Part shown: positions 1-32,676 of the stretch, in pieces
How the letters are laid out: every line of letters begins with the position of its first letter
Position numbering within the stretch: the stretch's first letter is position 1
DNA from: Rhodothermaceae bacterium
Lineage (GTDB): Bacteria > Bacteroidota > Rhodothermia > Balneolales > Cyclonatronaceae
NCBI GenBank assembly: GCA_020201275.1
Contig: JAIVHB010000145.1
Coordinates: forward strand, 1-32,676
Direction: 5' to 3'
DNA length: 32,676 nucleotides
Position numbers and translations under genes: made by a program
Notes under the pieces: model-generated
Databases searched by the model: none
Told to the model about the DNA's origin: nothing
The model's input: the letters and a program-made list of their open reading frames with translations, nothing else

Positions 1-1599
1 CATATAATCTGTCGCCTTCATGATATCGATGAAAGGCTTTTCGGAGTGGGCGCCATGTATCGATTCGGTAAACGCCTGGCCAAAGCTGGTCGACCCATGG
101 AAATTAGGCAGGATGGTCACGTAACCCGGTGCGGCGAACAGGTGCGCGTTCCATCTGAAATGGAAGCTGTCGCCGAAAATACCATGAGGACCACCGTGGA
201 TTTTCACCACCAGGGGCCATTTCTTCTCCGGATCAAAATCGGGCGGATAGACGATATACATCTGTACATCGGCACCATCAGCCCCCTTGTACGTCACATT
301 TTCAACTTCCCCGAATTTCAGTTCAGCCAGTCGTTTGTCGTTCAGGCTGGTCAATTTTTTGAGGTCCCTGCCGTTGCGCCGTATGGTGTACAGTTCGGGC
401 GGATTTGAAAAAGTGGTGTGGGTAAACACCAGGGTACCACCGGCAGCCAGGCTTACACTGCTGTTTGTGCCGCCGGTGTGAACTGTTCGCACATCACCGC
501 CTGCCGACGGGATCGCGAACAGAGGCTGTGCCCCATCTTTTTCGGCATGGAAGAATATAGTACGACCGTCTTCCGACCATATCCATTGCGAAAAGCTCAT
601 GTCGATGTGTTCCGTAAGTACCTGATGCTCCCTGGTAGTCCGGTCAAAGCGTACCATCCGGACATTGTCTGCATAGAAGTGGGTACTCGTCTGCTTTCCG
701 TACATGATATGCCGGCCGTCGGGGCTGTAAACCGGATTGACATCACCGGCAGGATTATCTGCCGTTATGTTCCTGATATCACCTGATCCATCGGTACTGA
801 GCAGCCATATATCGTAATTCAGATAATCGTACGGTGGTTCGCTGCTGTTTGCCGACACCGCTATTTCGGTACCATCCGGCGAAATATCGTAACCGGGGGC
901 ACCCATCATGGCGAAATACCGTTGCGATCCGGGCATCAGGTCGGTAACCGCTTCTGTTTCTACATCCACAGCAAACAATCGGGGGTACATGCCATCGGTG
1001 AGCCAGCGGTCCCAGAACCGATAGGTACGGTTTTCGGTCGCCTTCGCCGTTACCTTGCTATCACTGCGTTCTTTGATCATCGTTTCAAGCTTTTTGAAAT
1101 CACCGTCATAACCCGGATCCACACTTGCCGAGAAAGCGATTCTTTTGCCATCGGGAAACCATTTTGGTGCCGATACCGCCACCGGAAGTCCGGTAATTTT
1201 TCTCGCTTCGCCCCCCTCTACCGAAACAATGTACAATTGAGCGGGCCCGTCGTGCCTTCGCGAGGTGAATGCTAACGATTTGCCGTCGGGGCTCCATTCG
1301 GGAGACGAATCACTATTGCCCATGGTGAACCGGCGCATTTCACCCCCCTCCGCAGGAATCAGGTAAATATTGGTCTCTGAAGCATTTTCTTCAATAGCAT
1401 ACTCTGTAACAGTGAAGGCAACCGTTTTTCCGTCGGGCGAGACCACCGGCGAGCCAGGCCGGCTCATCTCCCAGAGATCCTCAGCAGTTATAACACGTTT
1501 GTCAGCCGGCGCGTCTTGTGCATAACCGGGCAGGGTTCCGGCAACTAAAAGCAACAGAATTCCAATCAGGATACCAACATATTTTGCAGTGTTTTTCAT
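1..1599 (-). CDS. S9 family prolyl oligopeptidase-like secreted peptidase (3' end outside window)
   Basis: The reading frame runs off the left edge, leaving 533 codons of the N-terminal part. It opens with a signal peptide (MKNTAKYVGILIG..., ending near YAQD), so the product is exported, probably to the periplasm. Repeated PD40/WD40-like beta-propeller motifs follow (SPDGKTVAF, SPEWSPDGKSLAF, YSPDGRHIMYG), and then the start of an alpha/beta hydrolase domain with the KIHGGPHG oxyanion-type motif and PNFHGSTSFGQ. These are typical of S9 acylaminoacyl or dipeptidyl peptidases. The nucleophile Ser (GxSxGG) and the Asp and His of the triad would lie beyond the window, so activity cannot be judged. 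The start at 1599 gives the best signal peptide; an in-frame ATG at 1605 is an alternative. A TATATAAT-like box on the minus strand at 1623-1630 could belong to its promoter. Confidence 0.9.
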   Translation of the reverse strand, partial: MKNTAKYVGILIGILLLLVAGTLPGYAQDAPADKRVITAEDLWEMSRPGSPVVSPDGKTVAFTVTEYAIEENASETNIYLIPAEGGEMRRFTMGNSDSSPEWSPDGKSLAFTSRRHDGPAQLYIVSVEGGEARKITGLPVAVSAPKWFPDGKRIAFSASVDPGYDGDFKKLETMIKERSDSKVTAKATENRTYRFWDRWLTDGMYPRLFAVDVETEAVTDLMPGSQRYFAMMGAPGYDISPDGTEIAVSANSSEPPYDYLNYDIWLLSTDGSGDIRNITADNPAGDVNPVYSPDGRHIMYGKQTSTHFYADNVRMVRFDRTTREHQVLTEHIDMSFSQWIWSEDGRTIFFHAEKDGAQPLFAIPSAGGDVRTVHTGGTNSSVSLAAGGTLVFTHTTFSNPPELYTIRRNGRDLKKLTSLNDKRLAELKFGEVENVTYKGADGADVQMYIVYPPDFDPEKKWPLVVKIHGGPHGIFGDSFHFRWNAHLFAAPGYVTILPNFHGSTSFGQAFTESIHGAHSEKPFIDIMKATDYM

Positions 1600-1784
1600 A
1601 TACATTCAATTATGATTTTTCCATTATATAGCATAAGAGGAGGCATTTTTTAAAATAATTTTCAATGTAGCTAAAGCCGCACTTATCTGCTTCGGAATTT
1701 TTTTTACGAATATTATTAGAACATTTTAATTGATACAGGGTATACAGGTTTAACAAACAAACATCAAATGACAGGAAGACTATT

Positions 1785-2498
1785 ATGGATTCAATAGCTA
1801 TTTGGTTCATTCTTTCGACTTTCATAGTAATGGTAAGCATCATTGCGATCGATCTGGAAACGGATTCACTCAAACTGATTGGCCAGAAGGATGAGGATTT
1901 GCCGGAGTGGACGAAACTTACCCACAGCCAGTGCGAAAATTGCACCCTGAAAAAGGAAGACCAACCGTACTGCCCCGTTGCAGCTAACATCGTGGATGTT
2001 GCCGACTTCTTTAAAAACCGGTATTCATACGACGACGTGCAGGTGACCATTGTAACGGAGTCGCGTACATATACTAAAAAGACCTCCCTTCAGAACGGAC
2101 TCAGTTCCCTTATGGGCCTCTATATGGTTACCAGCGGATGTCCTGTCATGGACAAACTAAGGCCACTTGTTCATACCCATCTGCCTTTTGCCAGCCTTGA
2201 AGAGAGCATGTTCAGGATTGTTTCCATGTACCTGGTAGCCCAATATTACCGGTTCCGAAAGGGAGAAAACCCGGATTGGAGCTTAAACGGGCTGAGCGAC
2301 CTGTTCGAAGACATTGGTAAAGTGAACAGGGCCTTCGCCGAACGACTGCACGCTGTTGTGAGCAAAGATGCCAACCTGAATGCGCTCGTGATCCTGAACT
2401 GCGTTGCCGATATGGGGAAAATCGCCTTCGAAAGTGAAGACATGGACGATCTCGAGTACCTCTTCAGCGCCCACATGAGCCCGAATTTTACGGTATAA
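1785..2498 (+). CDS. Conserved-looking protein with a Cys-rich N-terminal motif, function unknown
   Basis: This 237-residue protein is not confidently recognised. Near residues 49-65 it has C-x2-C-TLKKEDQPYC-PVA, which gives three closely spaced cysteines plus a possible fourth ligand (the His just before them) and suggests metal binding or a redox site. A lone Cys follows in TSGCPVMDKLRP, and the remainder is predicted to be largely helical. Residues 3-22 are hydrophobic and could be a membrane anchor. The segment VSIIAIDLETDSLKLIG could equally be beta strands of a soluble domain, so topology is uncertain. The start ATG is preceded by an AGGAAG ribosome-binding-like site, which supports it. 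The gene stands alone on the plus strand, and its 3' end overlaps the convergent rluA-like gene by 11 bases. Confidence 0.75.
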   Translation: MDSIAIWFILSTFIVMVSIIAIDLETDSLKLIGQKDEDLPEWTKLTHSQCENCTLKKEDQPYCPVAANIVDVADFFKNRYSYDDVQVTIVTESRTYTKKTSLQNGLSSLMGLYMVTSGCPVMDKLRPLVHTHLPFASLEESMFRIVSMYLVAQYYRFRKGENPDWSLNGLSDLFEDIGKVNRAFAERLHAVVSKDANLNALVILNCVADMGKIAFESEDMDDLEYLFSAHMSPNFTV

Positions 2499-3240
2499 CG
2501 CCAGTGTTACGCCTGTTTTTCCTGTAGAAATTGATCAGGTTCTGGATGTCGCCCGGTGCAGGTGCACGGAACATAACCTTATCTCCGGTTGTCGGATGGT
2601 CGAACGAAAGTTCAAGTGCATGCAGGGCCTGCCGGTCGATTCGCGGCTCATCGGCTTCCCTTGAATGGTAGTGACGGTCGCCCACCATGGGATGGCCAAT
2701 GGTTTCGAACTGAACCCTGATCTGATTCTTCAATCCCGTGTCCAGATTTATGTGAACCAGCGTGGTATCGGGAAACCGCTCAATCACCTTGTAGTGGAGC
2801 CTTGCAAGTGCTCCTCCCTCCTTTTCGCCCCGCACAACCACATTCCGGAAGCCTTTGTCGACCTTTTTAAGATAGTGTTCAAGCGTGCCCGAATCGTTTT
2901 TCACATTGCCCCGTACCAGTGCCAGGTAGGTGCGGACCGGAGTGTGGGCGAGAAACTGTTTGACCAGGTTTTTATGGGCCTTGCTGTTTTTGGCAAATAC
3001 CACAAGCCCTGAGGTATATCTGTCGATCCGGTGTACCGTAATTGCCTGTTCCCTGGTTTTGGCGAGTTCCTGTTTCAGATGTTCAAGCAGGTTCAGCGAC
3101 TGCATTTTCGGTATGGGCACCGTAAGCATACCCGCCGGCTTGTTCATTACAATAAGGTCGTGATCTTGATAGATAACCTGCACTCTGCGCAGCAGTGCCC
3201 CCTTGAAATAACGCTTGTTGGGCTCTTTTTTTTCCGGCAT
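2488..3240 (-). CDS. RluA-family RNA pseudouridine synthase
   Basis: The enzyme isomerises specific uridines in rRNA or tRNA to pseudouridine. At 250 residues it is a compact RluA-type catalytic domain without an N-terminal S4 RNA-binding domain. The early motif DLIVMNKPAGMLTVP is typical of the family. The catalytic loop is HRIDRYTSGLVVFAKN, in which the Asp of HRID is the expected nucleophile. The later motif TGLKNQIRVQ corresponds to the family's TGRxHQIRVH, with Asn in place of the usual His. The C-terminal HALELSFDHPTTGD segment is also canonical. The substrate position cannot be told from sequence. The gene ends tail-to-tail inside the unknown plus-strand gene, and no terminator is visible between them. 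Confidence 0.93.
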   Translation of the reverse strand: MPEKKEPNKRYFKGALLRRVQVIYQDHDLIVMNKPAGMLTVPIPKMQSLNLLEHLKQELAKTREQAITVHRIDRYTSGLVVFAKNSKAHKNLVKQFLAHTPVRTYLALVRGNVKNDSGTLEHYLKKVDKGFRNVVVRGEKEGGALARLHYKVIERFPDTTLVHINLDTGLKNQIRVQFETIGHPMVGDRHYHSREADEPRIDRQALHALELSFDHPTTGDKVMFRAPAPGDIQNLINFYRKNRRNTGVIP

Positions 3241-3265
3241 GGCTGATGGGGGGACTGAATGATAT

Positions 3266-3289
3266 AGCCGCCCTTACTGTCAGGCGGCT
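3266..3289. other. Short inverted repeat between two minus-strand genes
   Basis: AGCCGCC and GGCGGCT form a perfect 7-bp stem around a 10-base loop, in the 68-base gap after the small unknown gene and before the rluA-like gene. No clear T-run follows on the minus strand, so it is at most a weak terminator or a processing hairpin. Confidence 0.4.
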
Positions 3290-3308
3290 TTGGAAAGGGG
3301 GCTTCCGG

Positions 3309-3665
3309 TCAGATCGACATGTCGACTTCATGCACATTTTTAAGGATGGCCTGGGCTTCCTTATCCTTGTTCTGCATCACCCGGTGTTCAAGATTGGTAA
3401 TCAGGTTCGCGGTGGATTCATCGAAAGCAAGCTGTTTGGCTTCCTTGACATTTCCGGTACGTATCAGGGCGTAGATTTCATCTGCCCTGATAACGCTGAA
3501 AAGACCGTCCTTGTTGAACGCGTGGCTTCTCAGATCCTCATATTGTTTGAAAACACGGGGAAAATCCTCGGTATTTTCGGCTTTTGTAATCACTTCAACA
3601 TCATCCGCGCCTTCTGCACTGAGCGGCACGCGGCAAATGAAATAAAATTTATCGCTGTATAACAT
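3309..3665 (-). CDS. Small protein of unknown function
   Basis: This is a 118-residue, acidic, probably cytoplasmic protein with no signal peptide or membrane segment. The first third (MLYSDKFYFICRVPL...) looks like a mixed alpha/beta fold. The rest is mainly helical and charged, with segments such as ADEIYALIRTGNVKEAKQLAF. No family was recognised. It lies on the same strand between the MATE-SixA gene and the rluA-like gene, with gaps of 48 and 68 bases, so it may be co-transcribed. Codon use resembles its neighbours, which supports a real gene. Confidence 0.65.
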   Translation of the reverse strand: MLYSDKFYFICRVPLSAEGADDVEVITKAENTEDFPRVFKQYEDLRSHAFNKDGLFSVIRADEIYALIRTGNVKEAKQLAFDESTANLITNLEHRVMQNKDKEAQAILKNVHEVDMSI

Positions 3666-3713
3666 GTTTTTTATCAGGTTTTTTTAGACGCCGTCAATAT
3701 ACGCAAAGCAGGG

Positions 3714-5336
3714 TTATGATACAGACCCCTGCTCGCCACGAATTTTTTTTACCACCTTCGGGATAAGAAACCATTTCAGTACCCCCGATCCGGGATAAAT
3801 TTCGCTGATTGCCGGTGCGGTGAGTTCCAGGCAGGCCAGCGCGGCCGTGGGCATACGAAGCGGCGCCGAAACGTGCCCGTTGCACATCACGCCCAGAAAT
3901 TCCTCAATTACAGGATTATGACCGATCAGCATAACTGTCTGTGAACCTGAATAGGCGGAGATGATCTTCCTGTAGGTTTCAGCAGAACCCCCGTACAGAT
4001 TTTCATCGAAAATCAGATTTCCTTTGAATCCGGCCCCTTCGGCAAACAGCTCTGCCGTCTCCCTGGCTCTCCGGGCGGGCGAACTGATGATTTTATCGGG
4101 TATCATATCCGCCTCCCTTACCAACTCGCCCATCATGGGTGCATCCTTTAGCCGATAATATACCGGCAGGAAGATTAAAAATGACGCCACCAGCATAGAG
4201 TCGCGCATCGGTTTTGTGGCCGTAGCCCCAATATAGACCCCATCCCAGATAAAACAGAAACTGTTGATGAGTGGTGCCATGGCCGTCCATACAAAGTAGA
4301 CTAACGCCAGGGCGATTACATCCTCCTTATCGGTGAAAATGTACAGAATCTGCTCCGGGAAAATCGCATACACCACCGAAACAATCACTCCCAGGCCCAG
4401 GCCCCACCAGAGGTTGTACCGGATGGCCAGCCGCAGGTTTTTCCGGTCTCCGGCCCCTGTATACCTGCCAACGAGTGCCTCGGCTGCATAGGCGAACCCG
4501 TCTACACCGTAGGCCAGAATGTGCCACAACTGCAGCAGTATAGCATTTACAGCCAGAATCTGATCGCCGGCTTCGGCCGATTTTGCGGTAAAAAAGGAGA
4601 AGGCGAAGATGAGGCAGAGGGTGCGGATGAATATATCGCGGTTCACCATGAAGAAACGCTTCAGTTCGGCAACCTGGCTGATTGCACGCATACTGAACGA
4701 ACGTGCCACATGCCCGTATTTCCTGAAAAAAAGCAGCAGTCCCATGGCCAGGCCGCTGTACTGGGCACAGACGGTACCGAGGGCAACACCGTCTACCGAC
4801 ATACCCTGACCGTATACGAAATAAAAGGTGCAGCCGATGTTAACAAGGTTCACAAAAACGGTGAGGATCATGGGGTACCGGGCATTCTGCATGCCCAGAA
4901 ACCAGCCCTGTATGGCATAGAGCGATAGTGTGGCCGGGGCCGCCCAGATGCGCACCATGAAATAGACCCGGGCATACTCCTCCACCTCGGCCGAGCTGTC
5001 GATTATCCTGAAACAGAGATCGATTATGGGTACCTGTAACAGCAACAGCAGCATGCTGCCGCCCAGTGCCACGAGCATGGCCCTGCCCAGTACAGAGGCT
5101 TCCTCGCTGCGGTTTTCGCTGCCGAATGCCTGGGCCGTGAGCCCGGTTGTACCCATCCTGAGAAATCCGAAGCCCCAGTAGATAATGTTGAAAATCATGC
5201 CCCCCACCGCGATCGCGCCGAGGTAATACACATGGTCGAGGCGACCGACGATTGCGGTATCAACACTGCTCAGCAGGGGCACCGACAGGTTGCTGATGAT
5301 GTTGGGTATGGCAAGCCTCAGGATCTTCTTATTCAA
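3714..5336 (-). CDS. MATE (DinF-type) transporter joined in frame to the C-terminal part of a SixA-like phosphohistidine phosphatase
   Basis: Residues 1-394 are a MATE-family efflux transporter. The N-terminus (IPNIISNLSVPLLSSVDTAI), GFLRMGTTGLTAQAFG, the LAVNAILLQLWHILAYGVDG helix and many membrane segments resemble the DinF subgroup. The transporter part stops in a late helix at FLPVYY, about 50 residues short of the usual 440-450. From RLKDAPMM (residues 395-402) the protein matches SixA: IISSPARRARETAELF, then IGHNPVIEEF with the second catalytic-type His. The N-terminal SixA RHG/RHA segment, which holds the phosphate-accepting His, is absent. The phosphatase half should therefore be inactive and the transporter half may not fold. 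The start overlaps the upstream peptidase stop (ATGA), so they are probably translated together. This looks like a deletion or assembly join near 4154 rather than a functional fusion. Confidence 0.85.
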   Translation of the reverse strand: MNKKILRLAIPNIISNLSVPLLSSVDTAIVGRLDHVYYLGAIAVGGMIFNIIYWGFGFLRMGTTGLTAQAFGSENRSEEASVLGRAMLVALGGSMLLLLLQVPIIDLCFRIIDSSAEVEEYARVYFMVRIWAAPATLSLYAIQGWFLGMQNARYPMILTVFVNLVNIGCTFYFVYGQGMSVDGVALGTVCAQYSGLAMGLLLFFRKYGHVARSFSMRAISQVAELKRFFMVNRDIFIRTLCLIFAFSFFTAKSAEAGDQILAVNAILLQLWHILAYGVDGFAYAAEALVGRYTGAGDRKNLRLAIRYNLWWGLGLGVIVSVVYAIFPEQILYIFTDKEDVIALALVYFVWTAMAPLINSFCFIWDGVYIGATATKPMRDSMLVASFLIFLPVYYRLKDAPMMGELVREADMIPDKIISSPARRARETAELFAEGAGFKGNLIFDENLYGGSAETYRKIISAYSGSQTVMLIGHNPVIEEFLGVMCNGHVSAPLRMPTAALACLELTAPAISEIYPGSGVLKWFLIPKVVKKIRGEQGSVS

Positions 5337-6190
5337 GCATCCGGCCCCTTATACGATCCAAGAAAAGTCTGCATGGTTTTGAGAACGCGGTCTATGTCGC
5401 CGATAAAAACACGCTCATTCTTCTGATGGTAGGGGAAAATGGCAGGTTCAACGGCCACAGAGGGGATGCCGCCGTTCAGCGAGCCCAGCTCGCGGCCATA
5501 GGTCAGATAGTCGTTGGTATTATTCGCAGGGAGCATGTCGGGGTCGATTTTCATTAGCATATCCCTCAGCCTCCCGGTACGGTCTCTTTCGCCCTGGCCG
5601 GGCTGTTTCTCCGTAAATTCCCAGTGCCCGGAATACAGCGATACGCCGGGCGCTCCCCTGAACAGCGGAGTGGTATCGAGGGTGATTACCGCTTCGGGCA
5701 GCATATTTTTATCGATCAGGAACCGCGACACCCGTTCGGCACCCAGGCCGTGATGGAGATCTTTGCCGCCTTTCTTCATCAGGTGGGGATGTTCACGCAG
5801 CCCCATGCCCTCCTCCATTTCTGTTAGCAGGATGTACAGAGAGCAGGTTCTCACCCGGGTCATCCATTCGCCCAGGGCCAGGCAGAGGCCAACGCCTGCC
5901 GCATCATCCATCTGGCCGGTTATCTGGTCCCCACCGGTGCTTACCGGAAGCTGCTTCGGCGGATTTTCCCCGAAATGATTTATTTTATCGATGTGGGATG
6001 ATATGGCCACAGAATGACCGCTTTCTCCGGGTATTCTCACGATCAGGCTGTTTCCCGGCGGGTGGTGAAGTTCGATTCCGTCCCATTTGCCGAATATTTC
6101 GAGCAGATGGGGATGGTAAATCTCCTCAAATGAACTGAAGCCGGGAATCCTGGCTATATCCTGAATATATTGAACTGTTTTCTGTAGCAT
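5333..6190 (-). CDS. M20/M28/M42-like zinc metallopeptidase
   Basis: The 285-residue protein resembles co-catalytic zinc aminopeptidases and deacylases. Expected metal and catalytic residues occur in order: SSHIDK (His and Asp), GQMDDAAGVG (bridging Asp), LLTEMEEGMG (the Glu-Glu pair), ITLDTTP (Asp) and AIFPYHQKNER (late His). There is no signal peptide, so it is probably cytoplasmic. The exact family and substrate are uncertain, because the protein is short for M20 and lacks an obvious lid domain. It is the first gene of the minus-strand pair with the MATE-SixA gene, which it overlaps by four bases. Confidence 0.82.
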   Translation of the reverse strand: MLQKTVQYIQDIARIPGFSSFEEIYHPHLLEIFGKWDGIELHHPPGNSLIVRIPGESGHSVAISSHIDKINHFGENPPKQLPVSTGGDQITGQMDDAAGVGLCLALGEWMTRVRTCSLYILLTEMEEGMGLREHPHLMKKGGKDLHHGLGAERVSRFLIDKNMLPEAVITLDTTPLFRGAPGVSLYSGHWEFTEKQPGQGERDRTGRLRDMLMKIDPDMLPANNTNDYLTYGRELGSLNGGIPSVAVEPAIFPYHQKNERVFIGDIDRVLKTMQTFLGSYKGPDA

Positions 6191-6236
6191 GGTCTTGTAT
6201 TTACGGCAAATATAGCGGATGATACGACGATATTCA

Positions 6237-6271
6237 CCCCGGCCGCAGAACTTTTAGCCACCCGGCCGGGG
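6237..6271. other. GC-rich perfect hairpin in a divergent intergenic region
   Basis: CCCCGGCCG (6237-6245) pairs with CGGCCGGGG (6263-6271) around a 17-base loop, and an A-T pair outside extends the stem to 10 bp. It lies 47 bases upstream of the metallopeptidase start, so it would sit in that gene's 5' leader or promoter region. No T-run follows. Its role is unknown. Confidence 0.5.
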
Positions 6272-6553
6272 TCTGCATTACCCGCTTGCCTTGGGCCGGC
6301 AATGCACGAGACCGACGACATGGCCGGACCGCCCTTTTCTGTGCCCGAATCGGAAATACGGACGCTTTTTAACGGTATAATGACCACCGACCTGATCAAA
6401 AAAAAAACGGCAGAACCACTGCCCGCGCGCTTTGCGAACCGCGGATTAACCTCATTACATCAGCTCACATTTATAATACGGCGGCATAACTGATTGATTT
6501 GCCGTGATCTGATGGATATCATCAAAAAATTTTATGCTCTGTTTCAGGTGCTG

Positions 6554-6561
6554 TATGTTTG
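6554..6561 (+). promoter_or_regulatory. Candidate -7 promoter element (TATGTTTG)
   Basis: TATGTTTG fits the Bacteroidota -7 consensus TAnnTTTG exactly. It is about 80 bases ahead of the pseudopilin-like gene. The -33 TTTG element is not clearly present, so the call rests on one box and its position. Confidence 0.4.
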
Positions 6562-6642
6562 CTTATCTTACCAGTTGACAATATATTCGCTAATCATTTT
6601 CAGGTAATCCACCAACAACAGTTTCACAAGTTTCCATACGCG

Positions 6643-7110
6643 ATGAACATTGACAAAAGGAATAACATCATAAGCGTTATCCTGACTATTGCCATATTAG
6701 TATTGGGCTACATTCTGTACCGCTCGATTACTGCACCATGGGATGAAGTTGAACAACGCAAAGAAGTGACAGAACAGGTACGGCAACGGATGAGCAATGT
6801 CCGGACCGCCCTTGTTGAGTTTCAGCGGCAGAATAACCGTTTTCCTCCCTCGCTCGACTCCCTTATCGTGTACATCAAGACCGACGAAAGGATGATGCAG
6901 CTCGGGGATTCGCTTTTCAAGGAACGCCGCCCGCTCAGGTATCACCCCGACTCCCTGATCTATTCACCCCGGCCGCCGCACAACCGGTTCCAGTTTGAAC
7001 TTAATGATACGCTCAGGCCAAATATCTACCTGCTGTCTGATCCTGATTCAAGAGACCGGATAGGCAGTCTGGAACGTACAACGCTTCTGAACGCATCAAG
7101 CTGGGAATAG
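6643..7110 (+). CDS. Single-membrane-span protein with pseudopilin-like layout
   Basis: Starting at MNIDKRNN, this 155-residue protein has one membrane helix at about residues 8-28. A charged helix follows (VTEQVRQRMSNVRTALVEFQRQNNRFPPSLDSL). This helix and its NNRFPPSLDSL turn resemble the region of GspG-like major pseudopilins where a short helix leads into the DNGRYPTTEQGL loop. A canonical prepilin-peptidase site (G followed by F/M-TLIE) is absent, so it may be only a topological analogue. The remainder is short and Pro/Arg-rich. An upstream in-frame ATG at 6559 would add 28 residues, but it overlaps the -7 box and is unlikely. The stop is nine bases before the DUF3822-like gene, suggesting an operon. 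Confidence 0.7.
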   Translation: MNIDKRNNIISVILTIAILVLGYILYRSITAPWDEVEQRKEVTEQVRQRMSNVRTALVEFQRQNNRFPPSLDSLIVYIKTDERMMQLGDSLFKERRPLRYHPDSLIYSPRPPHNRFQFELNDTLRPNIYLLSDPDSRDRIGSLERTTLLNASSWE

Positions 7111-7119
7111 TGGTCTCCT

Positions 7120-7980
7120 ATGGAGCAACCTGAGGGCCTGCTTGGACTCTGCATAAACAGAAACAAGCTCTATTACGCGCTGACGAACAGGGAAAACGCC
7201 AGCCATCTGCACCATATCGGCAGCATGGAACTGGCGAACGACCTGCCTGATGCCATCCGCAATGGTGAGGTTTCAAAGCTCGAGAGCCTCGGCAAGGTAA
7301 TCAAGCGTCTGCGCGACAACTTCCGTCCGGCCCAGGTACGCATGCTAACGCTTCCCGACCTCGAGTGCTGGACCACGTTCCCGAAACTTGTTTACGACGA
7401 TTCGGTGGAGAGGGAAGCCCATCTGAACGCACTTACAAAAGGCGTTAACCGCGATTCTGTGGAGCCGTACTGGTTTGAACTGAGCGGCAGGGATTTCCGC
7501 TTTCTAACACTCAGGAACAGAACGGCGATGTCGGTTTTTGACAAGCTGCTGGGGCCGTTTCCGTCCATCGAGTACTGCAGCGATTTTGAAATCGGGTCGC
7601 AGTGGCTCACCCATACCAGGCACAAAGGCTCGTTCATGACACTGGCCCTCTACGACAACTGCCTGTGTGCAGCATCGTTTATGCTGGGCAAAATGCGGGC
7701 TGCCACCTATATCCCGTTTACTTCTGTTGAAGACCTTCCCTACTTTTGGCTGCAGCAGTCTGTGCACCTGAAATGGCTTAAGGGCATCCACGAGGAAATT
7801 CTGATTTACGGTCAGGACACTCAGAAATTAGTAAACCTGCTCAGACCCTACCTTGATCCCGCGTCGGCGATCGTGCGTATGGACAACCTTGCCAATATGA
7901 AAGTGGATGCGGACGAAAAGACGTATGGTTTCAGCCTTGAAGAAGCCTTTCCTGCCATAATTTTATCGCTTGGACACTGA
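7120..7980 (+). CDS. DUF3822-like protein
   Basis: The 286-residue protein is recognised mainly by synteny: in Bacteroidota a DUF3822 gene commonly precedes rsmD, as it does here. The opening GLLGLCINRNKLYYALTN and the later FMTLALYDNCLCAASFML segment resemble the paired beta-hairpins of an actin/PilM-like fold. I recall DUF3822 being placed in the actin-like superfamily, but this cannot be verified here. No catalytic motif stands out. There is no signal peptide, so it is probably cytoplasmic. It is tightly linked to the upstream pseudopilin-like gene and 40 bases ahead of rsmD. Confidence 0.65.
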   Translation: MEQPEGLLGLCINRNKLYYALTNRENASHLHHIGSMELANDLPDAIRNGEVSKLESLGKVIKRLRDNFRPAQVRMLTLPDLECWTTFPKLVYDDSVEREAHLNALTKGVNRDSVEPYWFELSGRDFRFLTLRNRTAMSVFDKLLGPFPSIEYCSDFEIGSQWLTHTRHKGSFMTLALYDNCLCAASFMLGKMRAATYIPFTSVEDLPYFWLQQSVHLKWLKGIHEEILIYGQDTQKLVNLLRPYLDPASAIVRMDNLANMKVDADEKTYGFSLEEAFPAIILSLGH

Positions 7981-8020
7981 TCCTTACGGATTACCGGCAA
8001 ATCATGTACCTTACCGTGGT

Positions 8021-8608
8021 ATGCGAATCATTACAGGAACATTAAAAGGGCGAAAACTTGAAGTCCCCGGCGTGGATGTGGTAAGGCCTACATCCGACCG
8101 CACCAAAGAGGGGATGTTCAATGTGATAGACATCCACAAGGGTCTGAACGGCATGACTGTGCTCGACCTGTTTGCAGGATCGGGCAACCTGGGTTTCGAG
8201 GCCATTTCGCGCGGTGCGACCAGTGTTCTCTTCATTGATGCCGACCGGAATTCCATCGAATACATAGAACGGACGGCCCGTAAATTCGGTGTTGAAGGGC
8301 AAAGCTCCACCAGGCTGCTGCCTGTCGAAACCTATATTAATCTGGCCGCAAAGCCCTTCGACATTGTTTTTGCGGATCCCCCCTACGACTATCCCGATAT
8401 GGAATTGCTGGTGCAGGTGATTCTCGACAATGGCTGGCTGGATGATGACGGTTGGTTCATTCTGGAGCACGACGTAAGGCATAATTTCAGTGGTCATCCG
8501 AACTGTTTTTTCAGCCGGCCGTACGGCAGAACCATTGTTACCATCTTTTTCAACCACCCTCTGCAAGCTGAGGAAAAACACTCATCCATCAAAAAATCAG
8601 CGAAATGA
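8021..8608 (+). CDS. rsmD: 16S rRNA (guanine(966)-N2)-methyltransferase RsmD
   Basis: RsmD transfers a methyl group from S-adenosylmethionine to G966 of 16S rRNA during 30S assembly. The start at MRIITGTLKGRKL matches the family; a frame open from 7970 would only add an unrelated leader. The PTSDRTKEGMFNVI segment, the SAM-binding DLFAGSGNLGFEAISRGA loop and the catalytic DPPY motif (FADPPYDYP) are all present. Its 195 residues are the expected length. The stop overlaps the coaD start by four bases (ATGA), the usual rsmD-coaD arrangement. Confidence 0.95.
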   Translation: MRIITGTLKGRKLEVPGVDVVRPTSDRTKEGMFNVIDIHKGLNGMTVLDLFAGSGNLGFEAISRGATSVLFIDADRNSIEYIERTARKFGVEGQSSTRLLPVETYINLAAKPFDIVFADPPYDYPDMELLVQVILDNGWLDDDGWFILEHDVRHNFSGHPNCFFSRPYGRTIVTIFFNHPLQAEEKHSSIKKSAK

Positions 8609-9099
8609 TTGCCTTATATCCCGGATCATTTGACCCGTTCACCTACGGGCACCTCGATATACTGGAGCGGGCGGCCAGCCTTTTCACCAAGGTGGTGGTA
8701 ACTGTGGCTGTAAATACGCGAAAGGCGTCGGTTTTTACGGCCGACGAGCGTGTGCAAATGATCCGCGACTGTATAAAAGACAAACCGTGGGCCGACCGTG
8801 TGGAGGTGAACCACTTCACCGGGCTGCTGGTAAATCATGCGAATGAAGTGGGTGCGCACACCCTGATCAGGGGCGTGAGGCAGGTGTCCGATTTTGAGTA
8901 CGAGTTTCGCATGGCGCTCATGAACCGGCGTCTTGCGCCGAACGTGGATACGGTGTTTCTGATGCCACGCGAGGAACTGACCTTCGTTTCGGCCACACTG
9001 GTTAAGGAAGTGGCCTACTGGGGCGGTGATCTCACCCATTTTCTGCCCGAAAGTATCGCCCGTAAACTGCTCGACAGAGTGAGGAATCCCGATGCATAG
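8605..9099 (+). CDS. coaD: Phosphopantetheine adenylyltransferase
   Basis: CoaD makes dephospho-CoA from 4'-phosphopantetheine and ATP, the penultimate step of coenzyme A synthesis. The nucleotidyltransferase motif YPGSFDPFTYGHLDI with its GHxDI signature is at residues 5-19. The RGVRQVSDFEYEFRMALMNR segment and the C-terminal VSATLVKEVAYWGGD (ISSTxVRE-like) motif follow. At 164 residues the enzyme is full length. It is translationally coupled to rsmD through an ATGA overlap. Confidence 0.97.
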   Translation: MIALYPGSFDPFTYGHLDILERAASLFTKVVVTVAVNTRKASVFTADERVQMIRDCIKDKPWADRVEVNHFTGLLVNHANEVGAHTLIRGVRQVSDFEYEFRMALMNRRLAPNVDTVFLMPREELTFVSATLVKEVAYWGGDLTHFLPESIARKLLDRVRNPDA

Positions 9100-9120
9100 T
9101 GCTGATCAACATTACCTGTT

Positions 9121-9765
9121 ATGAGAATTGCTGAACTTATAAAACAATCGGGCGTGCCCCGTACAACCATCCACTATTACCAGCGGCTCGGACTGTTGCC
9201 CAAAGCCGAAAAGAGGTCGAAGAACTCGGCCATTTACGGTCAGATGCATCTCGACCGGCTCAAACTTATAACCAGGCTGCGGTCGGAGGCCGGCGGATCC
9301 TATTCGATGGACCACATACAGGCCATCATCACCCAACTTGACAACGGGTCCGAGAAGGTGCTCAGCGAAGTACTGAGCGGGCAGGGCAGGGAACATCCGG
9401 GCAAGCTCAATCCGGGCGAGCTTGCTTCACGTTCGGGCCTGCCCCAGGAAATCATCAATCAGCTCATCCGCGAAAACGTAATCCGTTACCACCCCGGCAA
9501 CAGCCTGTACGACGATCGGGATGTTGCCGCACTCGATGCCATTTCCAGCCTGCTCGACATGGACATTGAACTCCAATCGATCTTCCCGATTGCCCGTGTT
9601 GTTGAAAAACTTGCGGCATTCGAACTGGACCAATACAAGAAAGTGCGCAACACTCTCACCCCCTCGCAGCGCCGTGCATTTCTTCTGAACCTGCAACACT
9701 CAACCGATGCGCTTCATCAGTATCTTTTCGACAGGATAAGACAGCATCTTCTCGATCGGGGATGA
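9121..9765 (+). CDS. MerR-type transcriptional regulator with two MerR-like DNA-binding domains
   Basis: Residues 1-72 form a classic MerR winged helix-turn-helix (MRIAELIKQSGVPRTTIHYY, QRLGLLP). Residues 98-165 look like a second, divergent one (LASRSGLPQEIINQLIRENV, then LYDDRDVAALDAISSLLDM). A linker and a C-terminal helix complete the 214 residues. No cysteine cluster for metal sensing and no drug-binding domain is visible. Two HTH units in one chain suggest the protein may bind as a pseudo-dimer. It follows coaD by 21 bases and may be part of that operon. Its last codons and stop (GAT CGG GGA TGA) match the unit of the downstream tandem repeat, so the repeat seems to have supplied or overwritten the 3' end. 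Confidence 0.85.
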   Translation: MRIAELIKQSGVPRTTIHYYQRLGLLPKAEKRSKNSAIYGQMHLDRLKLITRLRSEAGGSYSMDHIQAIITQLDNGSEKVLSEVLSGQGREHPGKLNPGELASRSGLPQEIINQLIRENVIRYHPGNSLYDDRDVAALDAISSLLDMDIELQSIFPIARVVEKLAAFELDQYKKVRNTLTPSQRRAFLLNLQHSTDALHQYLFDRIRQHLLDRG

Positions 9766-9823
9766 AAAGGGATGAAGTGAATGATTGGGAATGATCGGTG
9801 TTGATCGGGGATGTGTGGTGAAT

Positions 9824-9888
9824 GGGGATGACGGGGATGACGGGGATGACGGGGATGACGGGGATGATCGGGGATGATCGGGGATGAT
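9824..9888. repeat. Tandem GGGGATGAC / GGGGATGATC repeat
   Basis: Four 9-base units GGGGATGAC (9824, 9833, 9842, 9851) are followed by two 10-base units GGGGATGATC (9860, 9870) and a final GGGGATGAT. Looser copies extend back to about 9753, through the stop codon of the MerR gene. The repeat fills the gap before the aminotransferase promoter region. Confidence 0.9.
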
Positions 9889-9919
9889 AAATGAAAGCGT
9901 ATTCGGGCAGATTTTTTAT

Positions 9920-9927
9920 TATTTTTG
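9920..9927 (+). promoter_or_regulatory. Candidate -7 promoter element (TATTTTTG)
   Basis: TATTTTTG matches the TAnnTTTG consensus and lies 41 bases before the aminotransferase start. No clear -33 element is present; the tandem repeat ends about 30 bases upstream. Confidence 0.35.
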
Positions 9928-9967
9928 GCCATCCATAAACCGTCCATCATTTGACCCCTTATTTCCC

Positions 9968-11161
9968 ATGATATCTAAGCGCGCGGATTCCCTCGCACCC
10001 TCTGAAACCCTTAAAATTTCGGCTCGTGCCAAAGAACTGCAACGGGAAGGCCGATCTGTAATATCGCTCAGCCAGGGCGAACCCGACTACAAAACCCCAT
10101 CTTTCATCTGTAATGCTGCCATTAAAGCGATCAATGACGGCTTCCACGGCTACACCATGAATACGGGAACTCCCGAACTGAGGGAGGCGATCTGCAGCAA
10201 GCTGAAACGTGATAACGGTTTTGATTACACCCCCAACCAGATTGTTGCATCGAACGGGGCTAAACAGTCTATCGCGTTTGCCCTGCTGGCCACTATCAAT
10301 CCGGGTGATGAGGTGTTGATTCCGGCCCCGTACTGGGTGAGTTATCCGGAGGAGGTCAAGCTGGCCGGCGGTACACCGGTCATCATTCGGTCGGGTTTCG
10401 ACAACGATTACAAGATCAAACCCGAGGAGCTTGAGCAAGCCATCACCCCGAAAACAAGAATGATCATTATCTGCTCGCCCTCGAATCCTACGGGAAGCTG
10501 TTACTCGGTTCAGGAGCTCGCAGAACTGGCAGTGGTTCTGCGCAAACATCCTGATATACTGATTCTCTCGGATGAGATCTATGAATACATCGTATTCGAT
10601 CAGGCCCACGCAAGCATCGGGCAGGCTGCACCAGACCTGATCGGTCGTATTATACTCGTGAATGGTTTTTCGAAGGGCTTCGCCATGACCGGCTGGCGTC
10701 TGGGCTACCTGGCAGCACCTCTGCCCATTGCATCGGCCGTAGCCAAACTGCAGAGCCAGTTAACGTCGGCACCTTCGTCCATATCCCAGAAAGCCGGCGA
10801 AGCAGCCTATAACGGCAGCCTGGACGAGGTGCATGCCATGGTTACCGAATTCAGAAAACGTCGCGACTACCTGGTCGGAGAGCTCAGAAACATCCCCGGT
10901 GTAAAATGCTTTATGCCGGGCGGCGCTTTCTATGCCTATCCCGACATATCTCATTATCTTGGCAAAACCGCCGGCGATGGCACCGCTATCACTACCAGCA
11001 CCGATCTGTGCATGTACCTGATGGAAAAAGAGGGGCTGGCCGCGGTTCCCGGCGATGCCTTCGGTGAGCCCGACGGAATCAGACTCAGCTACTCCACCTC
11101 GATGGATCAGCTGCGTGAGGCCATGAGCAGGCTAAAAAAAGCCCTTGCATCGCTGAGCTGA
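9968..11161 (+). CDS. Class I/II pyridoxal-phosphate aminotransferase (aspartate aminotransferase-like)
   Basis: The enzyme moves an amino group between an amino acid, probably aspartate, and 2-oxoglutarate using pyridoxal phosphate. The family start MISKRADSLAPSETLKIS supports position 9968 over an upstream in-frame ATG at 9884. The motifs are SLSQGEPDYKTP, SNGAKQSI (cofactor phosphate contact), APYWVSYPE, CSPSNPTGS, SDEIYEYI, and VNGFSKGFAMTGWRLGY with the Schiff-base Lys. At 397 residues it is full length for aspartate aminotransferases of the I-gamma type. It stands alone, with its own candidate promoter. Confidence 0.93.
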   Translation: MISKRADSLAPSETLKISARAKELQREGRSVISLSQGEPDYKTPSFICNAAIKAINDGFHGYTMNTGTPELREAICSKLKRDNGFDYTPNQIVASNGAKQSIAFALLATINPGDEVLIPAPYWVSYPEEVKLAGGTPVIIRSGFDNDYKIKPEELEQAITPKTRMIIICSPSNPTGSCYSVQELAELAVVLRKHPDILILSDEIYEYIVFDQAHASIGQAAPDLIGRIILVNGFSKGFAMTGWRLGYLAAPLPIASAVAKLQSQLTSAPSSISQKAGEAAYNGSLDEVHAMVTEFRKRRDYLVGELRNIPGVKCFMPGGAFYAYPDISHYLGKTAGDGTAITTSTDLCMYLMEKEGLAAVPGDAFGEPDGIRLSYSTSMDQLREAMSRLKKALASLS

Positions 11162-11218
11162 TTATACGATAGCATGAAATTCTCCGTTCAGGAAGCAATT
11201 GCACTATTAAATGTATTA

Positions 11219-11242
11219 CCAGTCAATACCAGTCAATACCAG
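11219..11242. repeat. Decamer direct repeat upstream of the FmdB-like gene
   Basis: CCAGTCAATA occurs twice in tandem (11219 and 11229), followed by CCAG, 18 bases ahead of the next start codon. It could be an operator, a leader element or a slippage product. Confidence 0.6.
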
Positions 11243-11259
11243 AAAGTAACCGATAAATT

Positions 11260-11562
11260 ATGCCAACGTACGAATATTCCCGTGAGGATGGAACCGTGTT
11301 CGATCACTTTCAGGGCATCAACGATGCAGCTCTCAAAGTGTGTCCTACCACCGGCCAGAAAGTTAAGCGGATAATAAGCGGAGGATCCGGCGTGATCTAC
11401 AAAGGAGAAGGCTGGTACGTAACCGACTACAAGAACAAGGGTGGCGGCAGTAATGGAAAAAGCAATGGAAACGGCGCTGCAGACAGCAGTTCAAAGGCTG
11501 AACCGGCCACTTCGGCAACTCCTGAAAAACCATCGGGCAACACGGCAGCCAGCGACACCTGA
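11260..11562 (+). CDS. FmdB-like small protein with a degraded zinc ribbon
   Basis: The N-terminus (MPTYEYSREDGTVFDHFQG), the ISGGSGVIYKGEGWYVTDY core and the low-complexity Gly/Ser/Asn tail have the layout of FmdB/putative regulatory zinc-ribbon proteins. Typical members carry two CxxC knuckles (YxCxxCG and CPxCG). Here the first knuckle is replaced by SREDG and the second keeps only one Cys (VCPTTGQK). The 100-residue protein therefore cannot bind zinc in the usual way. Its role is unknown; FmdB was named for a link to amidase regulation that probably does not apply. The stop is 152 bases before the GbsR-like gene. Confidence 0.8.
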   Translation: MPTYEYSREDGTVFDHFQGINDAALKVCPTTGQKVKRIISGGSGVIYKGEGWYVTDYKNKGGGSNGKSNGNGAADSSSKAEPATSATPEKPSGNTAASDT

Positions 11563-11714
11563 TGCGGCTGAATACCCGGGTAACGACTCTCCGGACCCGT
11601 TACACCCGACAAGCGTCGCCCGCATTTTTCAAACCGGTTACATTATGATCTGGTATATTGGCATGCGGGCAGCTGAATAACCGGCTGCCGTAAACCAGCA
11701 TCAAATCCTGTACC

Positions 11715-12275
11715 ATGAAATCAGAAAGTTACCAGAGGGCGCTTGACCAGTTCATTCTCTATTGGGGAGAGATGGCCTCCGAGTGGGGCATAAACCGCAC
11801 CATGGCACAGATACATGCGCTACTTTTCGCCGAGACCGAACCGCTGGACACCGACACCATCATGGGGCACCTTGACATAAGCCGGGGCAATGCCAACATG
11901 AATTTGCGCAATCTAATGCAGTGGGGCATTGTACACAAAGTGCACATAAAGGGGAGCCGGAAAGATTTTTACACTTCAGAGAAAGATGTATGGAATACAG
12001 CGGCCCGCATCATCAGAGAGCGGCATCACCGTGAAATATCGCCCATCAAAAACAATCTGGCCCAGTGTGTCGAGCTGCTGAAAGACAGTTCGGACAAAGG
12101 TACCAAGGAGGCCGAATTCCGTGAGCGCATAGAGCAGTTCATCGCCTTCATGGACCTTTTTGAGGCATTCATAGAGACCATGCTGCCCTATATCAACGAG
12201 AAAAACCACAAAATGCTCAAGGTGCTCATGCAGATGGCGGCAAACACCAAAGCCGGCTCGGGAGGTAAATCCTGA
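11715..12275 (+). CDS. GbsR/MarR-type transcriptional regulator
   Basis: The 186-residue protein has the GbsR-like N-terminal layout (FILYWGEMASEWGINRTMAQ, then HALLFAETEPLDTDTIM). A winged helix-turn-helix follows (GHLDISRGNANMNLRNLMQWG) with the wing KVHIKGSRKDFYTSE. The C-terminal half is helical and probably mediates dimerisation. No choline-related gene is adjacent, so the ligand is unknown. Its stop codon shares one base with the start of yraN (TGATG), so the two are translationally coupled. Confidence 0.85.
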   Translation: MKSESYQRALDQFILYWGEMASEWGINRTMAQIHALLFAETEPLDTDTIMGHLDISRGNANMNLRNLMQWGIVHKVHIKGSRKDFYTSEKDVWNTAARIIRERHHREISPIKNNLAQCVELLKDSSDKGTKEAEFRERIEQFIAFMDLFEAFIETMLPYINEKNHKMLKVLMQMAANTKAGSGGKS

Positions 12276-12646
12276 TGGCGCGTTATACCACAACTGAAAC
12301 CGGTAAAGAGGGCGAGGAAATTGCCGTCAGGTATCTGGAAGAGAAAAAGTGGTCCGTTATCGACCGGAACTACCGTTTCATGAAAGCTGAGGCCGATATA
12401 GTGGCTTACGACGGGAAACAGATTATCGTTGTTGAGGTAAAGACACGAAGGGGAACAGGTTTCGGAGAGCCCGAGGAAGCGGTTACCGAACAAAAGAAAA
12501 AACAGCTCTACAAGGCCACTCAGGCCTGGCTGTACGAGCGGAAGATGGAGGGAGCGCCTGTACGTTTCGATGTGATTGCCATTATTCTGAAGAAAAATGC
12601 AGAACCCGTAATCCGCCATCATGAAGGGGCTTTTTGGTATTTGTGA
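12275..12646 (+). CDS. YraN/UPF0102-family endonuclease-fold protein
   Basis: The 123-residue protein has the family's GKEGEEIAVRYLEEKKW opening, RNYRFMKAEADIVAYD (an ExD pair), and VVEVKTRRGTGFGEPEEAV, with the ExK of a restriction-endonuclease-like active site. The family is widespread, often near RNase HII, and poorly characterised; a role in DNA processing is suggested by fold only. The length is normal. It is coupled to the upstream GbsR-like gene by a one-base overlap. Confidence 0.92.
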   Translation: MARYTTTETGKEGEEIAVRYLEEKKWSVIDRNYRFMKAEADIVAYDGKQIIVVEVKTRRGTGFGEPEEAVTEQKKKQLYKATQAWLYERKMEGAPVRFDVIAIILKKNAEPVIRHHEGAFWYL

Positions 12647-12724
12647 TGTTGTGCCGATTTTTATTTCTTTTCTCCTTTTTTCTTATAGATTACAGAGTAA
12701 TAACTGTATCAACCGGAGGTTACC

Positions 12725-12985
12725 ATGAATCAGGTCATTAAACGATCGATCAACAGCAGCCAGATCAAGCAGTTCTTCTCAAAATGGTTCAAAAAGCATT
12801 ACAGGGTTGAGCACACTTCCATTGGCTATATCGGGATGTTCGGAGTCTGGGATATGATGGGCAATAATGAGCTCGACCAGCAGTTTTTCATATCAGGCAG
12901 AACTGAGCACATCATCCAGATGAGAGATTATCTCAATGAAGTCATTGATGAAGCCTTAGCTGAACGGCAGGGAAATTCTGGATAA
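12725..12985 (+). CDS. Small protein of unknown function
   Basis: This 86-residue protein is basic at its N-terminus (VIKRSINSSQIKQFFSKWFKKHYR) and acidic in the last helix (MRDYLNEVIDEALAE). There is no signal peptide or clear membrane span, and no family was recognised. Its strong ribosome-binding site (CCGGAGG seven bases before ATG) is unusual here, where most genes lack one, and supports expression. A T-rich stretch (12653-12680) separates it from yraN, which suggests its own promoter. Confidence 0.6.
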   Translation: MNQVIKRSINSSQIKQFFSKWFKKHYRVEHTSIGYIGMFGVWDMMGNNELDQQFFISGRTEHIIQMRDYLNEVIDEALAERQGNSG

Positions 12986-13055
12986 CAAGGACCATCCGCA
13001 TAATTTCATCGTCAGATAACCTCCTGTGAGAGGGCTGGTATAATACGGACAGTGC

Positions 13056-13063
13056 TATCTTGT
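13056..13063 (+). promoter_or_regulatory. Candidate -7 promoter element (TATCTTGT)
   Basis: TATCTTGT, 51 bases before the DivIC/FtsB start, is one mismatch from TAnnTTTG and resembles the TATCTTTT box before the ECF sigma gene. The -33 element is weak (CTGG about 17 bases upstream). Confidence 0.3.
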
Positions 13064-13113
13064 TCCCTATGTGAATAAAGCCCTATTTTGAACGAACCCA
13101 ATAGCACACATAC

Positions 13114-13416
13114 ATGAATCTCGAACTTCTCAACCCCCTCCGCTGGAAAAAATCATTCCTGTTTTCTGTTCTGATCGGTTTTCTGCTGGTTTGGTTCGGT
13201 TTCCTCGACTCCTACAGCCTCTATACCCGTATCAGCCTTGAACGGGAAAAGAAGCATTACATTGAGCGCACTATACAGCTGCAGCACGAAACCGAACTTT
13301 TAAACCAAAAAATTGAGGCTTTGAAAAACGATCCGGCTTACCTTGAAAAGATTGCACGGGAGGATTACGGTATGCGCAAGCCAAACGAAACCGTTTACCG
13401 TATCCAGCCTAAATGA
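13114..13416 (+). CDS. DivIC/FtsB-type septum formation initiator
   Basis: The 100-residue protein has a short cytoplasmic start, one membrane helix at about residues 15-34 (FLFSVLIGFLLVWFGF), a coiled coil (LEREKKHYIERTIQLQHETE) and the family ending DPAYLEKIAREDYGMRKPNE. Such proteins join FtsL/FtsQ partners in the divisome and help activate septal wall synthesis. The length is normal. The next gene is a ROK kinase 72 bases downstream. Confidence 0.9.
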   Translation: MNLELLNPLRWKKSFLFSVLIGFLLVWFGFLDSYSLYTRISLEREKKHYIERTIQLQHETELLNQKIEALKNDPAYLEKIAREDYGMRKPNETVYRIQPK

Positions 13417-13488
13417 TCTGGCCATAAACAAGCCTGAAATGTTTATATTGGTCGGTTAGATCACCTTAAACCACCATTTGTTGAAACT

Positions 13489-14445
13489 ATGTTAGCTATT
13501 GGCATCGACCTGGGCGGTACTACCATCAAGGGTGCCCTTGTACACCGGGAAAAAGGATTACTGGATCAACTGGCCATCGATACGGAGGCCGAAAGGGGCC
13601 TTGAGCATACACTCAGCCGTATTTCGGAAGCCATAAAGATGACAGCCGGGCGGGCACAAGGGGCCGAAATAACGGGTGTAGGTATCGGTGCACCGGGGGT
13701 GATCTCATTCGACCGCAAATCGGTGAGCAATCCTCCCAACCTTATGGGATGGACAAAGGTGCATCTGGCAAGGGAGATTACCGAGCGTACCGGTTATTCC
13801 GCAATTCTCGAAAATGATGCCAATCTGATGGCACTGGGTTCGGCGCGGTACGGTATCGGCAAGAACTACCACAGTTTCATCATGCTTACCCTGGGCACCG
13901 GTGTGGGCGGAGGTATCATCTTCAACAATGAACTTTTTCGCGGAACCACGGGCGGTGCAGGTGAACTCGGCCACGTCATCATCGATTATAACGGGCCGGA
14001 GTCGAACAGTGTGACACGTGGCGGTATCGAGGCCTATCTGGGTCAGCGTTTTTTGAGCCATCACGCCGCTCTTATTCTCAAGGAGAATCCTGAAAATGAT
14101 CTCTACAAACAATTTGACGGCAACTTCAGTACTCTGGAGCCACTCCATCTGAGCCAGGCCGCCAAAAAAGGGAATGAACTGGCCAGGTCTATACTGGCCT
14201 GGGCAGGAAAAAAACTGGGGTATGCAATTGTAAACTACATCCACATTCTGGATATCCGTACCATTATTCTGAGCGGCGGGGTGGCCCGTGCCGGAAGCCT
14301 GCTTATTGAACCCGCAAAAAAAGCGGCCCTCACGCGGCTGATGCCCCCATTCCATCCGGGTTTCGACATAATTTATGAGGACCTGGGCAACGAAGCCGCC
14401 ATGCTGGGTGCGGCGGCTCTTGCATTCGACGGCTTTGTAAACTGA
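13489..14445 (+). CDS. ROK-family sugar kinase (glucokinase-like)
   Basis: The 318-residue protein carries the ATP-binding start IGIDLGGTTIKGALV, GVGIGAPGV, the catalytic ENDANLMALGSARYG (Asp in END), the phosphate loop LTLGTGVGGGI, and GELGHV with its metal/sugar Glu-His pair. The family's zinc motif (CxCGxxGCxE) is missing; the corresponding stretch reads YNGPESNSVTRGGIEAYLG, with no cysteines. This may mean a zinc-free variant or a different substrate. It most likely phosphorylates glucose or another hexose in the cytoplasm. Its stop lies five bases before lptD, so the two are probably co-transcribed. Confidence 0.9.
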   Translation: MLAIGIDLGGTTIKGALVHREKGLLDQLAIDTEAERGLEHTLSRISEAIKMTAGRAQGAEITGVGIGAPGVISFDRKSVSNPPNLMGWTKVHLAREITERTGYSAILENDANLMALGSARYGIGKNYHSFIMLTLGTGVGGGIIFNNELFRGTTGGAGELGHVIIDYNGPESNSVTRGGIEAYLGQRFLSHHAALILKENPENDLYKQFDGNFSTLEPLHLSQAAKKGNELARSILAWAGKKLGYAIVNYIHILDIRTIILSGGVARAGSLLIEPAKKAALTRLMPPFHPGFDIIYEDLGNEAAMLGAAALAFDGFVN

Positions 14446-14450
14446 GGATC

Positions 14451-17243
14451 ATGGTACGGATGTGCAGAGATATCCGTAGGCACCTGTGGTTGAATCCGTT
14501 CCCGAACCTGGTTCCAATTGCTGTTCCTGTTACTTTTACTGTTCCAGTTCCCGTTCCCGTTCCGATTTTGATCCCGATCCCGATCGCGGTTCCTGTCCTG
14601 ATACTGATCCTGATTCTCTTGTTACCCTTGCTCCCTGCAGCAGATGTACACGCCCGGCAGAATGAGGGGCGCCTTAACGATCAGGTACTGTTCAGCGCAC
14701 GCGACTCCCTCACCTTCGAACTGAAAGATGAGCGCATTGCCCGGCTGTTCGGCAACACACGCGTAACCCATCCCGCGGGCGAACTTACATCCGGCAAGAT
14801 GGACCTGAACCTCGACCGGAACCTGATGAACGCCGAGGCCGAAGTCAGGCGAAGCGCCGTCAGGGATACCGTTCTTACCGTGCGCGAATGGCTGGCCATG
14901 CGCAACGAGATCGAAGCCAGTCCCGACACGTTGTCTGAGCCGGTGCTCAAGCGTGAGAACGACGAAATACGCAGCCGGCGCATACAATTCAACTATATAA
15001 CCGAGCGTGGAAAATTTGATAATGCACGGCTCCCCTTCGAGCAGGGTACCGTAACCGGCGACAATGTAAAGAATGTATCGCCGCATGTTGTCTTTATTCA
15101 GGACGGACGCTACTCTACCTGCGACCTTCCGCATCCCCATTACTACATCAAGGCCCGACGCATGAAGGTGGTTGATGAGGATGAGGTCTTTTTCACCAAC
15201 GCCCGGCTCTACATACTCGACATCCCCTACCCTATTGCGTTTCCCTTCGGTTATCTGCCCTCCCAGCTAAAAAAAAAGCGTTCGGGCCTGCTTGAACCCC
15301 GGCTCGCCCGCCAGGAACAGGAAAGGCGGGGTATCGGCCTGCAGAACCTGGGCTGGTTTCAGTACTTCAACGATTACCTGACCGGACAGGCCAGTTTCGA
15401 CATTTTTACATCAGGTACATTCTATGCCGACGGCAGTATGAATTACAGTAAACGCAACCACTATAACGGCAGCGTTCAGCTCGCATTTTCGGTCGATCAG
15501 GGGCTTGAAAATACCGATCCCGACTTCACCAGGCAACGGCAGAGGAGGATAGCCGTAAGTCACAACCAGACACTGAACCCCTATGCTTCGCTAACGGCCA
15601 ATATAAACCTCCGCACGAGTGATTTCTACCGGCGTAACTCCTACAATATCGACGACCGTGCAGAGACCAGCACCAATTCGACGATGAGTTACAACTTCAG
15701 GCAGCCCGACGGACTTTACACCTTTTCTGTGTCGGCACAGCACAACGAAAACTTCCGGAATAACACTGTTACCCTGGGCGGACCGAATGCCACGTTTAAC
15801 CTGCGCCGGCTAGCACCTTTTGAGCGAAGTCAGCGTACGGGCGACCAGCGCTGGTACGAAACGCTGAATGTATCCTACAATAACCGGTTTCAGAGTAATT
15901 TCACCTACAGACCGATCGACGGCGATTCGGCATCCGTGTCGTGGTATGAAGCCCTTTTTGATCCATCCCTTTACAGGGAGCAGACGGGTGAAATGGGCCA
16001 CATACGGTACGGGTTGCAGCACAATGCGGATGTTTCTACCCAGCTCACTTCCAGCCAGTTTGTAAACCTGACCGCCAACTTCCGGATTACCGAATTCTGG
16101 GTTCCTGAGACGATACGGCAGACGTTTAACCCCGAAACGAACCGTATAGACACGCGTATTGAACAGGGATTTACGACCGCCCGCACATTTAATACCGGCG
16201 CCAACCTCGGTACTACATTGTACGGCATCTCCAATGCGCGGATCGGTAATCTGCAGGGATTCAGGCATACGTTCCGTCCATCGGTATCGTTCACTTTCAG
16301 TCCCGATTTCAGCGATCCCTCATGGGGTTACTTCAGGGATGTTGTTACCGATTCACTGGGAAACACCCGCGAATACTCCATCTTCCAGAGAAGTATTATC
16401 GGTGGACCTTCGGCCGGTGAGCAGAGGTCGCTCGGTTTCAGTTTTGCGAACGTACTGGAAACCAAACAGGTACGCCGCGACACTACCGGCGAGCGCAAGG
16501 AGAACATCATCCGGATTATCGACAACCTGGGTGTGAATTTTTCCTACAATTTCGCGGCCGAAAGCTTCAAACTGAGCCCCGTAAACGCGAGTCTCTCATC
16601 GAACATCCTGAGGCAGGTGCGCATCAACGCCAACGCTACCTTCAATCCCTATGCCACCGATTCGCTGGGCCGGGCTATAGATACTTATCTGTGGGATGAG
16701 GGTGGTTTTCTGCGACTTACCAATTTTTCACTGAACGCGAGTACCAACTTCAGCAGTTCGGGGTCGGGAGTGAGGATGCAGGCCGGTAGACCCTACTACC
16801 CCCGCTATTACGACCCGCTCGATCAGACGATGTTCGGGGCAGTGGATCCCGGCTATTTCGACGGGCCGGTAGAGCCAATCGCGGCCACCTGGTCGATCAA
16901 CCTGAATTTCAGATACCAGTGGACGTATGTAGACATTAACACCACCCGAAAATCGGCCATTCTGAATGCCCAGAACATCCAGTTCAGACTCACACCGGAG
17001 TGGCAGGTGGGCACCTCCCTGGGGTATGATTTTATCCGAAAAGACCTCACACCATCCCAGTTCAATATTACCCGCACGCTCCACTGCTGGAACCTGAGCT
17101 TCAAGTGGAATCCGTTCGGTGATTTCCAGTACTACATGTTCAGCCTCACTGTAAACGACAGCCAGATACAGGGCCTTATTCAGAAACTGCCGTTCCTCGA
17201 CCGGCTGCAGTCGGGCTCATCGCCGATAAACAGGTTCAGATGA
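14451..17243 (+). CDS. lptD: LptD-like outer-membrane LPS-assembly protein
   Basis: The 930-residue protein resembles Bacteroidota LptD/OstA, which inserts lipopolysaccharide into the outer leaflet. An OstA-like jellyroll comes first (ITERGKFDNARLPFEQGTVTG, YSTCDLPHPHYYIKARRMK). The conserved LDIPYPIAFPFGYLPS and KKKRSGLLEPR stretch marks the start of the barrel, and the remainder is rich in alternating aromatic beta strands up to the end. The N-terminal leader is odd: residues 21-62 are runs of Val-Pro, Ile-Pro and Leu-Ile built from a near-hexameric DNA repeat (14509-14620), followed by AADVHARQ as a possible cleavage site. The start at 14451 fits; ATG at 14460 is an alternative. Partner Lpt proteins are not in the window. 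Confidence 0.9.
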   Translation: MVRMCRDIRRHLWLNPFPNLVPIAVPVTFTVPVPVPVPILIPIPIAVPVLILILILLLPLLPAADVHARQNEGRLNDQVLFSARDSLTFELKDERIARLFGNTRVTHPAGELTSGKMDLNLDRNLMNAEAEVRRSAVRDTVLTVREWLAMRNEIEASPDTLSEPVLKRENDEIRSRRIQFNYITERGKFDNARLPFEQGTVTGDNVKNVSPHVVFIQDGRYSTCDLPHPHYYIKARRMKVVDEDEVFFTNARLYILDIPYPIAFPFGYLPSQLKKKRSGLLEPRLARQEQERRGIGLQNLGWFQYFNDYLTGQASFDIFTSGTFYADGSMNYSKRNHYNGSVQLAFSVDQGLENTDPDFTRQRQRRIAVSHNQTLNPYASLTANINLRTSDFYRRNSYNIDDRAETSTNSTMSYNFRQPDGLYTFSVSAQHNENFRNNTVTLGGPNATFNLRRLAPFERSQRTGDQRWYETLNVSYNNRFQSNFTYRPIDGDSASVSWYEALFDPSLYREQTGEMGHIRYGLQHNADVSTQLTSSQFVNLTANFRITEFWVPETIRQTFNPETNRIDTRIEQGFTTARTFNTGANLGTTLYGISNARIGNLQGFRHTFRPSVSFTFSPDFSDPSWGYFRDVVTDSLGNTREYSIFQRSIIGGPSAGEQRSLGFSFANVLETKQVRRDTTGERKENIIRIIDNLGVNFSYNFAAESFKLSPVNASLSSNILRQVRINANATFNPYATDSLGRAIDTYLWDEGGFLRLTNFSLNASTNFSSSGSGVRMQAGRPYYPRYYDPLDQTMFGAVDPGYFDGPVEPIAATWSINLNFRYQWTYVDINTTRKSAILNAQNIQFRLTPEWQVGTSLGYDFIRKDLTPSQFNITRTLHCWNLSFKWNPFGDFQYYMFSLTVNDSQIQGLIQKLPFLDRLQSGSSPINRFR

Positions 17244-17251
17244 AAGTACAT

Positions 17252-17273
17252 GGGAACAGTTGAACAAGGGAAC
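17252..17273. repeat. Short GAACA-type degenerate repeat
   Basis: GGGAACAGTTGAACAAGGGAAC matches, in reverse, the GTTCnnnTGTTC repeats at 17407-17436 and in the 19.2-19.5 kb region. It lies just downstream of the lptD stop. Confidence 0.6.
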
Positions 17274-17309
17274 TGCGAAGTGTGACTATCATGGCGAGCA
17301 TACTCACAA

Positions 17310-17362
17310 CGTCATGCTGAGCGCAGTCCTTCGCGCAGCGAAGGGCGAAGTCGAAGCACGTG
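17310..17362. repeat. Dispersed GTCATGCTGAGCGCAG...GAAGTCGAAGCA palindromic repeat, copy 1
   Basis: The element starts CGTCATGCTGAGCGCAG and ends GAAGTCGAAGCACGTG, with an inner CCTTCGCGCAGCGAAGG hairpin. Related copies occur at 31126-31176 and, reversed, at 31265-31307. It lies in the gap between convergent lptD and the riboflavin synthase remnant. Confidence 0.85.
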
Positions 17363-17383
17363 GAGGCTTTTTAAAAAGCCTCC
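17362..17383. terminator. Perfect 22-bp palindrome between convergent genes
   Basis: Two 11-bp arms (GGAGGCTTTTT and its complement) form a perfect palindrome between lptD and the minus-strand riboflavin synthase remnant. The position suggests a bidirectional terminator. However, the T-run is in the loop rather than after the stem, so the order of halves is reversed relative to a typical AAAAAGCCTCC-loop-GGAGGCTTTTT terminator. Confidence 0.4.
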
Positions 17384-17391
17384 AGGCGCCC

Positions 17392-17826
17392 CTACTGTAT
17401 TCCAACGTTCTTCTGTTCCCCTGTTCTACTGTTCACTTGATCTTTCAGGTATAATTTGCTCATATATTTCAACACGTATTTCCCGAGTATATCGAACTCA
17501 AGATTCACAGGGTCGCCGGGCTTTTTCCCCGACAGGTTCGTGTTATCCCAGGTATAGGGGATGATCGCTACGGTAATCCGGTTATCCTGCTCACGGGCAA
17601 CGGTGAGGCTGATCCCGTCGAGGGCGATGCTGCCGCGACCAACGACCAGGGTTTCAAATTCGGCCGGAAATTCGATTTCGAACAGCCAGTCGGTCCCCTC
17701 CTGCTCAACGGAAACCACGGTACCGACCGCATCAACATGGCCCTGTACGATGTGACCGTCGAGCCGTTTGTCCATGGTCATAGACCGCTCAAGATTCACA
17801 GGATCGCCCTCTTTCAACACGCCCAT
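17392..17826 (-). pseudogene. ribE: Riboflavin synthase alpha chain, N-terminal third missing
   Basis: Riboflavin synthase converts two 6,7-dimethyl-8-ribityllumazines to riboflavin using two lumazine-binding domains. The frame begins at an internal Met of the family motif (KTS)MGVLKEGDPVNLERSM, followed by LDGHIVQGHVDAVG and the second domain (GSIALDGISLTVA, IPYTWDNTNL, KPGDPVNLEFDILGKYV). The first 70 or so residues, including MFTGI and the first domain's core, are absent. Upstream in frame one still reads RKTS as far as about 17838; the sequence then becomes ribD. The C-terminal tail (NSRTGEQKNVGIQ) is coded by a GTTC-type repeat. The product is unlikely to be active unless the junction is an assembly error. 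Confidence 0.8.
17407..17436. repeat. GTTC/TGTTC degenerate repeat overlapping the ribE 3' end
   Basis: About 30 bases built from TGTTCnn units (TTCTGTTCCCC, TGTTCTACTGTTCAC). The same sequence type recurs at 19262-19290 and 19405-19427. It codes the last dozen residues of the ribE frame. Confidence 0.7.
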
Positions 17827-18920
17827 GGAGGTCTTCCGGTATTGTGCAGGTTCATCACCTCCTGCATGCGGTCGATGCCGAGATTCATGACCGACCGGGT
17901 TCCGCCGCCCAGCAGTTTCGGTGCGATGAACACATGGATTTTGTCGACCATATTGCCGCCGATAAGGGCCGACGACAGATCCCTGCCGCCCTCAACCAGG
18001 ATGGAACTGATGCCCGACTCCGCCAGCAGATCGAAGGCGTGGTCGAGGTCGCAGTGGCCGTTCAGGCGTGCCACCAGGTGCGTTTCACCACGGAAGTAGT
18101 CCGGCTGCAGCATTTTGAGCATGGGGTCGGCTGTCTCGTTATACTTCTCCCGGTTGTATGTAATCACGACCGTCTTCTCCTCGAACTGATCGGAAAACAG
18201 GTTCAGGTTCCGGGGCAGCGAAAGTGGGCCGTCGATCACGATTCGGCGCGGCTGACGCCCCTCGGTGAGCCGTACCGTTAGCCTTGGATTGTCGAGCAGC
18301 GCTGTATTTCGTCCCACCAGCACGGCATCATACCGGCTGCGCCATTCATGCACAAGCCGGCGCGACTCTTCGCCCGATATCCACTCCGAATTTCCGTCGG
18401 GAGCTGCGATATAGCCGTCGAGTGTCTGTGCGATTTTAAGTGTAACAAACGGTTTGTTGTACCGGATGTAATGTATGAAAGCCTCGTTCAGTTTTACGGC
18501 TTCCTCCTCAAGCAGACCCGTTTCTGTTTGGATGCCCGCCTGTTCCAGAATTTTCAGTCCACGCCCGCTTACGGCGGGGTTAGGATCGACCATGGCCGTT
18601 ACCACCCTCTTGAGCGGCAGTTTCGAAAGTGCAACGGCACACGGCGGAGTTTTACCCTGATGCGAGCAGGGTTCGAGGGTCACATAAAGTGTGGCACCCA
18701 CCAGGGCCGCATGGTCCCTTACGGAGTTGAGCGCATTGATCTCGGCGTGGGCTTTACCAAACCGTTCATGGTAACCTTTGCCTATCACCTTTCCATCTGC
18801 CGATACAATAATACAGCCCACCATCGGGTTGGGACTCACATAGCCGGCACCCTTCGCGGCGAGCCGGAGGGCTTTCTTCATGAATGAGCGGTCCTGATCG
18901 GTAAAACGGGCGGGAGCCAT
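17814..18920 (-). CDS. ribD: Riboflavin biosynthesis protein RibD (deaminase/reductase), extreme C-terminus lost
   Basis: RibD performs the second and third steps of riboflavin synthesis from the GTP cyclohydrolase II product. The N-terminal deaminase has the zinc motif HAEINALN and PCSHQGKTPPC. The C-terminal reductase has FVTLKIAQTLDGYIA, SEWISGEESRRLVHEWR, DAVLVGRNTALLDNPRLTVR, LVEGGRDLSSALI and IAPKLLGGGTRSVM. The start MAPARFTDQD at 18920 fits the family; the frame is open to 19019. Real homology ends at EVMNLHNT, after which seven residues (GRPPWAC) are read out of frame from the ribE remnant. About 16 final residues are missing, which may or may not destroy the reductase. No FMN riboswitch signature was seen upstream; a TATCTTTT box at 18975-18982 (minus) could be its promoter. 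Confidence 0.9.
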   Translation of the reverse strand: MAPARFTDQDRSFMKKALRLAAKGAGYVSPNPMVGCIIVSADGKVIGKGYHERFGKAHAEINALNSVRDHAALVGATLYVTLEPCSHQGKTPPCAVALSKLPLKRVVTAMVDPNPAVSGRGLKILEQAGIQTETGLLEEEAVKLNEAFIHYIRYNKPFVTLKIAQTLDGYIAAPDGNSEWISGEESRRLVHEWRSRYDAVLVGRNTALLDNPRLTVRLTEGRQPRRIVIDGPLSLPRNLNLFSDQFEEKTVVITYNREKYNETADPMLKMLQPDYFRGETHLVARLNGHCDLDHAFDLLAESGISSILVEGGRDLSSALIGGNMVDKIHVFIAPKLLGGGTRSVMNLGIDRMQEVMNLHNTGRPPWAC

Positions 18921-19193
18921 AGTGCTTATCGGGAATTTCGTGTGTGGATGGACTAATGCATAAACTTTCTGCCAAAAGATAGGGATATTTTGGTTCTGAG
19001 GCTGATCAGAACGGCTCATTTCCAGGACGTCAGAATTCGAACCTGCCGGTTACATCTTATTCATGCAACCTCTTTCAGATGGAATAATCGCGGTTTGATA
19101 TGCACGTTTTTGATTTATCGATTCATAAGATTCAACGACGTAGCGATGTACCGATTTATATCAATTCTACAGGGTGCAACTATACCACCTTTT

Positions 19194-19487
19194 AAATAGT
19201 GTTGCCCCGCTTTTGGGCCAGATTAGTGGCTACCGGTGACAACCCCCAAATCACTTCGCTGTTCTATTGTTCACCTGTTCTACTGTTCCCTAATTCGAAG
19301 CATGCTAACACCCCCATCGTTGTCATCTTCCAAATAGTGTAGCCCCGAAGGGGCGAAATTAACAGCAACCGGTGACATACTTCCAAATCACTTCGCCGTT
19401 CAAATGTTCTATTGTTCACTTGTTCCCTAATTCGAAGCATACTAACAGCACCATCGGTGTCACCTCCCAAATGGTGGAAATTAGTAG
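19194..19487. repeat. Tandem ~138-bp intergenic repeat, two copies and a broken third
   Basis: Units begin AAATAGTG at 19194 and 19332 and AAATGGTG at 19469, giving spacings of 138 and 137. Each full unit has a GCCCC...GGGGC-like hairpin (perfect at 19342-19354; altered but still pairing in copy 1), the string ACCGGTGACA, CCAAATCACTTCGC, TGTTC-type repeats, CCTAATTCGAAGCAT and ACCATCG/CCCATCG. The third copy is shortened and contains the ppiD stop codon. The remaining gap sequence (18921-19193) holds no gene that I can support. Confidence 0.85.
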
Positions 19488-21575
19488 CTATCGGGCAACC
19501 ATTCGCCCGCGGTAGTCTTTCACGTTTGCGCGGTCGCGGAGTTGCTGCACCCATACTTCACCGAACACGGAACCCTTTTCCTGCTCCAGGCGGGATCTTA
19601 TGCTCGCCCTGTCGGCCGGTGTAATCTGTTCGGCTGTTGCCATTGTACGAGAGGTAACTTCAATGAGGTAAACAGCTGTTTCACCTGCCACAGGTCCGGC
19701 CAGCGTCTGCAGCGGGGCCCCGAAAACGGCACCCACAACCTGCGGTTCACGTCCGGCACCGGGTACAGTTGCACTGCTCATGCGTACATTGTTCGCATCC
19801 CGAATCTGGTGTTCCCCGGCTTCTGCAAAGGCATCAAGGGATGCAGCACCCGAAACAAGGTCCTTAACCTGATTGAGTACAGCTGTCTTTCTTTTTTCAT
19901 TTCTCAGAATTGAGGTAATCTGATCGCTAACCTCATCGAGCGGAGCCACTCCTGCTTCTGTAACTTCATCCACCTTGAGTACGATAAAGCGGTCATCGAG
20001 TTCTATGACGTCGGATATTTGCTCAGTACGCATGTGCCTGATCTCATTCAGCAGGTTCTGGCTCTGACCGAAGCCCGGGATAACCGGATTATCTTCGGTG
20101 GCAAAGGCCTCCTGTACGATATAGTTGTTCCGCTCAGCCTCATCTTCGAAACCGTCGAGGTTGGAATAAGCGGCAAAATCGTCGGCCAGTCTTTCCTGGG
20201 CACCAACGGTCATGGTCGGATCGGCATATACCGAGCGGGTGAGGGCGGCATAGCGGATTTCAGTATTGTTGCGGTCACCAGTCCTGAAAATGTAAAAGCT
20301 GTTGCCCTCCTCAACCGGACCGACCACGGCACCGCTGCTGGCGTTGAAAATGGGGGTGGTTATTGCCGCGGGCCTGTCGCCACGGGCAAGATAGCCGAGA
20401 TCGCCGCCCCGCTGGGCACTGCGTGTGTCGGCTGAGTGCAGACGGGCCAGCCCGGCAAAATCTTCACCGCCGCGGGCCTGTTCCACTATCTCACCGGCAC
20501 GCCGGCGTACATCATCTTTGTTGTCTGCGGTAAAGCGAAGCTGAATCTGGCTTACCCTCACATAGGGTTCCGGGGCGCGGCGAGATTCAATCCGCTTGAG
20601 TAAGGTTGCTCTGCCTTCCTGGGTGAATACTTCGCCTACTTCACCGTCTTCAAGATCATACAGAGAGGAAAATTCACGGCGGAGTTCCGATGGGCTCAGG
20701 TAATCTCCGAAGAAGGTGGATTCGCTGTTATTGTATAACAGGAACAGGGAGTCGTTATCAGCTTCAGCAAACTCTGTGCGCAGGGCAGCGAGTTCCTGCT
20801 GAACACGCACAGTATCTTCGCCGGTCGGAGTTTTATCGAAACTCACATAGCGGAAACGGATCGATTTTTTGCGCTCAAAACGCTTCTGATTGTCGCGGTA
20901 GAAATTACGGATCTCTGAGCTGCTAACCTCTATATCATCCAGGCTCATATCAGAGTAGGGGAATCGTACATAGCGGAATGTGGCAGTTGAGTTTTCACGG
21001 ATGAATTCCTGCTCTACTTCTGCCGTGCTCACAACCATTGAGGACTGCAGATACGCATTCAGTTTTTCGCGGGAGCGGCGTTCGCGAAGCTGGCCTTCGA
21101 GGTAAATCCATTCATTGGTGGCCTCGGTTGCCTGTACAGCGGCATTCAGTGCTGCGCGGTCGATGGTTCCGTCTTCACGCATAAAGAGCTGGGCTACCAT
21201 GGGGTCGGGTTGCGGACCGAGAACCATCTCTCTGAGTTCGGAATCGGTTACAATAATTCCAAGCTCATCCATCTTCTGTTCGAGCACAATATCGAGTACC
21301 ATCTGGTCCCATACCAGTTTTTCATACTGCGCACGCTGTTCCATGCTTGGTGCCTCGCCGGTCTGGCTGCGGTGCTGTTCTGTGAGATAACTCAGCCGCT
21401 GGTTGTATTCATTCTGATCAATTGCCACACCATTGACACTTCCCATTCCGGTCGGGCCAACCATGATAGCCGAAAAGAAATCGGTATCCTGGAGCATGAA
21501 AAGAATTCCGAACGAGAAAATCAGCACCCAAAGTACGACAGGGGTACTGCTTCTCATCTTATCCATAAATCCCAT
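19488..21575 (-). CDS. PpiD/SurA-like periplasmic folding factor with parvulin domain
   Basis: The 695-residue protein starts MGFMDKMRSSTPVVLWVLIF, a short cytoplasmic tail and one inner-membrane anchor. A SurA_N-like chaperone region follows (VNGVAIDQNEYNQRL, YEKLVWDQMVLDIVLEQKMDE). The parvulin-type peptidyl-prolyl isomerase core appears in SQIQLRF...DVRRRAGEIVEQARGGEDFA, HSADTRSAQRGGDLGYLARG and IFRTGDRN. Such proteins help outer-membrane proteins fold after Sec export. AAGGA eight bases before ATG fixes the start at 21575, and a good promoter lies upstream. The stop codon lies in the 138-bp repeat. It is about 100 residues longer than E. coli PpiD. Confidence 0.85.
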   Translation of the reverse strand: MGFMDKMRSSTPVVLWVLIFSFGILFMLQDTDFFSAIMVGPTGMGSVNGVAIDQNEYNQRLSYLTEQHRSQTGEAPSMEQRAQYEKLVWDQMVLDIVLEQKMDELGIIVTDSELREMVLGPQPDPMVAQLFMREDGTIDRAALNAAVQATEATNEWIYLEGQLRERRSREKLNAYLQSSMVVSTAEVEQEFIRENSTATFRYVRFPYSDMSLDDIEVSSSEIRNFYRDNQKRFERKKSIRFRYVSFDKTPTGEDTVRVQQELAALRTEFAEADNDSLFLLYNNSESTFFGDYLSPSELRREFSSLYDLEDGEVGEVFTQEGRATLLKRIESRRAPEPYVRVSQIQLRFTADNKDDVRRRAGEIVEQARGGEDFAGLARLHSADTRSAQRGGDLGYLARGDRPAAITTPIFNASSGAVVGPVEEGNSFYIFRTGDRNNTEIRYAALTRSVYADPTMTVGAQERLADDFAAYSNLDGFEDEAERNNYIVQEAFATEDNPVIPGFGQSQNLLNEIRHMRTEQISDVIELDDRFIVLKVDEVTEAGVAPLDEVSDQITSILRNEKRKTAVLNQVKDLVSGAASLDAFAEAGEHQIRDANNVRMSSATVPGAGREPQVVGAVFGAPLQTLAGPVAGETAVYLIEVTSRTMATAEQITPADRASIRSRLEQEKGSVFGEVWVQQLRDRANVKDYRGRMVAR

Positions 21576-22492
21576 GTAAAAAATCCTTGATTGAGGGGGG
21601 TTAAAAAAGATGGTTGCAGGGCTGAAAAATTCAGCAATAGCTTGCAAATATAGCCTAATTCCCGACAATAATCAATGAAAGCGTTGATCAGTTTTCCGAG
21701 GCTGCCTTCACCTTCGTTGATTTTTCGCATCATGTCATTGAGCTCTTTCGAGAAGGTGTTGAGTTCACCGGTCATCTCATCCAGATCGGCCGAAACACTC
21801 TCAAGATTGGTGAGCAAAGAGTCGATCCGGACTTTCTGCCCGGTGCTTAGGGTGTCCACATTAGCCATGATGTTGTTCAGGTGGGAAATAGTAGATTCAA
21901 TTTCCCGGCTACTTCGGGCCAGAAGAAGATTTACCTGCGAGGTGGTGGCATTCAGGTTGCCGAGAATGAGTTCAAAGTCTTCACTGCCCCCCTCCAACAT
22001 CACACGGTCTACCTCGCCCAGTATGCGGTTCAGCCGTTCAGTCGATTCTACTACATTTGACCCGGCTTCATCGCTCAGGTCCCTGAGGTGGCCCATAACA
22101 CCCTCATCGAACACCCCTTGTATGAATCCGCCCTGCGGAATAGTCTCGGCGGAGGTTCCTTTTTCGACTACAATGGCCTTTTCGAGCAGATCGACGGAGC
22201 GGATATAAGCGATCGATCCTATGGGTACACCTCCATCAACATTCGCCGAGAAAAAGACCATTACACTGTCGTTTGCCATCAGTTCCATGCGGCTTACAGA
22301 TCCAACATTGATACCGCGGGTATAGACGAATGTACCCGCGCCGATGCCATCTACACGTTCAACGATGGTATAAAACTGCATCGACTGACGAAACAGCGGG
22401 GTATCAAGCATAAACCGGTAACCGATAATACCCACAATAATCGCAACAAATACCGTGAGTCCGATTTTTAATTCGTTAGATATTGGTTTCAA
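21554..22492 (-). CDS. MlaD-like MCE-domain phospholipid transport protein, abnormal C-terminus
   Basis: MCE proteins bind phospholipid in the periplasm and couple to an MlaE/MlaF ABC core. Residues 1-28 are the N-terminal anchor (NELKIGLTVFVAIIVGIIGY). The MCE domain follows (ERVDGIGAGTFVYTRGINVG, VFFSANVDGGVPIGS, KAIVVEKGT), and then long helices with regularly spaced Leu/Ile. The usual GEGSLGKLIN motif ends at residue 270. After it the frame reads AFIDYCRELGYICKLLLNF and similar residues, coded by the ppiD promoter and leader, and overlaps the ppiD start. The normal tail is thus missing. ATGA overlap with mlaF shows coupling. Confidence 0.88.
   Translation of the reverse strand: MKPISNELKIGLTVFVAIIVGIIGYRFMLDTPLFRQSMQFYTIVERVDGIGAGTFVYTRGINVGSVSRMELMANDSVMVFFSANVDGGVPIGSIAYIRSVDLLEKAIVVEKGTSAETIPQGGFIQGVFDEGVMGHLRDLSDEAGSNVVESTERLNRILGEVDRVMLEGGSEDFELILGNLNATTSQVNLLLARSSREIESTISHLNNIMANVDTLSTGQKVRIDSLLTNLESVSADLDEMTGELNTFSKELNDMMRKINEGEGSLGKLINAFIDYCRELGYICKLLLNFSALQPSFLTPLNQGFFTWDLWIR
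21645..21676 (-). promoter_or_regulatory. Promoter of ppiD (ATTG-N20-TATATTTG)
   Basis: On the minus strand TATATTTG (21645-21652) matches the Bacteroidota -7 consensus exactly, and ATTG (21673-21676) lies 20 bases upstream as the -33 element. Transcription would start near 21637, about 60 bases before the ppiD ATG. The mlaD frame reads through it. Confidence 0.65.
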
Positions 22493-23256
22493 AAATGATT
22501 GCCTTTCCTGGTGTTTTCATCTGATATACTGTATTCACTGGCTGTTACGAACTGCTGAAGCCGCTTGTGATCGCTGATCCGTAATTCATCAATGGTTCCG
22601 TACCAGCTCAGTTTTTGTTCGTCGAGAAACGCTGCCTTGTCGGCCACTCTGAGCACACTGTGCATATCGTGGCTCACCACAATGGATGTAATCTCGAGAT
22701 TTTCCGACATATGTATAATAAGATCGTTAATCTCATCGGAAGTTTCCGGATCGAGCCCTGATGTGGGTTCGTCATAAAGAAGATAATCGGGTTCAAGCAC
22801 AATTGCCCTTGCCAGGCCAACTCTTTTGCGCATCCCGCCCGAAAGTTCAGCCGTTGTTTTATCACCGATGTCGCCAAGATTAACCATTTCCAGGCATTCC
22901 ATAACCCGCTTTTTGATCTTCTCCTCTTTATAGCGGGTAAAATACCTGAGCGGGAAGGCCACATTTTCAAATGCGGTGATGGAATCGAAAAGGGCGGCTC
23001 CCTGAAAAAGGATACCGAATTTCTGCCGCACCAGCCTCAGGTCTACATAACTGAGCTCGTTGATATTTTTGCCGTCGATCGAAACTGTACCTTCATCCGG
23101 TACCATAAGGGCATTTATGTGTTTCATCAGCACCGATTTTCCGCTGCCCGACTTGCCGATGATGGCCAGAGTTTCGGCATCCTCGATCGTGAGGTTAACG
23201 TTTTCCCAGATCAGTGTGGGTCCAAAACTTTTTTTAAGGTTGTTAATTTCGATCAT
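22489..23256 (-). CDS. MlaF-like ABC transporter ATP-binding protein
   Basis: The 255-residue ATPase drives the Mla-type lipid transporter. The start MIEINNLKKSFG at 23256 fits the family; upstream codons are spurious. Walker A is IIGKSGSGKSVLMKH, the Q-loop FGILFQGAALFDS is typical of Mla ATPases, the signature is LSGGMRKRVGLARAI, Walker B is YLLYDEPTSGLDP, and the switch is VVSHDMHS. It lies between mlaE (10 bases upstream) and mlaD (four-base overlap). Confidence 0.95.
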   Translation of the reverse strand: MIEINNLKKSFGPTLIWENVNLTIEDAETLAIIGKSGSGKSVLMKHINALMVPDEGTVSIDGKNINELSYVDLRLVRQKFGILFQGAALFDSITAFENVAFPLRYFTRYKEEKIKKRVMECLEMVNLGDIGDKTTAELSGGMRKRVGLARAIVLEPDYLLYDEPTSGLDPETSDEINDLIIHMSENLEITSIVVSHDMHSVLRVADKAAFLDEQKLSWYGTIDELRISDHKRLQQFVTASEYSISDENTRKGNHF

Positions 23257-23266
23257 TATCTCACAA

Positions 23267-24004
23267 TTACAGCAATATTGCTGCCAAGGCAAGGTCTGCC
23301 AGCAATACATAGATACAACTCAGAACCGCTGCGTTGGTTGTGGCGTTTCCCACACCCTCGGCACCGCCTGATGCATAAAAACCCTTGTAACAGGACACGG
23401 ATGTAATGACAAAACCGAATACGATCGATTTGATCAACCCGAAAACAATGTCCCAGGCAAAGAAGTACTCCCGCGCTCCTTTCATGAAATCGGCAATCGG
23501 TACGGTTCCCGTCATTATTCCCGCAAGTAATCCGCCCCCCACACCTAACGTAGCAGCAGCCACATATAATACAGGAAACATCAGAATGCCGGATAGCACC
23601 CGGGGCACCACGAGGAAAGATACTGAATTAAACCCCATAGATTCTAATGCATCGATCTGTTCCGATACCCGCATGGTTCCGAGTTCGGTGGCAATCCTGG
23701 CACCAACCCTCCCCGCAAGTACCAGCCCGCTGATTACCGCAGCCAGTTCAATTATGGTGGATTGTGAGACAATAGCACCGATCGTGGAAGCGGGAATGAG
23801 GGGGGATGTGAGCTGATATGCCGTCTGTATGGTGAGTACAGCGCCGGTAAATGAACCGGCTAGCATCACAATAGGAAGTGAATCGAACCCCGTTTTAACC
23901 ATTTCTGAAATCAGGTTCTTCCAGTAGGTTCTGTATTCGGTAGCCGAACGGATGGCTTCATACAGAAGCCTTGTATAGCGACCAAGATCAATAAAAATGT
24001 CCAT
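23267..24004 (-). CDS. MlaE-like ABC permease
   Basis: This 245-residue inner-membrane permease has the family core: SLPIVMLAGSFTGAVLTIQ, SQSTIIELAAVISGLVLAGRVG, ATELGTMRVSEQIDALESMG, VPRVLSGILMFPVL and a C-terminal SCYKGFYASGGAEGVGNATT. It would form a dimer with MlaF below and the MCE protein above to move phospholipids between the membranes. It is the first gene of the mlaE-mlaF-mlaD operon, divergent from porQ across 75 bases that must hold both promoters. Confidence 0.95.
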   Translation of the reverse strand: MDIFIDLGRYTRLLYEAIRSATEYRTYWKNLISEMVKTGFDSLPIVMLAGSFTGAVLTIQTAYQLTSPLIPASTIGAIVSQSTIIELAAVISGLVLAGRVGARIATELGTMRVSEQIDALESMGFNSVSFLVVPRVLSGILMFPVLYVAAATLGVGGGLLAGIMTGTVPIADFMKGAREYFFAWDIVFGLIKSIVFGFVITSVSCYKGFYASGGAEGVGNATTNAAVLSCIYVLLADLALAAILL

Positions 24005-24079
24005 AGGCCCGTTTGTGTTGAACGTTGCACCCTTGTGATTGATATTTTCAGGTGCCTAAATTTCAGTTATATTTAGCTC

Positions 24080-25087
24080 GTGATCAAATTAAAAAAAACA
24101 ATCCGGATTCAGGCTGTATTAATCGCAGCGCTCGGTTTTTTCATACTCACCGGTGGTACCGCATACGCACAGTCGGGTACGAAAACCGTGTTCAGGTTTC
24201 TTGAGGTGCCTTCTTCACCGCGCACGGCTGCTCTCGGCAGCTACTCTGTTTCGCATCCGGCCTCCGGCATATCGCAGTTTTTCGATAACCCCGCCTATCC
24301 CGGCGTGCGCGACCACCGCACTTTTTCGGCATCCTACATCAACCTGATCCACGATGTAAACATGTATTTCACCAGCGGTGCCTGGCACTTCGACGGCATC
24401 GGCACACTGGGAGCAGGCATCCGTTACATGAGTTACGGGCGTTTCGACGAAACCGATGAACAGGGCAATATCCTCTCCGAATTCAGTGCCTACGATTTCG
24501 CCCTTTCGACCGGTCTGAGCAGGGAAATGATGACAGGTCTGCAGGCCGGTGCCGCCATTCATTTCATCCAATCATCCTATGCTGCCTATAATTCCACCGC
24601 CGTTGCTTTCAGTGCCGGTGCTTACTGGAATTCCCCCGACGGCTTCAATTCGGCCGGTGTTACCATACAGCATCTTGGAACCCAGGTCACCAAATTTGAT
24701 GAGGTACGCGAACCCCTGCCTTTTGACCTGCGGGCCGGGTTCACACGCCGCCTGGAGAACCTCCCCCTCCGACTGTCGCTCACCTTCCACAATCTCACCC
24801 GGTGGCAAATACCCAATGCAAACGATATTGAAGAACCCGGATTTTTCGGCACACTGATGCGCCATACAACCATCGGTGGTGAATTCTTGTTCTCAGAAAA
24901 CGTAAACCTGAGGCTCGGGTACAATCATTTGCAAAATGCCGAACTGAAAAGCCGCAGCCGGCTCGATACATCCGGGTTCAGCTACGGCCTGGGCATCAAA
25001 TACAAAAGTATAACATTTGATGTGAGCCGGAATTCGTTCAGTGATCTCGGCGGGGTTACCCGAATCGGCATCACCGCGGCGCTGTAG
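24080..25087 (+). CDS. porQ: PorQ-like type IX secretion system protein
   Basis: The 335-residue protein starts with GTG and a signal peptide (MIKLKKTIRIQAVLIAALGF..., ending near AYAQ). The mature part has the outer-membrane PorQ/PorV-type layout: FRFLEVPSSPRTAALGSYS, FFDNPAYPG, FSASYINLIHDVNMY, AGIRYMSYGRFDETDEQGN, then repeated amphipathic beta strands. PorQ is needed with PorZ to attach A-LPS to type IX cargo. No other por gene is in the window. The start is supported by the signal peptide and the short gap to mlaE; a TATATTTA box at about 24067-24074 may be part of its promoter, though very close to the start. Confidence 0.82.
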   Translation: MIKLKKTIRIQAVLIAALGFFILTGGTAYAQSGTKTVFRFLEVPSSPRTAALGSYSVSHPASGISQFFDNPAYPGVRDHRTFSASYINLIHDVNMYFTSGAWHFDGIGTLGAGIRYMSYGRFDETDEQGNILSEFSAYDFALSTGLSREMMTGLQAGAAIHFIQSSYAAYNSTAVAFSAGAYWNSPDGFNSAGVTIQHLGTQVTKFDEVREPLPFDLRAGFTRRLENLPLRLSLTFHNLTRWQIPNANDIEEPGFFGTLMRHTTIGGEFLFSENVNLRLGYNHLQNAELKSRSRLDTSGFSYGLGIKYKSITFDVSRNSFSDLGGVTRIGITAAL

Positions 25088-25108
25088 GATTCGGGGGAGA
25101 CGCAAGAT

Positions 25109-25206
25109 AGACATGAGACATGAGACATGAGACTTCAGACATGAGACTTCAGACATGAGACTTCAGACATGAGACTTCAGACATGAGACTTCAGACTTTA
25201 GACGCA
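25109..25206. repeat. Heptamer tandem repeat AGACATG/AGACTTC
   Basis: Fourteen consecutive 7-base units begin with AGAC: three AGACATG, then AGACTTC alternating with AGACATG, then AGACTTT and AGACGCA. The last unit already overlaps the first bases of the aroC homology. The alternation gives a 14-base higher-order unit. Confidence 0.92.
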
Positions 25207-26359
25207 CGGGCCGGCCCTTACGGGAATTGTTGAGGGTGTTCCGGCGGGATTGCCGGTATCGGCCGAATCCATATCACTGCACCTGGCCCGCCGGCAGGAA
25301 GGCTACGGCCGGGGCGGCCGGATGGCTTTTGAAAAAGATATGGTAACCATCACTTCAGGCCTGCGCCACGGTCTGACCATGGGCAGCCCGATATCGATGA
25401 GCCTGGCCAACCGGGCTTTCCAGAAAGATGCCGACAACTGGCCTGTGGTTATGTCGGCTGAACCGGTGGATGAGGCCGTTGAGCGCATCACCATACCCAG
25501 ACCGGGCCATGCCGACCTGATCGGCGTTCAGAAGTACCGTTTCGACGATGTGCGCCCGGTAATAGAACGCTCGTCGGCCCGCGAAACTGCCATGCGGGTG
25601 GCCTGCTGTGCCATCGCCCGCGATTTTTTGAACTATTTCGGCATAGAAATCGGCGGACATGTTATTCAGCTTGGCAATATCGGTTACACGGGGTGGGACT
25701 CCATCAGGGAGACATCCTCTGCTCTTTTGGAAGCCGGTGGCGAGAAGCTGTTCCGGGAGGCCGACAAGTCGGAAGTTCGCTGCCTGGATCCGCAGCTCAC
25801 AGAACAGATGGTTGACCATATCAAGAAAAAACGGAAGCAGGGCTCATCACTGGGCGGCATCTATGAGATTGTAATAACCGGTGTACCGGCCGGGCTCGGC
25901 AGCTACGTACACTGGGACCGCAAACTCGACGGTCTGCTGGCCCAGGCCATCCTGTCGACCCAGGCCATGAAGGGCGTGCAGGTAGGACTCGGGTTCGAGG
26001 CCGGCAAGCTGAGCGGGCATGAGGTACACGACGAAATTTCATGGGACGGGAGCACCTACCGGCGCAAGACCAACCGGGCGGGTGGCATCGAGGGCGGTGT
26101 TTCCACCGGTATGCCCATCATCATACAGGGCATCATGAAGCCCATTCCCACCATGCTTACACCAATCAAAACGGTTGATATCGACACGAAAGAGGAAGTG
26201 GATACCCGCTATGAACGCTCCGACGTGTGCGCCCTGCCAAGGGCGGTGGTGGTGGCCGAAAATGTGCTCGCACCGGTTATTGCCAACGCTTTCCTTGAAA
26301 AATACGGCGGCGACTCGATCGCCGAAATCAGTGAACGCTACAGCCGCGCCCGGTCATGA
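25202..26359 (+). CDS. aroC: Chorismate synthase, first residues missing
   Basis: AroC turns EPSP into chorismate using reduced FMN, ending the shikimate pathway. In-frame homology starts abruptly at THGPALTGIVEGVPAGLPVS, followed by RRQEGYGRGGRM, SGLRHGLTMGSPISM, RPGHADLIG, SSARETAMRVACCAIA and late KTNRAGGIEGGVSTG and RSDVCALPRAVVVAE. The usual first 10-12 residues (MIRYLTAGES-like), just before the conserved active-site His of ESHG, are replaced by the AGAC tandem repeat, and a TAG stop precedes codon 25202. No ATG is available; TTG at 25250 is the first standard start and would also lose the His. Without its 5' end the gene is probably nonfunctional as shown. The stop overlaps the TPR gene by four bases. 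Confidence 0.88.
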   Translation, partial: THGPALTGIVEGVPAGLPVSAESISLHLARRQEGYGRGGRMAFEKDMVTITSGLRHGLTMGSPISMSLANRAFQKDADNWPVVMSAEPVDEAVERITIPRPGHADLIGVQKYRFDDVRPVIERSSARETAMRVACCAIARDFLNYFGIEIGGHVIQLGNIGYTGWDSIRETSSALLEAGGEKLFREADKSEVRCLDPQLTEQMVDHIKKKRKQGSSLGGIYEIVITGVPAGLGSYVHWDRKLDGLLAQAILSTQAMKGVQVGLGFEAGKLSGHEVHDEISWDGSTYRRKTNRAGGIEGGVSTGMPIIIQGIMKPIPTMLTPIKTVDIDTKEEVDTRYERSDVCALPRAVVVAENVLAPVIANAFLEKYGGDSIAEISERYSRARS

Positions 26360-26676
26360 GTGATGCGAGAATCGCGCAGCTGAAGGCATTCCTGGTGGAA
26401 GATCCGCATGACAATTTCACCCTTTTTGCCCTGGCCCTGGAGTACATCAAAATGGGTGACGCCGGCCAGGCAGAAAAGCTGTTCAAAAGCATACTGGCCA
26501 ACGACCCGGCGTATGTTGGCGTTTACTACCACCTGGGCAAGCTTTACGAATCGCTGGGGGATATCGGTATGGCCAGATCGACCTATATTGAGGGTATCGC
26601 GGTTACCCGGAAGGCCGGCGAACTGCATGCCCTGTCGGAACTGGAAACCGCTCTCGGGGAGTGCGGCGACTCATAG
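26356..26676 (+). CDS. Small tetratricopeptide-repeat protein
   Basis: The 106-residue protein is made of about three TPR-like helix pairs: FTLFALALEYIKMGDAGQAE, YVGVYYHLGKLYESLGD and a final ARSTYIEGIAVTRKAGE. No signal peptide is seen, so it is probably a cytoplasmic scaffold or partner protein. It is translationally coupled to aroC (ATGA overlap). Confidence 0.8.
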   Translation: MSDARIAQLKAFLVEDPHDNFTLFALALEYIKMGDAGQAEKLFKSILANDPAYVGVYYHLGKLYESLGDIGMARSTYIEGIAVTRKAGELHALSELETALGECGDS

Positions 26677-26696
26677 AACTTGTTGCTATCTTGCCC

Positions 26697-26746
26697 ATGG
26701 ATATTGTTTCATTCAAAAATGTACACTATCGGTATACACGAACGTT
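26697..26746 (+). pseudogene. Possible stub of an ABC-transporter ATPase start
   Basis: From ATG at 26697 the frame reads MDIVSFKNVHYRYTR, which looks like the first strand pair of an ABC ATPase (typically MIEFKNVxFRYP). The resemblance then stops and the sequence becomes the upstream region of the LysM gene. A TATCTTGC box just before the ATG could be a promoter remnant. The match is short, so this is tentative. Confidence 0.35.
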
Positions 26747-26788
26747 ACAACCATCCGGGTTCCTGTGGCAATCCAGACTGCAAACCGG

Positions 26789-26796
26789 TATTTTTG
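26789..26796 (+). promoter_or_regulatory. Candidate -7 promoter element (TATTTTTG)
   Basis: TATTTTTG fits TAnnTTTG and lies 27 bases before the LysM-RlpA start. The -33 element is unclear. Confidence 0.35.
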
Positions 26797-26823
26797 AACC
26801 GAATTTTCGTTTACACACCCGAA

Positions 26824-28077
26824 ATGACCACCATGAAGGCCCTCAGATCAACCCTCATCCTCCTTATAGTACTACTCATCCCTGTTTTATTGCAGGCACA
26901 AACGGGAGACCGGAATCACACCGTTCAGGCCGGGGAAACCCTATTCAGTATCTCCAGGGAGTATAACATAACCGTTGATGAACTGCGGCGATGGAACAAC
27001 ATCCGGAACAACACCATCATTGTGGGCCAGCGCCTTATTGTGTCGGCACCCTCCCGCACGGCTGCGCCCTCCCGCACAACCGGGCCAGCCACGGGCAGCG
27101 GCGACCAGCTTCAGCATACGGTAAGAGCCGGGGAGACCCTGATGGCCATATCCAGGCGCTATCGGATTGATGTGAACGAGATCAGGCGTGCCAATAACCT
27201 GCAGTCGGATGCGCTGAGTGTTGGGCAGGTACTGGCGATTCCGACCGGTGGCGAGGTTCCCGCAACACCGCAGCCTGAAGATACCGTACGGCCTCTTCCG
27301 CCGGTTGTACGTGAAGCGGAACCGGTTCGGCCCGCAACGGAATCCCGTCCGGCCACCCCTCCTGCCGAAGACCGGGAACGTTCCCTCGTTATCGAGCGCC
27401 GCGGGGGGAGTGCCTATTATACCGTGCGCCCCGGCGACACCCTCTTCCGGATCGCATCGAGCCACAATATGACCTTAAATGAACTTCGCAGTCTGAACAA
27501 CCTTTCGGGTGATGTAATACGAGTGGGCCAGGAGCTGCTGGTGCGTTCGGAGACCACAGCGGCATCCATTGGCACGGAAAGAACATCCGGTTTCGGCCGC
27601 TTCACTACGTACAATGTTGAGCGGAACGATAACCTGCAGAACCTGCTTGCCCGGTTTAATATGGACCGTACCGATTTCGAATCCCTGAATCCGGGTATCG
27701 ATCCCGACCGCCTGAGGCCGGGGCTTACTGTTACCGTACTTGAGCCACCTGTTTCACGTCAGCACAACCCCTACCGGGCCGGTGTCGATGCCGGCGACAG
27801 TGATATGACGCCGGTTACCCGCTACTCTGAGACCCACACCGGACGTACAACGACCAACGGCGAGCTCTATAACCCCGATCAGCTCACGGCTGCCCATACC
27901 ACTCTGCCGCTTGGCTCGGTCGTGTTCGTACAAAACCCCGACAACGGGCGCGGAATCTACGTGATGATAAACGACCGCATTGTGGATGACAGCATCCGCC
28001 TGTCGGCCGCCGCCTACCGGTCGCTCGGCTATGCCGCATCATCACGGCAGGCAGCCATCATCGTGCAGGAAAGATGA
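26824..28077 (+). CDS. LysM-repeat protein with C-terminal RlpA-like double-psi beta-barrel
   Basis: The 417-residue protein has a signal peptide (MTTMKALRSTLILLIVLLIP..., ending at LQAQ). Three clear LysM peptidoglycan-binding modules follow (HTVQAGETLFSISREYNITV, HTVRAGETLMAISRRYRIDV, YTVRPGDTLFRIASSHNMTL), then a fourth weaker one (YNVERNDNLQNLLARFNMD). Pro/Ala-rich linkers separate them. The C-terminal 100 residues resemble RlpA (ARYSE-like YSETHTGRTTTNGELYN, LPLGSVVFVQNPDNGRGIYV, NDRIVDDSIRLSAAAYRSLG), a family that includes septal lytic transglycosylases. An in-frame ATG at 26833 is an alternative start. The stop overlaps the CPBP gene by four bases. Confidence 0.88.
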   Translation: MTTMKALRSTLILLIVLLIPVLLQAQTGDRNHTVQAGETLFSISREYNITVDELRRWNNIRNNTIIVGQRLIVSAPSRTAAPSRTTGPATGSGDQLQHTVRAGETLMAISRRYRIDVNEIRRANNLQSDALSVGQVLAIPTGGEVPATPQPEDTVRPLPPVVREAEPVRPATESRPATPPAEDRERSLVIERRGGSAYYTVRPGDTLFRIASSHNMTLNELRSLNNLSGDVIRVGQELLVRSETTAASIGTERTSGFGRFTTYNVERNDNLQNLLARFNMDRTDFESLNPGIDPDRLRPGLTVTVLEPPVSRQHNPYRAGVDAGDSDMTPVTRYSETHTGRTTTNGELYNPDQLTAAHTTLPLGSVVFVQNPDNGRGIYVMINDRIVDDSIRLSAAAYRSLGYAASSRQAAIIVQER

Positions 28078-28805
28078 TCGCGGCCATCGGGCTCAAACAC
28101 TATCACCGTACCAGCAGCAGCCTGACCTACAGTTACCTGATCAGCCTGCCGTTGCTCTTTTTGTATGAGGTACTGATCACTATAAGTGAGCCAACCGGCG
28201 GCATTCCTGTGCGCCTTGGTGCGGAAATCTGGATCAAACAGCTTATGTACTTCTTCACGGGGAATACACTGTTGTTTACCATAATCCTGGTAGTGGGTCT
28301 CGGTGCCTTCATTTTCTTCAAAGAACGGAAGAGGGAGATTGCCTGGCATCCCCGTTATTTTGCGTTCATGGTGGGGGAATCGGTAGTCTGGGCCCTGGTA
28401 CTTGCACTCATCATCTCCAACTTTGTAGGTTATCTGTTCCAGTTCCAGGCTGTCGGTGGGGGTGTTACCCGGCTTCAGATGCTGGCCCTCAGCATCGGCG
28501 CCGGATTGTACGAAGAGCTGATTTTCCGGGTTATTTTAGTTTACGGACTTATCAAAACGGGCGAACTGATCTTTCCGAACCGGAGAGCCGTTGTAACGGT
28601 TTCCGTCTTGTTTGCGGCATTAGTGTTCAGTGGCGTCCATTATACCGGATCCATGGGCGACAGTTTCGAATGGGCCTCCTTCATTTTCCGGTTCCTTTTC
28701 GGGCTTGCACTCAATCTGTTGCTGGTAATCAGGGGTTTCGGCATCGCCGCCTGTACCCATTCACTGTATGATGTTATACTTGTCCTTTTTCTGTACGATG
28801 GTTGA
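28074..28805 (+). CDS. CPBP-family intramembrane metalloprotease
   Basis: The 243-residue membrane protein has several hydrophobic helices. The CPBP/Abi motifs are present: GLYEELIFRVILV (EExxxR), VLFAALVFSGVHYTG (FxxxH-like, with the His in GVH) and CTHSLYDVIL near the end. Such proteases act inside the membrane on anchored proteins or precursors; substrate and role are unknown. It is translationally coupled to the upstream LysM-RlpA wall gene, which suggests a joint envelope role. Confidence 0.88.
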   Translation: MIAAIGLKHYHRTSSSLTYSYLISLPLLFLYEVLITISEPTGGIPVRLGAEIWIKQLMYFFTGNTLLFTIILVVGLGAFIFFKERKREIAWHPRYFAFMVGESVVWALVLALIISNFVGYLFQFQAVGGGVTRLQMLALSIGAGLYEELIFRVILVYGLIKTGELIFPNRRAVVTVSVLFAALVFSGVHYTGSMGDSFEWASFIFRFLFGLALNLLLVIRGFGIAACTHSLYDVILVLFLYDG

Positions 28806-29109
28806 CACAATAGTGACCTCCTTGCAACAACACTGCATTTAAGTTCTAAGTTTTTTTACCTATCTTTTTATGATAAGAGTATTACAGACAGCTTATAATC
28901 AAAATTTAAGAGGCAATAATACCAGCAGATGTCATGAGGTTGCTGCATTACCACAACCGGAACTGCGGTTTTTTACCATTTTTCATTTTTTCAACCAGTT
29001 AAGTTTGATTAAGTTGGGATGTAAAAAGTATTATCCTCTAATTGTTACACATCAATCCATCTATTAAACAGCAACCAGTGTTCTTCAGGGTGGCAGCCCA
29101 GCTACGTAT
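28806..29109. other. AT-rich leader region before the ECF sigma gene
   Basis: This 304-base gap is clearly more AT-rich than its surroundings. It contains the promoter-like pair at 28838-28868 and a second weaker one at 29004-29036 (TTTG and TATTATCC, spacing 21). A 65-codon frame at 28870-29067 has no recognisable family. Confidence 0.5.
28838..28868 (+). promoter_or_regulatory. Promoter-like pair TTTA-N19-TATCTTTT
   Basis: TTTA (28838-28841) and TATCTTTT (28861-28868) are separated by exactly 19 bases and each differs by one base from the Bacteroidota consensus TTTG / TAnnTTTG. It would give a leader of about 235 bases to the ECF sigma gene. Confidence 0.5.
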
Positions 29110-29685
29110 ATGCCAGAACTAACCAGCGAGGAAATAAAAAAGCAGCAGGATTTCGAAGACGAGATGCTTCCACATCTTGATGCTATCTACAATTTCGCCT
29201 TGCGTCTTACCACCGATCCAAACGATGCTGAAGACCTGGTACAGGATACCATTGTAAAAGCGTTCCGGTTTTTCAACAGCTACGAAAAGGGGACCAACGC
29301 CAAAGCCTGGCTTTTCCGGATACTGAAGAACTCCTATATCAATAACTACCGGAAGAAATCGAAGCAGCCCCACCAGGTCGATTACGACGAGATATCGACT
29401 TTCTATGAGACTATACGCAGCGAGCAGAGCAACACAACCGACATGGAAGACATCATGTACGGGCAGCTGCTCGACGACGACGTAACCCGTGCTCTTGAGC
29501 GCATCCCCGAAGATTTCCGTACCGTGGTTCTGCTCTGCGATGTTGAGGGATTCACCTACGAGGAGATCGCCAATATGCTTGACGTACCCATAGGCACCAT
29601 CCGCAGCCGCCTGCACCGGGGCAGAAATCTGCTACGCGCCCAGTTGGTCGAATACGCCGACAAACGGGGCTATACCAACGACTGA
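29110..29685 (+). CDS. ECF-type RNA polymerase sigma factor
   Basis: The 191-residue protein has sigma region 2 (DAIYNFALRLTTDPNDAEDLVQ, then KAFRFFNSYEKGTNAKAWLF and RILKNSYINNYRKKSKQP) and region 4 (LERIPEDFRTVVLLCDVEGF, TYEEIANMLDVPIGTIRSRL). The linker contains DYDEISTFYE. It resembles the SigR/SigE-like ECF group common in Bacteroidota and relatives. No anti-sigma gene is adjacent; the next gene is a convergent histidine kinase 20 bases away. Confidence 0.95.
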   Translation: MPELTSEEIKKQQDFEDEMLPHLDAIYNFALRLTTDPNDAEDLVQDTIVKAFRFFNSYEKGTNAKAWLFRILKNSYINNYRKKSKQPHQVDYDEISTFYETIRSEQSNTTDMEDIMYGQLLDDDVTRALERIPEDFRTVVLLCDVEGFTYEEIANMLDVPIGTIRSRLHRGRNLLRAQLVEYADKRGYTND

Positions 29686-29705
29686 TTCTGCAGCCAGGCG
29701 GCCGG

Positions 29706-31028
29706 TTACACGATCTGATCGATACCTTCGCCATTGAACGACTGCGGAAGAATGATCCTGAATGTAGTGCCTTTGCCGGGTGTCGACTTGTGCACAAATA
29801 TCTCCCCCTTGTGGTAGTCTTTCACAATTCTTCTGGTAAGGCTCAATCCCAGTCCCCATCCCCTTTTCTTGGTGCTGAAACCGGGGTTGAACACCTCCTT
29901 GAAGTCCTTTTTCTCGATACCGCGGCCGGTATCAACCACATCAATAATAACGCTGTCTTCCTCCGTTCTTGACCTGATGCCCACCGATGCGTCGCCCTTA
30001 TCCGGCTCAATGGCATCGATTGCATTTTTTAGCAGGTTTTCGACAGCCCAGCTTAGTAGTTCGGAATTCATTTTAACCCGCGACGAAGTTTCGATATCCT
30101 TCTCAAAACGGATATGGCTGCTGATCTGTGGGAGCCGCCTCTCCATGTATTCGGTCACACTTTCCAGCACCGGCCCCAGCCGCTGGGGCTTTAGTTCGGG
30201 TGAGGAGCCGATCTTGTTGAACCGTTCGGCGATGCTCTGCAGGCGCTGTACGTCTTTCTCCAGCTCGTGGGTAATTTTGAGCATATTGCTGTCGTTGATG
30301 CCGTCTTTGAGCAGGGCGATCCAGCCAAGAAGGCTCGAAAGGGGTGTGCCAAGCTGATGGGCCGACTCCTTGGCCATACCCACCCACAGTTTCGACTGCT
30401 CGTTCCGCTTGATGCTCGATAGGCTGGCATAGCCTATGGTAAGAAAGAGGGTGAGGAGCCCGAACTGAACATAGGGATAGTAGCGCAGGGCGCGGACGAT
30501 GCCGCTCTCCCCATAGTAGACAAACTGGCGCTGCTGAATGTTCTCGTCTCCGATCACAATCTGAATCGGTTCATTTACCATGGCCAGGTTCCGGATCAGG
30601 TCGCTGTCGAGTTCACTGTCGCGGATGTTGTGGGCGTGCAGGATCTGTCCGTTCTCATCCACTACGAGTGAGGGAATCTCAAAGCGGTCTTTGATGATCA
30701 GTTCAGATGCAACAAAATCGAGTGCGGAATTGGCCAGATCGGATCCGGCACGGTCGAGGATGTCGGACCAGCGCTGCTTGCGGGCGGGCGAAACCATCGC
30801 TTCATTCATGATCTCATCGCGCATTATGTCGATCCAGCGCCGTGTTTCAGGATAGAGCTCACTGCTCTGGTACTCTATCGCTTTGGCCCAAAGCTCCACA
30901 CTGGAGCGTTCTTTTTCCCTGATCTGGTTGATCAGGTGATGGTTATAGAGGAACGAACCGATAACAACCAGCAGCAGCATGAAAACCAGCACATACTTTA
31001 CCTGGTACGATCTGAAAGAGAGATTCAT
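29706..31028 (-). CDS. Membrane-bound sensor histidine kinase
   Basis: The 440-residue protein has two membrane helices (about residues 11-29 and 186-204) flanking a roughly 155-residue extracytoplasmic sensor with the motif SLVVDENGQILHAHNI. The dimerisation/phosphoacceptor box is AKESAHQLGTPLSSLLGW, His at about 224. The ATPase domain has the N box ENLLKNAIDAI, DTGRGI and GWGLGLSLTRRIV. No response regulator is adjacent, so the partner is unknown. It is convergent with the ECF sigma gene. Confidence 0.93.
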   Translation of the reverse strand: MNLSFRSYQVKYVLVFMLLLVVIGSFLYNHHLINQIREKERSSVELWAKAIEYQSSELYPETRRWIDIMRDEIMNEAMVSPARKQRWSDILDRAGSDLANSALDFVASELIIKDRFEIPSLVVDENGQILHAHNIRDSELDSDLIRNLAMVNEPIQIVIGDENIQQRQFVYYGESGIVRALRYYPYVQFGLLTLFLTIGYASLSSIKRNEQSKLWVGMAKESAHQLGTPLSSLLGWIALLKDGINDSNMLKITHELEKDVQRLQSIAERFNKIGSSPELKPQRLGPVLESVTEYMERRLPQISSHIRFEKDIETSSRVKMNSELLSWAVENLLKNAIDAIEPDKGDASVGIRSRTEEDSVIIDVVDTGRGIEKKDFKEVFNPGFSTKKRGWGLGLSLTRRIVKDYHKGEIFVHKSTPGKGTTFRIILPQSFNGEGIDQIV

Positions 31029-31125
31029 AAGGAGACCTCAGAGCAGTAATTAGGGTGGGGAAGATAATATAATCATAATCGGCATTGAGCAGAGGAAGAA
31101 CAATTGAACCAGGGTGTATTTCTTC

Positions 31126-31176
31126 CGTCATACTGAGCGCAGCGGAACGGAGTGGAGCGTAGTCGAAGTATGTGAG
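31126..31176. repeat. Dispersed CGTCATACTGAGCGCAG...GTAGTCGAAGTATGTG repeat, copy 2
   Basis: Same ends as the copy at 17310-17362, with a different middle. It lies upstream of the histidine kinase and downstream of clpX, facing the reversed copy at 31265-31307. Confidence 0.85.
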
Positions 31177-31264
31177 CCAGTGCCGCGCACTGCTCATTTG
31201 GAGAGCGCGGAAGTGTTCATTAAAGTGTGGCATTGATAGAGCAGGACCCAGCTTCCGCTGACTC

Positions 31265-31307
31265 CATGTGCTTCGACTTCGGGCTGCGCCCTGCGCTCAG
31301 CATGACG
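31265..31307. repeat. Dispersed repeat, copy 3 (inverted)
   Basis: CATGTGCTTCGACTTCGGG...GCGCTCAGCATGACG is the reverse orientation of the 17310 and 31126 elements. Copies 2 and 3 form an inverted pair around about 90 bases of non-coding sequence. Confidence 0.85.
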
Positions 31308-31378
31308 ATGGGGGGGCGCCACTTCAGCACGGCGGTGGGGGGCGCCACTTCAGCATGACGATAGAGGGGGGGCGCCAG
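31302..31378. repeat. Triplicated GGGGGGCGCCACTTCAGC repeat
   Basis: Three units of about 24-27 bases (31302-31328, 31329-31354, 31355-31378) share a G-run followed by GGCGCCA; the first two continue to CTTCAGC and the third is cut. They adjoin the third dispersed repeat, which appears to seed the array. The rest of the gap 31029-31408 holds no gene I can support. Confidence 0.8.
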
Positions 31379-31408
31379 AGTTGTTGTCACATTCCAAAAA
31401 AATGCAGC

Positions 31409-32662
31409 TCAGGCAGATACTTTGCGTTTTTCGTAAACGGGGGGTGCCAGGTCTTCGATGGTATGTTTGGTAATTACGCACCGCTCGATATTGCGCATGC
31501 TGGGCAGTGTGAACATAATATCGAGCATGGAGCGCTCGAGGATGGACTTCAGTCCGCGCGCGCCGGTTTTACGTAGAATTGCTTTTTTGACGATGCTTTT
31601 CAGGGCATCGTCCTCAAAGGAAAGTTCTACCCCTTCCATCTGGAACAGACGCTGGTACTGTTTGATGATTGCGTTTTTTGGTTTCACCAGGATATCAATG
31701 AGTGCGGCTGAATCCAGCGAATGCAATCCGGAAATTACTGGCAACCGGCCGATGAGCTCGGGGATGAGGCCGAATTTCTGCAGATCTTCAGGTTCAACAT
31801 GGGTGAAAATTTCAGGATCGTTCTTGTCGAATTTCACCTGGTCGATGGAGTGGAAGCCCATGGAGCTGATTGACATCCTGCGCGATACAATATCGTTGAG
31901 CCCGTCGAAAGCGCCCCCACAGATGAAAAGGATGTTTCTGGTATTGATTTTGATGAAGCTTTGTTCGGGATGCTTCCGGCCTCCCTTGGGGGGTACGTTG
32001 GCAACGGAACCTTCAAGTATTTTGAGCAGGGCCTGCTGAACGCCCTCGCCCGAAACATCGCGGGTAATGGAGGGGTTATCGCCCTTGCGGGCCACCTTGT
32101 CGATCTCATCGATGTAGATGATGCCCTTTTCGGCACGTTCGACGTCGTATTCGGCGGCCTGTAGCAGGTTGGAGAGAATACTCTCAACATCCTCGCCCAC
32201 ATAACCGGCTTCGGTGAGGGCGGTGGCATCGGCAATGGTGAACGGCACGTCGATCAGCCGTGCAAGGGTGCTTGCAAGCAGTGTTTTCCCCGAACCGGTT
32301 GGTCCGAGCAGAAGAATATTGCTTTTATCGATCTCAGTATCTTCCATGGCCTCCAGGCCACTACCCGAAATCCGCTTATAGTGATTATAAACGGCAACCG
32401 ACAGCGTCTTTTTCGCAAAGTCCTGACCGATTACATACTCATCGAGGCGGGACTTAATTTCGACGGGCTTTGGGATATCCTGTTCCTGGCTTGTTTTGCG
32501 CTTGGTGGCACGGTTGCTCAGGTCGTTCTTCACTATCCCCGATGCATCGGCGATACAGTGGTCGCAGATATACACATCGGGCCCTGCCACCATGCTGTTA
32601 ACCTGATGGCTTGCCCGCCCGCAGAACGAGCAGTGTATCGTCTTTTTACCTTTATCGCTCAT
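31409..32662 (-). CDS. clpX: ATP-dependent Clp protease ATP-binding subunit ClpX
   Basis: ClpX unfolds tagged proteins and feeds them to ClpP. The 417-residue protein is full length. The N-terminal zinc-binding domain has CSFC (Cys11, Cys14) and CDHC (Cys33, Cys36). The AAA+ core has Walker [23 protein letters not shown] (pore-1 GYVG), Walker [11 protein letters not shown], the [18 protein letters not shown] box, and the C-terminal sensor-2 [10 protein letters not shown]. The substrate-gripping loop [11 protein letters not shown] is present. clpP is not in the window; it may lie to the right. Confidence 0.98.
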
Positions 32663-32676
32663 AGTGATTTAGTAAT

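Follow-up and report, generated by a model that had tools for sequence, protein, structure and literature searches.

Within the stretch of DNA analysed here (the window, 32,676 nucleotides from a Rhodothermaceae bacterium), a local deletion has in all likelihood joined the neighbouring genes dinF and sixA, leaving a pseudogene-like scar rather than a working hybrid. In the open reading frame at 3714-5336, the first 394 residues of a DinF-type MATE transporter continue in frame into SixA, which starts here at its residue 31. The deletion, very roughly 0.2-0.4 kb as judged from relatives, would have removed the end of dinF (TM12, the tail and the stop, some 35-60 residues), a short spacer and the first 30 sixA codons, with the frame kept by chance. 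Any protein made from the joined frame would be a transporter remnant of 11 helices whose SixA remnant, catalytically dead, would lie in the periplasm. Judged from sequence, sixA function appears to be lost, and dinF function very probably is as well.

Organization of the hybrid reading frame

The locus contains the following features:

2488..3240, minus strand: RNA pseudouridylate synthase (PF00849, E 1.1e-31), next gene downstream, with a counterpart in the congener G001
3309..3665, minus strand: downstream gene, 118 aa, no Pfam match; same neighbour in G001
3714-5336, minus strand: hybrid open reading frame of 540 aa that starts with TTG and is free of internal stops
3714..4151, minus strand: sixA remainder, from congener residue 31 to the stop (identity to the intact G001 SixA; alignment of 29 SixA rows, each with at least 33% identity over at least 135 residues)
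4152..4154, minus strand: joint codon CGG (Arg395), assignable to neither gene (codon listing)
4155..5336, minus strand: dinF (MATE) remainder, codons 1-394, TM helices 1-11, without TM12 and tail (NCBIfam profiles, relatives' DinF, AlphaFold model)
5333..6190, minus strand: upstream gene, 285 aa, no Pfam match, 4-nt overlap with the dinF start; same neighbour in G001
6559-7110, plus strand: divergent gene, 183 aa, separated from dinF in this genus by the 285-aa gene

The joint falls after Tyr394, at about window positions 4152-4154 (codons GTA TAT TAT CGG CTA AAG GAT). From CTA AAG GAT onward the translation follows the intact SixA of G001 from residue 31, ungapped over 145 residues and at 87.6% identity. 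At the position of Arg395, the DinF of near relatives has other, mostly hydrophobic residues, and SixA usually has Gly. The translated frame and its profile matches bear out the in-frame MATE-SixA hybrid of 540 residues that the first-pass annotation had described, and the codon listing together with the alignment to G001 SixA shows that its coordinate for the joint, 4154, was correct.

Over the transporter half, TIGR00797 (MATE subfamily) matches residues 11-397 with 274.9 bits against a cut-off of 147.4, and PF01554 scores 139.7 bits against a cut-off of 24.9. The nearest named type, the DinF equivalog NF007690, scores 305 bits where its cut-off is 409, a shortfall that is perhaps not due to truncation, as the score is known for the hybrid alone. 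The SixA profile TIGR00249 matches residues 398-504, equivalent to its positions 30-139 of 154, with 21.5 bits against a cut-off of 74.5, and PF00300 reaches 21.2 bits, just below its cut-off of 21.7. Strand 1, the RHA motif and the ERPL stretch are missing from the sixA remainder, and SSPARRARETA and GHNP are kept. The pocket Arg (of SSxAxRA) and the second His (of GHNP) are both retained; they correspond to R58 and H108 of the congener and are invariant in the SixA alignment A1. Absent, as had been proposed, is the RHG segment with the phosphate-accepting His, which reads RHA in these relatives; R8 and H9 are nearly invariant (at least 90%) in A1 (27 rows). Two published studies report that E. 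coli SixA(H8A) is inactive both in vivo and in vitro and that the catalytic His is required (PMC6282199, PMC7948535).

Among the flanking genes, the 285-aa gene contains a DDAAGVG stretch that we take to be reminiscent of metallopeptidases. This gene has either been gained in this genus or been lost in another genome, G048, where a 158-aa gene similar to the divergent 183-aa gene (L022:8583-9059) directly adjoins dinF.

dinF and sixA in related genomes

The hybrid was searched in 59 genomes, namely the source genome and 58 others, counting matches at E 1e-140 or better as close dinF. A close dinF orthologue is found in 36 of the 58 other genomes, and in 28 of these 36 (a table counted by eye) a separate sixA lies on the same strand and contig within about 1.3 kb; in the remaining eight, sixA lies elsewhere or was not reported. 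The DinF proteins of family members are 64-65% identical to the transporter half and extend some 35-60 residues further. At the loci examined, each dinF whose end is complete carries a conserved TM12 region and then terminates in a stop of its own, about 35-60 residues past the position of the joint in the window; the dinF genes of L063 and L092, which are cut by a contig end, stand outside this count. Where sixA is a same-strand neighbour, it starts in most loci between 4 nt before and about 130 nt after the dinF stop, and in L014, L020/L024, L049 and L097 it starts 0.35-0.93 kb after it. Across the order dinF seems to be dispensable. Most family f3 genomes in the search table have remote MATE matches or none, and no close dinF.

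Two genomes, G048 and G003, have dinF and sixA in one frame but with a stop between them. The former had appeared as a second fusion, with a joint frame of 610 residues, and was rejected: a TAA stop separates its full-length dinF from its full-length sixA. When related genomes were searched for the domain pair with a 60-residue junction probe, a full-length match was found in just one of the 128 genomes in the order, the source genome; a further 74 match one half or each half separately, one of them with a three-residue overhang. A conserved MATE-SixA fusion family was likewise rejected, the probe having found no second fusion among the 128 genomes. The locus has the layout of a deletion pseudogene: at the same place, relatives have the two genes separate and intact, the congener having an intact sixA only.

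In a tree of DinF, the proteins of two bins labelled Roseobacteraceae (L050, Thalassobius; L051, Thalassovita) group with a row from a KSB1 bin, which reflects either transfer or misbinned contigs.

A probable second deletion in the congener

The only other genome of the genus in the comparison, G001, is a draft that is 89% complete. Its gene order is the same, running from the 183-aa gene through the 285-aa gene, sixA and the 118-aa gene to the pseudouridine synthase. Its sixA is complete with RHA and begins with MEHLLVLRHAKSDW. Its dinF is nearly gone: the remnant (L021:9498-9610, minus strand) starts as LNKKILRLA and passes without a frame change into MTSFMVAGGIARMW, a stretch similar to the TM12 region of relatives, before it ends at a stop. 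Both flanks of this joint are compatible with the overlap GGCTGGCCAT, and the same 10-mer is present near both ends of dinF in an intact relative (L011); on these grounds a deletion between 10-nt direct repeats would be the simple reading of the G001 loss. A second close DinF was searched for in this 89% complete genome and was not found. The locus thus carries two different deletions in two genomes of one genus, both of them known from draft assemblies, so each calls for caution. That dinF has been disrupted in two different ways within the genus suggests that the gene is dispensable there.

Predicted structure and membrane topology

MATE transporters normally have 12 transmembrane helices, with the N-terminus inside. 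The AlphaFold model of the hybrid has 11 helices over residues 1-398, and the region that forms TM12 in relatives is missing. The loops expected inside contain 16 Lys and Arg residues in total, against 4 in the loops expected outside, so that with 11 helices the tail after TM11 should lie outside the cytoplasm, on the periplasmic side, together with the SixA remnant. NPr and the other known targets of SixA are cytoplasmic, and the SixA tail, even if it folded, would lie across the membrane from them. Topology prediction had been suggested earlier as a check on the hybrid; the helix number of the AlphaFold model and the Lys and Arg count place the SixA part outside.

The SixA part of the hybrid model is poorly scored, with block means of 31-56, and only one other alignment row covered that part. 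The lost segment includes strand 1, which in the congener model comprises residues 3-8 (pLDDT 94.5); the best fold matches of that model are the SixA structures 2RFL, 4HBZ and 1UJB. A mixed alignment (A3), in which the SixA rows were misplaced, was left unused.

Sequence constraint and age of the joint

Compared with G001, the SixA remnant has a dN/dS of 0.092 (bootstrap 0.047-0.148); the values of four neighbouring genes, 0.032, 0.061, 0.115 and 0.056, bracket this figure. For the transporter half, rows of at least 53% identity and at least 380 aligned residues were used for a conserved-column test and a tree, and identical rows and rows with stops were dropped. Of the 97 near-invariant columns, 2 are altered in the DinF half, which is unremarkable among the 47 rows. 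In the tree of these rows the window's end branch measures 0.49 against a median of 0.18 and is not flagged as long, although no other row comes from its genus. No decay was seen in either half by dN/dS against G001, by conserved columns or by the DinF tree. The SixA remnant appears to be under the ordinary purifying constraint also seen in its neighbours; on the time scale of the genus, the joint is therefore probably young. The pairwise test fits a recent deletion, a joint absent from the living population or a hybrid under constraint alike; of these the last is the least likely, given its rarity, its topology and the loss of the catalytic strand.

Origin of the hybrid

The deletion is favoured by the joint itself, by the separate genes in relatives and by the failure to find the lost segment elsewhere in the assembly; on the other side, both halves are free of stops and of excess change, which fits a recent deletion and is not in itself loss of function. 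Frame retention is expected for one deletion in three, no more than chance gives. We infer that the deletion lies in the cell's DNA and not just in the assembled consensus. The flanks of the contig are syntenic with G001, so it is no chimera of distant places. The source assembly is a draft of 3.42 Mb in 253 contigs, however, and as a sub-case of the deletion, the joint may exist only in the consensus, through an assembly error or a minor-strain variant, in a living population with intact dinF and sixA. The fragmented assembly, the rule of an intact pair in the order and the normal constraint of both halves all lean towards that reading. Against it, a probe for the lost region matched in three of three control genomes and had no match in the 3.42 Mb assembly, and a search of the source genome with the congener's SixA found the missing segment on no other contig, though an unassembled variant would give the same result; the congener's deletion in the same gene, if real, shows moreover that deletions occur here. 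We consider such an artefact possible but rather unlikely. Searches of the source genome with a relative's full DinF gave no second close DinF, and neither a second His_Phos_1 protein in the assembly nor a parental allele of this species was found. Of two observations that had been named beforehand as speaking against a genuine hybrid, the one that concerns relatives is borne out: in these, dinF and sixA do stand next to each other as separate genes of full length, and sixA is intact at the locus in the congener.

It is improbable that sixA alone was lost and that dinF remains functional without TM12; its 394 remaining residues are well conserved, but all relatives with a complete end keep the TM12 region, and the C-terminus would end on the opposite side of the membrane. 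More doubtful still is a new fusion that functions as a DinF variant of 11 helices, its SixA-derived domain serving for binding and not for catalysis. Such a fusion would account for the kept, stop-free frame, for the pairwise purifying signal in the SixA part and for the retention of the pocket Arg (R58 of the congener) and the second His (H108). It is found, however, in one of 128 genomes. Strand 1 and the catalytic His are both missing from its SixA part, which would lie in the periplasm, and the purifying signal, averaged over the two sequences compared, may have arisen entirely before a recent deletion; the low model confidence of that part (block means 31-56) points the same way, a weak test with one other row covering it. 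That the hybrid is expressed and kept, with its non-catalytic tail outside as a binding or regulatory module of a truncated DinF, is equally far-fetched. A real and retained hybrid would give a MATE transporter an unusual tail derived from a histidine phosphatase, and nothing here favours that. The first-pass annotation had left open a degenerate fusion, a deletion product and a repurposed phosphohistidine-binding domain. The first two are supported. The third finds no support: the pair is fused in 1 of 128 genomes, and its SixA part would face away from the cytoplasm.

Comparison with known systems

No MATE-SixA fusion is named among the papers listed in searches of the mostly open-access literature on SixA, DinF/MATE and histidine phosphatase fusions. 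Relative to DinF-type MATE transporters (TIGR00797, NF007690), hybrid residues 2-397 cover nearly the whole profile and the closest rows are 64-65% identical, whereas the hybrid lacks TM12 and the tail and falls under the DinF equivalog cut-off. Relative to SixA (TIGR00249, PDB 1UJB and 2RFL), the remainder is 87.6% identical to the congener's intact protein, whose model matches 2RFL and 1UJB, but the hybrid is without the first 30 residues, including the catalytic RHA segment, and scores below the TIGR00249 and PF00300 cut-offs. In deletion-fused pseudogenes, adjacent genes on the same strand are joined by loss of the 3' end of one and the 5' end of the other. The hybrid has this same layout, although no intact allele of the same species was found to prove the event. 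It is an ordinary scar and not a new family, and it cautions that two recognisable domains in one open frame are no evidence of a working fusion.
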